NCBI RefSeq assembly: GCF_949774925.1
Contig: NZ_OX458932.1
Span: 558,001 to 622,000, forward strand
DNA length: 64,000 bases
Direction of reading: 5' to 3'
From: Candidatus Methylacidiphilum fumarolicum
GTDB taxonomy: Bacteria; Verrucomicrobiota; Verrucomicrobiia; Methylacidiphilales; Methylacidiphilaceae
Below the pieces are notes generated by a model. That model was given only the letters and a program-made list of their open reading frames with translations, was not told where the DNA came from and did not search any database. Position 1 is the first letter of the stretch. Every line of letters begins with the position of its first letter. This document shows, one piece after another, positions 1 to 64,000 of this stretch. The translations under genes were made by a program, and so were the position numbers.

Positions 1-2
1 CT

Positions 3-542
3 ATTGAGGTGAATTACGATATGGAAACGAGAAATGCCTACAAAATGCAAGTGGAGCAGGAGAGGCAAAAGAGAGTGGCGGAAAGAGAAAAGGAATTAAA
101 AGAAATAGCTAAAGAAAATAGTGAACTTAAGATTTTGGTTGCTGTAGCCACAAAAGGTGGGGGCAAAATCAACGAACATTTTGGGCATGCTAAAGAATTT
201 CAAATTTATGAGCTTAGTACGAAAGGCTCGAAATTCATCGGTCATCGGAGAGTCGACCTCTATTGCCAGGGTGGGTATGGAGAAGAGGATGCGCTTGAAA
301 CCGTTATTCGGGCGATAAGGGATTGTGTTGCTGTGTTTGTGGCAAAAATAGGATCTTGTCCGAAAGAAGCTTTGGAGAAAGCTGGCATAGAGACCGTTGA
401 CAGGTTTGCTTATGAATATATCGAAAAGGCCGCTCTGAGTTATTTCAAAGAATATCTTAGCAAGGTCAATGCTGGATTGATTCATCCAACCAAAAAAGAA
501 GATGCTCTGATTCGACAGGGGGCATTAGTGACTTTGAATTAA
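3..542 (+). CDS. nifB: NifB, C-terminal part (cut by window edge)
   Basis: NifB is the radical-SAM enzyme that builds the 8Fe-9S-C precursor (NifB-co) of the nitrogenase FeMo-cofactor. The frame is open to the window edge, so the SAM domain lies upstream; a GTG at 9 is internal rather than a start. What is visible is the family linker ([10 protein letters not shown]) followed by the NifX-like carrier domain, with [20 protein letters not shown] and [18 protein letters not shown], both hallmarks of NifB. It heads a same-strand nif run, 28 bp ahead of fdxN. A free-standing NifX-type protein was considered but the linker argues for NifB. Confidence 0.93.
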
Positions 543-570
543 AACTGATGAACAAAAAGGAGAAAAAAGT

Positions 571-795
571 ATGGCATATAAGATCGTTGCATCCCAATGT
601 ACAGGATGTTCTGCTTGTGAACCGGAGTGCCCAAATGGCGCTATCTATGAAAAAGAAGGCATTTTTGCCATAGATCCAGAAAAATGCACAGAATGTATAG
701 GTTTTTTTGATGAACCGCAATGCGTATCTGTCTGTCCAGTAGACAATACCTGTGTGATTGATAAAAGTCGCCCACGATACAAAGCCAAAAAATAA
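571..795 (+). CDS. fdxN: 2[4Fe-4S] ferredoxin, FdxN type
   Basis: A 74-residue bacterial ferredoxin, probably the electron donor for NifB-linked cofactor synthesis or for nitrogenase. Cluster 1 is C10-x2-C13-x2-C16-x3-C20; cluster 2 is C39-x2-C42-x8-C51-x3-C55, where the eight-residue spacer is typical of nif-associated FdxN proteins. The gene follows nifB and is preceded by an AAAAAGGAG ribosome site, and its stop is 2 bp from the next start, so it is co-translated with the neighbouring iron-sulfur carrier. The function as FdxN is inferred from motif spacing and position. Confidence 0.9.
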
Positions 796-797
796 CC

Positions 798-1139
798 ATG
801 AAAATATCAATTACACCCAAGGCAAAACAATTTATTAGCCGGATGATCCGGATGTGTGGAGGAACAAAAAGCGCGGGCATGCGATTGATTGTTGGAGAAG
901 GAGGCTGCTCAGGATTTACTACGGATTTTAGCGTTGTCGAGGAGCCGCAGCAATCGGATACCATATGGGAGGATGGCGTTAGGCTGTTTATTCCAAAAGA
1001 ATGTCTTCCTTACTTTGAAGAAGCCATTGTCCATTTTATTGAGACTCCCACCGAGACTAGACTGATTGTGCTATCAGGAAGAAAAAATAATAATAGCTGT
1101 GGCTGTTCCTCTCTGCCTCCAGATCATTCCAATGGATAA
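798..1139 (+). CDS. A-type Fe-S carrier (HesB/IscA family), nif-linked
   Basis: A 113-residue HesB/IscA-like protein that would deliver iron-sulfur clusters to nitrogenase components or NifB. The three conserved cysteines are present as GGCSGF (C37) and CGC (C101, C103). It starts 2 bp after the fdxN stop. The tail after CGC is longer than usual and rich in Ser, Pro and Asn. Three other A-type carriers are encoded in this window, two of them in a separate nif operon, so this one may be dedicated to the nifB transcription unit. Confidence 0.88.
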   Translation: MKISITPKAKQFISRMIRMCGGTKSAGMRLIVGEGGCSGFTTDFSVVEEPQQSDTIWEDGVRLFIPKECLPYFEEAIVHFIETPTETRLIVLSGRKNNNSCGCSSLPPDHSNG

Positions 1140-1215
1140 GATCCCGTATGGTTGAGTTTTATCTGAATGAAAGACATCAAAGGAAAGAGGCACAGGCCAA
1201 AAGCAAGGAAATCGT

Positions 1216-1731
1216 ATGCGAAGCTGCTGCTCAACTGATATGGATGCTTATGGTATTCCAGAAGATTATTGGGGAGAGCTGGTGGAGGAGGCTGCTAGGG
1301 AGCTTAAAGAGGCTGCAAGAGCATATCCCAACAAAGAAAAAGTACTTTTTCATTTGTATAAGGCCTTTGAGAAGGCTGGAAAGCATATTACCGTTCTGAT
1401 CGGCTTCTACCGTTTTTACTTTTATCAGAGTGATATGTTGCAGTCTATATATTGGGGGAGATTGTGTATGGAGGAAACTGCAAAAAAATTGAGGATAAAT
1501 GAAAACTGGATGGAATTGACTGAAGAGCAGATTGAAATGCTCAAAAGCGCTGACAATCCTCTAGTCGATCTCTACTTAAGAGCTTTTCATGCTGTGGCCT
1601 ATCTGCTTGGGCGAGTGGGCAACATAGAGGAAAGCTTAAAAATGCTCCAACTATTAACCAGGATTGATGTAAAAAGTCAAATAGGTGCTAGTAGGCTAGC
1701 GTCTATCCTCAAAGGAGAGGACAATCAGTGA
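1216..1731 (+). CDS. Helical protein of unknown function inside nif operon
   Basis: I do not recognise this 171-residue protein. It is predicted to be almost all alpha-helical, with repeated amphipathic helices and aromatic-rich stretches around residues 45-75 that recall TPR-like scaffolds. The ATG at 1216 is favoured because AAGGAA lies 8-9 bp upstream; a shorter overlapping frame from 1148 lacks such support and is probably spurious. It overlaps the start of the following LRV gene by 4 bp, which indicates translational coupling and a nif-related role, but no catalytic motif is visible. Confidence 0.7.
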   Translation: MRSCCSTDMDAYGIPEDYWGELVEEAARELKEAARAYPNKEKVLFHLYKAFEKAGKHITVLIGFYRFYFYQSDMLQSIYWGRLCMEETAKKLRINENWMELTEEQIEMLKSADNPLVDLYLRAFHAVAYLLGRVGNIEESLKMLQLLTRIDVKSQIGASRLASILKGEDNQ

Positions 1732-2549
1732 AAGATCTTTCGAAAGAATGTTTAGATTGGGAAGGGAAGCCGGTTGACTGCACCCAATGCCCTCATAAGG
1801 AATTAAAATCTAAGGGCAAATGTAAGAAGGGGGAAGCATGTATTCAGGATAGGTATGCGAAAAGAATTGAACGCTTCTTCGAAAGAAATCCCACCCTGGC
1901 TACTAGTTATTTAATGCATCCCTATTTTGAAATTCGGGCAATTGCTCTGAGGCATGTCGATGGTCATCATCAAATCCGGATGTCGATGGATCCCGACGAT
2001 ACTGTCAGAATGAGCGCTGCCTACTATGTGCCCAAAAAGTTTCTCCTCCGATTGCGTTTTGATAAGAGCCGGGATGTGCGGATTAGGGCGGCTGGATTAT
2101 TGGAGGGGATGGATCTTGTCCCGATGCTGATTGATCCTGATTATTATGTCAGGCAGATAGTTGCTAGAAAAATTCCGGTCGAATGGTTGATTTTTATGGT
2201 TTCAGATCCTGAAGCTGCCGTACGGATTGAGGTTGCCAAGAGAATAGGGGAAGAGGGATTGAACATCCTTGCCAATGATTTGAACGAAGAAGTCAGGCTA
2301 ACCGTTGTCTCTAGACTAGACTCGAATGAATTGATACGGTTTATCAATGATCCTAGCTGGAAAGTAAGATTTGAAGTGGTGCGGAGAATTCATCCTGGTT
2401 CTTTACAAATCTTTTGTCAAGACCAGGATTCCTTTGTGAGAGAATTTGCTAAGCTTCGAATGGAAGAGCTCTATGGACAAACACAAAATAATCAGTTGAA
2501 AAAAGGATGGGGAAAAAAGAAAGACGATGAAGGAGAAGGACATCAATGA
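1728..2549 (+). CDS. 4Fe4S-LRV (leucine-rich variant repeat) protein
   Basis: A 273-residue protein with an N-terminal cysteine cluster (C8, C18, C21, C32, C38) and then tandem roughly 24-residue helical repeats of the kind HPDxxVRxxVAxR, for example SDPEAAVRIEVAKRIG. This is the architecture of the LRV protein encoded beside nif genes in Azotobacter vinelandii, which holds a [4Fe-4S] cluster and a superhelical repeat domain of unknown role. It is coupled to the upstream helical gene (4-bp overlap) and overlaps nifZ by 23 bp. Family identity is strong; biochemical function is not known. Confidence 0.88.
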   Translation: MKDLSKECLDWEGKPVDCTQCPHKELKSKGKCKKGEACIQDRYAKRIERFFERNPTLATSYLMHPYFEIRAIALRHVDGHHQIRMSMDPDDTVRMSAAYYVPKKFLLRLRFDKSRDVRIRAAGLLEGMDLVPMLIDPDYYVRQIVARKIPVEWLIFMVSDPEAAVRIEVAKRIGEEGLNILANDLNEEVRLTVVSRLDSNELIRFINDPSWKVRFEVVRRIHPGSLQIFCQDQDSFVREFAKLRMEELYGQTQNNQLKKGWGKKKDDEGEGHQ

Positions 2550-2808
2550 GCTTGATGGCCCGCCTGTATTTGAGTTTGGCCAAAAGGTTAGAAGTAGAAA
2601 AAATATTCGCAATGATGGAACATTTCCTGGAAAAGAGATAGGAGAAATTTTGGTTAAAAAAGGGGAAATTGGTTATGTCAGCAGTATCGGGACATTTCTT
2701 CAAAAATACTATATCTATGGGGTTGATTTTATTGAAAGAGGCTATCTGGTTGGAATGAAAGCCGAAGAATTAGAAAGAGTCGATGAAGACGGTAACAAAG
2801 AGGGATAG
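2527..2808 (+). CDS. nifZ: NifZ, P-cluster maturation protein
   Basis: NifZ helps fuse the paired [4Fe-4S] clusters into the second P-cluster of the NifDK tetramer. The 93-residue protein has the complete NifZ core, including GQKVRSRKNIRNDGTFPG and YIYGVDFIERGYLVGM, and a short charged C-terminus. The start overlaps the preceding LRV gene by 23 bp and its own end overlaps nifS by 26 bp, so the three are translationally coupled. Recognition rests on these family-specific blocks. Confidence 0.93.
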   Translation: MKEKDINELDGPPVFEFGQKVRSRKNIRNDGTFPGKEIGEILVKKGEIGYVSSIGTFLQKYYIYGVDFIERGYLVGMKAEELERVDEDGNKEG

Positions 2809-3949
2809 GGTCTATTTAGATTACAATGCCACTACCCCGCTTGTAGAGGAAGTATATGAGGCGATGCTTCCCTGGCTAAGAGAAAAATTCGGTAATCCTT
2901 CAAGCAGTCATCGAGAAGGCAAGGAAGCCAAAGAGGCTCTGTTTGATTGCCGAAAGAAAATTGCACAGTTTCTTGGAACAAGGACTGAAGAAATCATTTT
3001 TACAAGCGGGTGTACAGAAAGCATTGGATTGGCCTTAAGAGGTGCTTTGTTGGCAGCAGCGCACAAAAATAAAATTGTAATTTCCGCTGTTGAACATCCG
3101 GCCGTTTTCAGTCTTATGAAGCTCTTAGAAAAAGAAGGTGTCCAGTTTACTATCCTGCCTGTTGAAAGAGATGGCTCGCTTAATCTTGAACAACTGGAAA
3201 AATCGCTGGATAGCTCTGTTGGGATTCTTAGCCTGCTGTGGGCTAATAATGAAACAGGGGTTCTTTTTCCTATTGAACAGATCAGCCGGATAGCCAAAGC
3301 CAAAGGGATACTTTTTCATGTGGATGGTGCTCAGGTCGTGGGTAAAATAAAGATCCATCTAGCAGAGCTTGGAGTAGATTTGTTTTCATTTTCTGCCCAT
3401 AAATGCTATGGGCCGAAGGGCATTGGGGGGCTTTATGTAAGAAAGGGAGTTTCTCTTGCTCCTTTGATTCCTGGACATCAGGAAAGAAATAGGAGAGGAG
3501 GAACGGAAAATGTTGCTGGTATTGTGGGGATGGCGAAAGCCTGTGAACTTGCAGAATCAAAGATAATGCGGGAGAGTGGTCGGATCCAAAAATTACGTGA
3601 CTGGATGGAACAAAAAATTGAACAGGAATTGCCTGGGATTGTTATTGTGGCAAAAAATAAAAGTCGAATTTGGAATACATCTAACATCATTTTTTCTGGA
3701 ACCGACTCAGAAGAGCTATTGAATTATCTTGACCAGAAAGGGATTGCTGTTTCTACAGGCTCAGCTTGTATGAGCGGCAGCCAAGAACCTTCGCATGTGC
3801 TTTTAGCTATGGGATTTGATCGAAAAGAAGCCTCTTCGGCTTTAAGAATTTCTCTGGGTTTTGAAACGACCCAAGAAGAAATCGAAATTTTTCTTCAAGC
3901 CCTTTTCTCTTTTTTTAGAGTAGAAGCTTTCTGTAACGCAGTGAAGTGA
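2783..3949 (+). CDS. nifS: NifS cysteine desulfurase
   Basis: PLP-dependent class V aminotransferase-fold enzyme that releases sulfane sulfur from L-cysteine for nitrogenase Fe-S clusters. The 388-residue sequence shows the N-terminal VYLDYNATTP block, the PLP lysine in SAHKCYGPKG (K207) and the persulfide-forming cysteine in STGSACMSG (C329), all at expected positions. It overlaps nifZ and would be co-transcribed with nifB to nifZ. The partner scaffold nifU is not in the window; the A-type carriers may receive the sulfur instead or nifU may lie elsewhere. Confidence 0.95.
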   Translation: MKTVTKRDRVYLDYNATTPLVEEVYEAMLPWLREKFGNPSSSHREGKEAKEALFDCRKKIAQFLGTRTEEIIFTSGCTESIGLALRGALLAAAHKNKIVISAVEHPAVFSLMKLLEKEGVQFTILPVERDGSLNLEQLEKSLDSSVGILSLLWANNETGVLFPIEQISRIAKAKGILFHVDGAQVVGKIKIHLAELGVDLFSFSAHKCYGPKGIGGLYVRKGVSLAPLIPGHQERNRRGGTENVAGIVGMAKACELAESKIMRESGRIQKLRDWMEQKIEQELPGIVIVAKNKSRIWNTSNIIFSGTDSEELLNYLDQKGIAVSTGSACMSGSQEPSHVLLAMGFDRKEASSALRISLGFETTQEEIEIFLQALFSFFRVEAFCNAVK

Positions 3950-3980
3950 AAAAAGAGCAGCCTTTAATGTTCCCTATAAA

Positions 3981-3996
3981 TGGCATAATAAATGCT
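3981..3996 (+). promoter_or_regulatory. Sigma-54 (-24/-12) promoter of nifQ
   Basis: TGGCATAATAAATGCT has the GG and GC dinucleotides exactly 10 bases apart, as required for RNA polymerase sigma-54 (consensus TGGCAC-N5-TTGCA/T). No exact TGT-N10-ACA site is seen in the short gap upstream; one could lie inside nifS. Transcription would begin near 4007, excluding an ATG at 3992. Confidence 0.7.
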
Positions 3997-4015
3997 CATT
4001 ATTTGGAAGAAGTTT

Positions 4016-4585
4016 ATGACGATGGATACATGTCTACAAAATCAACCTTTAAAAAAGAAAGACTGTGATATTCCTTACAATCTTCTGGGACTTTTGAAGA
4101 AGAGCGTTGGTTATGTCCTGTGGAAATTTGGTTCTGCAAATAGTGATCCATTCATTCCTGGTCTAGGTTTGTCAAAAGAAGAACTATCAAAAATGGCAGT
4201 TTTTTTTGAAATGAGTCTGATTTGTTCTAGGGATGGCAATTTAGGGACTTATCTAGAGCTCTACGAAGAACACAAAATGCTTGTTCAATTGTTTCTTCGT
4301 TACCGCAATTATTTTGGGGAGCTATCCCTGTGGATAGCCCATCTCCTTGCAACGGCCTCTCTGGGAGATAATCATCTTTGGCAGGATCTTGGCTTAGAGA
4401 GTAGAAAGGAGCTTGGGACAATCTTAGAAGCTTTTTTCCTACCTCTTTACAGCTCCAATAGGGAAGATATGCGCTGGAAGAAATTTTTTTATAGGAAATT
4501 ATGCGAAGAAGAGGGAATCTTCGTATGTAAGGCTCCAAATTGTAAAGATTGTACGGATAGACCGCTTTGTTATGGTCCAGAATGA
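4016..4585 (+). CDS. nifQ: NifQ, molybdenum donor for FeMo-co
   Basis: NifQ carries a Mo-Fe-S cluster and supplies molybdenum to NifEN/NifH during FeMo-cofactor synthesis. The 189-residue protein ends in the diagnostic block DMRWKKFFYRKLC followed by C-x4-C-x2-C-x5-C (VCKAPNCKDCTDRPLC). The ATG at 4016 is chosen over 3992 because GGAAGA lies 5 bp before it and because the sigma-54 promoter at 3981 would start RNA near 4007; ATG 4022 is also possible. It lies between nifS and the rhodanese and has its own promoter. Confidence 0.93.
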   Translation: MTMDTCLQNQPLKKKDCDIPYNLLGLLKKSVGYVLWKFGSANSDPFIPGLGLSKEELSKMAVFFEMSLICSRDGNLGTYLELYEEHKMLVQLFLRYRNYFGELSLWIAHLLATASLGDNHLWQDLGLESRKELGTILEAFFLPLYSSNREDMRWKKFFYRKLCEEEGIFVCKAPNCKDCTDRPLCYGPE

Positions 4586-4619
4586 GAAACAACGCAATAC
4601 TATAGAAAGGAAGTGACTT

Positions 4620-5477
4620 ATGAGTACTGGTTATGTGTTTGAGGATAAGATAGTAGAAATAGAATGGCTTGCGCAAAATTTAAATTCTCTTGCTCCGGAT
4701 ATCCGGATTATTGAAAGCAACGAAGACGTGTTGCTTTATGATACGGGACATATTCCGGGTGCCGTACATATCGATTGGCGCAAGGATTTGCAAGACCCAA
4801 TCATTCGTGATTACATTTCTGCGGAAAAGTTTGCTGAACTTTGTTCCCGTAATGGCATAACTCCTAATACGACCTGTATATTTTATGGGGACAAATCTAA
4901 CTGGTGGGCTTGTTATGCGCTGTGGGCCTTTGAATTGTTTGGTCATAAAAACTCGAAAATCCTTAATGGGGGCCGAGACAAATGGATTAAACTTGGTCTT
5001 CCGCTAACGAAAGAAAAACCTTCTTTTGAAAAGACTCATTATCCAGTCCCCTCCAAAAGAATGGATGAAGAAATTCGGATCTTTTATAACGGCGTACTCG
5101 ATTATTTAAAGACAAAGGGTCCGCTGATTGATGTACGCAGCCCAGGGGAATACTCTGGAGAGCTTCTTCATATGCCTGAATATCCACAAGAAGGGGTGCT
5201 ACGTGGAGGTCACATTCCAGGGGCCAAAAGTGTGCCTTGGAAAACGGCTGTAAAAGAAGACGGCACATTTAAATCTATTGCTGAGCTGCGTGACATTTAT
5301 GAAAAACAGGCTGGCTTAGATCCTGAAAAAGAAACAGTCGTGTATTGTCGCATAGGCGAACGTTCTAGCCATACCTGGTTTGTATTGAAGTATTTATTGG
5401 GTCATAAAAATGTAAAAAATTATGACGGTTCCTGGACGGAATGGGGGAACAAGGTGGGAGCTCCAATAGAGCGCTGA
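4620..5477 (+). CDS. rhdN: Two-domain rhodanese sulfurtransferase, nif-linked
   Basis: Thiosulfate:cyanide-type sulfurtransferase of 285 residues with tandem rhodanese domains (about 10-140 and 150-285). The N-terminal domain contains the structural [11 protein letters not shown] segment; the C-terminal domain holds the catalytic cysteine in CRIGERS (C243). A GAAAGGAAG ribosome site precedes ATG 4620. Position directly after nifQ parallels rhdN in the A. vinelandii nifB-nifQ cluster, suggesting sulfur mobilisation for nitrogenase metalloclusters; that physiological role is inferred from context. Confidence 0.85.
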
Positions 5478-5482
5478 GTCTC

Positions 5483-5721
5483 TTTACGAGTGAACGCCGG
5501 GAAAGCCCACACTTTTAAGAGTGGGATGAGAGGTGGCTTCATTAAGTTGCAAATGTCTAATGGTTGTGGTATAACATCAGGCCGTAGGGCTGGACCGGTC
5601 CGAACTAACGCCTCTGGAGAAGGAGACCGCTGCACGGATACTGGGGAGTAACCCTGCTATTCGTGTAGGTTTCCTTCGGTGAAAGAGGAAGCCCACTCTT
5701 TTAAAGGTGGGAGGAGGTCAC
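5483..5721 (+). mobile_element. Miniature IS200/IS605-type element with both ends, no ORF
   Basis: The 395-bp gap between the rhodanese gene and nifA holds a short element. Its left part (about 5483-5540) has the IS605-type end GCCGGGAAAGCCC with a hairpin formed by CCCACACTTTTAAGAGTGGG and then GATGAGAGG. Its right part (about 5600-5721) has the structured tract typical of tnpB 3' ends/omega-RNA, a TTCCTTCGGTGAAAGAGGAA hairpin, GCCCACTCTTTTAAAGGTGGG and a terminal GAGGTCAC. No transposase is encoded, so it is a non-autonomous (PATE-like) copy. Boundaries are approximate. 5722-5872 holds nothing I recognise. Confidence 0.7.
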
Positions 5722-5872
5722 ATACAATGAGTTTTGATGCTAGAACTGCCCCAAGGCGCTGATTTGCCTGTTAGTGAGGAAGGAAGGCATCTTTTGGCAG
5801 TATAATGGTCATGTCAATTGTAGCAGGTACCTTTATCTTCCTTTATCTGCAAGCAAACGAACCTTTCTCTAT

Positions 5873-7462
5873 TTAGAATTTTTTGATTGCTATTCCGTAT
5901 TTTTTCAGAGCATAACCGAGCTGTCTAGGGGTAATGTTTAGTAGACGTGCGGCTTTAGCTTGTACCCAACCACATTTTTCCATTGCTTGAATGATTTTTT
6001 CCTTAGGATCGTCAGATACCAATGGACTGTAAAAAGAAGGTCTATGGGTTTCTTCTTTGTGAAAAGTCTCTTCGGTGGAAGAGATGATGGGGGTGGAGAC
6101 TACATGTAAATCTTTTTTCCATAAAATGGGAGAGGAACATTGGTTTCTACGGCAGGCAACGTCCACTTCTTCAATCCAGTTATTCTTTGAATTGGTTGCG
6201 GCTCTTTCCAGACAATTTTCTAATTCCCTTACATTCCCGGGCCAATGACAATTGATTAAAAGATTAAGGGCTTCCGGAGTAATTTTTAATTTTCTATTCA
6301 AATCCTTCCCGATTTTATTCAAAATATGCTCGGCCAACAGGGGAATATCTTCTTTTCGCTCTCGTAAAGGCGGCAGAAAGATAGAAACCACATTTATCCG
6401 AAAATAAAGATCGGCTCGAAACTCTCCTTTAAGCACAGCATCTTCAAGATTTTTGTTCGTGGCCGTAATGACTCTAACATCCACTCGAATCGTTTTGTTC
6501 CCTCCCACTCTTTCAAATTCTCTTTCTTGAAGGACCCGTAGCAGTTTCACTTGAACAGCCGGTGATATATCCCCTATTTCGTCCAGGAATAAGGTGCCGC
6601 CATGGGCCAGTTCGAACCGACCTTTTCTTTCGAAAAGGGCGCCAGTAAAAGCTCCTTTTTCATGACCGAAAAGTTCTGATTCAAGCAGGGTTTCTGGCAG
6701 AGCAGAACAGTTTACTTTAATAAAAGGCCCCTCTTTTCTAGGACTGAGATAATGAATTGTTCTGGCAATCACCTCTTTTCCTGTGCCGCTTTCTCCACGG
6801 AGCAAAACAGTAGAACGAGAGGGAGCCACATGATAGACAAGATCTAGTACGGCTTGCATCTGCTTGCTCTGCCCTATGACTCCGTTGGCAGTTCTTGTCT
6901 TAAATGAGTCATGTTTTAAACGATAGGAACTAGCTTCTGACCTCTCTTGAGTCTCTTGAGACAAGGAGCCGTCCATGCAGAGTTTTATTTTTTGCCCAAA
7001 AAGATTAGCAGCTAAACTAAGAATTTGAGTAGTTTCTGAAAGGGAATCAAGCGCTGATTCCCTTTTTCTTTCACAAACCAGAACGCCTAAACATTCTCTT
7101 TCGGATCGGATTGGGATGCAAAAAAGAGAAAGAGGGTTTTCTGAGCACTCATTGGGCTTGATTTCCTCGTTGGAGTAAAGCTCTGCATAGAGATCTGGAA
7201 TGACGACAGGAAACCCATTTTTAAAGATCTGTTCAATAAAGGATTGGTAAAATGAAATATGCTCCTGGGGATCAAATATTCCATAAGAGGCTAAAATCTT
7301 AGGAGTTTGAGCTTCTTTAATGAATATTACCGTTCTAAGTAATTTTAGATTTAAACTTAAAATTTTTAAAGATTCTCTTAATAACTTTTCTAATTGAGAA
7401 TGCGAAGAAGCCAGTATTTTACTGATTTCATAGATGGCAACCAATTCACCATTTTTTTTCAT
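5873..7462 (-). CDS. nifA: NifA, sigma-54-dependent nif activator
   Basis: Master activator of nif operons, 529 residues. An N-terminal GAF domain (about 10-155) is followed by the AAA+ domain with Walker A GESGTGKE (223-230), the sigma-54 contact loop GAFTGA (270-275) and Walker B LFLDEIGD (291-298), and a Fis-type HTH at 495-529 ending in the NifA signature [14 protein letters not shown]. Between AAA+ and HTH lie C405, C417, C437 and C442, exactly C-X11-C-X19-C-X4-C, the motif of oxygen-sensitive NifA proteins that need no NifL. It is divergent from the carrier-pair operon whose promoter it probably activates. Confidence 0.96.
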
Positions 7463-7586
7463 GATTCTTGGATCCGATTGGAGAGCTTTCTTTTTTTAAA
7501 GCAAAGGCTGTGCCAAATAAATTGTCATAATTGCTCAATCAAGGTTACTCATTTTTAGACACGCAAGTCCATTCGCATAGGAACTT

Positions 7587-7603
7587 TTGGCATGATTCCT
7601 GCT
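7587..7603 (+). promoter_or_regulatory. Sigma-54 promoter of Fe-S carrier pair
   Basis: TTGGCATGATTCCTGCT, with GG and GC 10 bases apart, lies 23 bp before the ATG at 7627. I found no exact TGT-N10-ACA activator site in the 120 bp upstream. Confidence 0.72.
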
Positions 7604-7626
7604 CAAAAAAAGAAAAAGGAGAACAT

Positions 7627-8028
7627 ATGAAAGGAACTTCGGAAAAAAGTGCTCAGGATCTTTTGGAAAATGTATCTAACGACCAAAGGCAGAGTATTGA
7701 ACTAACAGAAGCCGCCGTACAAAAAATAAAATCTTTAATTGAGGAAGAACAGGACAAAGAACTCAAGCTAAGAATTTTTATTACTGGAGGCGGCTGCTCA
7801 GGCTACCAATATAATTTTGCCTTTGATCGAGAGATCGAAGAAGGGGATATCCTTTATGAAATGGGGGGAGTTTCTCTTGTGATCGATCCACAGAGTCATA
7901 TGTACTTGCGAGGTGCACAGATCGATTATGAAGAAAATCTCGAGGGAGCCCGTTTTGTTATACATAATCCAAATGCGGGATCTACCTGCAGCTGCGGATC
8001 TTCATTTTCAGCAAATTGTACTCCATAA
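7627..8028 (+). CDS. A-type Fe-S carrier (IscA/ErpA-like), nif-regulated
   Basis: A 133-residue A-type carrier with a roughly 35-residue polar N-terminal extension before the core. Conserved cysteines are in GGGCSGYQY and in [11 protein letters not shown] 7627 is chosen over an earlier in-frame start at 7531 because it has AAAAAGGAG 5 bp upstream and lies just downstream of the sigma-54 promoter at 7587, which would exclude the earlier start from the transcript. It is followed 28 bp later by a second carrier gene, so the two form a NifA/sigma-54-type operon. Confidence 0.88.
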
Positions 8029-8056
8029 GATCAAACAAAAAAGCGAGGCGATTGAC

Positions 8057-8386
8057 ATGGCTATTTCCATAACTCAAAGAGCCCAGGAAAAGCTAGCGAA
8101 GGCGTTGTTAGGCAAAAAAGATTTTGTTGCCTTAAGACTGGCAGTAGTGCGTTCAGGCTGTGCTGGTTTTTCGTATCAGATGGATTATGTTCGGCAGATT
8201 GAATCGGACGATACGGTGTGGGATTTTCCTGGGGGAAAACTAGTGGTGGATAAGGAATCTTTTAAACTGCTGGATGGGCTTGTGCTTGATTATATTAAGG
8301 ATCCTTTTAAGGAACGGTTCGTTTTTAATAATCCGAAGGCGACAGGAAGTTGTGGTTGTGGAGAAAGTTTCAGTGTTGCTAAGTGA
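8057..8386 (+). CDS. Second A-type Fe-S carrier in the pair
   Basis: A 109-residue IscA-family protein whose cysteines are in RSGCAGFSYQMD and GSCGCGESF. The ATG at 8057 begins the family core (MAISITQRAQEKL) and has GAGG upstream; longer in-frame starts fall inside the preceding gene. Compared with its neighbour it lacks the N-terminal extension and is closer to SufA/IscA. The pair could act as a heterodimer or as carriers for different clients; nothing in the sequence decides this. Confidence 0.88.
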   Translation: MAISITQRAQEKLAKALLGKKDFVALRLAVVRSGCAGFSYQMDYVRQIESDDTVWDFPGGKLVVDKESFKLLDGLVLDYIKDPFKERFVFNNPKATGSCGCGESFSVAK

Positions 8387-8403
8387 GACGAGGAAAACAA
8401 AAT

Positions 8404-8419
8404 TGTTTGTTTTTCGACA
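8404..8419 (+). promoter_or_regulatory. NifA upstream activator site for nifT operon
   Basis: TGTTTGTTTTTCGACA matches the NifA consensus TGT-N10-ACA exactly. It lies about 120 bp before the -24 element at 8529, a normal distance for IHF-assisted looping. Confidence 0.75.
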
Positions 8420-8528
8420 ATCGCAATTCCTTAGCTAAAAGAGACTGAGTCAAGCTTAAGGTTGTGGTTGAGTGTAGGTGTTTGTTCCTTAATGGAGAGA
8501 TTTAAAAGTTTTTTTCCTCTTGTTTAAG

Positions 8529-8545
8529 TTGGCATCTTCCTTGCT
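8529..8545 (+). promoter_or_regulatory. Sigma-54 promoter of nifT operon
   Basis: TTGGCATCTTCCTTGCT is the best -24/-12 match in the window (TGGCAT-N5-TTGCT, GG to GC spacing 10). Transcription would begin near 8557, 16 bp before the nifT start. Confidence 0.82.
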
Positions 8546-8572
8546 ATCAAAAAACTAAGAAATCTTCTACCG

Positions 8573-8782
8573 ATGAAAATCATGCTAAGAAAGAAGGAAG
8601 CTGGTGAAATAACGATTTATATCGCAAAAAAAGATTTGGAGGAACCGATCATCAGCTCTGACAAAAAAGAGTTGTTTGGAGGGGTTGTTACACTTGCCAA
8701 TGGGATGAAATTTCTTCTGCCCGAAATGCCTCCTGATACAAAATTGCCTATAACCCTGGAAGCACGAAAAATTGAAGGCTAA
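8573..8782 (+). CDS. nifT: NifT/FixU family protein
   Basis: A 69-residue NifT (FixU) protein, a small conserved companion of nitrogenase structural and maturation genes whose biochemical role is not settled. Recognisable are the start MKIMLRKKEAGEITIYIAKK, KDLEEP and the block VTLANGMKFLLPEM. It is first in an operon driven by the sigma-54 promoter at 8529 with a NifA site at 8404. Unlike the common nifHDKT arrangement it is not next to nifHDK here but leads a DegT-like gene, a small gene and a SIR2-like gene. Confidence 0.88.
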   Translation: MKIMLRKKEAGEITIYIAKKDLEEPIISSDKKELFGGVVTLANGMKFLLPEMPPDTKLPITLEARKIEG

Positions 8783-8815
8783 CTCATTGGACGTTGTATT
8801 TCTTGAGAAAAAATA

Positions 8816-9964
8816 ATGAAGGCAAAACCAATAAAGTTTTCAGATCCTGACATGACCAATCAGGAGTTGGAAGTGTTGTATCGGATCCTTAGCTCAAATG
8901 AGCTTAGCGAAGGATCCGAAATAGAATTATTTGAAAGAAGTTTTGCCCAGTATGTTAACAGAAAATTTGGTGTCAGTTTTTGCAGTTCTAAAGTTGCTTT
9001 TTTGCTGTCTTTAAAGGCACTTGGCTTAAAGAAAGGGAGTGAAGTTATTCTTTCTGCCGCATCTTGGCGCGACCTTGGTCAGGTTCTGCTGTGGGCAGAG
9101 CTTACCCCGAAGTATGTGGACATCGATTATTGGTCTATGGCCATTGATCCAGCAAAAGTAGTAAAAGCTCTGAGCCCAAAGACCAAAGCGCTCATTGGGT
9201 TGAACCCTAATGGTCATCCTGCCAATTGGTCCGAACTAGAAAAAATAGCAAAGGAAAATTCTCTCTATCTGATAGAGGATGCAACCGAATCGATTGGATC
9301 GGTTTATCAAGGGAAAGTCGTCGGTTCCTTTGGCATCCTATCGATTTTCGATTTTTCACAACCTTCAGCTCTTGTGACAGGCAGAGGAGCCATGGTGGTG
9401 ACGGATTCAGAAGAGCTAGCCTTTCACCTTAGAATGATGAGGGAGAGAACGGCTGAGGAAAGAAAATCAGTTGTCAAATCAAGACTCCCTTCTTTAGGTT
9501 GTTCGATGAGTAATCTAGAAGCTGCTCTTGGTTTAGCTCAATTGAACAGGATCGATAGTATTTTACAAAAAAGAAAGGATGTAGAAGCATTTTATACGCA
9601 GCTTCTCGGTGGTTTTGAAGGAATAAAAGATCCCTATGTTTCACCAGAAGCTACGGAGGTCCATTGGTTTTCTTATGTTGTGCATTTGGGTACAAGGTTT
9701 TCCCGATCAAGCAGAGATGCTATTATTGAAGATCTAAAACGGGAGAATATAGAAGCTTTTCCTTATTGTTATCCTTTACATATCTCTAGTTGGGCAATGG
9801 AAAGTGGGGTCCATAAAGGGATGTTGCCGATGAGCGAACGAGTAGCCGATAGAACCATCGCTTTGCCATTCTATGGGCTGCTAGATTTTGAACAAGTTGC
9901 TTGTATTGTCAAGACCCTTAAGGATGCTTCCCTGAATGTAGGGGCGGGAGCCGCTATTTACTGA
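8816..9964 (+). CDS. DegT/DnrJ/EryC1-fold protein lacking the PLP lysine
   Basis: A 382-residue protein with the fold-type-I sugar-aminotransferase family layout: N-terminal block ending NELSEGSEIELFE, the cofactor-contact region YLIEDATESIG (D155) and the segment FDFSQPSALVTGRGAMVV (178-195). In active family members that segment reads S-F-x-x-x-K-x-x-x-T-G-x-G-G; here the lysine position is serine (about S184), so a normal internal aldimine cannot form there. It follows nifT by 33 bp under the same sigma-54 promoter. It may be a scaffold or sensor, or a lysine-independent PLP enzyme. Confidence 0.82.
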   Translation: MKAKPIKFSDPDMTNQELEVLYRILSSNELSEGSEIELFERSFAQYVNRKFGVSFCSSKVAFLLSLKALGLKKGSEVILSAASWRDLGQVLLWAELTPKYVDIDYWSMAIDPAKVVKALSPKTKALIGLNPNGHPANWSELEKIAKENSLYLIEDATESIGSVYQGKVVGSFGILSIFDFSQPSALVTGRGAMVVTDSEELAFHLRMMRERTAEERKSVVKSRLPSLGCSMSNLEAALGLAQLNRIDSILQKRKDVEAFYTQLLGGFEGIKDPYVSPEATEVHWFSYVVHLGTRFSRSSRDAIIEDLKRENIEAFPYCYPLHISSWAMESGVHKGMLPMSERVADRTIALPFYGLLDFEQVACIVKTLKDASLNVGAGAAIY

Positions 9965-9977
9965 AAAGAGAGCTACT

Positions 9978-10202
9978 ATGGATGAACGACCTGTTATAAT
10001 TCATGTGCGATTTGGGCCTGATGGTGGGGTAAGGGAGATTTCTGAAAGACCTTTCAATGTATCCGCACAAGACTGGTTTTATTTTCTTTGGGGAAAAGCT
10101 GGGGATAAATTCCAAGCCTTGTCTGGTGGGAGAGGTATTTTCAGGCTTTCGATGGAATATTTAGAAAAGCTGAAAAAGGAAAAGGAAACCGATGGAAAAT
10201 GA
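9978..10202 (+). CDS. Small nif-operon protein of unknown function
   Basis: A 74-residue soluble protein that I do not assign to a named family, although comparable small proteins with an LSGGRGIFRL-like segment occur in nif gene clusters in my recollection. Visible features are a beta-rich N-terminus (VIIHVRFGPDGGV), an aromatic patch (DWFYFLWGKAG) and LSGGRGIFRLS near residue 50-60. It starts 13 bp after the DegT-like gene and its stop overlaps the SIR2-like start by 11 bp, so it is firmly part of the nifT operon. Confidence 0.75.
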   Translation: MDERPVIIHVRFGPDGGVREISERPFNVSAQDWFYFLWGKAGDKFQALSGGRGIFRLSMEYLEKLKKEKETDGK

Positions 10203-11064
10203 AACGAACAAAGTTGAAAGGGATCTGGAAGAGATTGTAGCATTTATTGCATTAGGAAAAGTCGTTCCATTCCTAGGACCGGGTATTTTAGGATTTAGCA
10301 AGAACGCAGAATCTGTTCCTCAAAGTCCTGAAATGCTTGCTGAAAGCCTAGCTGCATTGGTTGCGGTCCCTTCCAGAATAAGAAAAAACCTTTGGAGTGC
10401 CAGCCAGTACATTGAAAATTATAGGCATAGAAAAACATTAAAAACTCTTTTAAGCCAGATATTTGATGCTGATTTGGAACCAAACGATCTGCAACGATGG
10501 TTGGCTCGAATCCCCCAACTTCCCCTGGTGGTGGATGTTTGGTATGATGCTTCTTTTAGCGTTGCTTTGAAAGAAGAAAGGCAATCTTGGGGACAGATTC
10601 AAGGAGTAAGTCAGGCAGAATACCCTGGGAACTGGGTAAAAGCCTACGATTGGGAAGATAGGGAGGTTGGAATGGAAGCTGCCTTTGCATGGCAAACTGT
10701 CCTCTACAAGCCAATAGGCTCAGTAAAGCCTCAAAAAAATTTCATAATATCTGATTCAGACTATGTTGAAGTCTTGACAGAGATAGACATCCAGACTCCT
10801 ATTCCCGATCTGATAAAGGAATTAAGAAAAGATAAGCATTTTCTTTTTTTAGGTTGCCGATTCCAAAGCCAAATCGAAAGGACATGGGCCAGGCAGATTA
10901 TTAAAAGATCTTCTGCTGTCCACTGGGCAGTTCTTACTAGTCCACTAACAAAAAACGAAAAGCGGTTTCTTGTTGAACAAAACATAAAACAGCTAGATCT
11001 ACCCCTGGATGTTTTTGCTCGTAAACTTTTTGCTTCCCCCTCTTTTGCTTTGCCTTTGTCATAA
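10192..11064 (+). CDS. SIR2-like domain protein of the nifT operon
   Basis: A 290-residue protein resembling the SIR2_2-type NAD-binding domain: a glycine-rich start (LGKVVPFLGPGILG, residues 21-34), a central helical insertion, and the late strand-loop KHFLFLGCRF (215-224), typical of SIR2-like domains of NADase or unknown activity. No zinc-ribbon of true sirtuins is present. It overlaps the small upstream gene and is controlled with nifT. SIR2-like domains elsewhere act in antiphage NADases, but here there is no defence partner, and operon context points to nitrogen fixation. Activity is unknown. Confidence 0.72.
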   Translation: MENETNKVERDLEEIVAFIALGKVVPFLGPGILGFSKNAESVPQSPEMLAESLAALVAVPSRIRKNLWSASQYIENYRHRKTLKTLLSQIFDADLEPNDLQRWLARIPQLPLVVDVWYDASFSVALKEERQSWGQIQGVSQAEYPGNWVKAYDWEDREVGMEAAFAWQTVLYKPIGSVKPQKNFIISDSDYVEVLTEIDIQTPIPDLIKELRKDKHFLFLGCRFQSQIERTWARQIIKRSSAVHWAVLTSPLTKNEKRFLVEQNIKQLDLPLDVFARKLFASPSFALPLS

Positions 11065-11093
11065 TGGGGTAAATATCCAGACCTAGGCTAAAA

Positions 11094-11109
11094 TGTAAGA
11101 AAATTAACA
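11094..11109 (+). promoter_or_regulatory. NifA upstream activator site for nifW-fixABCX
   Basis: TGTAAGAAAATTAACA is an exact TGT-N10-ACA site about 78 bp upstream of the -24 element at 11172. Confidence 0.75.
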
Positions 11110-11171
11110 GAAATGAAAGGTCTTGTTCGCATGCCAAGTTTTCTCCCAGAGAGAAATCCAGAAAGAAACTC

Positions 11172-11188
11172 TTGGCATGATAACTGCT
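11172..11188 (+). promoter_or_regulatory. Sigma-54 promoter of nifW-fixABCX
   Basis: TTGGCATGATAACTGCT has the 10-base GG to GC spacing. Its core is nearly the same as the promoter at 7587. Expected transcript start is near 11199, which places the nifW start at 11219. Confidence 0.78.
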
Positions 11189-11218
11189 AAAATGAACTCA
11201 GAAAGAACAGGAAGTGCA

Positions 11219-11584
11219 ATGGCTGAAGCTATTTTGAAACAGATGGAAAAACTCGAAGCAGCCGAAGATTTCTTTAAATTGTTTGAGGTCCCCTATGATC
11301 TAAGAGTGCTTAGGGTCTATAGACTCCATATCCTGCAAAGATTTCATGATTATATAGCTGCGGCTTCTTTAGATATCTCTTCGAAAACGGATGAGGAGAT
11401 CAAGCAGTCTTATGCTGAACTCCTTGCTAGGGCCTACGAAGATTTTGTCCATTCTAATGCCCAGAATGAAAAGGTTTTTAAAGTATTTAAAGAGCAGGGG
11501 AATCCTCCGCCACAGAAAGCTATTCAATTCGTATCCATTGATACATTGGTAGGGAAGGAGAAACTCAAAAGGAAAACACAATAA
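11219..11584 (+). CDS. nifW: NifW nitrogenase-protective protein
   Basis: NifW stabilises the MoFe protein, possibly during maturation or against oxygen. The 121-residue product carries the family core LEAAEDFFKLFEVPYD and VYRLHILQRFHDYI. ATG 11219 is chosen because an AACAGGAAG ribosome site precedes it and because the sigma-54 promoter at 11172 would start RNA at about 11199; in-frame ATGs upstream (11123, 11192) fall before or at the transcript start. The stop is 12 bp from fixA, so nifW and fixABCX form one unit. Confidence 0.92.
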   Translation: MAEAILKQMEKLEAAEDFFKLFEVPYDLRVLRVYRLHILQRFHDYIAAASLDISSKTDEEIKQSYAELLARAYEDFVHSNAQNEKVFKVFKEQGNPPPQKAIQFVSIDTLVGKEKLKRKTQ

Positions 11585-11596
11585 AGAGTTGTTTTT

Positions 11597-12436
11597 ATGC
11601 ATGTAGTCATTCTTGTAAAACAAGTTCCAGACTCAAGCCAGATTAGAGTCCATCCTCAGACAGGAACGATTATGCGTCAAGGTGTACCGGCAATCCTAAA
11701 TCCATATGATCTGTTTGCTCTTGAGAAAGCTTTGGAATTGAAGGATGTCTATGGCAGCTTTTTGACGGTTCTTTCCATGGGGCCTTTACAGGCAGAGGCA
11801 GCGTTGAGAAAAGCCCTTTCTTATGGAGCCGATGAGGCGATCCTTTTGTCGGATAGGGCCTTTGCGGGGTCCGATACACTCGCCACTTCTTATGCGTTGG
11901 CAGCGGCGTTAAGAAAAATCGATTCCTACCGGAAAATCGATATCGTTTTTGCTGGCAAGCAAACAATTGATGGGGATACAGGACAGGTTGGCCCAGGGGT
12001 GGCTAGACGACTTGGATTGCAGCTATTGACCTATGTTCAAGAAATCAAGCATATCGATTATGAAAAAAAGAAGGTTTTGGTACACCGAAAAAGTGAAAAG
12101 GGCATTCAGGTTGTCTCGTCACAATTACCCTGTTTGATGACGATTCTTGATGGCAACAGCTCTATCCGATATGCCTCCTTGCCCAATATGATTCGTGCTG
12201 CTAAAGCCCCTGTAAAGATTTGGAATAGGATGGATGCAGGGATTGAAGATATATCAAAGATTGGTCTTAAGGGATCCCCGACGGTGGTAGGCAAGGTATT
12301 TGCTCCGCAAAATACGAGAGGTCCAGCGGAAATGATTGAAGGGGATGAGCCAGAGCTGCTGTGCTCTATCCTAATAGAAAAGCTTTTCGAAAAATATCCA
12401 GAAGTGGAAAAAGAAGTCCTTCAACAAGTTCGGTAG
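11597..12436 (+). CDS. fixA: FixA, electron-transfer flavoprotein beta subunit
   Basis: Beta subunit (279 residues) of the FixABCX complex, which bifurcates electrons from NADH to quinone and to ferredoxin or flavodoxin, feeding nitrogenase. It begins MHVVILVKQVPDSSQIRV and has the nucleotide-binding signature DIVFAGKQTIDGDTGQVGP typical of EtfB/FixA. Linked with nifW upstream and fixB, fixC and fixX downstream on the same strand. Context and the presence of FixC and FixX distinguish it from a fatty-acid-oxidation EtfB. Confidence 0.93.
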   Translation: MHVVILVKQVPDSSQIRVHPQTGTIMRQGVPAILNPYDLFALEKALELKDVYGSFLTVLSMGPLQAEAALRKALSYGADEAILLSDRAFAGSDTLATSYALAAALRKIDSYRKIDIVFAGKQTIDGDTGQVGPGVARRLGLQLLTYVQEIKHIDYEKKKVLVHRKSEKGIQVVSSQLPCLMTILDGNSSIRYASLPNMIRAAKAPVKIWNRMDAGIEDISKIGLKGSPTVVGKVFAPQNTRGPAEMIEGDEPELLCSILIEKLFEKYPEVEKEVLQQVR

Positions 12437-12518
12437 CCAAAGAAAGGGAAAGAAAGAAGAGGGGCCAAAGGCGTACTGCGGCTTTAGAAGACCTAAACAG
12501 TGCAATAAAGATGAGGCT

Positions 12519-13643
12519 ATGAGTGAGATTGAGGAGAAACCAAAAAATCAGAAAAGAAAGAAGGTTAGTCTAGATCCAAGACTTTCTGAATACAGAGGCA
12601 TCTGGGTCTTTATCGAACAGGAAGAGGCAAAGGTACATCCTGTGAGTTGGGAACTATTAGGGAAAGCTTGCGTTTTAGCTAAATTTTTAGGGGTCGATGT
12701 AGGCGCAGTTGTCTTTGGTGGCAACCAGGAAGTGGTCGATACAATCAGTAAGGATGCTATTGCTTATGGTGCGGATATCGTCTATCAAGTTGTTGATCCC
12801 TCTCTTGCTGATTATCGCAGCGATCCGTTTACAGAATGCTTGGTGCAATTGGTCAAAAAATATAAACCGGAAATTCTTCTGCTTGGGGCTACCTCTTTGA
12901 GTAGAGATTTAGCTAGCAGTGTGGCTACGTTCCTTGAAACGGGACTGACTGCTGACTGCACCGAGCTGACTATAAACCTAGAAAATCGTAGCTTAGAAGC
13001 AACAAGACCGACTTTTGGAGGTAGTCTTCTTTGTACAATTTTAACCCTTAATTACAGGCCACAAATGGCTACGGTAAGACCTGGAGTCTTCCCTATCCCT
13101 TTACCTAATACCGACAGGAAGGGAATGATTATAAGGGAACAGCTACAGTTTAATGAAGCAAGCTTTGTTACGAAAGTCTTAGGCTTTATTCCTGATCCAT
13201 ACAAAGCGTCTGAGAGACTGTCCCAGGCTGATGTTGTGATTGGAGGGGGAAGGGGATTAAAACAGGCAAGCCATTTTTCTCTTTTAAGAGAACTGGCTAT
13301 GCTATTAGGTGGGGAAGTGGGAGGCACAAGACCGGTTGTTCAAGCTGGTTGGTTGGAAGCCGAAAGGCAAATAGGGCAAACGGGCAAGACCATAAGGCCA
13401 AAAGTCTATATAGCTGTAGGAATTTCTGGTGCCGTTCAGCACCGGGTAGGAATTGAAAAGGCAGGAACGATTGTTGCTATTAATAATGATCCGAACGCTC
13501 CAATTTTTGACTATGCAGATATTGGCATTGTTGGAGATTTTCTTGAAGTTATTCCTGCTATGATCCGGGTTGTGAAAAATAAAATTTCCTTAAAGTACGA
13601 CTGTCTAAAGAAACAAGGGGTTGGAAAGGCTGAAGAGCTATGA
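12519..13643 (+). CDS. fixB: FixB, electron-transfer flavoprotein alpha subunit
   Basis: Alpha subunit (374 residues) of FixABCX. The N-terminal half is the alpha/beta domain facing FixA; the C-terminal FAD domain shows VVIGGGRGLK, GGEVGGTRPVVQAGW, QIGQTGKTIRPKVYIAVGIS and GAVQHRVGI, the standard EtfA FAD-binding series. An extension of about 25 charged residues precedes the core. It starts 82 bp after fixA and overlaps fixC by 4 bp. Confidence 0.93.
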   Translation: MSEIEEKPKNQKRKKVSLDPRLSEYRGIWVFIEQEEAKVHPVSWELLGKACVLAKFLGVDVGAVVFGGNQEVVDTISKDAIAYGADIVYQVVDPSLADYRSDPFTECLVQLVKKYKPEILLLGATSLSRDLASSVATFLETGLTADCTELTINLENRSLEATRPTFGGSLLCTILTLNYRPQMATVRPGVFPIPLPNTDRKGMIIREQLQFNEASFVTKVLGFIPDPYKASERLSQADVVIGGGRGLKQASHFSLLRELAMLLGGEVGGTRPVVQAGWLEAERQIGQTGKTIRPKVYIAVGISGAVQHRVGIEKAGTIVAINNDPNAPIFDYADIGIVGDFLEVIPAMIRVVKNKISLKYDCLKKQGVGKAEEL

Positions 13644-14938
13644 AAGAAAAATACGATTGTATCGTTGTTGGTGCTGGACCAGGAGGCACGGCTGCAGCCT
13701 ATACATTAGCTAGCAATGGACTCAATGTGATCCAGTTGGAGCGTGGGGAATATCCCGGCTCTAAGAATGTGCAAGGAGCAGTGTTGTATGCCAATTCTCT
13801 GGAGAAAATTATTCCAGAATTTCGTATGGATGCCCCACTTGAGCGTTTTCTTGCCGAACAACGGGTATGGATTATTGACAAAGATGCCTATGTTGGGACC
13901 ACCCACCGGACAGCTGCATTGAATTGGGACAATGCCGATAGGTATACTATTTTGCGTGCGCCATTTGACAGATGGTTTTCGAAAAAAGCACAAGAAGCTG
14001 GAGTGCTTTTGATTTGTGAGACGACGGTGCTTGATCTGATTAAAGAAAAGGAGCGGGTAATTGGAGTAAGAACAGACAGAGAAGATGGAGAGCTCTATGG
14101 GGAAGTGGTGATACTGGCGGATGGGGTTAATTCTATGCTCGCAAGAAAAGCGGGGTTCAGAAAAGAGATAGTGCCCAAAGAAGTTGCTCTTGGAGTAAAG
14201 GAAACCATTTTTATTCCCCAAGAAATTTTAGAGAACCGTTTTGGCCTAGTAGACAATCAAGGGGTTGCTATTGAAATGCTAGGTTCTATCACTCGAGGAA
14301 TGCTCGGTACAGCTTTTCTTTATACCAATAAAGAATCTATATCCATTGGGATTGGTTGTTTATTGGCTGATTTAAAGAAAGAGAAAATCCCACCGTTTGA
14401 ACTTCTAGAGTCTTTGAAAAACCATCCAGCAGTCAAACCATTGATCGTTGGAGGAGAGGCTAAAGAATATTCGGCCCATTTGATACCAGAGGGAGGATAT
14501 CATGCAATGCCACAAATTTATGGTGAAGGCTGGATGGTTGTTGGTGATGCAGCCATGTTTGTTAATTCTATTCATAGAGAAGGATCGAATCTGGCTATGG
14601 AATCAGGGAGGTTGGCTGCCGAAACGGTCATTGAAATTAAAAAGAAAAAAGGAAGGTTTAATAAGGAGAATTTGGCTCTCTATAAAGAAAAACTCGAAAA
14701 GAGTTTTGTCCTGAAGGACCTCAGGAAGTACAAGAATTTTCATGCTTTGATTGGAAAAAATCGGCATTTCTTGACCACCTATCCAGAAATTATGAATGAT
14801 TCTCTGTTCTCTCTTCTTAAAGTGGATGGAGTAGATAAGAGAACGAAGGAAAAAGAGACGATCAAAAATATCCTAAAGAAAAGATCGGTTTCAGGTATTC
14901 TTCAAGACGCAATTCAGCTATGGAGGGCTACAAGATGA
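13640..14938 (+). CDS. fixC: FixC, ETF-quinone oxidoreductase-like flavoprotein
   Basis: Membrane-associated flavoprotein of 432 residues that passes electrons from FixAB to quinone. The N-terminal dinucleotide-binding motif is VVGAGPGGTAAAYTL and the late FAD contact is GWMVVGDAAMFVN. It lacks a C-terminal ferredoxin domain, which is supplied by the separate FixX gene that overlaps its stop by 4 bp (ATGA). Length and motifs match the FixC/geranylgeranyl-reductase-like group. Confidence 0.93.
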   Translation: MKEKYDCIVVGAGPGGTAAAYTLASNGLNVIQLERGEYPGSKNVQGAVLYANSLEKIIPEFRMDAPLERFLAEQRVWIIDKDAYVGTTHRTAALNWDNADRYTILRAPFDRWFSKKAQEAGVLLICETTVLDLIKEKERVIGVRTDREDGELYGEVVILADGVNSMLARKAGFRKEIVPKEVALGVKETIFIPQEILENRFGLVDNQGVAIEMLGSITRGMLGTAFLYTNKESISIGIGCLLADLKKEKIPPFELLESLKNHPAVKPLIVGGEAKEYSAHLIPEGGYHAMPQIYGEGWMVVGDAAMFVNSIHREGSNLAMESGRLAAETVIEIKKKKGRFNKENLALYKEKLEKSFVLKDLRKYKNFHALIGKNRHFLTTYPEIMNDSLFSLLKVDGVDKRTKEKETIKNILKKRSVSGILQDAIQLWRATR

Positions 14939-15219
14939 TTCAGATTGAGGAAAAACTCTACCAGAATCGCTATCGAGTGGATGAAGGCAGGCCTCATATT
15001 AAAATAAAGAATCGAGAAACCTGCACACTCTGTTATGACAAAAGTTGTACTGTGCTTTGTCCAGCCGGCTGCTATAGGAAGAATGAGACGGAGGAGGTGA
15101 CATTGATTACTGACGGCTGTCTGGAGTGTGGAACTTGTCAGATCATCTGCATGGAGCATAAAAATATCCAATGGGAATATCCTAGAGGTGGCTTTGGGAT
15201 CCTCTATAAGTTTGGATGA
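14935..15219 (+). CDS. fixX: FixX ferredoxin-like protein
   Basis: Ferredoxin-like electron carrier of 94 residues that partners FixC. Cysteines at 62, 65, 68 and 72 form C-x2-C-x2-C-x3-C within CLECGTCQIIC, and an earlier set C30, C33, C38, C42 and C46 matches the FixX pattern (CTLCYDKSC). The ATG at 14935 overlaps the fixC stop, so translation is coupled; an upstream in-frame ATG at 14920 inside fixC is less likely. It is the last gene of the nifW-fixABCX operon. Confidence 0.9.
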   Translation: MIQIEEKLYQNRYRVDEGRPHIKIKNRETCTLCYDKSCTVLCPAGCYRKNETEEVTLITDGCLECGTCQIICMEHKNIQWEYPRGGFGILYKFG

Positions 15220-15238
15220 GCCGTTCTGTTAGACTTAC

Positions 15239-15480
15239 TCATTTCAGCTCGTCAGCCGAAACAAAGATGACTTCCTGCCTCATCGAGGCCAGTTTTACCG
15301 CCGTCTTGCGACGACGGCTAGAACCTTCCCCTCTATAGGCTTCAGATCCATCAGAACTCGCCGTAGACCTGCCTTGTACTGCCAAGCCATACGCTAAGGG
15401 ATTCTTGTCTGCATTCACGTCCCGGTCCTGGAGGGTTCCACAGTCCGGGTAGGTCCACTGGCAAACCACCACGCCGCAGA
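15239..15480 (-). pseudogene. 3' fragment of an IS200/IS605-type tnpB
   Basis: Reading the minus strand, the frame gives a TnpB zinc-finger/RuvC end with WTYPDCGTLQDRDVNADKN and a tail ending SMRQEVIFVSADELK. The block corresponds to the third catalytic region (DRDVNAAKN in intact TnpB). Everything upstream of it is missing or replaced by an IS607 relic at 15520, and the first zinc-finger cysteine pair is not recognisable. It abuts the fixX stop by 19 bp. Confidence 0.75.
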
Positions 15481-15519
15481 ACTGACGGCATGCGATGCTT
15501 TTGGAGAGCTTAACCCATA

Positions 15520-15752
15520 ATAGCGAGCTACCGCTTGTTTGGAATCCCGATGAGGAGGATTGTTCTGAGGTGGACGACTCCAGGCTCAGGAGGGGTGTCA
15601 TTTTGGATAGCCAAGATAACACGCTAATTTTATCCCGCTTTCCCCGGAGAATGAAACAGCCTTGGCAATCCCGAGTCATCCCGTTACAAAACCAAGCTAA
15701 AAAAAAACTCGGGTCAGGCGTAAGTAAGCCCCGAGTTTGTTTTTAAGAACAG
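15520..15752 (+). mobile_element. Right-end relic of the local IS607-type family
   Basis: This fragment shares the 3'-end tract of the fuller IS607 relics at 34.4-36.1 kb and 41.3-43.1 kb: TAATAGCGAGCTACCG, GGAATCCCGATGAGG, GATAACACGCTAATT, ATCCCGCTTTCCCCGGAGAA and a terminal TTTTTAAGAACAG. No coding part remains. It is fused head-on to the tnpB fragment at 15239. Together they fill the 550-bp gap between fixX and the SYLF gene. Confidence 0.65.
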
Positions 15753-15771
15753 AACTTCTCAAGATAATAAC

Positions 15772-16467
15772 TTATCCTTTTTTATGAGAATAAGGAGCAT
15801 TGAGAGCATTGATCAGTTTTTTGGCTCCTTGTGGCACGGCAACCTTTCCACTCAGAATTTCTGAAGCAGTAAGATCTTTGTGGTAATATCTTTTGTTAGT
15901 GTCTTTAGATTCTGCTATATCAAGACCGCTTAAGGCAAGTCCTCCAAAGAATCCTTTACTCCTTTTATAAACATATATATGAGATTTGGGCTTGTGTTCA
16001 GATTCGGTGGTTGGTCCAGCAACTCCTTCCATTTCCCCTTTTAGTTTAAATTTCCCACCCTTAGCAAAGGTGTTGACCGCCTTTTTGGTGTTCATAATAA
16101 TAACATAATGGGATGTTTCACCTCCTGCTTGCAGTCCAAAGCCCATACCAGAGGCTGAAATGGCTGAAGGAGCGGTCCAACTGTTTCCTTTCCTAGCGAC
16201 AACTAACCCATGGCCACTTTCTCCGCTAAAAATAAAACCCGCTTCCGAAACCCTTAGCACGGCAATGCCCTTCGCATTGTTGAAAACAGATTGAGGAATC
16301 CCGTTTTTGGGATCTCTTTTGAATTCTTTAATGACAGCGGTAGAATGGTCAATGGTTCGTTGAAAATCCCATGATGCCCAAGCTGGTGCTGTCGAAAAAA
16401 ACAAGCTTAGTAACAAAAACAGGCTAGCATGGATAACTCCTCTATTGCCTATTGAAAAAAGTTTCAT
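15772..16467 (-). CDS. SYLF/YSC84-domain exported protein
   Basis: A 231-residue protein with a cleavable signal peptide (hydrophobic FLLLSLFFSTAPAWA, residues 17-31) followed by a SYLF/YSC84 lipid-binding domain, including the typical AKGIAVLRVSEAGFIFSG and GMGFGLQAGGE segments. ATG 16467 is chosen because GAGGAGG lies 7 bp upstream; a longer frame to 16563 has no such site. Probably periplasmic or outer-membrane associated. It is alone on the minus strand; the function of bacterial SYLF proteins is poorly defined. Confidence 0.88.
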   Translation of the reverse strand: MKLFSIGNRGVIHASLFLLLSLFFSTAPAWASWDFQRTIDHSTAVIKEFKRDPKNGIPQSVFNNAKGIAVLRVSEAGFIFSGESGHGLVVARKGNSWTAPSAISASGMGFGLQAGGETSHYVIIMNTKKAVNTFAKGGKFKLKGEMEGVAGPTTESEHKPKSHIYVYKRSKGFFGGLALSGLDIAESKDTNKRYYHKDLTASEILSGKVAVPQGAKKLINALNAPYSHKKG

Positions 16468-16658
16468 ATAAATTCCTCCTCGATAATTCCTTTTTTTTAA
16501 TTTTTTTAATAGTATAATGAGTAGATTGACTTGACTTTTAAATAATAAGGTCTTTGAGATCAAGGAAAAACTTTAAAAAAAGCCTGTCGCTCGAAGATAT
16601 TTTTCTTGGTAATAAAAAAGAAAGGCTGAAGCTACTATTTTAATGTTTCAACTTCCTT

Positions 16659-18146
16659 ATGCCTATTCATAATTTTGATCAATTCATTCAAAAACTTGAA
16701 GAAGCGGGAGAACTTATTCGGATTAGCGAGCCGGTGCACACGGAACTGGAAATAACTGTGCTTGCTGATCGAGAAATGAAAAGTCCTGGGGGAGGTTATG
16801 CTCTTCTTATCGAAAAACCCATTTTATTAAAAGGTAAAATTTCCCGATTTCCTCTTTTAATCAATGCTTTTGGATCCTGGAAAAGAATGGAAATTGTCCT
16901 AGGCCGAAAGCTCGCTGAGTTGGTGGAGGAGATCGAAAGTCTTCTGAAACCCGAAGGACCTAAAAGCATCTTTGAGGGTTGGAAAATGATCCGTAAAGGG
17001 ATCGATTTTTTTAAATCCCAGCCCAGACTGGTCGGATTGGCTCCATGTCAAGAGGAAGTGGTACTTCTAGAAGATGAGAATCCTCCTATGGGGCTACTAG
17101 ATCTGCCAGTTTTAAAATGTTGGCCTAAAGATGGAGGGGCCTATATAACCCTTCCACAAGTCTTTTCCGTAGATCCCTATACTGGGAAAAGAAACGTAGG
17201 CATGTATAGGATTCAAATATTTGATCAAAAGACAGCTGCCATGCATTGGCAAGTCCATAAAGTTGGGGCACGACATGGCCAGGAATATGCCAAAGAAGGA
17301 ATACAAATGCCCGTTGCGATTTGTTTAGGAGGGGATCCGCTCATGACTTTTGCTGCCACAGCCCCCCTTCCCGATGGTGTGGATGAGGTGGTCTTTGCGG
17401 GATTTTTAAGAAAGGAAGGCATCCCGATGGTCAAATGTAAAACAATCGAACTGGAGGTGCCCGCAGAATCGGATATCGTTATTGAAGGAGTAGTTGATCC
17501 TCTGGACTTAAGGCCTGAAGGACCATTTGGAGATCATACAGGCTTTTATACCCCAATAGACTTATATCCTGTTTTTCATGCCAAAGCCATAACGTTTCGG
17601 AAAAAGGCGGTCTTTCCTGCAACAATAGTTGGGAAGCCGCCAATGGAAGATTATTATCTAGGGACGACCAGTCTGAAGTTGTTTTTGCCCCTATTAAAGA
17701 TGAATTTTCCTGAAATTGTCAATATTGCTCTGCCACCGGAAGGAGTGTTTCACAATTTGTTGTTTGTATCGATCAAAAAACAATATCCTTATCAGGCTTA
17801 TAAAGTGATGCATGGATTATGGGGCATGGGGCAGATGATGTTTTCCAAAATTATTATCGTTGTGGATGAAGATGTTGACGTTGACAATACTTCTGAGGTG
17901 CTTTTTCATCTTTGTGCAAATGTTGATCCAGAAAGGGACTTTTTGTTTACTCGTGGCCCATGCGACAGTCTAGATCATGCTCAGTCTGAAGCCAATATTG
18001 GATCGCATGTCGGGATAGATGCGACAAAAAAGCTTCCTGCTGAAGGCTATAAAAGAGTCTGGCCAGAAAAAATAACAATGGCTCAAGAGTTTATTAAAAA
18101 AGTCGAGGAAAAATTTCCAAGAAAATTAGAAAGAAGATCTTCATGA
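16659..18146 (+). CDS. UbiD-family decarboxylase
   Basis: A 495-residue member of the UbiD family, decarboxylases that use prenylated FMN. The conserved arginine and glutamate regions are visible in NVGMYRIQIFD and RPEGPFGDHTGFY, the latter a strong family signature. The closest roles are 3-polyprenyl-4-hydroxybenzoate decarboxylation in ubiquinone or the analogous step of menaquinone (futalosine) synthesis; the sequence alone does not decide. The UbiX partner is not in the window. Its stop overlaps the following epimerase gene by 4 bp. Confidence 0.9.
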   Translation: MPIHNFDQFIQKLEEAGELIRISEPVHTELEITVLADREMKSPGGGYALLIEKPILLKGKISRFPLLINAFGSWKRMEIVLGRKLAELVEEIESLLKPEGPKSIFEGWKMIRKGIDFFKSQPRLVGLAPCQEEVVLLEDENPPMGLLDLPVLKCWPKDGGAYITLPQVFSVDPYTGKRNVGMYRIQIFDQKTAAMHWQVHKVGARHGQEYAKEGIQMPVAICLGGDPLMTFAATAPLPDGVDEVVFAGFLRKEGIPMVKCKTIELEVPAESDIVIEGVVDPLDLRPEGPFGDHTGFYTPIDLYPVFHAKAITFRKKAVFPATIVGKPPMEDYYLGTTSLKLFLPLLKMNFPEIVNIALPPEGVFHNLLFVSIKKQYPYQAYKVMHGLWGMGQMMFSKIIIVVDEDVDVDNTSEVLFHLCANVDPERDFLFTRGPCDSLDHAQSEANIGSHVGIDATKKLPAEGYKRVWPEKITMAQEFIKKVEEKFPRKLERRSS

Positions 18147-19156
18147 AGAAAATATTTGTCACAGGAGGGGCAGGCTTTTTGGGTTTTTCTACAGCCAAGC
18201 GTTTGCTTGAAACTGGTCATCAGGTTGTTGCCATTGATAATCTCAATCCATACTATTCGGTCAAACTTAAGGAAGCTCGACTAGCGATCCTCAAGCAATA
18301 CAGTGCTTGCCAATTTGAAAGAGTGGATTTAATGGAGAAAAAAAAAATTGAGGAAATCTTTGCTTGGTTCAAACCAGAATGTGTCATTCATTTTGCTGCT
18401 CAAGCGGGCGTAAGATATAGTCTGACGAATCCTTATTCTTATGTTGAATCGAATGTCTCAGGAATGGTTCCTATTCTAGAATCTTGTCGGAAATATGGGG
18501 TTTATCATTTTCTTTTAGCAAGCTCTAGTTCCGTTTATGGAATGAATCGGCAAATCCCCTTTAAAGTAAGTGATCCTGCCGATCATCCTGTAAGTATTTA
18601 TGCAGCCACGAAAAAGGCAGCTGAGCTGATTGCTCATGCCTACAGCCATCTTTTTTCTATTCCCATTAGTTGTATGCGCTTTTTCACTGTTTATGGCCCA
18701 TGGGGAAGGCCCGATATGGCTTATTATAAGTTTGCTCAATCCATTTTTCTCAATAAATCGATCGATGTTTATGGAGAAGGCAAACTTAAAAGGGATTATA
18801 CCTATGTCGATGATGTAGTAGAGGCTATCATTCGATTGATGGATCGAGCGCCCCAAAGGCAAAGGGAATCCGAGATAGATGGAATGAATCCTTCAGTAAG
18901 CACTGCTCCGTTTCGAATCCATAATATTGGCAATCGTCAACCGGCTGAAGTTATAGATCTCGTTAAGCTCATTGAGAAATACATGGGTAAGAAGGCGACT
19001 ATCCACTACTTGCCAATTCCTCCAGGAGACGTCGAGTTGACATACGCAGATACAAGCACTCTTGAAAAGGAGATCGGATATGCTCCTACAACTTCTCTTG
19101 AGGAAGGCATTTGTCGTTTTGTTGAATGGTTTTTGAAAGAAGGCTATCTTTTTTAA
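18143..19156 (+). CDS. NAD-dependent sugar epimerase (UDP-glucuronate 4-epimerase-like)
   Basis: Extended short-chain dehydrogenase of 337 residues. The NAD motif GGAGFLG is at 7-13, the serine region is LLASSSSVYG, and the catalytic Tyr-Lys pair is in SIYAATKKA. The segment DNLNPYYSVKLKEARL after the second strand and RFFTVYGPWGRPDMA are characteristic of UDP-glucuronate 4-epimerases that supply galacturonate for envelope polysaccharides. Coupled (ATGA) to the UbiD-like gene, although no functional link between them is obvious. Confidence 0.88.
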   Translation: MKKIFVTGGAGFLGFSTAKRLLETGHQVVAIDNLNPYYSVKLKEARLAILKQYSACQFERVDLMEKKKIEEIFAWFKPECVIHFAAQAGVRYSLTNPYSYVESNVSGMVPILESCRKYGVYHFLLASSSSVYGMNRQIPFKVSDPADHPVSIYAATKKAAELIAHAYSHLFSIPISCMRFFTVYGPWGRPDMAYYKFAQSIFLNKSIDVYGEGKLKRDYTYVDDVVEAIIRLMDRAPQRQRESEIDGMNPSVSTAPFRIHNIGNRQPAEVIDLVKLIEKYMGKKATIHYLPIPPGDVELTYADTSTLEKEIGYAPTTSLEEGICRFVEWFLKEGYLF

Positions 19157-19621
19157 AACTTTTCCAGAATAGAAACAGATATCAAAGGAAAATCGCTGGG
19201 GATGTTCAAAAGCATTGATTAGAACGACTTAAATAAAGGTTTTGGAAAGAAAGGGTATAAGCCAATCTGCTGAAGTACACTGGAGGAATGTAGTTAGCAG
19301 AAAGATCGATTTTTCAACCCTATGCATTCCAACTTCTTATAGTGATCAAGGCCATTGAACTATTCTCTCTCTGAACTGACAGCTTTTCTTGATCGACTTC
19401 CACAGAACTTTGGTCAGCTTTGGGTCACTATAAAATGGAGGAAAAGAAGATAATTTTTTTAAATATTTTTTCTTAAGCATAATTATTTGTAAATAAGGTT
19501 TTATATGCTACAAGTAGTTAAGGCAGGATAGGAAATAGACAAAAAAGAACGAACTATGGAATTTAGAAAGTTATTCGATACTTTTCTTTTCAAATTGCTT
19601 TATCTTTGAAGGGGCAACAGT
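19157..19621. other. 465-bp intergenic region, AT-rich
   Basis: No gene or repeat recognised. The last 200 bp are very AT-rich and probably hold the promoter of the gene at 19622, whose ribosome site is GAAGGGG. Confidence 0.5.
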
Positions 19622-19984
19622 ATGGATAATTCAGAAGATATTTGGGAAAGGATAAGGAAGGAGAGTCCATTTGACAAACCAGATCCTTATTTTTTAGAAA
19701 GGTTTCAGGCAAGGCTGCGTTCTGAAAAAATACAAAACGAGAAAAGAAGGCAATTGATTACATATCTTGCCAGTTTCTGCCTTGTTCTTGTTTTTTCTGC
19801 AAGCCTATTAGCGGTCGGAAAAATTTGTATGCAATCCTGGATAAGAAATCAAGTTTTCAATTCTTTGGAAGTAACGGTTGAATCCATGGTAGGAGATTTG
19901 AATCTGCTCTCCTTGGAAAAACCAGATATGATGGTTAGTAATACATCCGAAGAGCTATGGACAGAAGATATATTTTCCTTTTAA
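19622..19984 (+). CDS. Single-span membrane protein of unknown function
   Basis: A 120-residue protein with a charged cytoplasmic N-terminus (DPYFLERFQARLR near residue 22), one hydrophobic span at about 42-67 and a C-terminal external part. This topology resembles anti-sigma-like or regulatory partners encoded before periplasmic Spy/ZraP-like proteins, but no sigma factor gene lies next to it. It overlaps the next gene by 28 bp, so the two are likely to work together. Confidence 0.65.
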   Translation: MDNSEDIWERIRKESPFDKPDPYFLERFQARLRSEKIQNEKRRQLITYLASFCLVLVFSASLLAVGKICMQSWIRNQVFNSLEVTVESMVGDLNLLSLEKPDMMVSNTSEELWTEDIFSF

Positions 19985-20475
19985 CAGTGGTAGTCGCTTT
20001 CGGAGTACTAAAAGGGACGACGAGTTCTGCAATAGCTCAGGTACTAAGCCGCAAAGAACCGTTAGTGCCTTTATTATCTCAAGATGTGGAGATTCGCGAA
20101 AAAATTTTCGAGGTTCTTTATCTACCGGATGAAGAATTAATAAAAGAGCTTTTCAAATGGCCCAAGTTCAATCAAATGGACCTGGAAGAAAAAGGATGGT
20201 TTCTTCAGCGTATTGCGATTATGCGTCAAAAGGTTAGGCAATTAGCCAGATCGAAGGCAAGGCAACTTGGATTAAGTCTCAACGAAGAGCAGCTTAATGC
20301 ATTCGAAAAAAGTTATTGGCACAAGAGATTGGAAATAGAAAAAAAGTTTATCGAAGAAACTGAAAATCGAAGAAAAGAGCTGGCTAAAGAGTTGGAAGAT
20401 GCCCTCCAGAAGGAATTTTCTAACCTATCGACAAAATCCGTAATGGAACTGGAAGCGCATAATAAAAGTCATTGA
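19957..20475 (+). CDS. Exported helical protein (Spy/periplasmic-sensor-like)
   Basis: A 172-residue protein with a signal peptide (FLLTVVVAFGVLKGTTSSAIA) and then an entirely helical, highly charged mature part (about 35-165) with LP-x5-ELF and long coiled-coil-like Lys/Glu heptads. The layout is like periplasmic heavy-metal-sensor or Spy-type chaperones, which I offer only as a structural comparison. It overlaps and probably pairs with the membrane protein upstream. Confidence 0.6.
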   Translation: MDRRYIFLLTVVVAFGVLKGTTSSAIAQVLSRKEPLVPLLSQDVEIREKIFEVLYLPDEELIKELFKWPKFNQMDLEEKGWFLQRIAIMRQKVRQLARSKARQLGLSLNEEQLNAFEKSYWHKRLEIEKKFIEETENRRKELAKELEDALQKEFSNLSTKSVMELEAHNKSH

Positions 20476-20539
20476 TCTCGAGGATTAAGCCTTTTTTGTA
20501 AATTCTTCTGTTGCTTTCACTAAGAAGTTTATCTAAAAA

Positions 20540-21016
20540 TTGTCTGTGGAACAAGAACCCGCTCTTTGTCAGGCTATATTGTTTTCTGACTATGTTATTA
20601 GGGAAAAAGGAACTGATAGGCTTTCGATCATTAATTCTTTTAACAAACTTTATTTCCCCCATTTTCCATGTTTGACTCCTCCTTTTTTCCTTTCTATTTT
20701 CTTGACGCATCTTCGAGGGAAAATCGATTCTCTTGATATTACGGCAAGGGTGGAAGATCCGCACTCAGGCCATGTGTTGGCTAGCTGCTCTGGAAAGATT
20801 GGGTTTCCAGCTGACAGTCCTTCGATTGAAGAAACAACTATTCTTGATCTAACGCTGCCTGTGACTCCATTTTTGGTTTCGCAGCAAGGCATCTACAGTG
20901 TCGTCATTCTTGTTAACAATGAAAAAATTGGAGAAAGGATTTTACCTGTTTTACTCTTGCCCCCAAGCTTTGGTGTTCATTCTGTGCTAAAACCTCCGCC
21001 TGCCCCTCTCCAATAA
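20540..21016 (+). CDS. DUF6941-like conserved hypothetical protein
   Basis: A 158-residue soluble protein with the layout I associate with DUF6941: an opening CQAILFSDYVIRE, then RLSIINSFNKL, a beta-rich middle and a C-terminal strand YSVVILVNNEKIGE. Function is unknown. There is no ATG; the likely start is TTG 20540 or GTG 20546, neither with a strong ribosome site, so the start is uncertain. The stop lies 34 bp before an IS605-type element. Confidence 0.65.
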   Translation: MSVEQEPALCQAILFSDYVIREKGTDRLSIINSFNKLYFPHFPCLTPPFFLSIFLTHLRGKIDSLDITARVEDPHSGHVLASCSGKIGFPADSPSIEETTILDLTLPVTPFLVSQQGIYSVVILVNNEKIGERILPVLLLPPSFGVHSVLKPPPAPLQ

Positions 21017-21114
21017 GTGGATCAGAAAAAGAAGCTTAGGACTCTTTAGTTTATAAACGGCGCGGGAATACCCATCCCCTTTAGGGGATTGGGATGAGAG
21101 CGCCGCAATCCATG

Positions 21115-21530
21115 CTATTTCCCTTGGCATTCCGCGATGTATCGACGGATGACTTCCGCAGATACTGCACCAGCCATTCCCACATAGTAAGCTTGCGTCC
21201 ATAGGTGTTCCCGGCGATGCCCAATGTTCTTGAGCTTCGGGAGCCGTTCCCGAGAGCCCCGCGGGACGTGTAACCCTTGAGGGGTCCCACGATCGTTGAC
21301 GGAGACCAGCGAGGAGATGCCGATACGAAGCAATGCACATGGTCGATGTCTGTTTCCAAAGCTGGCAGCCGAAAACCGTGTTGCCGGCAGCATTCGGCGA
21401 GCAGAGCCTTGCAGGCCGCGTCCACCTCGCCGAATAGGATTCTGCGACGGTATTTTGGTATCCATACAAAGTGGTAGGCGATCTGATAATGCGCCCATCG
21501 CGTTTTTCCGGTTTGCAATGTATCAGCCAT
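21115..21530 (-). pseudogene. tnpA: tnpA, Y1 (HUH) transposase, frameshifted
   Basis: REP-type single-strand transposase relic. It begins MADTLQTGKTRWAHYQ with WIPKYRRRILFG, and the HUH motif is intact as DIDHVHCFV. Near 21250 the frame is lost; the continuation with LKNIGHR, LWTQAYYVG and the catalytic-tyrosine helix RRYIAECQGK is read in another frame ending at 21115. The starting frame instead runs on to 21081 with unrelated residues. The protein therefore cannot carry HUH and tyrosine in one chain without a frameshift. Confidence 0.85.
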
Positions 21531-21548
21531 AATGCTAGGATAGCATCT

Positions 21549-22643
21549 ATGGAACGGGTCCGCATCCTATCCTTGAAGCGTATCTCCAAAAGGCAGGCTG
21601 CCATCATCCGGCAAGGCCAGATGGAGGCGGCCAAGGTCTGGATGGCGTGCCGCGATATGCATCTCAAGGCTCGCGAGACGAATGCCTCTTGGTCTGGGCG
21701 TAAAGAATATCACGAAGCCACCGCCGGAGGACGCTATGCCTTGCATTCCCAAAGCGTCCAACAGGTCTTTCGCGCATTCGACGCAGCCGTGGAAGCAACT
21801 GGCAGGAACCGCCGCGCAGGACGCAAGGAGATCCGCTATCCATACAAGGACAAACGCTTTTTCCCTCTGATGTGGCCGGCCCAGGCAATGGGATTGGAGG
21901 AAAAGCGGATCATCCTCCCCATGGGACGAGGCTGATCATCCCTGGTGTTGCCACGTCCCGCTTGGCTCTCGCGAAAATCCGCTTGCAAGGTCGTCTGGAA
22001 TGGCCTGCACAACGAATTGCACGTAACCCTGGTCGAATCCACAACCGATCCGAACTCGCAAGGAATCACGGAGCGGTGTGCCACGGTGGATTTCGGCCAA
22101 ATTCACCACGCCGCCGTAGTCACCAACAACGGGAACGCCCTAGTCGTTTCTGGGCGGGGAATGCGAACCATCAAGCGGCTGCACAGCAAGCATCTCGGCG
22201 AAATCCAGAAAAAGCGCTCCTGATGCAAGAAGGGCTCCCGCCGTTGGCGCAAGCTCGGACGAGCCAGAGCGAAGCCTACGCTGCGTCATAAACGCAGGAT
22301 TTGCGACCTGTGTCACAAAGGCATCCGGAAGGTCGTGGACTTCTGCCTGTATCATGGAATTCAATCCATCTTCGCCGGCAACCCGGATGGGGTGCGTCGA
22401 GGCGCTTGCGGACGCCGTCACAACCAGCGGATGAGCCAGTGGGAATACGGCAAGGATTTGGACTATTTGATGCAGAAGTCGGAGCAAGCCCGCATCGCGT
22501 GCTTCACCGGGGACGAGCGCGGCACCTCCAGCCGGTGTCCGGAATGCGGCCATCGCCACAAGCCCAATGGACGGAACTGGCGATGCCCGAAATGTGGCTT
22601 TCAGGGCCACCGGGATGAACAACCGGCGGCTGGGAAGCAGTAG
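21549..22643 (+). pseudogene. tnpB: tnpB with two in-frame TGA stops
   Basis: RNA-guided nuclease family gene. One continuous frame starts MERVRILSLKRISKRQAA and is interrupted only by TGA at 21933-21935 and at 22221-22223. The homologous motifs continue across both: RuvC aspartate in CATVDFGQIHHAAVV, CKKGSRRWRKL immediately after the second stop, and zinc finger CPECGHRHKPNGRNWRCPKC with GHRD. Family members usually have arginine (CGA) before CKKGSRRW, so CGA to TGA transition is likely. A late one-base shift near 22620 also changes the tail. Confidence 0.85.
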
Positions 22644-22786
22644 TAGCCCGGACACGGGCCAACGTTGTCTAGCTGAAGCACGGCCTCAAGCGCCGCCGGT
22701 TCGCCGGCGGGTTCCCCACGGGAACCGCCCACAAGCCGTGCGTACTAGCTAGAAGCTCACCCGCTTCAGCGGGTTGAGAGTGTCAC
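22612..22786 (+). ncRNA. Candidate omega-RNA / right-end region of parent element
   Basis: A 175-nt tract overlapping the tnpB 3' end, with strong GC hairpins (CCGGTTCGCCGG, GGTTCCCCACGGGAACC, ACCCGCTTCAGCGGGT), ending in TGTCAC. It is the tract kept at the same length in both 407-bp derivatives. TnpB proteins use such 3' transcripts as guide RNAs; expression here is inferred. Confidence 0.5.
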
Positions 22787-24891
22787 TCTAGAATTTCATC
22801 TACTCCAATGGCACCGAGTCGAAAGAGAATGGTGGAGAGATTTGAAGAAAAAAGAGGGTCTGTTTTTTTAATTACAAGAAAAAAGCCATTATCCATGCCT
22901 CTTTCGTTGTACCTTTTCCAGGAGAACAAAGGATGATAGAACTTAAAGAGTCGACCACAGAATAATATCCCAAAAAAGGCTCCAAAGGAAGCGAAGAGAG
23001 CTGTTAGTTCAAAGAAAATGGGAACAAAGGTGGGTAGGCTAAAATAGGGTTTTCCTTGAACGACTAAAGGATAAAAAAGATTCAGCAAGGAGCTGCTCAG
23101 CAGATGCTTCAGGAAGTCGGGTTTAGGTAATGAGATGGTACTGACAAGGAGCAAGGCTAAAAGAAAGCCAACGGTGCCTCCCATTAAGACGATTCTTGAG
23201 ACCCAGGATTTTTGAATGGGGCCTGCTTCGGAGAGTTCATGAAAAGGATAAGGACTATAAAGTTCAAAGTGGCTAAAGCCTAAAAGTTTTAATTTTTTTG
23301 CTGCTTTACAGAGAAGCTCTGGAGTAGAGAATTCTGCCCCCAAAGCGTACAGATCTTTGTTTTCTTTTAAATCCTTTCCTTTCTCTCCGCTAGAAGCGGA
23401 AAGGACAAGATCTTTTTGTTTTTCAACTTCTCCTTGGAAAGGAGACTTGAAACTTTCTTCCATAGAAAAAAAGTGGCTGTCTTTTTTGTGAACAAAAGGA
23501 TGTACCAGTGCTTTGACTTCGAACATGGCAACGGAAGGAAGAAAGCGTAGAAAAAGAAGAAACAAAGTCAAAAAGAGGCCAATGGAGCCAACATAAAGGA
23601 GCACGTCAATGGCTGTAGGAACAAAAATCCGCCAAGAAGAAGGTAAAAAGTCCCTGTGGAGCGAGATAATGATGATCACAAAACGTTCAAGCCACATGCC
23701 GACATTAGCTAAAAGCGCTATAACGAAGAGAGAAAGGGGGTTAAAACGGATCTTTTTTATCCACAAAAATTGAGGGGCAACACTGTTACAAAAAAGCATA
23801 GACCAAAACGCCCAAAAATAAGGCCCTTTAATTCGATTTAAAAAAGCATAGCGTTCGTATGGATTGGCGCTATACCATGCGGTGAAAAGTTCTATAAGAT
23901 AGACGTATCCAACCATTGAACCGGTAGCCAAAAGCCATTTCCCCATCTGATTGATATGTTCAGGTAAAATTAATTCCTTGAGTTTTGGAATAAGGGCCCG
24001 ACTGGGAATGAGTAAAACCAGAATCATGGCAAATCCTCCAAATATGGCACCGACACCGAAATAGGGAGGAAATATAGTGGCATGCCATCCAGGCAATATC
24101 GTCGAAGCAAAGTCACAAGATACAAACGAGTGGACTGAAAGGACCAGAGGAGTGAGAATACCTGCCAGGCAAAGATACCCTAGTTCATAATGGGTCCATT
24201 GGCTAGCAGACCCAAGCCAGCCTAAGGAAAGAATAGCCCAAAGTTTCTTTTTGAAAGGTTTTGTTTCTTTTTCTCGTAGAGTCGCAAAATCAGGAATCAT
24301 TCCCAGATACCAATAAAGCAGGGAGACCGTTAAATAGGTAAGCACAGCAAATACATCCCACATGAGAGCGGCTCTCAAGTTTTGCCAGATGCCAGCAGAC
24401 CAAGGCACTGGAAAGAGATACCATCCCATCCATTGCCTTCCAATGTGAATGGCTGGGAAAATGGCACCACTAGCAACGGCAAAAATAGCCGAAGCTTCTG
24501 CTGCTCTGTTCACCGAGTTTCTCCATTTTTGACGGGATAAAAGCAAAATGGCTGAAATCAGTGTGCCGGCATGGCCTATACCTATCCAGAAAACGAAATC
24601 AACAATAGGCCAAGCCCATACGACAGGGGATTGATTACCCCACACTCCTATACCTGTGGAGATGACATAGACAATCGACAAAAAAGCAAGAATAGCTAAT
24701 GAAGCACAAATACTAATGGCCCATCTCCACCAATTTCCCATGGGAGTGGAGAGGATCGAATAGACCACCTCGCTAATAGAGGCAAGAGTGGCATGAGAGG
24801 GAAGTAAAGGAGGCCTTTCTAAAGTCATTCCTCCGATTGTTCTCTCCTGCAAGCCAACCAATGGAAACTCACGCGGAGGATTTCCATTCAT
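22783..24891 (-). CDS. ActC-ActD fusion (NrfD-like membrane subunit plus DUF3341)
   Basis: A protein of about 702 residues with an NrfD/PsrC-type quinol-binding membrane domain of about ten spans (about 60-470), including WPIVDFVFWIGIGHAGTLIS and FLWIKKIRFNPLSLF, joined by a charged linker (about 475-520) to a DUF3341 domain (YALGAEFSTPELLCKAAKKL onward) with two further spans. These correspond to ActC and ActD of alternative complex III. No actA, actB, actE or cytochrome genes flank it. ATG 24891 is preferred (weak GGAC upstream); a start at 24948 is possible. Its stop codon is supplied by an IS right end. Confidence 0.85.
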   Translation of the reverse strand: MNGNPPREFPLVGLQERTIGGMTLERPPLLPSHATLASISEVVYSILSTPMGNWWRWAISICASLAILAFLSIVYVISTGIGVWGNQSPVVWAWPIVDFVFWIGIGHAGTLISAILLLSRQKWRNSVNRAAEASAIFAVASGAIFPAIHIGRQWMGWYLFPVPWSAGIWQNLRAALMWDVFAVLTYLTVSLLYWYLGMIPDFATLREKETKPFKKKLWAILSLGWLGSASQWTHYELGYLCLAGILTPLVLSVHSFVSCDFASTILPGWHATIFPPYFGVGAIFGGFAMILVLLIPSRALIPKLKELILPEHINQMGKWLLATGSMVGYVYLIELFTAWYSANPYERYAFLNRIKGPYFWAFWSMLFCNSVAPQFLWIKKIRFNPLSLFVIALLANVGMWLERFVIIIISLHRDFLPSSWRIFVPTAIDVLLYVGSIGLFLTLFLLFLRFLPSVAMFEVKALVHPFVHKKDSHFFSMEESFKSPFQGEVEKQKDLVLSASSGEKGKDLKENKDLYALGAEFSTPELLCKAAKKLKLLGFSHFELYSPYPFHELSEAGPIQKSWVSRIVLMGGTVGFLLALLLVSTISLPKPDFLKHLLSSSLLNLFYPLVVQGKPYFSLPTFVPIFFELTALFASFGAFFGILFCGRLFKFYHPLFSWKRYNERGMDNGFFLVIKKTDPLFSSNLSTILFRLGAIGVDEILE

Positions 24892-25073
24892 TTTTATTTG
24901 TCCATTACAATTATTAATAATTAAAGAAAAATACGAAAAGAAAAACAAGTTATATTTCTAATCCCTGAATTCGTGAATCTATTGTATCTTTCCTCAAGGT
25001 TTGCCTTAGATATATCTTGTGTCTTTTATAAAAGAAGCTAGACAAAAGACTCTTTTCTAGTGAATTTTTAGAA

Positions 25074-25964
25074 ATGCGTTTTCTTTTGGTCGATGGGTAT
25101 TACTATGCGTTTCGCTCCTTTTATGCTATGCCTCCTCTTTCTACAAAATCGGGGGAGCCGACGAATGCGATTTACGGACTGACTATTGTTATTCGAAGGA
25201 TGCTTGCGGATCTCCAACCCGACTTTGGCGCTGTAGCATTTGATGGTGGATTACCTGCTGATCGAATAGCCTTAAGGTCAGATTATAAGGCGAATAGACC
25301 TGAAATTCCTAACGCTTTAAAAGTCCAAATTCCCTGGCTTAAAGAACTTTTACAAGCCCTTGGCCTTACACCAATAGAGGTTGAAGGACAAGAAGCAGAC
25401 GATGTCATTGCTACCTATACGAAAAAGGCGATTGAAAAAAGTATTGATGTGGTTTTGGCGACCAATGATAAGGATCTATTGAGTCTGATCGGACCGCATG
25501 TAAGGGTATATACTGTAGAAAAGAAAAAGTTTAAGCTTATTACAGAAAAAGACATTGAAGAAAAATGGTTAGTCCATCCATGGCAGCTACCTGATCTCCT
25601 TGCCTTAACTGGAGACAGCGTCGACAATATCCCTGGTGTTCCTGGCATTGGTAAAAAAACAGCAGCAAAATGGATTAGTCGATATGGTTCTCTCTCTGCT
25701 TTACTTAGTGCCAGTGATATTCCAGACAAACGGTTTGCGCAACTTATTGAAGAGAATAAAGAACTAATTTTGACCAATTATAAGATGCTTGAGTTAAAAA
25801 ATGATATTCCCTTGCCTCTACCGATTGAAGAGCTTCGGATAAAGCCTAACTATGCAGAACAGGAGAGGCTTTTCAAACGTTTTGAATTTAAAAAGTTAGC
25901 GGAAGCCCTAAAAGAACATCCAGAAAAAAAATCTTCAGAAAATACTGACATATTATTTGGATAA
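25074..25964 (+). CDS. Stand-alone 5'-3' exonuclease (PolA N-terminal-like)
   Basis: A 296-residue flap-type nuclease homologous to the 5'-3' exonuclease domain of DNA polymerase I, without a polymerase part. Metal-binding acidic residues lie in FLLVDGYYYAFRSFYAMP, AVAFDGG, EVEGQEADDVIATY, LATNDKDLLSLI and TGDSVDNIPGVPGIGKKTA, the last including the helix-hairpin-helix DNA-binding motif. Probably removes RNA primers or processes flaps in repair. Followed by an unrelated Fe-S carrier gene after 73 bp. Confidence 0.92.
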   Translation: MRFLLVDGYYYAFRSFYAMPPLSTKSGEPTNAIYGLTIVIRRMLADLQPDFGAVAFDGGLPADRIALRSDYKANRPEIPNALKVQIPWLKELLQALGLTPIEVEGQEADDVIATYTKKAIEKSIDVVLATNDKDLLSLIGPHVRVYTVEKKKFKLITEKDIEEKWLVHPWQLPDLLALTGDSVDNIPGVPGIGKKTAAKWISRYGSLSALLSASDIPDKRFAQLIEENKELILTNYKMLELKNDIPLPLPIEELRIKPNYAEQERLFKRFEFKKLAEALKEHPEKKSSENTDILFG

Positions 25965-26037
25965 AAAACGGGGTTCTGATTGAGAAGAATAGTTTTTTCT
26001 TTTTCCAGATACACTTTAAACAATATAATCTTACTAT

Positions 26038-26400
26038 ATGAACACAGAGGTCTCTTTTACCAGGGGTTCTGAAAAACTATGCCAGATTACTGAGAAGGCG
26101 GCTTTAAGATTAAAGGAAATTCTAGAACAGAGTGGCAGGCAGGAAGGAGCCCTTCGTATTTCTGTTGTTGGAGGAGGATGTGCGGGGCTACAATATGAAA
26201 TGAACATTGTGGATGGTCCAGAAACAAAGGATATTATGATCGATTCCAAAGGGGTCAAACTCATTGTGGATCCGAAAAGTGCGCTTTTTTTAAGCGGTTC
26301 TATTCTGGATTATTCGGAAGATTTGCTTAATCAAGGCTTCGTTGTTAAGAATCCCAATGCGGTTTCTCATTGTTCTTGTGGAAAAAGTTTCGCTATCTGA
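26038..26400 (+). CDS. erpA: ErpA-like A-type Fe-S carrier
   Basis: A 120-residue A-type carrier with cysteines in VVGGGCAGLQYEMN and SHCSCGKSFAI. It lies outside the nif island with no sigma-54 site visible upstream, so it is probably the housekeeping carrier for proteins such as IspG/IspH, in contrast to the three nif-linked paralogues at 798, 7627 and 8057. It is followed by an MFS transporter gene 39 bp downstream. The ErpA label is by similarity of motif context, not proven. Confidence 0.82.
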   Translation: MNTEVSFTRGSEKLCQITEKAALRLKEILEQSGRQEGALRISVVGGGCAGLQYEMNIVDGPETKDIMIDSKGVKLIVDPKSALFLSGSILDYSEDLLNQGFVVKNPNAVSHCSCGKSFAI

Positions 26401-26439
26401 ATTCTCTCACGTTAAAACGATCGATGATAAGGAGGATTC

Positions 26440-27693
26440 TTGGACCCCGAACATTCAAATAAAGGAGGTTTTTTTTCGAAACTTAAGAATTCGGCGTCCT
26501 ATTCGGCTTCTTTACAGCTGGTAATTCTTTTTGGCTGTGTTAGTCTAGCTGCTGATGTCACTTATGAAGGTGCAAGATCTATTTTAGGTCCTTTTCTAGG
26601 TGTTGTCGGAGCAACGGGTAGTGCGATTGGTTTCATAGCTGGCATAGGGGAACTGACTGGTTATGTAGTTCGACTTGTAGCGGGAAGCTTGGGGGATAAA
26701 ACAAAAAGTCACTGGGTTTTTGTATTCGCAGGGTATTTTATAAATCAAATTGCAGTGCCTTTATTAGCTATTGTAAAAAATTGGCCTCAAGTAGGCCTTC
26801 TGATCGTTCTGGAAAGGTTTGGCAAAGGCATACGAACTCCTTCTCGCGATGTATTATTGTCCCATGCTACAGAAGGGGTCGGTAGAGGATTTGGTTTTGG
26901 CATTCATGAAGCCTTAGACCAAGTAGGAGCGATGACTGGCCCTTTTTTGATTGCCTTAGCCATTATGCATTGGAAAAGTTACCGGACTGCTTTGGGCTTG
27001 TTAATCATTCCAGCTTTTCTGGCTTTGTTGGTTCTTTTTGTGACTCATAAAAGATACCAAAAACTCAGTGCCATTCTGGTTGACTGTCAGCCAAAAGAAC
27101 AAAATGACAAAGCTGGTGGCAAACGACAAGGATTAACTGAAAGCTTCTGGTGGTATATCACTGGCCTTGGGTTTTTGGCTGCTGGATATGTAGATTTTCC
27201 TTTGATTGCTTACCATTTTGGGCAAAAAAGTATTTTTAAAGAATATGAGATTCCTTTGCTTTATATGCTAGCAATGGGGGTAGATGCCATCGTGGCATTG
27301 GTAGCAGGCAGATTATTTGATAAAAGTGGCATAGGCTCAATGAGCTGGCCAATCATCCTTGGCTCTCTGTCCTCCCCTTTAATATTCCTCTTTCCGATTC
27401 GAACGGTTGCTATCATTGGAATAATTTTTTGGGGAATAGGCCTAGGGGTGCAAGAATCTGCGGTCAGAGCAGCTATTGCCTCCCTTGTTCCTATAGAAAT
27501 AAGAGGAACAGCTTTTGGTATTTTTTATTTTGTCTTTGGTTTGTCTTGGTTCTTAGGAAGCTGTGCCATGGGCTTTCTTTACGATAAGTCTCTAGCCTAT
27601 GTAGCTCTTAGCTCTTTTATTTTACAAATTCTTTCTCTTCCCTTATTAGAAAGGAGCCAGAAGAAAATTAAAGAGCAGAAAGAGGTTGTATAA
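26440..27693 (+). CDS. MFS transporter
   Basis: A 417-residue polytopic protein with about twelve predicted spans in two six-span halves separated by a polar loop near residue 210-230. The major-facilitator loop signature appears as RLVAGSLGDKTKSHW between spans 2 and 3, and LERFGKGIRTPSRD after span 4. Translation starts at TTG 26440, supported by AAGGAGG 6-7 bp upstream. Substrate unknown; the RFGKGIRTPSRD block recalls transporters near the Fsr/permease-like MFS group. Confidence 0.85.
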   Translation: MDPEHSNKGGFFSKLKNSASYSASLQLVILFGCVSLAADVTYEGARSILGPFLGVVGATGSAIGFIAGIGELTGYVVRLVAGSLGDKTKSHWVFVFAGYFINQIAVPLLAIVKNWPQVGLLIVLERFGKGIRTPSRDVLLSHATEGVGRGFGFGIHEALDQVGAMTGPFLIALAIMHWKSYRTALGLLIIPAFLALLVLFVTHKRYQKLSAILVDCQPKEQNDKAGGKRQGLTESFWWYITGLGFLAAGYVDFPLIAYHFGQKSIFKEYEIPLLYMLAMGVDAIVALVAGRLFDKSGIGSMSWPIILGSLSSPLIFLFPIRTVAIIGIIFWGIGLGVQESAVRAAIASLVPIEIRGTAFGIFYFVFGLSWFLGSCAMGFLYDKSLAYVALSSFILQILSLPLLERSQKKIKEQKEVV

Positions 27694-27728
27694 AATCAAG
27701 CTGCCAAGGTAGCAAGCCACAGTGGTGT

Positions 27729-28361
27729 TTAAACCGTCCAAGAGTCATCTGAAAAACCATCGTCATCAAAATCATCTCCAGGGATGGTAGAGTCCACAGA
27801 AAGATCTTCGCTATCGTCGGCTTGGTTGTCAGTTATTTCTTGTTCATCGACCTGATCCGTTGAGGGGGATTCTTTGGGGGCTTCGGTCTCTGGGGGAAGG
27901 ATAATGTTTATATTTTCTCTGGGACGACCGAATCCAAAGAGATTTTCAAGGGCTGCTAAACCGAGGGCTCCTAAACCCATAAATCCCGCTGCTTTGGCAG
28001 CATCTTTCAACTCAGAATTATTTTGTGGACGTTGCTCAGGGTTTTGATTAGTAGACCTTTCTTTGGGATGAGAAGAAGGACTTTCCCAGTGAAGCATTTC
28101 TTCGGAAGTTTGTTCTTTGTTTGAAGCCATTTCGTCTCGGATCTTTTGTTTGAATCCCTCAAAGGAAGGATTGCTTAAAGCATAAGGAAAATAGAGAATA
28201 GAATGGCCTTCAGAGTCTTGTTTTTGAAGGACTGAAGCTAACCATTGTCGTTCTTCAGCTGATAGGGCTTGTGGATCAATATCCAGCACGATCCGATCTT
28301 CTTTGCAATCGATGCCTTCTTTTAAACAGGAGATCTGATCAACAGGACAGAGAATCTTCAT
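27729..28361 (-). CDS. Acidic hypothetical protein
   Basis: An unrecognised 210-residue protein. The first 90 residues look folded, with three cysteines near the N-terminus (CPVDQISCLKEGIDC). A polar low-complexity region follows, then a short Gly/Ala/Leu-rich hydrophobic helix (AAGFMGLGALGLAALENLFG, about 125-145), and an extremely acidic tail ending DDFDDDGFSDDSW. The helix could be a membrane anchor. It is convergent with the MFS gene and divergent from ruvC. Confidence 0.65.
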   Translation of the reverse strand: MKILCPVDQISCLKEGIDCKEDRIVLDIDPQALSAEERQWLASVLQKQDSEGHSILYFPYALSNPSFEGFKQKIRDEMASNKEQTSEEMLHWESPSSHPKERSTNQNPEQRPQNNSELKDAAKAAGFMGLGALGLAALENLFGFGRPRENINIILPPETEAPKESPSTDQVDEQEITDNQADDSEDLSVDSTIPGDDFDDDGFSDDSWTV

Positions 28362-28517
28362 AATTTTAAATTTCTTTATCTAATTATAATCAATTCATAC
28401 TGAAAAAACAACTTGTCTTAAATAGGGAAGGGTATTTTAGTCTTGCCAATGGCTAAAAATCTATCTTTTAATAAATTCTGACGATGCAAAGGCAGCGATT
28501 CTTTTTAAAAGTCTTTA

Positions 28518-29024
28518 ATGAATAAACCGATAAGAATTCTAGGGATTGACCCAGCTATTCGGAAAATGGGCTATGGGATCGTTGAATCCAATGGGGACAG
28601 TGTCCAATTGATAAGCTATGGGGTAATCAATGGAAACGGTAATGATCAAGTTCGAAGGCTTAGACAACTTTATGATGGACTGTTTGAAATTGTGCAAAAA
28701 TACGTTCCCGAACAAGTGGCTATGGAATCAGTTATTTTCGTACAAAATAGGAAAACAGCCATCGATATGGGTGCGGCTCGTGGGGTTGCCTTACTGTTGT
28801 TTTCTTTGAAGGATCTGCCGGTTTTTGAATATAGTCCTAGAACGGTTAAAATTGCTGCAACTGGCCGTGGTTCGGCTCGGAAAGAGCAGGTATCTTTTAT
28901 GGTCCGAGCAATTTTATCACTAAATTATTCTCCCCCAGCGGATGCTGCTGATGCGCTGGCGGTGGCTCTCGCGCATGTCCACAACTTATGGAATGTTCGA
29001 AAAGGTTATGATTTCATATCTTAA
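28518..29024 (+). CDS. ruvC: RuvC Holliday-junction resolvase
   Basis: Endonuclease that cuts Holliday junctions with RuvAB, 168 residues. The catalytic acids are visible: D11 in ILGIDPA, glutamate in AMESVIF, and the C-terminal pair in PPADAADALAVALAH. It leads the ruvC-ruvA-ruvB set and overlaps ruvA by 17 bp. Confidence 0.95.
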   Translation: MNKPIRILGIDPAIRKMGYGIVESNGDSVQLISYGVINGNGNDQVRRLRQLYDGLFEIVQKYVPEQVAMESVIFVQNRKTAIDMGAARGVALLLFSLKDLPVFEYSPRTVKIAATGRGSARKEQVSFMVRAILSLNYSPPADAADALAVALAHVHNLWNVRKGYDFIS

Positions 29025-29610
29025 AGGAATTCTCATTTATTGCTCTTTTCCTACGATTATCGTTGAATCCCATGGAATAGGCTTTGAAATCTTCTCTTCT
29101 CTTTCCCTTTATCAAAGCCTTCCCCCTCTCCATTCGGAGGTTTCTCTGTATACCCATTTGAATGTCTCAGAAAACCGCTTCGAACTTTTCGGATTTCATG
29201 ATCTTGAAGAACAGCTTACCTTCAGAATTCTTGTTGAAAAAGTGCATGGGGTGGGGCCAAAAACAGCGATTACTATTCTCAATGTCCTTCCTCCAAAAGA
29301 ATTTAAAGAAGCGATATATAGGGAAGACTATAGGGTTCTTTCAAAAATCAAGGGGATTGGAGAGAAGACTGCGCACAGGCTGGTGGTGGAACTAAAAGAT
29401 AAGTTGGATATGGGGCATTCAGTTGTTGGTCCCTTTTCAAAGGTGACCAAAGATCAAATTTTTGAAGATTCTCTTAAGGCCTTGGTTGCATTAGGATTCA
29501 AAGAGACAGAAGCAGTGAAGCTAGTTCGGAAAGTAAGAGAAAAAGAGCCGGAGAAGGATCTTGAAGGTGTTATACGGGAATGTCTGAAGCTGACCTGTAT
29601 GGAAAGGTAA
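29008..29610 (+). CDS. ruvA: RuvA Holliday-junction binding protein
   Basis: A 200-residue RuvA that recognises four-way junctions and recruits RuvB. The family start MISYLKGILIY sets ATG 29008, preceded by GAAAAGG; longer frames into ruvC are unlikely. Domain I is the OB fold (1-65), domain II carries two helix-hairpin-helix motifs (VHGVGPKTAITIL and IKGIGEKTAHRLV), and domain III is the C-terminal three-helix RuvB-contact region (DSLKALVALGFKETEA). Confidence 0.94.
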   Translation: MISYLKGILIYCSFPTIIVESHGIGFEIFSSLSLYQSLPPLHSEVSLYTHLNVSENRFELFGFHDLEEQLTFRILVEKVHGVGPKTAITILNVLPPKEFKEAIYREDYRVLSKIKGIGEKTAHRLVVELKDKLDMGHSVVGPFSKVTKDQIFEDSLKALVALGFKETEAVKLVRKVREKEPEKDLEGVIRECLKLTCMER

Positions 29611-29641
29611 CCTAACTCATTGATCTAAGGAATGAGGAAAA

Positions 29642-30658
29642 ATGAATCCAAAAATAAAGGATGTATTGGCTCAGCCCACCGATAGTTTATTTGAAGAAAA
29701 TTTGAGGCCCCAAAAGCTCGGCGATTTTTTAGGACAAGAAAAAATCAAAGAACGGCTTTATATTCTTGTTCAGGCAGCAAAGATCAAAAAGGAACCGCTC
29801 CCGCATCTTCTTTTCAGCGGTCCACCGGGACTGGGAAAGACAACCTTAGCACATATTCTTTCTAAAGAAATGAATGCTTCTCTTAAAATAACTTCTGGTC
29901 CTGCTCTTGATAAGGCGGCCAATTTAGCAGGCATATTAACCACATTGGAATCTTTTGATTTTCTTTTTATCGATGAAATCCATCGACTTAGTCGTCCTGT
30001 AGAAGAGTATCTTTACCCAGCGATGGAAGATTTCCGAATGGATATTTTGATCGATCAAGGACCTAATGCTAGAAGCATTAGGCTCAATCTCCCAAAATTT
30101 ACCTTAGTTGGTGCGACCACCCGTGTAGGTCTTCTGACTGAACCTTTGAGAAGTCGGTTTGGTTTGATCAATCGTTTGGAATATTACAAGCTTGAAGAGC
30201 TTGTTAAAATTGTTCAACGTTCCTCACGGATATTGGAAATGGAAATGAATGAACCGGCCGCAAAGGAGGTAGCCAAACGCTGTCGAGGAACGCCAAGAAC
30301 GGCTAATCACCTTTTGAAATGGATTCGCGATTATTCCTATGCCAAAGGGCATCAAAAAATATCTCTGGATGTCGTTAATAATGCCTTAGCAATGATAGAA
30401 ATCGATGAAGATGGATTGGATGAAATGGACAAGAAGATATTGGAAACCATTGTTTATAAATTCGAAGGTGGACCTGTGGGACTACAATCCTTAGCTGTTG
30501 CTGTTGGTGAGGATCCTGGAACCTTAGAAGAAGTCCATGAACCCTATCTCATCATGGAAGGCTATATAAAAAGGACTCCACAGGGAAGAGTGGTGACAAC
30601 TCGGGCATACGAAAAGCTAAAAGTAGCTCCACCTTCCGCTCAAGTCGAGTTATTTTAA
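29642..30658 (+). CDS. ruvB: RuvB branch-migration helicase
   Basis: AAA+ motor of 338 residues. Walker [12 protein letters not shown], Walker [11 protein letters not shown], sensor 1 in LVGATTR and the arginine-finger region PLRSRFGL are all present, and the winged-helix tail has [13 protein letters not shown]. It follows ruvA by 31 bp in the same operon. Confidence 0.96.
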
Positions 30659-30755
30659 TTTTTTCTTTTTGACTTATTGGGATAACTTGTGTTCCATTAG
30701 ACTTTAAATCTGTTTAATATCTTTGAGGAGCGTTGATAAGCTTTTTTCAACAATA

Positions 30756-31172
30756 ATGAAAAGCTTTAGAGAAGAAATATGGTTCAATATTCCCTCGCGT
30801 CGAGCATTTGTTCTGCTGACTCCAAAACTTGAAGAATGCGTGAAAAAAAGTGGTATTCAAGAAGGTCTGTTGCTTTGTAATGCTATGCACATTACTGCCA
30901 GTGTATTTATAAACGATAATGAAGCAGGACTACACGAAGATTTTGAGAGGTGGCTGGAAAGACTAGCTCCAGAAAAGCCCTATTCTCAATACAAGCATAA
31001 CGTTGGGGAAGACAATGCCGATGCGCATCTAAAAAGGACAATTATGGGCAGAGAAGTTGTCATTGCAGTCACAGGCGGGAAGCTAGATCTGGGTCCTTGG
31101 GAGCAGGTTTTTTATGGAGAGTTTGACGGGAAGAGAAGAAAACGGGTTTTAGTAAAGATTATTGGAGAATGA
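30756..31172 (+). CDS. YjbQ/UPF0047 family protein
   Basis: A 138-residue single-domain protein of the YjbQ family (PF01894), which has been linked to weak thiamine-phosphate synthase activity. Characteristic parts are [52 protein letters not shown] and [17 protein letters not shown] 30756 matches the usual family start; a TTG 33 bp upstream is possible. It precedes a rhodanese-like lipoprotein gene by 9 bp. Confidence 0.88.
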
Positions 31173-31181
31173 TTGTAGGCT

Positions 31182-31745
31182 ATGAGTGAAAAACCTTTTC
31201 TAATGAGATCTCTCTCTGTCTTTGCTCTTTTACTCATTACTGGATGCGCCAATTCTCTTCCTCCAGAGTTAACATGGGAAAAGGTGCTCTATGCCATTAG
31301 AGAAAAGTTTCCGGATGTAGCTTCTGTTTCAACAGAAAAACTCGAACGATGGATTACCGTTGGGGGAGATTACGCACCAGTGCTTTTGGATGTGCGAACG
31401 GTGGATGAATATGAAGTGAGTCATCTCTATCATGCCTGGCGGGTGTCTCCCAATGAAAAAATACGGTTAGGTTATAGAGGGCTGAAAAGAGAACAGCCTA
31501 TTGTGGTCTATGATTCTGTTGGGTTTAGAGCAGCTTCCTTTGCACGAAGACTCCAGCAAGCGGGATTCTGGCAGGTTTGTTATCTAGAAGGCTCTATTTT
31601 CAAATGGGCTAACGAAGGAAGAGCCCTTTATAAAGGTGAGAAAAGAGTTACCATGGTGCATCCCTGTGATTCCTATTGGGGAAAACTGCTGAATCCAGAA
31701 CATAGAGCCCTTTCTTTGGTGGACCTCGGCGAGCCTGTTTATTAA
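31182..31745 (+). CDS. Rhodanese-like lipoprotein without active-site cysteine
   Basis: A 187-residue exported protein. A lipobox LITGC ends at C22, predicting lipid anchoring. The rest is a single rhodanese-fold domain (about 45-150) with VLLDVRTVDEYEVSHLYHAW, but the catalytic loop that normally starts with cysteine after the VVY strand reads VVYDSVGFRAA, so cysteine is replaced by aspartate. Sulfur transfer is therefore unlikely and a binding or structural role is more plausible. A mini IS element begins 25 bp downstream. Confidence 0.8.
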   Translation: MSEKPFLMRSLSVFALLLITGCANSLPPELTWEKVLYAIREKFPDVASVSTEKLERWITVGGDYAPVLLDVRTVDEYEVSHLYHAWRVSPNEKIRLGYRGLKREQPIVVYDSVGFRAASFARRLQQAGFWQVCYLEGSIFKWANEGRALYKGEKRVTMVHPCDSYWGKLLNPEHRALSLVDLGEPVY

Positions 31746-31770
31746 TTATTCAAAATAATTTAAACATTGA

Positions 31771-32177
31771 TTATAAACCGCGCGGGAATATCCATCTCCT
31801 TTAGGGGATTGGGATGAGAGCGCTAAACTAGATATTGACTGAATACGACAAAAAGTTAATCTAATACTAAGTCCGCATCGTGTGCTTCATCATAAGATCT
31901 GATGTCCTGATGCGGCCATCACTAATTAGTGATGCCCTGAGATATGGGGTTTTAAATATTAAACGTATCTACAACCCAGTTTTGGAAAAGAGACAGACCA
32001 CCGGAATGAATAGCTGGTGGTTGGGAAGGAGTAGTAGCCTGGACACGGGCCAACGTTGTCTAGCTGAAGCATGGCCTCAAGCGCCGCCGGTTCGCCGGCG
32101 GGTTCCCTACGGGAACCGCCCACAAGCCCTGCGTGCTAGCTAGAAACTCACCCGCTTTAGCGGGTTGAGAGTGTCAC
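31771..32177 (+). mobile_element. 407-bp mini IS605-type element, copy 1
   Basis: Bounded by the same ends as the element at 21051: left TTATAAACCGCGCGGGAATA and GATGAGAGCGC, right ACCCGCTTTAGCGGGT and GTGTCAC. The interior (about 31825-32000) is AT-rich and unrelated to tnpA; the last 175 nt match the parent's tnpB end/omega-RNA tract. By eye it differs from copy 2 at 59646 at only about four positions and both are 407 bp long. It sits 27 bp upstream of tRNA-Lys. Confidence 0.88.
32003..32177 (+). ncRNA. Candidate stand-alone omega-RNA, copy 1
   Basis: Same 175-nt tract and length as 22612-22786, with paired changes in the last hairpin loop (TTTA versus TTCA) and otherwise conserved stems. 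No transcript evidence is available from sequence; whether it can load a TnpB is inference. Confidence 0.4.
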
Positions 32178-32204
32178 TCATAGTTCGTTTGTAATAGCAA
32201 ATAG

Positions 32205-32278
32205 GCCTCGGTAGCTCAGCTGGTCAGAGCAGGTGACTCTTAATCACTGGGTCGGGGGTTCGAATCCCTCCCGGGGCA
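32205..32278 (+). tRNA. tRNA-Lys (anticodon CUU)
   Basis: A complete 74-nt cloverleaf: acceptor GCCTCGG pairs with CCGGGGC, D-stem GCTC/GAGC, anticodon stem GGTGA/TCACT with loop CTCTTAA (anticodon CTT), T-stem GGGGG/CCCTC with loop TTCGAAT, discriminator A. CCA is not encoded. It begins 27 bp after mini-element copy 1. Confidence 0.96.
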
Positions 32279-32360
32279 CTGCTCAAAAATAAAAACTGAA
32301 GATTTTGAGTTTTTCTCTTTCCTTTCTATGAAAAAGAAGAGATAATAAACATCCTTCTTT

Positions 32361-33611
32361 ATGAATACTATCAGCAACTCGGATACAGAAAGTCATTTTG
32401 ATTTTGCTTCCTTTTCAAGGGCTGTTCTAAATCAGTTTGAGTCGACTCCCTTCCCTTTTGAAGACGAAAAAGTGCTTTCCGACCAGTCTTGGAAAATTAT
32501 CCCTCCTAACTGGCTTAATGCCATTGGCAGACCAGGAAAGCCCTTTTATGACAAAGGAAAATTTTTGGTTGCTGGGTGCGGAACTGGTAACGAAGCTTTC
32601 AATATTGCTAGAGCCTTCCCAAACTTGACAGTCGTAGCTTTTGATATTAGCCAGAGGGCTATCGAAACGGCTATCAAATGGCAGAAGGCTTCGGGGATTC
32701 AAAATGTCCATTTTGTTCAGGAAGACTTAATGAACCCCAATTTGTCCCATTCCCTTGGATCGGATTTCGATTGGATTAGTTGTCATGAGGTGCTTTCATT
32801 TGTTTATGATCCCCAAGCAGCTCTTCATCATCTTGCTAGCTGTCTTTCTCCCGATGGATGCATTTATATTGGCGTCAAAGGCACTTTTCATCCAACTGTT
32901 AGACTTGCTCCGGCTATTTCTCTTTTTTCCCTTAATCTGAATAATCCTGAACAACTCAAAAGAACAAGAGATGTACTTTCTGCATGCGATAACCTGATGG
33001 GTATTCCTATCGATAAGGGAATAGGTGCACAGCCCGAAAGTTATTTAAAAACACATGTCTTTGGAGTGCATCATGACTGTTTCCCATTGCACACATGGAT
33101 TGAAATCATTCATAATTCCGGTCTTCAATATATCAATTCTTTGTATACATCCATGAGCTTTCTTCAGCTCCAGGACAACCGATTTTTCGATATCCTTACT
33201 GAACTCGACCTGCCTACCCTTCATTCATTGATTGATCATTGTAATCCTTCTTTTTTCCATATGATTATTGCTTCGAAGCCAAGGAAAATGCCCCCTTTTG
33301 CCCCTGCCGACAGAAATGAATTTTTACATTGGCGCCCTTTAGTGGATTTATGGGATAGGACAAAGATTCAAGCCGTTCATCCCCCTTATAATCAAGTCTT
33401 AGAAGTAACTTTTGATATTCCTGGGCTATATAGACAGCTTCCTTTGAAACTTTCTTCCTATTTGATCGAATTTTTAAGGAGATCCGATGGTAGTCGCCCT
33501 GTGTCTCAAATTGTTGCAGAGATTGGAGTAGATGTAAAACCAGGAGAACTTTTCCCAGCCCTTGCTCGGTTTTATTTTAGCTCACTTCTGAATTTTTTGC
33601 CTCCTCTTTAA
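32361..33611 (+). CDS. SAM-dependent methyltransferase with extra C-terminal domain
   Basis: A 416-residue protein. The class I methyltransferase core spans about 65-180 with motif I FLVAGCGTGNEAFNIA, the acidic ribose-binding residue in VVAFDIS and VQEDLMNP. A C-terminal part of about 220 residues contains a PqqD-like or winged segment (LIEFLRRSDGSRPVSQIVAE), seen in some methyltransferases with a regulatory domain. Substrate is unknown. It is a single-gene unit downstream of tRNA-Lys. Confidence 0.8.
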   Translation: MNTISNSDTESHFDFASFSRAVLNQFESTPFPFEDEKVLSDQSWKIIPPNWLNAIGRPGKPFYDKGKFLVAGCGTGNEAFNIARAFPNLTVVAFDISQRAIETAIKWQKASGIQNVHFVQEDLMNPNLSHSLGSDFDWISCHEVLSFVYDPQAALHHLASCLSPDGCIYIGVKGTFHPTVRLAPAISLFSLNLNNPEQLKRTRDVLSACDNLMGIPIDKGIGAQPESYLKTHVFGVHHDCFPLHTWIEIIHNSGLQYINSLYTSMSFLQLQDNRFFDILTELDLPTLHSLIDHCNPSFFHMIIASKPRKMPPFAPADRNEFLHWRPLVDLWDRTKIQAVHPPYNQVLEVTFDIPGLYRQLPLKLSSYLIEFLRRSDGSRPVSQIVAEIGVDVKPGELFPALARFYFSSLLNFLPPL

Positions 33612-33797
33612 GGAGTTTTCTTTTATCTCCATGGCAGGCAGTAAAATCCATATACGGGAATGTGGATTATTAGTTCCCTAGACAAGAAGTCAGACACTAG
33701 ACCAAGAAGCAAATTGAAATTGCTCTTTACAAGATTTTATTAAAAAATTACTTTTTTGAAATTCTAAAAACGAAGGGACAAATCACAAAAGGCAATT

Positions 33798-34250
33798 ATG
33801 CGACTGGATATGTTAATTACGGCAGACCTTGGTCTAATCAAGGCTTATAAAGTTATTAGGGATGAATTAACAGGCAACTGCCATGCTCAGTTGATTGATG
33901 ATCAAATTTTAGAGATGGGCAGGAAACGGCTGAAAGATATAGATACCGACAAACAGGGTGAATTTGCTGTTGTTAGTTATCCATTAACCGGCGAGCGATC
34001 CGTTGGAGAACGGCATAACGAAAAACTAGAAATTCGGAGGAAATTGATTTGTGAGATAGCAAAGATTATCAATCAACTCATAAAAAAATACAATCCTATG
34101 GCTTGGGCTTTATCAGCAAGTTCAGATATTCTTCCAAGAATCCTAGAAAGGGTCGATCAAACTGCCAAAAAAAATCTGGTTAAGACGATTCCTGCTGATC
34201 TTACTAAAATTGATAAAGCAGAAATATTAGAACGATTTGACATAAAATAG
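33798..34250 (+). CDS. Host-attachment-protein-like (PF10116 type)
   Basis: A 150-residue protein resembling the family named for attachment of Agrobacterium to host cells (PF10116): MLITADLGLIKAYKVIRDE, then a conserved histidine region GERHNEKLEIRRKL, and C-terminal LVKTIPADLTKIDKAEILERF. Members occur widely in free-living bacteria, so attachment is not implied here; a stress- or ribosome-related function has been suspected from related eRF1-like folds. Assignment is from these motifs only. Confidence 0.65.
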   Translation: MRLDMLITADLGLIKAYKVIRDELTGNCHAQLIDDQILEMGRKRLKDIDTDKQGEFAVVSYPLTGERSVGERHNEKLEIRRKLICEIAKIINQLIKKYNPMAWALSASSDILPRILERVDQTAKKNLVKTIPADLTKIDKAEILERFDIK

Positions 34251-34262
34251 TTGATCTTTAGA

Positions 34263-34312
34263 AGGTGAGTGGAAATATGTCCATCTTTTTAGGGCATGGG
34301 AAGAAAGCGCCT
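34263..34312 (+). mobile_element. Degraded IS605-type left-end relic
   Basis: GTGGAAATATGTCCATCTTT followed by AGGGCATGGGAAGAAAGCGCC is a recognisable but mutated version of the left end of the element at 21051 and the two 407-bp elements. No right end or coding part follows; an IS607-type relic begins 56 bp later. Confidence 0.5.
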
Positions 34313-34406
34313 ATATCGCCTGCCTGAGGTTTTCTGGTTTTGAACCTTGCATAAGGAGTAATCAACAGTTAATGGTCTTGCGATGCCAATCTAGTTCTAA
34401 ATAGGG

Positions 34407-34690
34407 ATGGCGGACCTATATTCGCCGAAGGAGTTTGGCGCGCTGATTGGTCGGAGCGTTAACAGGCGATAGCGAAAGCCGGCGGTAAGGGAAGGCGCCT
34501 TCCAAACGGACTTGGGCAAACCGGCGGTACTACACGCACCAGTCCAATCTGAGGGTGATCGGACAAAAGGTAAGGAGAGCGTCGCACAATCGCCTTCGCT
34601 ATCCAACAGGAGAAGGACTAGTCTATTATTCTGACCTGGATCGTTTCGCGAAAAGCCTCTCACGATCGCAAAGAGCGTGATTGGATAGAA
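34407..34690 (+). pseudogene. IS607 tnpA (MerR-HTH serine recombinase) remnant, copy A
   Basis: The reading MADLYSPKEFGALIGRSVNR matches the IS607 TnpA MerR-type helix-turn-helix start. A TAG follows at codon 22 and later pieces, such as ILTWIVSRKASHDRKERDW from the recombinase core, are in another frame. The active-site serine region is only recognisable as the VS-SHDRKE neighbourhood. Clearly non-functional. Confidence 0.7.
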
Positions 34691-34729
34691 TCGTATGGAT
34701 ACAAAAACCTAAGCGGGTTGCCGGTAAGA

Positions 34730-35980
34730 ATGTGGAAGCTAGCCCTCAAAGATGGCTAGGAAGCGATCAAGCAGTAGGTGGTAGCCTCTTCTGAGAAGAT
34801 CAGTTCAAAGATCCGGCGCTGTTAGGCATAGACAGAAGAAGCAAAGCGATCGGCTTTTTGGATATTCCACTCCTTGCAGTGGCTTGTTGCTGTGTTAGAA
34901 AAAAGAGAGTCGTCCGCTTCTACATTTCACATCACAAAAGAGAGGCAAGCTGCCATCCTTTTTAGGTTGTGAAAGGACTTGTAAAAGGAAATTTGTATGC
35001 CGCCAAGAGGGAAGAAAGTGCACTCGATTCTATTCGATGAATCTATATTTCGGAGTTTGAAGAGAAGGGAAAGCAGTATATCCCTCTCATGAGTCTTAAA
35101 GGTGGGAAAAGGATTGTCATTCCACTATCAGGCAATCTGAAGATTCGGGGAACGATTTGGATTGTTTTAAAGGGAAAGGAGGCGGTCATGGCCTACGAAG
35201 CGCCACGAAAAGTTCCGAAGCGGTTAGGAGGAGAAGCGGTCGGGATAGAGGCTAGACTTTCTGAAGTTTTCACAGACGACCACGGAAAGAAATAGGGAAG
35301 AGGGTTTAGGGAGTTGCTTGCTAAACTAGCGAAGCAGTATAAGGAAAAAGGGAAGAAACGGCATCATCTTCAGCCGATTGGTAAGAATACAGGGAAGACA
35401 GCGAAAGACAGACGCATCCGCAAGTACAACCTGGGGGATAAAAAGCGACTGCCTTGTGTGCCCAAGTGGCAGGCGGATATAGAGAGAGAGGGGTAAATAC
35501 AAGCCTAAGCGCTCTTCTGACATTACAAGACTCTTCAGTACTTGTTTCTTGAGGGTCTACCTATATATGGGAACATTCCAACTAAAGAGCATTCCAGGCG
35601 CATCCTATCAATGAGCGGCATGCTTTAAAGAGCGAATCGAATTTCTGGCGCCTGCGAGAGGTTCTCGTCGAAAGAATGTTAATCCAACCTATAGTTCTCT
35701 GGCCATATCCCCAGTGTGGGTATGTCTATCCAACGAACTGCATGGGGGAGAGGTTTCTATACCGACATGGAGATATATGAGCTATACGGACAGAGTTGGC
35801 TGATGCAGCTACAGGGAAAAGATAGGAGACCAGAAGATATGCCTGTGGACGCCGCGGGACCAGCTGCATGCAATCCTTCCTGTGAGGATTTCCCACAGAA
35901 GCAGGATACTGCCCCATTGAAATCCCGATGAGGGGGACTGTTTTGGAGCAGACGGTTCCAGGCACTGAGGAGGTTTTTTT
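34730..35980 (+). pseudogene. IS607-associated tnpB remnant, copy A
   Basis: TnpB traces in order: MWKLALKDG at 34730, several stops, MSLKGGKRIVIPLSG at 35089, VPKRLGGEAVGIEARLSEVF (the RuvC aspartate of GIDxGLSE is now glutamate), LLAKLAKQYKEKGKKRHHLQ and, near 35690, a zinc-finger remnant around PQCGYVYPT. Numerous frameshifts and stops. The 3' limit is approximate. Confidence 0.7.
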
Positions 35981-36182
35981 GATGGTCAGGATGATACGCT
36001 ACTTCTATCCCGCTCACCCGGAGAACGACACGGTCTTGGTAATCCCTGGTCGTCTCGGCACAAAACCAAGGCGAAAAGAACGAACTTGTATAAGGCTAAG
36101 TAAATCCAGAGTATATTTTTAGGAACAGTCATAGAAATTTAGACTATAGGCACAGGATGCTGTTTCTGACAAACCAAGATAA

Positions 36183-36827
36183 TTATTCTTCAATGAAAGA
36201 AATGGCATGCGAGCTACCAATCCTTGTAGCTCCTGCTTTTATTAATTCGATGGCAAAGCTTTTTGAACGGATGCCTCCAGAAGCCTTTATTCCTATTGAA
36301 CTTGGTAAAAAGGACTTAAGAAAGCGAATGTCCTCAATTTCTACTCCCCTAGGTCCATATCCTGTAGAAGTTTTAATAAATTTGGCGCCTCCTTCAATAG
36401 CGGCAAGAGCAGCCTGCTCAATTTCGGATCTATGAAAGCAGCCTACTTCAATGATAGCCTTTACGAGTTTTTCTCCAGCTATGTTGCATACGGCTTTTAC
36501 TTCATTTTCGATGATATGCCATTGTTTGAGATGGACAGCCCAAAGGGGAATAACTAGATCTAATTCATTGGCACCATCCTTAACAGCTTCAGAGGCTTCA
36601 ATGCATTTAACAGCTAGCTTATTTGCTCCAAAGGGAAAGCCTATAACGGTAGCGGTCTTTATGGAACTTTCTTGTAATAGTTCTGCTGCCAATGAAACCC
36701 AGCAAGGTTGAACACAAACTGCTTGGAATCCATATTTTTTAGCGTCTGTACATAACTGGATGATTTCATGATCTAAGGCGTCAGGTCGGAGTAGAGTGGA
36801 ATCGATAAAATTGGAAATCCCCTTCAT
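36183..36827 (-). CDS. deoC: Deoxyribose-phosphate aldolase
   Basis: Class I aldolase (214 residues) cleaving 2-deoxyribose-5-phosphate into acetaldehyde and glyceraldehyde-3-phosphate. The Schiff-base lysine is in KFIKTSTGYGPRG, the second lysine in IGIKASGGIR, and the N-terminal block is IDSTLLRPDA. It lies 9 bp downstream of the gene at 36837 on the same strand, which has a nucleoside-transferase-like C-terminus, suggesting a deoxynucleoside salvage pair. Confidence 0.93.
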   Translation of the reverse strand: MKGISNFIDSTLLRPDALDHEIIQLCTDAKKYGFQAVCVQPCWVSLAAELLQESSIKTATVIGFPFGANKLAVKCIEASEAVKDGANELDLVIPLWAVHLKQWHIIENEVKAVCNIAGEKLVKAIIEVGCFHRSEIEQAALAAIEGGAKFIKTSTGYGPRGVEIEDIRFLKSFLPSSIGIKASGGIRSKSFAIELIKAGATRIGSSHAISFIEE

Positions 36828-36836
36828 AAAAGAAGC

Positions 36837-37877
36837 TTAGAGTTCAAGAATGTCTGTGTATTTTTGTCTCTTTTCCACATTTTCTAAATAATCGAAGAAT
36901 TCTTCGGGAGTTTCAAATAGGTGGCCTTTTTCGATATACGAATCAGTAGTAAAAGGGGAAAAACCTTTGGGAAAGATCATATAACGGGTTTTCATATAAT
37001 CTCTAGCATGTCCTAGTTCATCCATCATTCCAGCAGAAAGCGGGGGCCTTTCCGGATAAGGATGAATGGCAATAACCGCATCGACTTTACCGACGTACCA
37101 ATGCAGGTCCCGGTGCACGGTATAGGCATAAATTACCTCTCTATCAAGAGGAGAATCAAATTCTTGAGATATTTCCACCGTTTGTGGATCAATGACAACA
37201 GCATAGGACCGAAGTTTACGAATGATTTCATTCACAATTTTTCTCATTTCTTCAGTGGCATGTGTCATAGAATAGCTAGCGTATACTACCCAGGGCTTAG
37301 GATAGACGACCAGTTTATAAAGGCTATCTGGAGATTCATTGACCGAGATCACATAATGAGGAATATTCATGTATCTTGCCCAGTCTTCAGAAAGGGAAAC
37401 CTCTTCATTCATCCAAGATAAAATTTCATAAATAGTATGCTGTCTTGCTTTTAGCGCTTTGAGAAAGGGATCTGGAGAGTCAATGGATTCAAGCTCCTTT
37501 TTAATTACCCACTCAGCTTCGATCAATGTTACAATGACATCAGGTCCAATAAAATCTCTTAAAATTCTTTGATCTTTGAACTTTCGATTGATCCTATTCC
37601 ATTCAATAGTTGCAGGTAATCGGATAATGACATCCTTATAGTTATTTTTCTGAATGTCGAATCCGATTTTTTCATACTCTCTCTCTCGAGTCAGTTCGAA
37701 GACATAATCGGTAGTACCTAAGAGCCGTTCAAGGGGTTTTTTCCCTCCTTTGGTAAATTCATGTATGGCGTTATAAACATGGATTTCTTTTCCATTAAGC
37801 TTTGCAAGCTTAACGACTTTTTGAATAAAGGCACGATCATTCATGCCAGCAATCATTCCGGTTACTAATGCTTTCAA
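36837..37877 (-). CDS. Protein with nucleoside-deoxyribosyltransferase-like C-terminus
   Basis: A 346-residue protein I cannot name with confidence. The N-terminal 60 residues look like a nucleotide-kinase-type alpha/beta start without a P-loop (MKALVTGMIAGMNDRAFIQK). The C-terminal part has DAVIAIHPYPERPPLSAGMM followed by DELGHARDYMKTRYMIFP, a pattern like the substrate pocket of nucleoside 2-deoxyribosyltransferases (acid...SxG...ELGxA). It precedes deoC in the same direction, which supports a nucleoside role. The middle third matches nothing I know. Confidence 0.6.
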   Translation of the reverse strand: MKALVTGMIAGMNDRAFIQKVVKLAKLNGKEIHVYNAIHEFTKGGKKPLERLLGTTDYVFELTREREYEKIGFDIQKNNYKDVIIRLPATIEWNRINRKFKDQRILRDFIGPDVIVTLIEAEWVIKKELESIDSPDPFLKALKARQHTIYEILSWMNEEVSLSEDWARYMNIPHYVISVNESPDSLYKLVVYPKPWVVYASYSMTHATEEMRKIVNEIIRKLRSYAVVIDPQTVEISQEFDSPLDREVIYAYTVHRDLHWYVGKVDAVIAIHPYPERPPLSAGMMDELGHARDYMKTRYMIFPKGFSPFTTDSYIEKGHLFETPEEFFDYLENVEKRQKYTDILEL

Positions 37878-37995
37878 CTTGCCCCTACCCTTGCTAATTT
37901 ATAAAAGCCAATAACCTATGCATCTAGGTTTATTGAGATAAAAAAAGGATATCAAAATATTTTTGGTTTGAAAAGTCTTCCGAGGGTTTTGAACA

Positions 37996-38724
37996 ATGGA
38001 TCTCTATTTCTGTCAGGATTATGCCCAAGGATATCTGGATGTAGCCGAATCGCATCATTGTATTCATGTAAAGCGTCATAAAATTGGAGATGTAATCGAA
38101 GTCTTTGACGGCAACGGTGGCAGCTGGGAGGCGCAAATTAAAAAGATTGAAAACAAGAAGGTTTTTTTAACTTTGTTAAGGGAACGTCCCCCACTTTTTG
38201 TTCCCAAAGGACCTCGATTGATTTTGATCCAATCGATTCTTAAAAATAAAGCCATGCAGTTTCTCCTTCAGAAGGTAACGGAAGTAGGGGTTGATCAAAT
38301 TATCCCGACTGTATCGGAGCGAACCCAGTTTTCTAAAGAAGAAAGAAAGCAAGCCAAGGAAAGAAAATGGAAAGATATTCTTTTGGCAGCTGTTAAACAA
38401 AGCCACCAGAAGAAGTTACCTGAACTGTCTGCAATGACTACTTTTACTGACGTTTTGAAAAAGGAGTTTTCTTTCTCATTAAAGCTAATGGCTTACCTCG
38501 GTCCAGAGGCCAAACCATTAAAAGAAATACTCAAAAGTCATGCACAAGAAAAATTATCTTCTGTGATCATTCTTGTTGGACCGGAAGGAGATTTTACAGA
38601 AAAAGAAAAAGCATCTGCTTTAAGCCATGGTTTTATTCCCATTAATCTTGGAAATCAGATTCTCCGTTCTGAAACAGCTGCCCTCTTTCTATTATCTATT
38701 CTAAATTACGAGCTTAGATTATAG
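37996..38724 (+). CDS. rsmE: RsmE, 16S rRNA m3U1498 methyltransferase
   Basis: SPOUT-class methyltransferase of 242 residues. An N-terminal PUA-like domain (HHCIHVKRHKIGDVIEVFDG) is followed by the knotted SAM-binding core with LIQSILKNKAMQFLLQKVTE, GVDQIIPTVSERT, VILVGPEGDFTEKE and LGNQILRSETAAL, all typical of RsmE. It is 51 bp ahead of a sugar epimerase gene in the same direction. Confidence 0.94.
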   Translation: MDLYFCQDYAQGYLDVAESHHCIHVKRHKIGDVIEVFDGNGGSWEAQIKKIENKKVFLTLLRERPPLFVPKGPRLILIQSILKNKAMQFLLQKVTEVGVDQIIPTVSERTQFSKEERKQAKERKWKDILLAAVKQSHQKKLPELSAMTTFTDVLKKEFSFSLKLMAYLGPEAKPLKEILKSHAQEKLSSVIILVGPEGDFTEKEKASALSHGFIPINLGNQILRSETAALFLLSILNYELRL

Positions 38725-38775
38725 AAGAGAAAAAGATTGTTTTGGTTTGTAAAGTCGTTCTATCAATAGTGGATT

Positions 38776-39705
38776 ATGTGGAAGAAAATTCTCGTCACTG
38801 GAGGAGCCGGATTTATTGGTTCAAATCTTGTTCATGAAATACAGCGGAGGTTTCCAAAAAGCGATCTTATCGTTATTGATGACTTTTCAAGTGGTTCTTT
38901 CAAAAACATGCTCAGCAGCCATTGCGATGTTATAACTGAAGATCTTTATGGCTTTCAGTGGGAAAATTATTTTTCTAAAAATGAAATTCCCCTTGTATTT
39001 CATTTAGCCTCTCTTACTGACACAACAGTGGTAGACGAACGCAGGCAGATGCAAAATAATGTAGAAGCCTTTCGCAAGCTTCTTCGCTTTTTTTCTGGGA
39101 CCTCCACTAGAATCATTTATGCTTCTTCAGCAGCCGTCTATGGAATAGCATCAGGCAGAAACAGTATTCATGATCAACCCCATCCGGCGAATCCTTATGG
39201 CTTTTCAAAGTTGCAGATGGAACATTTGGCAGCAGCTTATTCCAAGGAGAATCCTCAAGCCCGAATTACTGGACTTCGATATTTTAACGTGTATGGTCCA
39301 AGGGAGACACACAAGGGAAAAGCCTCGAGCATGATATTACAGATTGCAAAACAGATTAAGGAAGGAAAAGCTCCAAGACTTTTTTCCTTTGGAGAGCAGA
39401 AAAGAGATTTTGTTTATGTGGCTGATGTTGTCAACGCAACTATTCTAACTGCTATAAAAGATTGCCCGGTAGCTGTGTTGAATGTAGGGAGTGGATGTGC
39501 CAAATCATTTAATGAGGTCATTCAAATCTTAAATCAAATATTGAAAACGGAAGCCAAAGCTGAATATTTCCCATGTCCTTATCCTTTTTATCAAGTACAT
39601 ACGGAAGCAGATCTATTAGAGACCCAATATCACCTCGGATATATTCCAGAATATTCTCTTGAACGGGGAATAGAAGCATATTTCCAATCAGGATGGCTCT
39701 TTTGA
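38776..39705 (+). CDS. hldD: ADP-glyceromanno-heptose 6-epimerase-like protein
   Basis: An extended SDR of 309 residues: NAD motif GGAGFIG, catalytic region IYASSAAVYG, then NPYGFSKLQ, and RYFNVYGPRETHKGKASSMI with FSFGEQKRDFVYVADVV, which strongly resemble HldD/RfaD. That enzyme makes ADP-L-glycero-D-manno-heptose for the LPS inner core, consistent with a Gram-negative envelope. The gene symbol is by similarity; related UDP-sugar epimerases are the alternative. Confidence 0.82.
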   Translation: MWKKILVTGGAGFIGSNLVHEIQRRFPKSDLIVIDDFSSGSFKNMLSSHCDVITEDLYGFQWENYFSKNEIPLVFHLASLTDTTVVDERRQMQNNVEAFRKLLRFFSGTSTRIIYASSAAVYGIASGRNSIHDQPHPANPYGFSKLQMEHLAAAYSKENPQARITGLRYFNVYGPRETHKGKASSMILQIAKQIKEGKAPRLFSFGEQKRDFVYVADVVNATILTAIKDCPVAVLNVGSGCAKSFNEVIQILNQILKTEAKAEYFPCPYPFYQVHTEADLLETQYHLGYIPEYSLERGIEAYFQSGWLF

Positions 39706-39774
39706 ATCCATTGTTGATGATTTTTGAGGGATCTCTCTTGATTTTAGGTCCGTTCTTTTACAATTTGAAATAGT

Positions 39775-41325
39775 ATGTCATTCGTTTTTCCAGATCCTCA
39801 AGAAATGCAAAAGCGGCTTCAAGATTTCGTTAAATCATTTGGGAGTCCTAATCCAATGCCTTCCGAAACGGATAAAGAGGATCGAAGGGAAAAGTTCAAA
39901 GAGAAGATATTGCAGTTTCAGTTTACTCCCAAGGAGATCAAATCCTATCTTGATCGTTTCGTGATTAAACAGGAAGAAGCCAAAAAGGTTTTATCGGTTG
40001 CTGTATGCGATCATTATAATCAGGTAAAAGAAGCGTTAATGGGGAGAGGGCCGGTCCATTATGTTAAACAAAACATTCTTCTTGTTGGTCCTAGTGGAGT
40101 AGGTAAAACCTATCTGGTTCGTTGCCTTGCAGATTGTATTGGAGTTCCAATGGTGAAGGCAGATGCGACTAAGTTTTCTGAGACTGGTTATGTTGGAGCA
40201 GATGTGGAAGATCTTGTTAGAGAGCTTATTCAGCAAGCCGAAGGTGATACCGAAATTGCTCAATATGGGATCGTTTACCTTGATGAAGTAGACAAACTGG
40301 CTTCTTCCAATATGATTGGCAGGGATGTTAGCGGGAGAGGAGTGCAATCTAACTTGTTGAAGTTGCTTGAAGAAACGGACGTACCAGTGAAAGCTGCCTA
40401 TGATGTTTTGGGGCAAATGCAGTCCATTTTCGATTTTCAAAGAGGGCTTCGGTCCTTACGGAAGACCATTAATACTCGCTATATCCTTTTTATTTTAAGT
40501 GGAGCGTTTGAAAAGCTCTCCGAAATAGTTCAAAGAAGAATTCGAAGATCGCATCTAGGTTTTCAGCCTCATGGACCAGAAAAGGTTGTTGCCGATCTTA
40601 TTAGTGAAGCCACGACTGCTGATTTCGTTGAATATGGTCTTGAACCGGAGTTTATAGGGAGACTGCCCGTACGAGTCTTCTGTCAATCCTTGGATGCTGA
40701 AGATCTCTTCCATGTTCTGCGAGATTCTGAAGGATCTATTCTGAAGCAGTATAAGAGCTCGTTTGCAGCTTATGGTATAGAGTTGAAATTTACAGAAGAA
40801 GCACTACGGCTAATTGCTGAAAAAGCGATTGAAGAGGGGACAGGAGCCAGAGGCCTGATGACTATTTGTGAAAAAATTTTGCGGCCTTTCCGATTTGAGC
40901 TTCCGGGAACTGGAATTAAGGAGATTGAAATAGATCCTCCAACGGTTGAGGATCCTGAAGAGAAGGTTTTAAAGATTTTAAAAGAAATGGATGAAGCTAA
41001 AAAGACCAAGGAGAAGGAGGAAATTGAACAATTCCTACATGAATTTTATAAGTCGAATGAGATCCGTATTATTTTTCAAAATGAGGCTATCGAAGCTCTG
41101 AAACAAGAAGCGCAGGAAAGAGGAATATCTGTTTTGGATCTGTGCAAAGAGAAATTTAAAAATTATGCTCTTGGCCTGAAACTGGTGAAAAAAAATAATG
41201 GACAGAGTGTGTTTACTATTTCTAAGGAAGATCTTCTCCATCCAGACGAAACTTTGAATAATTGGATAGCAGCCTCTTACAAATCAAATTTTCTCCAATC
41301 AACTGAAAGCGATTCCTGTTCCTAA
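39775..41325 (+). CDS. ClpX-like AAA+ ATPase without zinc domain
   Basis: A 516-residue unfoldase-type ATPase. Walker A is GPSGVGKT (105-112), Walker B VYLDE (167-171), and the ClpX-like ring contains SETGYVGADVEDLVRELI, FILSGAFEKL, an IGF-like loop HLGF, and GLEPEFIGRLPVRVF. The four-cysteine N-terminal zinc domain of ClpX is absent and a C-terminal extension of about 120 residues (395-516) is present. The last codons and stop lie in the end of an inserted IS607 relic, so the native C-terminus may have been altered. Confidence 0.85.
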   Translation: MSFVFPDPQEMQKRLQDFVKSFGSPNPMPSETDKEDRREKFKEKILQFQFTPKEIKSYLDRFVIKQEEAKKVLSVAVCDHYNQVKEALMGRGPVHYVKQNILLVGPSGVGKTYLVRCLADCIGVPMVKADATKFSETGYVGADVEDLVRELIQQAEGDTEIAQYGIVYLDEVDKLASSNMIGRDVSGRGVQSNLLKLLEETDVPVKAAYDVLGQMQSIFDFQRGLRSLRKTINTRYILFILSGAFEKLSEIVQRRIRRSHLGFQPHGPEKVVADLISEATTADFVEYGLEPEFIGRLPVRVFCQSLDAEDLFHVLRDSEGSILKQYKSSFAAYGIELKFTEEALRLIAEKAIEEGTGARGLMTICEKILRPFRFELPGTGIKEIEIDPPTVEDPEEKVLKILKEMDEAKKTKEKEEIEQFLHEFYKSNEIRIIFQNEAIEALKQEAQERGISVLDLCKEKFKNYALGLKLVKKNNGQSVFTISKEDLLHPDETLNNWIAASYKSNFLQSTESDSCS

Positions 41326-41569
41326 AAACATACACGGGACATGCTTACGCCTAACCTAAGTTCGTCCTTTTCTCCTTGGCTTTGGACCGGGATGTCACGG
41401 GATTGTCAAGAACGTTTCATTCTCCAGGGGAGCGGGATAGAATTAGCGTGTTATCTTAACAATCAAAGAGGACACTTCCCAGCTGCCCAGAGTTGTCTTA
41501 CTCGGTACAGTCCCCCTCATCGGGATTCCCATCGGACGGTAGCTCGCTATTACAGGTAACCTCTACAAA

Positions 41570-42723
41570 AACATCGCATATAGCCGAGGCAGCGGCATCT
41601 ACGAAAGAATCTCCCGATTTCCAATCTTTTTTTGAGGTTGTATACCGCCCACCCTATCCACATAGCTCACATACTTGTAATGTCGGCATGCCAACTTATC
41701 CCCTATGCGGTTCTTGGAATGGACATATACCCGCACCAAGGACAAAGCCCAAGAGCTATAGGCCAGGTTGACCTCCTCTCTGGCCGAGAACCTCCCCCCA
41801 GGCGCTAGAAATCGATTCGATCCTGAAGCGCACTGGTTCGCATCTGGGGGATGCGCCTGGAAAGCTCTTTGCTTGGCGATTTCCCATAAATGTGTAAATC
41901 CTCTAAAGACAATCATAGATGGGCTTCGGAGCTTGAGAAGTTTGCGCAGGCTTGTAGAGTCACCCTGCTTTCTATCTCTGCTGGCACTTTATGGAGTCTC
42001 TCTGCTAGCTTTTCCCTTCCTAAATTATTCTTGCCAACGCCCCTTGCTTTTGCTTTGTCTTTTGTCTTCTTACATATGACTGAAGCTTCTGTCGTTTCCT
42101 TCCTTTCTCTGTATACTGCTTAGATAACTTAGCTAATACCTTACCAACCCCTTTCCCATACTTCTTCCCTTTGTCATCGGTGAACGCTTCTGAAAGTCCC
42201 ATATCGATCCCAACTATTTCCCCATCTAACCGCTTCGGAACTTTTAGGGGTGCTACGTAGGAAATGACCGCCTTCTTTTCCTTTAAAACAAGATAAATCA
42301 TTCCCCGAATCTTCAACTTCCCGGCTAGGGGAATGACTATCCTTTTCCCACCTTTAAGAGTCATGAGAGAGATATACTGCTTTCCCTTCTCTTCAAACTC
42401 CGAAATATAGATTCATCGAATAGAATCGAGTGCACTTTCTTCTCTCTTGGCGGCATACAAATTTCCTTTTACAAGTCCTTTCACAACCTAAAAAGGATGG
42501 CAGCTTGCCTCTCTTTTGTGATGTGAAATGTAGAAGCGGACGACTCTCTTTTTTCTAACACAGCAACAAGCCACTGCAAGGAGTGGAATATCCAAAAAGC
42601 CGATCGCTTTGCTTCTTCTGTCTATGCCTAACAGCGCCGGATCTTTGAACTGATCTTCTCAGAAGAGGCTACCACCTACTGCTTGATCGCTTCCTAGCCA
42701 TCTTTGAGGGCTAGCTTCCACAT
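41570..42723 (-). pseudogene. IS607-associated tnpB remnant, copy B
   Basis: Minus-strand reading recovers MTLKGGKRIVIPLAGKLKIR, then VPKRLDGEIVGIDMGLSEAF with the RuvC aspartate still present, KKYGKGVGKVLAKLSKQY and, near the 3' end, a zinc-finger trace CRHYKYVSYVDRVGG. Stops and frameshifts break it, and the 5' part carries the same disabling changes as copy A. Coordinates are approximate. Confidence 0.72.
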
Positions 42724-42779
42724 TCTTACCGGCAACCCGCTTAGGTTTTTGTATCCATACGATTCTATCCAATCACGCT

Positions 42780-43046
42780 CTTTGCGATCGTGAGAGGCTT
42801 TTCGCGAAACGATCCAGGTCAGAATAATAGACTAGTCCTTCTCCTGTTGGATAGCGAAGGCGATTGTGCGATGCTCTCGTTGTCTTTTGGCCAATCCTCC
42901 GCAGGTGGTCCTAATGGGTGTAGTATCGCCGATTTGCCTAAGTCCGTTTGGAAGGCGCCTTCCCTTACCGCCGGCTTTCGCTATCGCCTGTTAACGCTCC
43001 GACCAATCAGCGCGCCAAACTTCTTCGGCGAATAGATGTTCGTCAT
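42780..43046 (-). pseudogene. IS607 tnpA remnant, copy B
   Basis: Reading from 43046 gives MTNIYSPKKFGALIGRSVNR and the same early TAG as copy A, then recombinase-core traces near 42800-42850 identical to copy A. A central stretch of about 60 bp differs strongly between the copies. Confidence 0.68.
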
Positions 43047-43101
43047 ACATACTTTTAACTATTTTGGCATCGCAACGTCGATAACTATTCTTTACTCTTT
43101 C

Positions 43102-44286
43102 TTAGGTTAGAAAAGCGATTGATGTTGAATAGCCGTGAAGAAAATTCATTCCCCAGGAAGGCCCTATTTCGCCGTTGGCAAAAAATCCTGCTTGAGGAAT
43201 ACCTGGAAAATAGTCTTGCACACTTTTAGCGTCCACATTGGCAGATGGCCCAAAGAGGTTTTTACCTCTTCCAGTACAAATCGCTTGTAAAACAGCATAA
43301 GGAGCAACTTTCCTAGAAGCTACTTTTAGTTTTTCTTCTTCAAGCACTTTTTGAAGGGAAAGAGTAGCGGAGGCGGGGTCCCTTAATTGGTATTGAACGG
43401 TCTGGCCAATTCTCGCTAATGCCCCAATAGCTATAGCCCCAGTAGAAGGATCAGCGCCCAAAATGTTACGAATGATGAAATCACCTTGCTTGAATTCCTC
43501 AAGGTATTCTGAAACAGCTAGCCCGATAAACAGATGTCCTTGAACAGCAAGCCGTTCTTTTTCTGATAAAGAATCGAAAGCCTTAGCCAAAGCCTGATAA
43601 GCAGTTTTTCGACCTAGGGTATAGAGAATGTTTTGTTCGGCGTTGGTGATCATATAAGGCTCACCAATAGGCCGACAGGCTTGAGAAACGATTACATCAA
43701 GTTGAATATCACCAGCAAGCGGAACAAGGAGACATCCAGAAATAGGCTTGCGATTGTAGTAGATACAAGGCTCATTTTCTTTTCCATTGGGAATTCCACC
43801 CCAAGCTGGAATATTGGGGTAAGCTTGATTTAAATATTTAAGAAATCTTTCGATTGGGAAGTTTGGTTCGCTGAAGACGGCAAAACCTTTGATTTGAGAG
43901 GGGTCAAAAGAAACGATAGATTTCCAGTTATCAACAATCTCTAGAGAATCAATCAGTTGGGTATCGATTGGAATTCCTTGAACTTTTAAAGCTTCGTGAT
44001 GAAGAAGCATCAATGAAAAAGAAGCCTGCCCTTCGTTTTCTATCCCTTGGCCCACAATACCAGAGCTGGCAATAAGAATGAGTTCTTTTAGATGACCATA
44101 AATAGTCAATATATCTGAAAGTTCTTCGAAGCAATTCAGATCGGATTTTGTATAGCCGGCCCAGGCAAAAGAGAGCCCAATAGATGGTTCTACTGCTAAT
44201 TCTGATCGAAGATGAGAGACCAGTTGAATGATTCTCTTTTCTTCGAGGGGCCCATTATATGTACTACTTACTGCATGCATTGGCAC
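43102..44286 (-). CDS. FIST-domain protein
   Basis: A 394-residue protein with an N-terminal FIST domain (about 25-210) and a FIST_C domain (about 220-375). Such proteins are proposed small-ligand sensors in signal transduction. Visible traits are the glycine-rich ILIASSGIVGQG, GGIPNGKENEP, RPIGEPYMITNAEQN and FFANGEIGP near the end. No kinase or cyclase gene is adjacent. The stop lies about 16 bp from IS607 relic B. Confidence 0.85.
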   Translation of the reverse strand: MPMHAVSSTYNGPLEEKRIIQLVSHLRSELAVEPSIGLSFAWAGYTKSDLNCFEELSDILTIYGHLKELILIASSGIVGQGIENEGQASFSLMLLHHEALKVQGIPIDTQLIDSLEIVDNWKSIVSFDPSQIKGFAVFSEPNFPIERFLKYLNQAYPNIPAWGGIPNGKENEPCIYYNRKPISGCLLVPLAGDIQLDVIVSQACRPIGEPYMITNAEQNILYTLGRKTAYQALAKAFDSLSEKERLAVQGHLFIGLAVSEYLEEFKQGDFIIRNILGADPSTGAIAIGALARIGQTVQYQLRDPASATLSLQKVLEEEKLKVASRKVAPYAVLQAICTGRGKNLFGPSANVDAKSVQDYFPGIPQAGFFANGEIGPSWGMNFLHGYSTSIAFLT

Positions 44287-44322
44287 TCTCTCTAATGTAT
44301 CATTAGCTTTTCTAATCTCTTG

Positions 44323-45330
44323 TCAATGATCATCAATGGAAAAATCATCTTTCCAACATTTTGATGCAAGCTTAAAACTTTCTGGAGTTAAGCTATAATT
44401 GAGATGGCCTACAGGTAAAATATAAAGATGCTTTGCCTCCCATTTTTCCTGAATCTTTTTTAGTATCCAAGGGGGACTGATTGGATCGAATTGACCGCCA
44501 ACAATGAGTATATTATCTCCTCTGACTTTAGGGATAGAAAAACTAGGACAAGCAAGCCGGAGATGTGGTTCAGTTTCTGAATGCGAAATTCCAAGACGTT
44601 TTAATTTTCTTCTGATCTCTTTCCCAATTGGCGAGCCCCATATGACATGCTGAATATTAAGTAGCGGTTCCACCAATATCAGTTTGTGAAATGTCTTTTC
44701 AAGAGAAGCAGCTTGGGTAATTGTCCAACCTCCATAACTGATTCCCCAGGCGCCAATCATGGGAGATCCCATCAAATAAAGGCCTTTTGTAAAGATATAG
44801 AGGTCTATAACAGATTGTCTTAGGGTCTCCATGGTATGAATAATATTTGGTTGAACGCAGGAAGGACTAAACAAACTGAAGGAGGCGGGTTTTCTCTGAA
44901 AATGATAGGGCAGATGCATGATGACTCCATTCCATCCTTTGTTGTTAAGCCAGCGGACCCATTTTATATAGCCCTTTAAAGAAAGGGACAAGAGGCCATG
45001 AAGCAAGATCATTGTAGGAGCCTGATGCCACCCTTTTTTGGAAGGGAAAAGTTCGAAAGTAGCATAATTGGAGAAAGAGTGAGGGCTTCGGACGAAGCTT
45101 GGAAAAGTTAATTGATCCTGTCGATGAATGGCATTGGCGATATAAGAAGTGATTTTATTTTCGTATCGAGAGTCAGGATTATAGTATTCTTTAAAAGAAG
45201 CTTCCCTCCAACTATCAATGTAAGAGCAAAGTTGAGATGGAAAATTAGGAGGAAGTCCATAGGGCTTCTGAAGTAAGTTAAAAATGCAAATGGAAATTCC
45301 ATCAACAAGATGTGAGAGAAAACTTTTCAA
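44323..45330 (-). CDS. Alpha/beta-hydrolase family protein
   Basis: A 335-residue predicted cytoplasmic hydrolase. The nucleophile elbow is GAWGISYGGWT (serine in GISYGG), the oxyanion region MILLHGLLSLSL, an aspartate follows in ILIVGGQFDPISPP and a histidine in LPVGHLNYS completes a plausible triad. The substrate is not evident. It is 36 bp upstream of the FIST gene on the same strand, with which it may be co-transcribed. Confidence 0.85.
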   Translation of the reverse strand: MKSFLSHLVDGISICIFNLLQKPYGLPPNFPSQLCSYIDSWREASFKEYYNPDSRYENKITSYIANAIHRQDQLTFPSFVRSPHSFSNYATFELFPSKKGWHQAPTMILLHGLLSLSLKGYIKWVRWLNNKGWNGVIMHLPYHFQRKPASFSLFSPSCVQPNIIHTMETLRQSVIDLYIFTKGLYLMGSPMIGAWGISYGGWTITQAASLEKTFHKLILVEPLLNIQHVIWGSPIGKEIRRKLKRLGISHSETEPHLRLACPSFSIPKVRGDNILIVGGQFDPISPPWILKKIQEKWEAKHLYILPVGHLNYSLTPESFKLASKCWKDDFSIDDH

Positions 45331-45470
45331 TTCTTGGTTTATTGTTAATATGGAAATGAAACTTGTAGCAGATACCAGAAAATTTTGATTGGCTCAAGGA
45401 TTTTAACGATAAAATTTTTTTATTTTACGGATACAAAAAATAATGTTCAAATCTCCTTAAGGAGGGATTT

Positions 45471-46991
45471 ATGTTAACAGAGACTTTTTCTGAAAAATCG
45501 CAATCGACTTTATATACTCTTTTACCAAAGGTTCAGAATTTTTTGAAGATGCCCAAGAAGCTTTTTATTGGGGGTAAATGGGTGGATGCGGTTTCTGGCA
45601 AAACCTTCCCGACCTACGATCCGGCAACTGGAGAAATCTTGGCACACGTGGCCGAAGCAGATAAGGAGGATGTGGACAAGGCAGTGAAGGCTGCTAGAGA
45701 GGCTTTTGAAAAGGGACCGTGGGCTAAGATGACCCCTTCGGACAGAGGGAAATTGATATGGAAGCTGGCAGATTTGATCGAGGAAAATCTTGAAGAATTA
45801 GCCCAAATAGAGTCGCTTGACAACGGGAAACCGATGGCTGTTGCTAAAGTTGCAGATCTCCCATTATCTATCGATCTATTCCGTTATATGGCTGGATGGG
45901 CTACAAAAATAGAAGGTAACACCATCCCCTTTTCGTTGGCTAAGCCAGAAACATTTGTTTCTTATACAATAAGAGAGCCTATTGGAGTGGTTGGCCAGAT
46001 TATTCCATGGAACTTTCCCTTATTAATGGCTGCCTGGAAATTAGGACCAGCGCTTGCGACAGGGTGTACAATCGTCCTGAAACCAGCTGAACAGACTCCT
46101 TTATCTGCTTTGTGGTTAGGAGAACTGATTCAACAGGCAGGTTTCCCTGATGGTGTCGTCAATATTTTGCCCGGTTTTGGAGAAACGGCGGGAGCGGCGA
46201 TAGCTAGTCATATGGACATCGATAAAGTTGCTTTTACCGGTTCTACAGAAGTGGGTAAAATCATTGTGAAGGCAGCAGCTTCCAATTTGAAAAAGGTTAG
46301 CTTGGAGCTAGGTGGGAAATCCCCTAACATTGTTTTTTCTGATGCGGATTTATCTACTGCTATCCCTGGAGCGGCGTCTGCTATCTTTTTCAACCATGGA
46401 CAGTGCTGTTGCGCAGGAAGCAGACTGTATGTAGAGAAAAAAGTGTTTGATAAGGTGGTCGAAGGAGTGAGCGAGGAGGCAAAGAAAATCCGCCTAGGTC
46501 CTGGATTGGATCCAGCAACTCAAATGGGGCCGCTTGTCTCGCAAGAACAATTTGATAGAGTATCCTCCTATATTCGGTCTGGGATTAGTGAAGGAGGCAG
46601 AGTGATCACTGGAGGCAATCGATACGGGGAGCGGGGATATTTTATTCAACCGACGATCTTTAGTGGCGTTCATTCTGACATGAAAATTGTGAATGAAGAG
46701 ATATTCGGGCCTGTGGTCTGTGCGATGCCCTTTGAAGGTGTCGATGAGATAGCTCCAGTCGCTAATCAGACAATCTATGGCTTGGCTGCTGGCATATGGA
46801 CAAATGATATTTCAAAAGCCCATCGGCTTGCCTCTAAACTGAAGGCAGGTACGGTATGGATCAACTGTTATAATGTGTTTGATGCCGCCTTGCCTTTTGG
46901 TGGTTATAAACAATCTGGATGGGGTAGAGAGATGGGGCATGCAGTGCTTGAAAATTATCTAGAGACAAAGTCAGTTTGTATCCAGATTTGA
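45471..46991 (+). CDS. Aldehyde dehydrogenase (NAD-dependent, class 1/2-like)
   Basis: A 506-residue aldehyde dehydrogenase. The substrate and cofactor landmarks are all present: PWNFPLLMAAWKLGPAL, VAFTGSTEVGK, the catalytic glutamate in LELGGKSPNIVF, the catalytic cysteine in FFNHGQCCCAGSR and NEEIFGPV. A strong AAGGAGG site precedes ATG 45471; about 25 residues precede the conserved start KLFIGGKWV. Could oxidise acetaldehyde, glycolaldehyde or similar; specificity cannot be read. Confidence 0.93.
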   Translation: MLTETFSEKSQSTLYTLLPKVQNFLKMPKKLFIGGKWVDAVSGKTFPTYDPATGEILAHVAEADKEDVDKAVKAAREAFEKGPWAKMTPSDRGKLIWKLADLIEENLEELAQIESLDNGKPMAVAKVADLPLSIDLFRYMAGWATKIEGNTIPFSLAKPETFVSYTIREPIGVVGQIIPWNFPLLMAAWKLGPALATGCTIVLKPAEQTPLSALWLGELIQQAGFPDGVVNILPGFGETAGAAIASHMDIDKVAFTGSTEVGKIIVKAAASNLKKVSLELGGKSPNIVFSDADLSTAIPGAASAIFFNHGQCCCAGSRLYVEKKVFDKVVEGVSEEAKKIRLGPGLDPATQMGPLVSQEQFDRVSSYIRSGISEGGRVITGGNRYGERGYFIQPTIFSGVHSDMKIVNEEIFGPVVCAMPFEGVDEIAPVANQTIYGLAAGIWTNDISKAHRLASKLKAGTVWINCYNVFDAALPFGGYKQSGWGREMGHAVLENYLETKSVCIQI

Positions 46992-47005
46992 ATCTACCAT
47001 TTCAT

Positions 47006-47039
47006 CATGCGGAATGGGAATATTTTCCCATTCCGCATG
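47006..47039. repeat. Perfect 15-bp inverted repeat after aldehyde dehydrogenase
   Basis: CATGCGGAATGGGAA and its exact complement TTCCCATTCCGCATG are separated by TATT. It may act as a terminator or 3' stabiliser for the aldehyde dehydrogenase mRNA, though no T-run follows on the plus strand (an A-run does). It sits just outside the IS605-type element. Confidence 0.7.
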
Positions 47040-47050
47040 AAAAAAACTCT

Positions 47051-48580
47051 TTAAAAAGAACTCTTTAAAAAGAAACAATGAACTACTCCATCCAAGCCTG
47101 AGGGCTCTGGGATGGAGTTTCGCGCTTCCCTGCGGGCAGTTTCACCGGAGTATGCTCGGCTCGCGGACTTCCAGCCCGCAGCGAGGTTCCATCCGGCCAG
47201 AGCTTCCCGCTCCACGCATGGATCGGTTCCCGTCCATTCCTTTCCGCATACAACGACCTTCGGCCCCGGAAAGGCGAAGCCGTGGTCCTTCTCCCATTTC
47301 GCCAAGCCCCAGTCGAGAAGCCCGAGCGCCGAGTTCTCGTCCCGATGGCAGGACGCTCCGCATGCGCACCCATGCCACCGGTCGCCGAGGGTCTTTTTCA
47401 CGACGCCGCCGCATCGGTGGCATCTCTGGCTTGGCTTCAACGTCCTCGCCTGTGCTTCCAGGTATCCGATACCAGCCTCTTCCGCTTTGTATCCGACCAT
47501 CGCCCCGAAAGCTCCGAACGATGCGTCCAATATCTCTCGATTCAGCCCGGCTTTTTGCCGCACACGTTTCCCGGGATTTTCCCGGCTGCCCCGGGCCGAA
47601 GCCGTCATCCTTTTCGGCTCCAGCTCCTCCGTGATCAACAGTCCGCTGCGTCTCACCATCGCGGCGCTCTGCTTGTGCAGGAAATCCTTCCTGACGTTCG
47701 CCACCTTGGCGTGCATCCGGGCGAGCAGCTCGTACTGCTTGCGCAACCTCTTGGAAATGCGAAATCCCTTCCGTTTCCCGTGCTTGCGGATCGCCGCCTC
47801 CATCTTGCGGGAGATCGTCCGTCCGAGCTTCCTGAGCTTCTTAAGCGCCTTGCGCAGATGGCGCGGATTGGCGACCTCGGAAACGTCCGGCTCGCTCTTT
47901 CCCGGCTCCAACCTGGCGCTGGTCAGGAACCGCTCCGTGCCCAGGTCGAAAGCCTCGGCTCCACAGCCATGCTCCCGCGCCGGCCGGCAGCGCATCGTGA
48001 CCGACGCATGCCATCGGCCGCCGGAAAGAAAGATCTCGCATGTCCTGGGTTCCCTGGGAGTACGGGCCTTGCCCCGGATCGGGATCTCCCCGATGCCGGA
48101 GAGACGAAGCTTCAGGTGAGCGCTTCGCTCTCTGGCGAGCAGCCGCCAGTCTCCTTCGTGCTGCTTGAAGCCGAAACCGCTGAATCGCCCTGCCTGCTTG
48201 AAACGCGGGCATCCCGGCTTTTCGCCTTGCCGGACGCGGCGGAAGAACGCCTGAAAGGCGAGATCCAACCTCTTGAGCGTTACCTGGGCGGATTGAGCGT
48301 TGATCGAGGCGAGAAGCGCGCTGCGGGAACGGAGCTCGGTGAGCCATCGGCACTGCTCGACGAAACCGATGCGCCGCTTTTCCTCCTTCCACGCCCGCCT
48401 GCGCTCCTCCAAAGCTAGGTTCCAGAGGAAGCAATGGACCCAGCGCGTCCGGAAAAGCTCATCCCGGACGGTCTTGGATGGATAGAGCCGGTAGGTGACC
48501 TTGCGCTCGACCGGGCCCAGAACGGGAAGACCAGCGGGTGATGCGATCATCATGAGGCGACGCTGGACAGTGGCCAGCAA
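47051..48580 (-). CDS. tnpB: TnpB RNA-guided nuclease-family protein, full-length
   Basis: A 509-residue TnpB (Cas12 ancestor family) without interruption. The RuvC-like acids are D212 in AEAFDLGTERF, glutamate 318 or 319 in GLLITEEL and D414 in SCHRDENSA; a zinc ribbon uses C387, C390, C405 and C407 (QRCHRCG, HGCACG). The N-terminus VERKVTYRLYPSKTVRDEL begins near residue 24, so the true start may be one of the internal Met codons. The last residues read across the element's right end into flanking DNA. Confidence 0.88.
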   Translation of the reverse strand: MLATVQRRLMMIASPAGLPVLGPVERKVTYRLYPSKTVRDELFRTRWVHCFLWNLALEERRRAWKEEKRRIGFVEQCRWLTELRSRSALLASINAQSAQVTLKRLDLAFQAFFRRVRQGEKPGCPRFKQAGRFSGFGFKQHEGDWRLLARERSAHLKLRLSGIGEIPIRGKARTPREPRTCEIFLSGGRWHASVTMRCRPAREHGCGAEAFDLGTERFLTSARLEPGKSEPDVSEVANPRHLRKALKKLRKLGRTISRKMEAAIRKHGKRKGFRISKRLRKQYELLARMHAKVANVRKDFLHKQSAAMVRRSGLLITEELEPKRMTASARGSRENPGKRVRQKAGLNREILDASFGAFGAMVGYKAEEAGIGYLEAQARTLKPSQRCHRCGGVVKKTLGDRWHGCACGASCHRDENSALGLLDWGLAKWEKDHGFAFPGPKVVVCGKEWTGTDPCVEREALAGWNLAAGWKSASRAYSGETARREARNSIPEPSGLDGVVHCFFLKSSF

Positions 48581-49085
48581 TATGGTCTATCATTTAGTGT
48601 AATGACAGGTCAAGTGCGTTTGCACCTTCTGCATCACTGCGTTTACGCGCTGCACTACCATTTAGTTCTTGTCACAAAATACCGCCGCAAGGCGCTCACC
48701 CGCCCCATGCTTGACCGGTGCGTGCTATTGCGGAAATGAGCTGGGAGGGATGGGGCGGACAGCTGCTTGAGTGCAACGGAGAATCTGACCACGTTCACTT
48801 GCTGGTTGCGTTGCCACCAAATCTTGGACTCAGCCGCTTCCTGAACAATCTCAAGACAACTTCTTCCAGGCTTCTCCGCAGAGAGTTTGCCACAACGGTC
48901 GCCCGTTTCTATCGTAAGGCAGTTCTTTGGAGCCGTTCCTACTGCGTTATCACGTGCGGGGGCGCCCCATTAACCGTCCCCAAACAGTACATCGAACGGC
49001 AAGAAACGCCGGAATAGGGCGGCCTTCACCACCAGCCAAGCCCAAGGCTCTGGCTGGAGCACTGGCCGCCAGAGAGGGTAGTTTT
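47075..49085. mobile_element. GC-rich IS200/IS605-type element, open tnpB, broken tnpA
   Basis: About 2.0 kb with GC content visibly above 60%, against about 42% around it, so recently acquired. tnpB (minus) and tnpA (plus) are divergent, as in IS605. The right end (low coordinates) contains the hairpin ACTCCATCC/GGATGGAGT; the left end (about 49018-49070) contains inverted GGCGGCC/GGCCGCC with AGCCAAGCCCAAGGCTCTGG between. Ends are approximate. It is unrelated at its ends to the element at 21051. Confidence 0.8.
48602..49017 (+). pseudogene. tnpA: tnpA, Y1 transposase, one frameshift
   Basis: The 5' frame from ATG 48602 gives MTGQVRLHLLHHCVYALHYH and KYRRKALTRPMLDR, then reaches a stop. Near 48715 the homology moves by one base to a frame starting VRAIAEMSWEGWGGQLLECN, with the HUH motif in ESDHVHLLVALP and the catalytic-tyrosine helix in PKQYIERQETPE. 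A single indel near 48715 therefore inactivates it. Confidence 0.85.
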
Positions 49086-49092
49086 TCAAATA

Positions 49093-49770
49093 TCATCCGC
49101 CGGCGGAGGCTTCGTCTATACCTTTGAGAATTTCGGAGAGGGTTTGGACTGAAAGCTCTTCGGTAAAAAAAGAGCTTTCTAAGACAAGGGTATTAGCTCC
49201 TGCAATCACTGTTGAAGGAATAGTTTGAGCGGATAATCCGCCTTCTACTTGTATTTCAAAATTGAGATTGTTCTTTTCGCGAAATTCCTTGGCTTTTCTT
49301 ATTTTAGAGAGCTTTTCTGGCTGAAATGGGTGTATTTTAGGCGGAAAATTACTTATAAGAAAGAGAATGGCTTGGAGCTGAGGGAGATACTTGATGCTCT
49401 TTTCAAAAAGAGTCAGTGGATTGAGTGCTAGACCACAACGGCAACCAAGACCTCGAATTAAATTAATCGTTTTTTGTATATCATGGTGAGACTCCAGGTG
49501 GACAATGAGGAGATCAGCACCAGCTTCAATAAAATCTCTTGCAAAACGATCCGGTTGTTGAATAAGGAGATGAACTTCAATTGGCAAATCTGTCATTGAT
49601 CGCAAAGCAGCAATAAAATCTGGACCTATAGAAAGATTAGGGACAAAATGACCATCCATTACATCCACATGAATCGAATTACATCTCATGATTTCGGCTT
49701 TTTGTATCTCCTTGGGTAGTTGAAAAGGATTTATTCCGATATTGATTGAGAGACGAATTGGTTGCAGCAT
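49093..49770 (-). CDS. rpe: Divergent ribulose-phosphate 3-epimerase
   Basis: A TIM-barrel protein of 225 residues from the ribulose-5-phosphate 3-epimerase family. The metal/catalytic aspartate is in SIHVDVMDGHFVPN (34-47), with EVHLLIQQPDRF and VHLESHHDIQ following. The N-terminal motif usually containing SILSADF is LSINIGINPFQ here and the second aspartate of VDGG is glutamate (VEGGL), so activity may be changed. The last codons are GC-rich and lie next to the IS605-type element, suggesting the C-terminus was modified by insertion. Confidence 0.78.
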   Translation of the reverse strand: MLQPIRLSINIGINPFQLPKEIQKAEIMRCNSIHVDVMDGHFVPNLSIGPDFIAALRSMTDLPIEVHLLIQQPDRFARDFIEAGADLLIVHLESHHDIQKTINLIRGLGCRCGLALNPLTLFEKSIKYLPQLQAILFLISNFPPKIHPFQPEKLSKIRKAKEFREKNNLNFEIQVEGGLSAQTIPSTVIAGANTLVLESSFFTEELSVQTLSEILKGIDEASAGG

Positions 49771-49791
49771 AATTTTTTTACTTAAGTTTTG

Positions 49792-50175
49792 TTATTGGTT
49801 ACGTTCAATCAGCTCTATTTCATAACCATCTGGATGGTCAATAAACGCAAATTTTGTACCATTAGAGGTAACAGTTGGACCATCGGAAAACTGGTATCCT
49901 AATTTTGAACAATGCTCTCTAAATTGTTCTAGATTTTTAACCTCAAATGCTAGATGCATCAAATCTGGGGGAACATTGACTTTTCCACTTCCAGGATAAT
50001 AACAAAGTTCGATCTCCTCGTCACTTCCGGGAAGTTTTAAAAAGGCTAAAATAGATCCCCTTGGAGATTGCGTCTTTCTGACTACTTCCATTCCCAGTAC
50101 AGTAGTAAAAAACTTGATTGACTCTTCGATATTGTTTACCCTCAAGCGAGTATGGAGAAGTTTGGATGCTTTCAT
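49792..50175 (-). CDS. gloA: Lactoylglutathione lyase (glyoxalase I)
   Basis: A 127-residue vicinal-oxygen-chelate protein converting methylglyoxal hemithioacetal to S-lactoylglutathione. Metal ligands are placed as expected: H8 in LLHTRLRV, glutamate in EIELCYYPG, histidine in LMHLAFEV and glutamate in YEIELIE. It lies 21 bp upstream of the rpe-like gene in the same direction. Confidence 0.92.
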   Translation of the reverse strand: MKASKLLHTRLRVNNIEESIKFFTTVLGMEVVRKTQSPRGSILAFLKLPGSDEEIELCYYPGSGKVNVPPDLMHLAFEVKNLEQFREHCSKLGYQFSDGPTVTSNGTKFAFIDHPDGYEIELIERNQ

Positions 50176-50461
50176 AACTATCTGGCCAATGAACTACAAT
50201 GTTGCCTATTGTAGTTAAAGAGAGGGATAATAGTCACCCACTCAATAGTTTTAAGGGACAACTCAAAGTCTCTCTAATCAGTCCACATTCAGCTGTGATT
50301 GTTTCCTTTGCTAGCTGGATTTATAATGAAACAATACAGCCTTTTTCTTAATAAATAGCCTCTATTTTTTAAGAGATAAAGACAAAAAATTTTTGGGAAA
50401 AAATATTTTTTTGTCTTAAATGTTTTAAAACAAACCATTAGAAGAAGTTTTTCGTAGAGGT

Positions 50462-51526
50462 TTAAATATACAGGATATCATCCTTGCTTTTGATTTCTTT
50501 GCAGAAACAAGAAACCCAAAAAGCAGCCGTTTCCAAATCCTTTAAATGGAAAGCTTCTGTTGGGCTATGCATATATCTATTAGGAATTCCGATTACACAG
50601 CTAGGAATGCCTCCTTTTTGAATAAATAAAGCGTCTGCATCCGTTCCTGAGCGTCTAGGATCGATGCTATGCTGATGAGTTATACCCAATTGATGGGCCA
50701 GTTTATCTAAAGTCTTAACTACTCCTGGATGATTGATGCTCCCATGGCTTAATATGGGACCTTTTCCGAGTCGAATATCGCCGAATTTCTTTTTGTCGAC
50801 AATCGGAATATCAGTGGCATGGCCTACATCAAAGACAATGGCAATATCGGGATGGACTGAATAACCGATCATACTTGCCCCGTAGAGTCCATTTTCTTCT
50901 TGTATTGTCGAAGCTGCTATGATACAAGGACCAGAAACTTTCTCTTCGTAACAGAGCCTTAAGACTTCTGCGGCAGCAAAAGCCCCGACTTTGTCGTCAC
51001 ATCCTCTTGCTATCCAAATATCGTTGAGGAGAGGGAAAAAACTGCTATCATAAAGGGCCCAATCTCCAATCTGTACATACTGCAGAGCTTCATCTTTGCT
51101 GGATGCTCCAATATCAATAAAAAGTTCACTCCATTTGGGAGGTTTTTCTTGCGTTTCTTTTTCTTGCATATGAATGGCAAGCGTCCCGATTACCCCAGGG
51201 ATAGAGTTGCCCTCATGATAAATGTTTACTTTCCTCCCTTTAGCAAGTTTGGGATCTGGCCCTCCAACTGGAGCAAAGTAGAGAAACCCGGAGTCATCGA
51301 TATATTGGATTTGAAAGGCAATTTCATCAATGTGTCCATTAACTAAAATCTTAGGGTTGCCTTCTGGATTTAAATAGGCCACAGCATTCCCATAGGCATC
51401 TTTATCTAATCGATGGGCATACCTCTTTACATAGTCAATCCATATTTGTTGAGCTGGACTTTCCCAACCGGATGGGCTGGGACTTTTTAAAAGGGCACAG
51501 AGAAAATCAAAGGATTCTTTTTTCAT
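50462..51526 (-). CDS. M42-family metallopeptidase
   Basis: A 354-residue dinuclear metal aminopeptidase of the glutamyl-aminopeptidase/tetrahedral (TET) group. Metal ligands and catalytic acids are visible as VNGHIDEIAFQI, RGCDDKVGAFAA, QEENGLYGASM, FDVGHATDIP and MHSPTEAFHLKD. Probably a cytosolic self-compartmentalising peptide-degrading enzyme. It is a single gene; the 286 bp up to gloA (50176-50461) are AT-rich and hold no feature I recognise. Confidence 0.92.
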   Translation of the reverse strand: MKKESFDFLCALLKSPSPSGWESPAQQIWIDYVKRYAHRLDKDAYGNAVAYLNPEGNPKILVNGHIDEIAFQIQYIDDSGFLYFAPVGGPDPKLAKGRKVNIYHEGNSIPGVIGTLAIHMQEKETQEKPPKWSELFIDIGASSKDEALQYVQIGDWALYDSSFFPLLNDIWIARGCDDKVGAFAAAEVLRLCYEEKVSGPCIIAASTIQEENGLYGASMIGYSVHPDIAIVFDVGHATDIPIVDKKKFGDIRLGKGPILSHGSINHPGVVKTLDKLAHQLGITHQHSIDPRRSGTDADALFIQKGGIPSCVIGIPNRYMHSPTEAFHLKDLETAAFWVSCFCKEIKSKDDILYI

Positions 51527-51563
51527 AAGTTTTTCTTTGGTTATAAAGTTGAAAGAATGATTT

Positions 51564-52320
51564 CTATTCCTAAAAACATATTCTTACCTTCTTACGATTT
51601 ACCCGAGTACGTTCTTTTTGCTGCTTCCGGTTGAGCATTAGGCTTTCTGCTCGGGATCGTTTGTCGCCTTGTCTTATCTGGATTCACCAGCTTTCTCCAT
51701 AGCCTCTCGTCTTTTTTTTTATATTGGCACAAACCGAAAAGAGGGCGTAGGAAAGCAGGGAAGGATCGAAAGGAACTTCTTGGCATCTCTTCCTGCGCAA
51801 GAGAGGGATTTGCCCATTCATGACGGGGATTTTGGTTTCATAGGATTAGCAAAACTTCTAGGGGCCATCCGAAGGCGAACCGGACTAGCCAGTCCTGTGG
51901 ACGACCATGAGGCTCGGAGATCTTGCCCCATTCCCTCATATCCATCAGAGGTGAGGAAATTCTTTCTCTAGTAGTTTAGTTCGCTGCTTTCAATCCTACA
52001 GCCGTTCCTCCACCGTCTTGCCTTGGGTCAGGTAAAACCTTTCCAGCGCTGCTCCTGCTGCTCCTTCATATCCTTCTTTTGTCCGGTGCTGGAGGCTTTT
52101 GTATTCGCGCTCTCATCGCCTTTTGGCAATTACCCGCAATGAGTCCTCATGGGGGTAATACCGCCGGGTTGCCCGAATCGGTTAGGCAGCCAATACCTCT
52201 TCTTGCTGCCTTTTGCTACAGCCTGTTTACGCTCCAACCGATCAGCGCTCCAAATTTCTTCGGCGAATATAGGTTCGCCATGTCTATTTATAACTAGAAT
52301 AGCATGGCAATATCAATAAC
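51564..52320 (-). mobile_element. IS607-type relic C, internally deleted
   Basis: About 757 bp. On the minus strand it starts at the family left end (GTTATTGATATTGCCATGCT), carries a tnpA start at 52281 and ends at 51564 with the family right end TATGTTTTTAGGAATAG. Most of tnpB and the usual right-end tract are missing; a short 3' part AAAAAGAACGTACTCGGGTA remains. It occupies the gap between the M42 peptidase and DedA genes. Confidence 0.72.
52070..52281 (-). pseudogene. IS607 tnpA remnant, copy C
   Basis: Reading from 52281 gives MANLYSPKKFGALIGWSVNR followed by an in-frame stop, the same MerR-type HTH start as in copies A and B. The recombinase core is not recognisable. Confidence 0.65.
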
Positions 52321-52341
52321 TATTCTTTACGCTTTTCTTTG

Positions 52342-53034
52342 TCATTCCATTTTCATGTTATCTGCGTTTCTTTTTTTACTGAAATTTTCAACTGCTAGAT
52401 TGGTTTTAGTGTAAAGCTTGGATTTTATCCTCTCGATGAGTAAGGGGAAAAGGGAAAGAAAGATAATGAGGTAGATAAAGGCTTTAAAATGATTTTTAAT
52501 TATGGGTTGATTACCTAGGAAATAACCAGTTCCAAGGAAAAGTCCAATCCAGCAGAGTCCACCAAAAATATTAAAGAAAAGAAAGCGGCTGTAAGCCATA
52601 GACCCTATACCAGCAATAAATGGAGTAAAAGTTCGAATGATGGGGATAAACCGTGATAAAAAAATCGCTTTGGCTCCATATTTACTAAAAAAATCTTCGG
52701 TTTTTTGAATATGTTCCTTTTTTATGAAAAAGGATTCTGAGCAAGAATAAAATAATTTTCCAAATTTGTTACCAAAAAGGTAATTGAGACTGTCTCCACC
52801 AATAGCTGCTAGTGTCAACATAAAAAACAACGTGTAGAGATTGAGCCAGCCTTTGGCAGCAAAAATTCCAAGAGTAAAAACTAAGGAGTCTCCTGGTAAA
52901 AAAGGCGTTAATACTAAGCCCGTTTCACAAAAAATAATGAGAAAGAGCAAGGGATAGATCCAGTCTTTATGGTTTAAAACTATTAGTTGTAAATAATGAT
53001 CCCAATGGAAAAGAAAATCCAATAGAACAGTCAT
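52342..53034 (-). CDS. DedA-family membrane protein
   Basis: A 230-residue inner-membrane protein with about five hydrophobic segments. Family marks are the glycine-proline loop FCETGLVLTPFLPGDSLVF, AIGGDSLNYLFGNKFG and the arginine-containing FLSRFIPIIRTFTPFIAGIG. DedA (SNARE-associated/VTT) proteins act in undecaprenyl- or phospholipid flipping and membrane homeostasis. Single gene; its stop is about 20 bp from IS607 relic C. Confidence 0.9.
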   Translation of the reverse strand: MTVLLDFLFHWDHYLQLIVLNHKDWIYPLLFLIIFCETGLVLTPFLPGDSLVFTLGIFAAKGWLNLYTLFFMLTLAAIGGDSLNYLFGNKFGKLFYSCSESFFIKKEHIQKTEDFFSKYGAKAIFLSRFIPIIRTFTPFIAGIGSMAYSRFLFFNIFGGLCWIGLFLGTGYFLGNQPIIKNHFKAFIYLIIFLSLFPLLIERIKSKLYTKTNLAVENFSKKRNADNMKME

Positions 53035-53125
53035 TAAAAAGAATGGGAATAAGTTTTCCTATGCTTAAGAATTTTTTCAAGCATAATATATAAAATATTT
53101 TAATTACTCCTTCATTGTGAATGGC

Positions 53126-53187
53126 TTGACAAAAAATTAAAAATCAATAACAATTATATAGAGGCATTCTCCAAATTAAAAATCAAT
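53126..53187 (+). promoter_or_regulatory. hsp20 upstream region with TTGACA and 15-bp direct repeat
   Basis: A -35-like TTGACA (53126-53131) is followed by AAATTAAAAATCAAT at 53134-53148, repeated exactly at 53173-53187, 15 bp before the AAAGGAGG ribosome site of hsp20. The repeat could bind a regulator of heat-shock genes; no CIRCE or HAIR element is seen. Confidence 0.5.
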
Positions 53188-53203
53188 TAAAAAAGGAGGT
53201 GTT

Positions 53204-53692
53204 ATGGCTGATCTACTGACCAAAAGAGGTTTGTTCCAACCTTCGATTTGGGATCCCTTTAAGGAAATAGAAGAAATGAGGCGAAAGATGGCTTCCCTTT
53301 TTGAACGACCTCTTGAATTGCTTTCTTCAGAAGAGATTGAACCGTTTGAACTGAGCGAATGGCGTCCTTATACAGATATTACAGAAGATGACAAGGAGTT
53401 CTTGGTAAAAATGGACCTTCCTGGAGTCAAAAAAGAAGAAGTCAAGGTATCGATTCAAAATAACATTTTGACTGTATCTGGAGAAAGAAAGATAGAAAGA
53501 GAAGAAAAGGATAAAAAGAAAAGATATATTAGAGTAGAAAGGGCTTACGGAGCTTTCAGTAGAAGCTTCGAGTTGCCTGAGGGTGTTGAAGAAGACAAAA
53601 TATCTGCGGAGTTCAAAGATGGGGTGCTTTATCTCCATATGCCAAAAGGTGAGAAAGCACAGCCAAAGACTGTTGAAGTGAAGGTGAGTTAA
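53204..53692 (+). CDS. Hsp20 small heat-shock protein
   Basis: A 162-residue alpha-crystallin-type chaperone. The N-terminal segment (IWDPFKEIEEMRRKMASLF) leads to the crystallin domain (about 50-150) with DITEDDKEFLVKMDLPGVKK, YGAFSRSFELPEGV and AEFKDGVLYLHMPK. It is preceded by AAAGGAGGTG and followed by a clear terminator, so it forms a single-gene unit, probably induced by protein-folding stress. Confidence 0.95.
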   Translation: MADLLTKRGLFQPSIWDPFKEIEEMRRKMASLFERPLELLSSEEIEPFELSEWRPYTDITEDDKEFLVKMDLPGVKKEEVKVSIQNNILTVSGERKIEREEKDKKKRYIRVERAYGAFSRSFELPEGVEEDKISAEFKDGVLYLHMPKGEKAQPKTVEVKVS

Positions 53693-53714
53693 AAAGTTTG
53701 TTTGCTATTCTAGA

Positions 53715-53746
53715 AACCGGCAAAAAACTGTTTGCCGGTTTTTTTT
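53715..53746 (+). terminator. Rho-independent terminator of hsp20
   Basis: AACCGGCAAA pairs with TTTGCCGGTT across a six-base loop and is followed by a run of T, 22 bp after the hsp20 stop. Confidence 0.93.
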
Positions 53747-53903
53747 ATATATTTCCTTTGGTGGTTTTTTTCAATACTTTCTCGTTCAGGAGAAGTGGAG
53801 GGACAAGCACAAAAATAAGCACAAATAATTTTAGAAAACCATTGACAGCTTCTGTACAATGATGCTAGCAAAAGATTCAGAGCCATTAATTGTTTAACGT
53901 TGG

Positions 53904-54893
53904 ATGCCAATGACACACTTACGAGCCAAGGCTTTACGCCTTCAAACTAACTTGTGGATTCTGCTAGTGGGATTAGTAGCATGGGCTTCGCCTCTGAAAG
54001 CAGAAAGCGGAGATGAATATACTGAGGAAAAACCAGATTTAACTGCTGGCCCTACAAACTATCCTAAAAATCAATCTATCGAGGGGGATAGTTCCATTAC
54101 TGCAAATGATCCAATCAGCGAAAATGGCTTTCCTAAAGAGAAAAATAATTTGGAAAAGAATCTGAAAGATGAAAAGGCTCTTCAACAACAAGCCCCTTTT
54201 TCTTTGAAGACTGGCTTATATGCTGGAGTTTTTGGAGGTGGCGCTTTTTCTGCACCAGGAAATTATGGGTATTCATTGTATCCCTCTCCTGTTGGTCTGG
54301 CTACCTTTAATCCACGAGGAGGAATAGTCAATGGGGTTGGAGGGATTGAAGTCGGTTATGAATTTCCCAAGGAAGCTATGGGAACGAGCGGTAGCTTCTA
54401 TTGGAGCCCATCCGTTCAGTTTGACGGCTATTATATGGGTGTGACTGCTGCGGCTTCTCAGTTGAATGGAGTGGCTGGCAACATTGCCTTTAAAGACAAT
54501 TTTAACTCTGGACTATTCTTTGTCGATGGCATTCTCAAAGTCTATACGCCCATTCTCATCATCAATTTTGGAGTAGGCATTGGGGGAGCTTATATGTGGG
54601 AGTCCTCTATTGCTGGGATAGGATCCAAAGGGAATTTTGCAGGGAAAAATCTTTTTGGGAAAGGCATAGACACTTCATCAGGGGCCGCGGCAGTCCAGGG
54701 TATTGCTGGGGTTGAAAGATGGATTACGGATCGGTTAAGTTTTATTGTTGAATATCGGTTCGTTTGGATAGGAGGTTCAAACTTTTCCTACGCTGGAAAT
54801 TCTACTGTTTTCGGCTCTGGTACTACAATCAATACGCATTTTGATCAATTCGAAGCCAATTTGGTGCTTGGAGGCTTAAGATATAAATTTTAA
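53904..54893 (+). CDS. Outer-membrane beta-barrel-like protein
   Basis: A 329-residue exported protein. A signal peptide (about 10-33, ending SPLKA) is followed by an acidic disordered stretch (34-100) and then about 220 residues of alternating Gly/aromatic strands, such as GLYAGVFGGGAFSA, IEVGYEFP, YYMGVTAAA and a C-terminal LVLGGLRYKF ending in phenylalanine. This is the pattern of OmpA/OmpW-like surface antigens. Function is unknown. It is followed 6 bp later by a small exported protein. Confidence 0.8.
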   Translation: MPMTHLRAKALRLQTNLWILLVGLVAWASPLKAESGDEYTEEKPDLTAGPTNYPKNQSIEGDSSITANDPISENGFPKEKNNLEKNLKDEKALQQQAPFSLKTGLYAGVFGGGAFSAPGNYGYSLYPSPVGLATFNPRGGIVNGVGGIEVGYEFPKEAMGTSGSFYWSPSVQFDGYYMGVTAAASQLNGVAGNIAFKDNFNSGLFFVDGILKVYTPILIINFGVGIGGAYMWESSIAGIGSKGNFAGKNLFGKGIDTSSGAAAVQGIAGVERWITDRLSFIVEYRFVWIGGSNFSYAGNSTVFGSGTTINTHFDQFEANLVLGGLRYKF

Positions 54894-54899
54894 ATTTTT

Positions 54900-55220
54900 A
54901 TGAACAAACTCTTTCTTCTCTTAGTCGCTGGACTATTCCTTCCACTATGTATAGCTGAAAAACTTATTGCCTTGCCTTTGATGGGTAAGCATTTCGACGC
55001 TAAATATCCCACTTTCCCTTATGGTCCTACTGATCCTTATGGGTATTCCTATTGTGTGGTGGCAACCAATCTATATTACACTGCTCAAAAGCCGTATGTT
55101 CGCATATTTTTGCCTACATCTGAAAAAAACACTCCAGTAAGGAACCTAAAACGATCTTCAAAAAACCTTTCTCGGCCTTCACCGAATAGAAACAAAACAA
55201 TACCTAATACCACTCGATAA
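54900..55220 (+). CDS. Small exported protein, unknown
   Basis: A 106-residue protein with a signal peptide (KLFLLLVAGLFLPLCIA) and a mature part rich in Tyr, Pro and Gly (GKHFDAKYPTFPYGPTDPYG), then a basic, Ser/Asn/Pro-rich tail that looks disordered. It immediately follows the outer-membrane protein gene and may be surface-associated; I do not recognise a family. Confidence 0.65.
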   Translation: MNKLFLLLVAGLFLPLCIAEKLIALPLMGKHFDAKYPTFPYGPTDPYGYSYCVVATNLYYTAQKPYVRIFLPTSEKNTPVRNLKRSSKNLSRPSPNRNKTIPNTTR

Positions 55221-55245
55221 CAAAAGTAGAGAGGAAAGAAACAGA

Positions 55246-55869
55246 ATGGCTAAAATTCTTTATATTGAAGCTTCACCTCGAAAAGATAGATCTTTTTCTA
55301 TAGCGGCGGCGAAAGTATTTCTTGAGGAGTACAAGGCAAATCACCCAACAGACTCCATAGAAACATTGGATCTTTGGACCAAAGCCCTTCCTTCTTTTGA
55401 TGGCTATATTCTTCAAAGCAAATATGCCATTTTTCATGGCTTGGAACATACTCCTGAACAAAAAAATGCATGGAGTGAAGTAGAAGAAATTATTGCCCAC
55501 TTTATTTCCTTCGATAAATATGTGTTTTCTTTCCCTATGTGGAATTTTGCTATTCCCTACAGACTTAAGCATTATATAGATATTTTTGTGCAGCCCACTT
55601 ATACTTTTTCTTATACTCCGCAAGAGGGCTACAAAGGGTTGGTAGTTGGGAAAAAGGCATGCTTAATATGTTCTAGAGGTGGGAATTATCCAGAAGGAAC
55701 TGAATTTCAAAAATACGATTTTCAGCTTCCTTATGTGAAATTAATCCTGGGATTTATTGGAATTACAGATATTCAGCAAATAATTGTTGAAGGCACTCTT
55801 TTTGAAAAAAGAGAAGCGCTTTTGGAAAAGGCAATGATTGAGGCAAAGAATGCTGCTGCGACTTTTTAG
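55246..55869 (+). CDS. azoR: FMN-dependent NADH-azoreductase
   Basis: A 207-residue flavodoxin-like quinone/azo reductase. Typical AzoR segments are the phosphate loop YIEASPRKDRSFS, the FMN-contacting FPMWNFAIPYRLKHYIDIF and LICSRGGNYPEGT. Probably a cytoplasmic NADH:quinone two-electron reductase that limits quinone stress. It lies downstream of the two exported-protein genes after 25 bp. Confidence 0.9.
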   Translation: MAKILYIEASPRKDRSFSIAAAKVFLEEYKANHPTDSIETLDLWTKALPSFDGYILQSKYAIFHGLEHTPEQKNAWSEVEEIIAHFISFDKYVFSFPMWNFAIPYRLKHYIDIFVQPTYTFSYTPQEGYKGLVVGKKACLICSRGGNYPEGTEFQKYDFQLPYVKLILGFIGITDIQQIIVEGTLFEKREALLEKAMIEAKNAAATF

Positions 55870-55881
55870 GAGCATGTTTTA

Positions 55882-57429
55882 TTAATTCTCAAAAATGCTT
55901 ACTTGCCATTGAGTGGAAGGGGGGATACCCCTGGCTTCTTGGTTTTGAGGGTTAACTATTAAAGAAGCAGGAGGAAAATACAACCCATAAAGAGTTCTAT
56001 TCCACCAGAGTCCTTTCTCTTTTTTTTCTGACCAAGAGCTATATTCGTAGATATAGATAAGAGCTCGGACATATTTTGGAGGAGAGAAGGGGAAGGGGTT
56101 GGCTTTGAAAAGTTTGATGACCTCTTTCTTACCGTGAAGCAAGCAGGACAGAAGAGAAGCAAACCAAGGGTTTTCCTTTGGTGTACTTAAAGCGGCAAAC
56201 CACATTTGCCAGTCTAATCTTGGATGGAAGGGAGAGATAAATACAGGCGCCTTATGAGGGTCAGAAGGTTTCCAGCAAAAGGGGAATTCTTTCCATTCGA
56301 TGCCGTCGGTACTCCCTTCTATAATTATTTCCGGTCTTCTTGTTGTCATAATTGCAAAGGCTCCATAATTGTTGATCGATCGTAGAGCTGAAAAGGAGCT
56401 AAGAAGCTTTACAGTCCATTGTGGATACGGAAAAGAAAAGGATTCTAAAAAAAGCAGAACACTGACTAAAAAAACAGGAAGAATAAGAAAAAATGAGAAT
56501 TTCTTCTGAAGTTTTGGACAAGGCATTGGAGGGGATTTGGAGAAGAAAGGAAGAATCTTTTTTAAAAAGCTATCATCTAACAAGACAAATCCTAAGGCTA
56601 AAGTAATCCAGTTAAAAAAGGCATGATTGCCAGTGAGAATAATAAGTAGTTGCAAGAGAGAAAAAAGGATGAAACTCACTGTTCTACCTAGTCGGCCCAT
56701 AAAAATAGCGAAGGGTACAACCAGTTCGATGAATAGGACAATAAAGGTGGTGGTTTCATGAAACCACATGGGGAAGTGGTAAAAGTACCAAGCAAGGGGG
56801 GTAGGCAAGGGTTCTGTTTCATAGTGGTATTTTAGAGCCGTTAAGGCTCGCCATGTTGGATCATGGCTTTCTAATTTAACGATCCCAGAAAGAAGCATCA
56901 GCCGGAAAAGCAGCCAACGGAAGATAAAAGTTGCCCAAGAGGGTGGGAAAGTTAATTCCTTAAAGCCAGGATGAAGTTTCCATGGCGATGATAAAATGGA
57001 AAGGAGTCCACATTCCAAAAGGAGACCATCCCATTGGAAATTAAAAAAAATCTGTCCCACTGATACATAAGACAGATAAAGAGACCAAAGAAATAGAGAT
57101 ACAAGAGCTGGAGCTATATTGAAAAAAAGAAGAACAGCCAAAAACATTCCAAGGAAAGTTCCAGCATAAAGAATGGGATCGGTTGGAGGGATAATCCAGA
57201 ATAGGGTAGGAACTAAAAAAAATCTTCGCCAGCCTATTTGATCTTGAACATAATGCAGGAATGGGGAAGCTGGAAGGATCCCTCCTTCTCCTACTAATCC
57301 AAGAATTTGAAAAGAAAGGGAAAAAAAAGCAATGAAATAGATAAAGGAAAGCGCACGAAAAAATAGCCATAGGGCTAAGGGATTTGGAGTGGATTGGAGT
57401 TTTTTGAAGTTAAAAGGTAGGATTTTCAA
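55882..57429 (-). CDS. Lipase maturation factor family protein
   Basis: A 515-residue polytopic membrane protein with about eight to nine hydrophobic spans in the first 340 residues (for example FNFQWDGLLLECGLL, which is conserved in LMF proteins) and a C-terminal non-membrane domain with WKEFPFCWKPSDPHKAPVF, HPRLDWQMWFAAL and YVRALIYIYEYS, all characteristic of the LMF1 family (DUF1222). In animals LMF1 folds lipases; the bacterial role is unclear. Its start overlaps the stop of the peroxiredoxin gene by 4 bp. Confidence 0.88.
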   Translation of the reverse strand: MKILPFNFKKLQSTPNPLALWLFFRALSFIYFIAFFSLSFQILGLVGEGGILPASPFLHYVQDQIGWRRFFLVPTLFWIIPPTDPILYAGTFLGMFLAVLLFFNIAPALVSLFLWSLYLSYVSVGQIFFNFQWDGLLLECGLLSILSSPWKLHPGFKELTFPPSWATFIFRWLLFRLMLLSGIVKLESHDPTWRALTALKYHYETEPLPTPLAWYFYHFPMWFHETTTFIVLFIELVVPFAIFMGRLGRTVSFILFSLLQLLIILTGNHAFFNWITLALGFVLLDDSFLKKILPFFSKSPPMPCPKLQKKFSFFLILPVFLVSVLLFLESFSFPYPQWTVKLLSSFSALRSINNYGAFAIMTTRRPEIIIEGSTDGIEWKEFPFCWKPSDPHKAPVFISPFHPRLDWQMWFAALSTPKENPWFASLLSCLLHGKKEVIKLFKANPFPFSPPKYVRALIYIYEYSSWSEKKEKGLWWNRTLYGLYFPPASLIVNPQNQEARGIPPSTQWQVSIFEN

Positions 57430-57905
57430 TCTTTTGGCCAGAAATTGCTTGCTTTAATTGCTTCCAGAACTTCTGCAGCTGTATTCCAAATGTTGGGGTG
57501 GCAATCACGCCATAACACTTTGCCATCTTTAATCAAAAAGGAAAGGCGTTTGGGCATTCCAAAGAAACGAGGAATAGCAAATTCCTTGCAAACCTCTCCG
57601 CTTGGGTCGCAAAGCAGCATAAAATTGAGCCGATTGTTTTGAATAAATTTTTTTTGTACTGAGGGTTTGTCCCTGCTTATTCCAATAACCTGAACATTTG
57701 CTTTCTGTAGATCCGCTAAATGATCCCGCAGATTACAGGCTTGGATAGTGCAACCAGGAGTGTTAGCTTTTGGGAAAAAGTATAGCAAAACCAATCCTTT
57801 GGAACAAAGCTCTCTTACTGACATTGGATTGCCTTCAGGATCAAATGCCCAAACATCGGGAATGGGCGAGCCCACTTCAAGTCCTATTCTCTTGTTTTTT
57901 TTCAT
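57426..57905 (-). CDS. bcp: Peroxiredoxin, Bcp/PrxQ type
   Basis: A 159-residue thiol peroxidase of the AhpC/TSA superfamily. The peroxidatic cysteine sits in FPKANTPGCTIQAC, with the resolving cysteine five residues later as in PrxQ/Bcp. Reduces peroxides using thioredoxin. It is the first gene of a two-gene unit with the lipase maturation factor homologue (ATGA overlap). Confidence 0.92.
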   Translation of the reverse strand: MKKNKRIGLEVGSPIPDVWAFDPEGNPMSVRELCSKGLVLLYFFPKANTPGCTIQACNLRDHLADLQKANVQVIGISRDKPSVQKKFIQNNRLNFMLLCDPSGEVCKEFAIPRFFGMPKRLSFLIKDGKVLWRDCHPNIWNTAAEVLEAIKASNFWPKD

Positions 57906-58282
57906 TGTTAAGGAAACAGGGTCATAGTGACATAGTTTTTTATTTACTGAAAAATTTTAAGAAAGCCACGGTTTTTAAGCCTAGAGGAATTGAAAAATAG
58001 ATGCTATATCACTCAAAGAACTTTATAGCGTGTCCTGTATGTGTTTAGAGGAAAAACATAAGCTCTCCTCTGTCACTATTAGTGTATAATGTTCTTAAAA
58101 GGAGACGATAGACAAAAGGCACAAAAGGAAAAAAAGCCCGTAATGCAATCAAAGGAAAAACCAAAGGTTAGCTTCTTACGACCTCCTGTCTTCTTTTTAA
58201 TGGAGAGCGGACAAATCAACGGACTGAATAAGGAGAGTAAGTAATATTAAGTTTAGAGAATTAAAGAAAAAAGGAGTTTTCA
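57906..58282. other. 377-bp divergent intergenic region
   Basis: It contains an extended -10-like GTGTATAATG near 58082-58091 that could drive glcD rightward. A 33-codon frame (58143-58244) has no ribosome site and is not called a gene. Nothing else recognised. Confidence 0.45.
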
Positions 58283-59644
58283 ATGGAATTATGGACTGAG
58301 GAATTACATCGGCTTTTTCCTGATAAGTTTTCAACCAGTGAGGAAAAACTAAGCAAGTATGCTACAGATGCTTGGCTTTTATCGAGAGCTCCAGATGGTG
58401 TTTTTTTTCCTGAATCAAAAGAAGATGTTGTTGCCTTGATGCAGTTTGCTTTCTCTCGAGGTATTTATGTGACAGCTAGAGGTGGAGGGAGAGGCTATGT
58501 AGGAGGAGCTGTTCCAGTAAAAGGGGGAGTGGTTGTTTCTTTTGAGAAGATGAACCGAGTCAAAGAGATACATCCAATAGATGGAGTAGCTGTTGTTGAG
58601 CCTGGAGTTATCACGGGAGTCCTACAGGCAAAAGTAAAAGAGATGGGTCTTTTTTATCCCCCTGATCCTGCCAGTGTGATGGAATGTACCATTGGCGGAA
58701 ATGTAGCGACGAACGCTGGAGGGCCCCGATGTCTTAAATACGGAGTTACTCGAAATTACATCTTAGGCCTTGAGGTGGTGCTTTCCGATGGATCGGTAGC
58801 CAAAGTGGGGGGGAGGACGATTAAGAATAAAACTGGCTTCGATTTGACGAGCCTCTTTGTTGGCTCCGAAGGGATGCTGGGGCTAGTCACTGAAATTACT
58901 CTTAAACTGCTTCCTTTCCCTCCACTGAAAGCCTGTCTATCCGCTTATTTTGAACGGATGGATCAGGCAATCTTGTGCGTGAACAAAATTTTATCTTCTG
59001 GGGTTCTTCCCGCAGCTCTGGAAATTGCTGATAGATTTACCCTTCAGTGCGCAAGAGAATTTACTAAAGGAGAAATTCCTCCTTTCGATGCCCATATTTT
59101 ATTGGAAACTGATGGTAGTATTGGGGCAGTCCATTCTGATATCGAGTTTTTTGAGAAAATATTGCGGGAATTTCAACCAAAGGAACTGACAAGGGCAGTG
59201 GGGGAAGAGGCGTGTGAAAAATTGTGGGAGTCGCGCCGTCTCTTTTCAATGTCTCTTAAAGCCAGTGGACTAACCAAACTCAACGAAGATGTTACTGTTC
59301 CGCGTAGCCGACTGGCCGATTTAATAAGCCTAGGGGAACATCTTCAAAGGCACTATGGATTGATTGTTGCTTGTTTTGGTCATGCAGGGGATGGAAATAT
59401 ACATGTCAATCTGATGGTCGATTGGTCAAAAAAAGAGAATCGTGACAAGGCTGAAGAGGCCTTGAATGTTCTGTTTGATTCGGTAATATTATGGAATGGA
59501 TCTATTACAGGAGAGCATGGGATTGGCATAGCTAAATTGCCATGGTGGAATAAAGCTGTCAGTCAACAAACCCGATTGCTTCACGAAAAGATTAAAAAGG
59601 CATTGGATCCCAAAGGCATTTTAAATCCTGGAAAATTTGTTTAA
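58283..59644 (+). CDS. glcD: FAD-linked oxidase, glycolate oxidase subunit GlcD-like
   Basis: A 453-residue FAD-binding oxidase of the GlcD/D-lactate dehydrogenase family. FAD-domain markers are TARGGGRGYVGGAVPVKGG, PDPASVMECTIGGNVATNAG and NKTGFDLTSLFVGSEG; the substrate domain has CFGHAGDGNIHVN and GEHGIG. It may oxidise glycolate made from phosphoglycolate or D-lactate. No glcE or glcF gene is adjacent, so the electron-acceptor subunits must be elsewhere. A 407-bp mini IS element abuts its stop. Confidence 0.9.
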   Translation: MELWTEELHRLFPDKFSTSEEKLSKYATDAWLLSRAPDGVFFPESKEDVVALMQFAFSRGIYVTARGGGRGYVGGAVPVKGGVVVSFEKMNRVKEIHPIDGVAVVEPGVITGVLQAKVKEMGLFYPPDPASVMECTIGGNVATNAGGPRCLKYGVTRNYILGLEVVLSDGSVAKVGGRTIKNKTGFDLTSLFVGSEGMLGLVTEITLKLLPFPPLKACLSAYFERMDQAILCVNKILSSGVLPAALEIADRFTLQCAREFTKGEIPPFDAHILLETDGSIGAVHSDIEFFEKILREFQPKELTRAVGEEACEKLWESRRLFSMSLKASGLTKLNEDVTVPRSRLADLISLGEHLQRHYGLIVACFGHAGDGNIHVNLMVDWSKKENRDKAEEALNVLFDSVILWNGSITGEHGIGIAKLPWWNKAVSQQTRLLHEKIKKALDPKGILNPGKFV

Positions 59645-59645
59645 T

Positions 59646-60052
59646 TTATAAACGGCACGGGAATATCCATCTCCTATAGGGGATTGGGATGAGAGCGCTA
59701 AACTAGATATTGACTGAATACGACAAAAAGTTAATCTAATACTAAGTCCGCATCGTGTGCTTCATCATAAGATCTGATGTCCTGATGCGGCCATCACTAA
59801 TTAGTGATGCCCTGAGATATGGGGTTTTAAATATTAAACGTATCTACAACCCAGTTTTGGAAAAGAGACAGACCACCGGAATGAATAGCTGGTGGTTGGT
59901 AAGGAGTAGTAGCCTGGACACGGGCCAACGTTGTCTAGCTGAAGCATGGCCTCAAGCGCCGCCGGTTCGCCGGCGGGTTCCCTACGGGAACCGCCCACAA
60001 GCCCTGCGTGCTAGCTAGAAACTCACCCGCTTTAGCGGGTTGAGAGTGTCAC
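59646..60052 (+). mobile_element. 407-bp mini IS605-type element, copy 2
   Basis: The same length and, by eye, about 99% the same sequence as copy 1 at 31771, with both ends of the element at 21051. It begins 1 bp after the glcD stop and ends at GTGTCAC, 78 bp before the next gene. Neither copy has a transposase; both keep the 175-nt tnpB-3'/omega-RNA tract. Confidence 0.88.
59878..60052 (+). ncRNA. Candidate stand-alone omega-RNA, copy 2
   Basis: Matches 32003-32177 except for one visible base change (GGTAAGG for GGGAAGG). The sequence immediately 3' of GTGTCAC would act as guide and differs from copy 1 (GACTTGAG versus TCATAGTT). Confidence 0.4.
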
Positions 60053-60130
60053 GACTTGAGTTTCCTTTTGCAAAACATTATTTTATGTTTTTCTTAGGTT
60101 GATGTTTTGCTAGATAAAATAGGTTGAATT

Positions 60131-60661
60131 ATGAATTTTCAAGATGCTTTTCTATACGCTCTAGAAAATACGAAGATTATTTTGCCACCAAGACGAGTTG
60201 TATCGACTTTTGGAACAACTCTTATAAACTATCAACTCGTCACGGAAGATTTGGATAGGGTTGATGTCTGTTTTGTTAGAGAAGGAAAATTGGAAGCCGA
60301 AAGGCCTAAAATAATTACTTCCCCACAGTTTGCTAAATTGACATTGGAAGGTTTTGGAAAGGAGGCCCAAGAATACGCTGAATGGCTATTGCAAAATGCA
60401 CCGCGAAGCAATGTTTCTTTTTTGCGTTATGGATTTTCCTTTAAAAAGGATGATGTCAGTTTTAATGAAATAAAAGGCTCTTCGGAAGAAGTGTGCGCTA
60501 AGCTCAAAGAAAGGATGATTAAAGAAGGGGATCCTCTCTCTCTCCTTCTGAAAGGGGAAGAGGAACTTTGGGAAGTGGCTTTACTTAAATTTCTTATTGA
60601 TTGGGTACGTGTATCAGTTACAAAAAACATTCAGGATTTTCGACAAGAAGGCTTTATTTAA
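60131..60661 (+). CDS. Conserved hypothetical protein
   Basis: A 176-residue soluble protein of no family known to me. The first 60 residues form a beta-rich unit (TFGTTLINYQLVTEDLDRVD) followed by helices; the tail ends VTKNIQDFRQEGFI. No catalytic motif, signal peptide or membrane span is seen. It lies between mini-element copy 2 and the convergent Moco-carrier/FolB gene. Confidence 0.7.
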   Translation: MNFQDAFLYALENTKIILPPRRVVSTFGTTLINYQLVTEDLDRVDVCFVREGKLEAERPKIITSPQFAKLTLEGFGKEAQEYAEWLLQNAPRSNVSFLRYGFSFKKDDVSFNEIKGSSEEVCAKLKERMIKEGDPLSLLLKGEEELWEVALLKFLIDWVRVSVTKNIQDFRQEGFI

Positions 60662-60671
60662 GCATTTTCAG

Positions 60672-61583
60672 TTAATTTTTCTTTCTTTGTAATATAAAAG
60701 AAACTTCGGCTACATTAGAGAAGGGAAACTTTGAGACTTTTACAGTCAGTCCTGAAACCAAAGGATGGAGAAGTAATTGTATAGCGATCTCTTCGGCAAG
60801 GGATTCGATGAGTTTTCTAGGTTTGCTACTGGTTATAGTTTCTATGGTTTCTTTGACAGTAGCGTAATCTAGCGTGGCGGATAATTCATCTGTATCATAA
60901 GCTTTCCGAGTCACCAGGGGATCTATATAAAGATCAACAGAAACAAGGAGTTTTTGTTTATTCCTTCTTTCTTCTTCTGGAACCCCAATCCATGCATCCA
61001 CTTGGATCTTCTCTAACCTAATGATATCTTGAGAAATGGAGGAAAGATCGGTTTTATTTCTTGGTTGAAAAGTTGATGGTGGACACAATCCATAATAGGG
61101 AGGCTGAAAAAAAGAATCAGGTTTTCTTTCAATATCAATCCCTTGATCAAGAACTTTATAGCAAAAATCATAGATTCCTTTTTCTTTGCTTTCTCTGGAA
61201 CCTGCAACATTAAGTATTTCGATAGAATGAGAAGACAAAAATTTTTTGACTTCGGTTTCTATCTCTGGAGTCGTTTCGTTAATGTGGAGCCAAGGTTTTC
61301 CAAAAGTTACTGCAAATTGTTGAGTCGCTAAAGATCCTTCCGTAAGAGACGGTTTTAATGTGACGATCAAGGTAGCATCTGAATCCCAAACATTCCATGC
61401 GGTTCTCAATGTATAGCTTGGAGTGGGAGCTTCCGAAAGCTGGTATTTATCAGGAATGATACCTGCTTCCGATAATCTTCCTTTGGGACACCATCCTCCA
61501 TGGGGTATTCCATTGGCAATCGCCCAATCCAAGGCAGCCCTATCGGCTCCTGTTTGCCCGCCCGAGACAATTTTTCTGATCAT
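60672..61583 (-). CDS. Fusion: predicted Moco-carrier domain + dihydroneopterin aldolase (FolB)
   Basis: A 303-residue two-domain protein. Residues 1-150 match the putative molybdenum-carrier/SLOG-like family (PF12694): MIRKIVSGGQTGADRAALDW, HGGWCPKGRLSEAG, WNVWDSDATLIVT. Residues about 187-303 are a FolB domain: IQVDAWIGVPEEERRNKQ with the conserved glutamates, LDYATVKETIE and RKLIESLAEEIA. FolB cleaves dihydroneopterin in folate synthesis; the carrier domain is predicted to bind a pterin cofactor or nucleotide. The linker (150-186) is Pro/Ser-rich. Both halves look intact. Confidence 0.82.
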   Translation of the reverse strand: MIRKIVSGGQTGADRAALDWAIANGIPHGGWCPKGRLSEAGIIPDKYQLSEAPTPSYTLRTAWNVWDSDATLIVTLKPSLTEGSLATQQFAVTFGKPWLHINETTPEIETEVKKFLSSHSIEILNVAGSRESKEKGIYDFCYKVLDQGIDIERKPDSFFQPPYYGLCPPSTFQPRNKTDLSSISQDIIRLEKIQVDAWIGVPEEERRNKQKLLVSVDLYIDPLVTRKAYDTDELSATLDYATVKETIETITSSKPRKLIESLAEEIAIQLLLHPLVSGLTVKVSKFPFSNVAEVSFILQRKKN

Positions 61584-61663
61584 TGTTTTAGTTTTTGAGT
61601 GAAAAATGTACTAAAATGAAGTAAAAAAAAATGAAGTAAAAACATTTTAATTTCTATCCACCG

Positions 61664-62113
61664 ATGCCAGTACTACCTGAGCTTCCTGAATGCGAATCAA
61701 AAATCAAGACCTTTTTTTTTGATACTGATTCTTGTGGACTTATCCATAACATTGCTTATTTGCGTTTTGTAGAGATCGCCCGTTCTGAACTAGCTGAACG
61801 GCTTGGTTGGCCATTGAAAGAGATGGAAAAGACAGGGTTGGTCCCTGTAGTCATCAAAACCGAAATTGTTTATAAATCCCCTGCCAGACTTGGGGATATT
61901 ATCAGTATCATTTCAAGGCTTAGTCGAATAGAAAGGGTGCGGTTTCAGATTGACTTCGAATTAAGAAAGGAAAGTCCTTCGGGTAGTTTACTTGCTGAAT
62001 GCCGACAAATCCTTGCTTGTATCAAGCTTCCTGAAAGAAAACCCTCGCCAATTCCATTAAATTGGGCTCAAGCTTATCCTTGGTTAGTTGGGAGAAAGAC
62101 GGAAAATAGCTAA
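61664..62113 (+). CDS. Acyl-CoA thioesterase, YbgC/4HBT type
   Basis: A 149-residue hotdog-fold thioesterase. The active-site region FFDTDSCGLIHNIAYLRFVEIAR matches the YbgC/4-hydroxybenzoyl-CoA thioesterase pattern (D-x-D-x2-G-x-H/x-N-x2-Y), here listed in overlapping parts: TDSCGLIHN and IAYLRFVE. The conserved aspartate is present. Substrate unknown; a role in acyl-CoA or quinone-precursor hydrolysis is possible. It precedes a quinone oxidoreductase gene by 44 bp. Confidence 0.85.
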   Translation: MPVLPELPECESKIKTFFFDTDSCGLIHNIAYLRFVEIARSELAERLGWPLKEMEKTGLVPVVIKTEIVYKSPARLGDIISIISRLSRIERVRFQIDFELRKESPSGSLLAECRQILACIKLPERKPSPIPLNWAQAYPWLVGRKTENS

Positions 62114-62157
62114 GGTAGTGGTTATTTTGGATTTCAACCTGGAAAGCTACAGAAAAA

Positions 62158-63153
62158 ATGATTGCTTGGGTTATTGAAAAAGAAAATGGAAAAAGAACTT
62201 TGCAAATGCGGGAACTGCCTTCGCTCAAACCTGGAAGAGCCGAATTAAAAGTGGATGTTTATTATGCGGGCATCAATAGAGCCGATCTTCTTCAACTTTA
62301 TGGACTCTATCCTCAACCTGGGCCTCCGGCTTCTTTTGAGATTCCAGGATTAGAATTTTCTGGAAGGATTTGTGAGATTGGGGAAGGAGTGGAAGGTTGG
62401 AAAGAAGGTGATCCGGTGTTTGGCTTACTCATTGGCGGTGCTTTTTCTACAGAAGTTGTTGTTCATGAAAGGTTCTTGTTACCCATTGATGGAAAACTAT
62501 CTTTTGTGGAAGCGGCCGCTATATCCGAATCTTTTTTTACGGCCTGGGATGGGTTAGAATATCGGGCAGAGGCAAAGGAAAACGAAACGCTATTGATTTC
62601 AGCTGCTGGGAGTAGCGTTGGTCTTTCTGCATTAGCTCTGGCTAATCTAAAAAACCTTAAAGTCTTTGGGATGGTGAGATCTCCAGCTAAGAAAGAAAAG
62701 CTTCTCAAAATTGGAGCTATTGATGTGTTTACAGAAGAGCAAGCAGATCTAATTGATTGGTCTTTGACTAGAACAGGGGGAAGGGGAATGGATATTATTT
62801 TCGATTTAGTGGGAGGAGAACGTTTTAGTCAATTTCTTCAAATTGCAGCAGAAAAAGGAAGGATTCTTAGCCTTGGTCTGTTGGGAGGATCAAAAACAGA
62901 GATTTCACTCATGCATCTCCTTCGAAAAAGATTAACGCTCGTTGGCTCCACCCTTCGAGCAAGGCCTATAGAAGAAAAAATGTTTTTAACCCAACAGTTT
63001 AGGAAAAAAATACTTCCTTTTTTTATAGAAGGTCGGCTTAAGCCTATTATAGATCGCATTTTTCTGTGGGATCAATTGAGGGAAGCTTTGAAGTATATGG
63101 AAGAAAATAGACATTTTGGGAAAATCCTACTTAAGGTAAGAGAAGAGAAGTAG
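62158..63153 (+). CDS. Quinone oxidoreductase / zinc-type alcohol dehydrogenase family (QOR)
   Basis: A 331-residue medium-chain dehydrogenase without the structural zinc cysteines, as in NADPH:quinone reductases. Family marks are YYAGINRADLLQLYGLYP, PGLEFSGRICEIGEGVEGW, and the cofactor-binding stretch TLLISAAGSSVGLSALALA, in which the usual GGAGGVG is relaxed. It probably reduces quinones or enals with NADPH. Co-directional with the thioesterase upstream. Confidence 0.9.
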   Translation: MIAWVIEKENGKRTLQMRELPSLKPGRAELKVDVYYAGINRADLLQLYGLYPQPGPPASFEIPGLEFSGRICEIGEGVEGWKEGDPVFGLLIGGAFSTEVVVHERFLLPIDGKLSFVEAAAISESFFTAWDGLEYRAEAKENETLLISAAGSSVGLSALALANLKNLKVFGMVRSPAKKEKLLKIGAIDVFTEEQADLIDWSLTRTGGRGMDIIFDLVGGERFSQFLQIAAEKGRILSLGLLGGSKTEISLMHLLRKRLTLVGSTLRARPIEEKMFLTQQFRKKILPFFIEGRLKPIIDRIFLWDQLREALKYMEENRHFGKILLKVREEK

Positions 63154-63172
63154 AATAAAAAGGCTTATTTTG

Positions 63173-63246
63173 GGCGACCGACGGGACTTGAACCCGCAAC
63201 ACCCAGAGCCACAATCTGGTGCTCTGCCAATTGAGCTACGGCCGCC
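63173..63246 (-). tRNA. tRNA-His (anticodon GUG)
   Basis: Minus-strand cloverleaf of 74 nt including an encoded G at position -1. Acceptor GCGGCCG/CGGTCGC, D-stem GCTC/GAGC, anticodon stem CCAGA/TCTGG with loop TTGTGGC (anticodon GTG), T-loop TTCAAGT, and C at the discriminator opposite G-1, the identity feature of tRNA-His. CCA is not encoded. Confidence 0.96.
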
Positions 63247-63452
63247 ATGTCTCTTTTGAGTATACTTAGCTTATATAATATTTTTATCTTTTTTAAGCAC
63301 TTTTCACGAATAATTGTATACCATGAAAAAAAATTAATGTTGTCATTGTCCTAAACCTTATCCACTCTTTGGGGAGGAAGTACTGAAAATAAAATAAGTT
63401 TGATATTTTAAACAACCACTAAATTTGAGTTTTTAACATTCGACAATAAGAA

Positions 63453-64000
63453 ATGATCATTACAGATGTTCCAAATATTAGGAGGTTAGAAGAGGAAGCA
63501 ATAGCCAATGGCCTTTCTGCTGAAGTTTTGATGGAAAGAGCCGGCAGGATGGCTGCGTGTTTTTTTCTCCAGCATTATCCTCGCATGGGCCAGGTTCTTG
63601 TATTGGTTGGTAAAGGCAATAATGGGGGGGATGGGTTGGTGATTGCCAGAGAGTTATTGAAAAGGGGATGGCCTGTATCGGTTTATCTCTCTGCTGAAAG
63701 AGAAAAACTAGGAAGCTTATGTAAAAAAAAGCTGGAGGAATTATTGCACGCATTTCCTCAGTTATCCTTGTATGTTTATCCAGATCCTGTCCCCTGGACG
63801 AAAGCGGATTATGTGTTGGATTGTCTGCTTGGAATCGGTGTGAAAGGGGAATTGCAGGGTGAAGTAGCTCAGATTGTCAAAGAACTGAATGAAGAGCGTA
63901 ATCGTTGTTTTTTCCAAACAATAGCCGTTGATTGTCCCTCAGGATTGTGGGAGAAGTCGACAACTAATTCTTTAGCCGTTATTGCCGATTTAACACTAAG
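63453..64000 (+). CDS. nnrE: NAD(P)H-hydrate epimerase domain (YjeF N), cut by window end
   Basis: The frame from ATG 63453 is open to the window end, giving 182 residues. It starts MIITDVPNIRRLEEEAIANG and contains the YjeF_N signature VLVGKGNNGGDGLVIARELL and DYVLDCLLGIGVKG, with AVDCPSGLW near the end. The enzyme epimerises damaged NAD(P)H hydrates. In many bacteria it is fused to the ADP-dependent dehydratase NnrD; whether that domain follows cannot be seen. Confidence 0.92.
   Translation, partial: MIITDVPNIRRLEEEAIANGLSAEVLMERAGRMAACFFLQHYPRMGQVLVLVGKGNNGGDGLVIARELLKRGWPVSVYLSAEREKLGSLCKKKLEELLHAFPQLSLYVYPDPVPWTKADYVLDCLLGIGVKGELQGEVAQIVKELNEERNRCFFQTIAVDCPSGLWEKSTTNSLAVIADLTL

Follow-up and report, generated by a model that had tools for sequence, protein, structure and literature searches.

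A 407-bp sequence at positions 31771-32177 of the window (the whole 64,000-nucleotide stretch of DNA that was analysed) is very probably one copy of a PATE-like deletion derivative of a resident IS200/IS605 element, which would be mobilised in trans and whose RNA would guide a TnpB protein made elsewhere. By published usage this family, here called M, is a PATE-like non-autonomous IS200/IS605 element, and its anatomy is already known from Halanaerobium. To this the present case adds a small family that has spread, with its empty sites documented and the contrast between the guide-RNA region and the coding remnant measured. Taken together, the contrast and the empty sites turn a trans-acting guide RNA into a testable idea.

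Copies, boundaries and the origin of the interior

The genome, a single contig of 2,476,671 bp within which the window lies, was searched with the 407-bp sequence. Copies of exactly 407 bp were found at four loci (M1 to M4), accompanied by a 414-bp cousin (M5) and by about 15 further loci holding longer or broken relatives. Alignments with M1 were gap-free and contained 4 differences for M2, 16 for M3 and 24 for M4. Full-length relatives are designated F, and the features used below are as follows.

Window 31771..32177, plus strand: M1, non-autonomous 407-bp copy, counted with the 4-nt TTAT target on its left
Window 31771..31774, plus strand: TTAT, 5′ target or transposon-adjacent motif, present at all M copies and kept at the empty sites of M2, M3 and M5 in sister genome G001
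Window 31775..31823, plus strand: M1 left end, 94% identical to the full-length element, with a subterminal imperfect hairpin, CATCTCC-TTTA-GGGGATTGGGATG
Window 31824..31998, plus strand: M1 interior, decayed 3′ coding end of tnpB, about 100 nt of it lost, no conserved reading frame
Window 32002..32177, plus strand: M1 right end and omega-RNA scaffold, 91-93% identical to F2, starting where the tnpB stop codon would lie
Window 32031..32177, plus strand: structured omega-RNA part of M1, 45 pairs of which 44 are kept, with covariation support
Window 32132..32177, plus strand: M1 terminal right-end hairpin, ACCCGC-TTTA-GCGGGT, plus the 3′ end GTGTCAC
Window 32178..32197, plus strand: putative guide flank of M1, intergenic, upstream of the tRNA-Lys gene at 32205
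Window 59646..60052, plus strand: M2, 407-bp copy, sibling of M1
Window 60053..60072, plus strand: putative guide flank of M2
Genome 1704353, minus strand: M3, 407-bp copy
Genome 1352991: M4, 407-bp copy
Genome 2167309, minus strand: M5, 414-bp cousin, about 75% identical to M1 in the genome search
Genome 926365: P7, left end fused to a longer tnpB tail, 82% identical
Window 21051..22786, plus strand: F1, full-length relative of IS200/IS605 type, right end intact
Window about 21130-21531, minus strand: F1 tnpA, frameshifted
Window from about 21549, plus strand: F1 tnpB, in-frame stops present, 109 bp deleted compared with F2

The original prediction had described M1 and M2 as twins of equal length that differ at about four bases, share both ends and a right tract with the element at 21051, enclose unrelated AT-rich DNA and retain, as non-autonomous elements, an omega-RNA-like tract. 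M1 and M2 are indeed of the same length and differ by exactly four substitutions, and the ends are shared with F1 at 94% identity over 53 nt on the left and 92% over 180 nt on the right. The prediction thus stood in its copies, its ends, the recent movement and the omega-RNA tract (a covariation-backed fold, kept while the tnpB remnant decayed), but it failed on copy number, the pair being two of four exact-length copies with a 414-bp relative, and on the interior, which is collinear with the 3′ end of tnpB.

All M copies have TTAT|AAAC as their left edge and TTATAAAC as their opening sequence, and they terminate in GTGTCAC, which is slightly eroded in M3 and M5. TTAT precedes most full-length family copies, being absent before F4 and F7, and also adjoins the intact relatives in sister genome G004. 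TTAT is part of the target, and the element proper is therefore 403 bp. At this length, and with no reading frame conserved across copies, M is too short to encode a transposase. As in PATEs, palindromes of the IS605 type lie near its ends without terminal inverted repeats, and there are several (four) near-identical copies without target duplication. The hairpins near both ends have nearly the same sequence as those of F1 and F2; compared with shuffled sequences, the right-end hairpin was more stable (z -2.8) and the left-end hairpin was not (z -0.4).

The interiors of M1-M5 match the 3′ end of tnpB in order along the gene. Local alignments of the M1, M3, M4 and M5 interiors to F1, F2 and F5 scored 45-58, whereas Markov-resampled interiors averaged 24-29 (sd about 4); alignments to F3 and F6 were weaker. 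P7 and M share derived changes in which TGTCCTG-ATG replaces TGTCCGGAATG, and to judge from its sequence P7 looks like a less, roughly half-decayed form of the fusion of left end and tnpB tail that is found in M. The tnpB alignments and P7 together reject the interior as unrelated or captured DNA. An origin as a small gene was likewise rejected, as the 87-aa frame at 31880 is interrupted by stops in M3, M4 and M5. No match to a simple sigma-70 promoter consensus was found in the interior or elsewhere in the element. The interior also contains a perfect 18-nt palindrome, CATCACTAATTAGTGATG, at window 31917-31934, which occupies the same place in M2-M5 with one change in M3, M4 and M5.

The right-end RNA and the fate of the coding remnant

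The terminal 147 nt of the right end were predicted to adopt a multi-helix fold (F2, -72.4 kcal/mol, z -4.4; M1, -64.2 kcal/mol, z -2.6). The structure was taken from F2 alone and applied to an alignment of 22 copies, drawn from this genome, from the genus and from distant bacteria. Paired cells made up 89.5% of the alignment, changes on both sides of a pair were seen in 69 cells versus 25 +/- 4 in shuffles, and pairing fell to 33-43% when the partners were slid. The covariation score was 0.299 versus 0.184 (sd 0.009) for shuffled alignments, with 0/500 shuffles scoring as high; relatedness among the sequences inflates such scores, but the excess is nonetheless large. These comparisons are good evidence that the 147 nt constitute a conserved structured RNA. 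Its 45 pairs are kept to differing extents (44 in each of M1 and M2, 43 in M3, 40 in M4 and 32 in M5, where a deletion takes out one strand of helix 2). Because the RNA adjoins the tnpB stop codon at the right end of the element, as a structured RNA over the right end and beside the tnpB 3′ end should, it is identified as the omega RNA of TnpB. No known Rfam family for the RNA was hit within the window at gathering thresholds. The M RNA would be transcribed, bound by TnpB and supplied with a guide by the adjoining host flank; the guide length marked beside M1 is assumed from known TnpB systems.

Identity between M1 and F2 changes abruptly along the element. It was 0.94 over the left end, 0.65, 0.33 and 0.64 over three consecutive stretches of the tnpB remnant, from which 103 nt have been deleted, and 0.91 and 0.93 over the scaffold and terminal hairpin, both of which align without gaps. 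The contrast between the remnant and the right end gave a Fisher p of about 8e-12, with aligned sites treated as independent. The decayed full-length copies F3-F8 served as controls and displayed no such step, the identity of the tnpB tail being mostly 0.75-0.95 and that of the scaffold 0.79-0.87. The step in M sits at the tnpB stop codon, approximately 130 nt before the terminal hairpin. Given this position, and the lack of a step in F3-F8, the master lineage of M kept the whole guide-RNA region and not the coding remnant. The omega-RNA tract was thus kept, by selection or by recombination. Among M1-M4 themselves the tract is at least as variable as the interior (21/176 variable sites in the right end, 6/129 in the interior), so that constraint on these copies after insertion is not visible in their sequences, as would be expected if single copies are expendable.

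It is only slightly less than an even bet that M spread by its ends alone, with a TnpA acting in trans moving anything that carries both hairpin ends and the omega RNA travelling as an unused passenger. Consistent with such a passenger, the omega tract has drifted after insertion at least as much as the interior and the scaffold is broken in M5; moreover, the ends alone explain the PATEs of other genomes (PMC3119063, PMC7290912). However, the lineage that spread has all 175 nt of the tract at about 91% identity and the adjoining tnpB remnant at no more than 65%, and the change is located at the stop codon rather than at the terminal hairpin. Furthermore, all right-end matches genome-wide include most of the scaffold, and a short version consisting only of the ends was not seen.

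A less probable account, which we regard as doubtful, is that recombination or gene conversion with F1/F2-like copies renewed the ends of M1-M4 (left 53 nt, right 175 nt), in which case their preservation would reflect recency rather than selection for the RNA. The ends of M1-M4 are 89-96% identical to F2 and those of M5 only about 80%, yet the interior is common to M1-M5 at about 90%. In keeping with this, M1 and M5 differ at 10% of the interior (element positions 54-182) and at 21% of the rest (Fisher p = 0.007, one of several comparisons). Recombination therefore stays alongside selection as a reading, because M5 has the interior of M1-M4 without their well-kept ends. Against it, the part of the remnant beside the scaffold (F2 1633-1671) does not resemble F copies in M1-M4 (0.64-0.67), so that a conversion tract would have to end near the stop codon, and M5 may merely have decayed faster in its G+C-rich parts.

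Insertion sites and movement

Joined-flank queries were used to examine the insertion sites in the genomes of two sister species, G001 and G004. The sites of M1-M5, as well as those of F1 and F2, were unoccupied in both genomes, with flank identities of 89-96%, and the empty sites of M2, M3 and M5 in G001 contained exact TTAT|flank junctions. The flanks of the M copies are unrelated to one another and lack a target duplication. Empty sites and unrelated flanks therefore identify transposition and rule out segmental duplication, which the original prediction had named as part of the outcome that would count against it; its statements that the copies moved recently and that a different sequence lies beside each agree with the empty sites and with the distinct downstream flanks of M1 and M2. 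Segmental duplication or an assembly artefact is extremely improbable, having nothing more than the near-identity of M1 and M2 in its favour, against differing flanks, four dispersed copies of exact length and orthologous sites that are empty in two sister genomes. On this comparison the insertions postdate the split from the sisters, unless the sisters repeatedly underwent precise excision. No copy of M itself was found among the 39 relatives searched, and a search for plasmid and phage copies returned one distant plasmid record and zero phage.

Several sites have additional peculiarities. At two empty sites the sisters have additional DNA after the first TTAT and ahead of the right flank, closed by a second TTAT: 13 nt for M1 (window 31740-31775) and 18-29 nt for F1 (window 21020-21055). 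Both stretches look as if the insertion had replaced the DNA between two TTATs. The M4 site has a 15-nt indel just upstream. Four of about twenty family copies have a tRNA gene within 120 bp (47 tRNA hits in the genome), and in each case copy and tRNA share a strand; the neighbours are tRNA-Lys for M1 (window 32205-32278), tRNA-Gly for M3, tRNA-Ala for F4 and tRNA-Leu for the locus at genome 926365.

Candidate helpers, proposed spread and related systems

Mobilisation of M by TnpA in trans, as in PATEs, would require a suitable transposase. In this genome the cognate tnpA carries a 2-nt frameshift common to every copy with both halves readable, the spacing between GYTSR and ERFPKL being 11 nt in these copies versus 9 in intact relatives (G004, L035, L037, L044 and L045). 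Among such copies no intact cognate TnpA was found; M would therefore have moved by means of a transposase that is now lost, or through a bypass of the frameshift. Sister genome G004 carries an intact TnpA and TnpB of the F family. F1/F2 (98.8% identity) and F4/F7 (97.7%) multiplied after the tnpA frameshift, by trans-mobilisation or recoding.

The intact Y1 transposases of the genome belong to another element whose ends are unrelated to those of M and F. This second IS200/IS605 element is about 2.0 kb long and present in 14 copies (window 47078-49082 and 13 further loci) of 97-99% identity. Its tnpA is intact in most copies, though not at 47078-49082, and several of its tnpB frames are open. 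Its ends are CTACCC..TAGTTCAT and its target is not TTAT. Mobilisation of M by this element is unlikely, as ends and targets differ.

The single apparently intact TnpB of the family in this genome is that of F2, which is open over 392 aa and matches the Pfam families OrfB_IS605 and Cas12f1-like_TNB above cut-off. Its sequence retains the RuvC D-E-D residues and zinc ribbon of TnpB proteins (D181, the alternative glutamate E323, D356 and the CxxC pairs), all invariant in eight aligned relatives. The clade to which it belongs has no glutamate at the customary RuvC-II position; E323 instead lies six residues before the first CxxC. The same arrangement has been reported for Fanzors and related TnpBs (PMC10711439). 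F2 TnpB thus looks intact as a candidate helper nuclease, and since the family still has this seemingly intact protein, use of a TnpB in trans by the M RNA is plausible. Evidence that M redirects a TnpB, as the original prediction had suggested it may, did not emerge.

The sequences show that M derives from an IS200/IS605 parent by an internal deletion that brought the left end up against the tnpB 3′ end; the coding remnant then decayed and shrank, while the left end and the entire right end, with its omega-RNA scaffold, were kept. TnpA acting in trans would have moved M as single-stranded DNA to sites just 3′ of TTAT, and movement after the split from the sister species would have produced the four near-identical copies and left the older cousin. 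Each copy could then give rise to an omega RNA with the host flank as its guide, and a TnpB from elsewhere (F2 being the only intact family candidate) would load this RNA and cut the corresponding empty site, helping the M copy to persist. TnpB is thought to prevent the loss of IS200/IS605 elements upon excision. Tentatively, selection may have preserved a complete omega RNA in the M lineage once tnpA and tnpB were gone, with F2 TnpB cutting the vacated sites in trans. If so, M would be a guide-RNA-only element, parasitic on its parent for the transposase as well as for the retention nuclease, and if tnpB-less elements keep their guide RNA through TnpB in trans, the selective value of the guide RNA could be tested apart from that of the protein. 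The genome offers a compact case, with one apparently intact TnpB, four gene-less copies, distinct guides, empty sites and evenly decayed controls.

The closest anatomical counterpart is the PATE-like element of Halanaerobium hydrogeniformans, an IS605 element with an internal deletion, present in one copy (PMC7290912). Like M, it lacks tnpA and combines a left end (28 nt) with the last part of tnpB (58 nt) and an entire right end (160 nt). M differs in its four exact-length copies and cousin, in empty sites that are documented and in a right-end RNA with covariation support. The homogeneous PATEs of Haloquadratum walsbyi resemble M in being short and transposase-free, with IS605-like near-terminal palindromes and several near-identical copies (PMC3119063). 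They differ in being archaeal, and omega RNA lay outside that study, which predates TnpB guide RNAs. In Haloquadratum, insertions of PATEs are strain-specific, and PATEs and IS605 elements have moved even with almost every resident IS200-type TnpA gene broken, a puzzle similar to that of M (PMC3119063). ISDra2 and its relatives share with the parent of M a Y1 TnpA, a TnpB and a structured right-end RNA (PMC8612924, PMC10278001), as well as a short fixed 5′ target (here TTAT) and a flank at the guide position. In contrast to these elements M is without both genes, and the local TnpB differs from the ISDra2 type in its rearranged, alternative RuvC glutamate (PMC10711439).

A close relative of the TnpB was found in a Methylacidiphilaceae MAG. 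More broadly, the TnpB clade that combines a DLG/DFG motif with the alternative glutamate comprises F2 and L035-L045 (part of these loci were aligned), whose MAG labels are Methylacidiphilaceae, Natronospirales, Proteobacteria, Nitrospirae, Holophagaceae and Chloroflexi.
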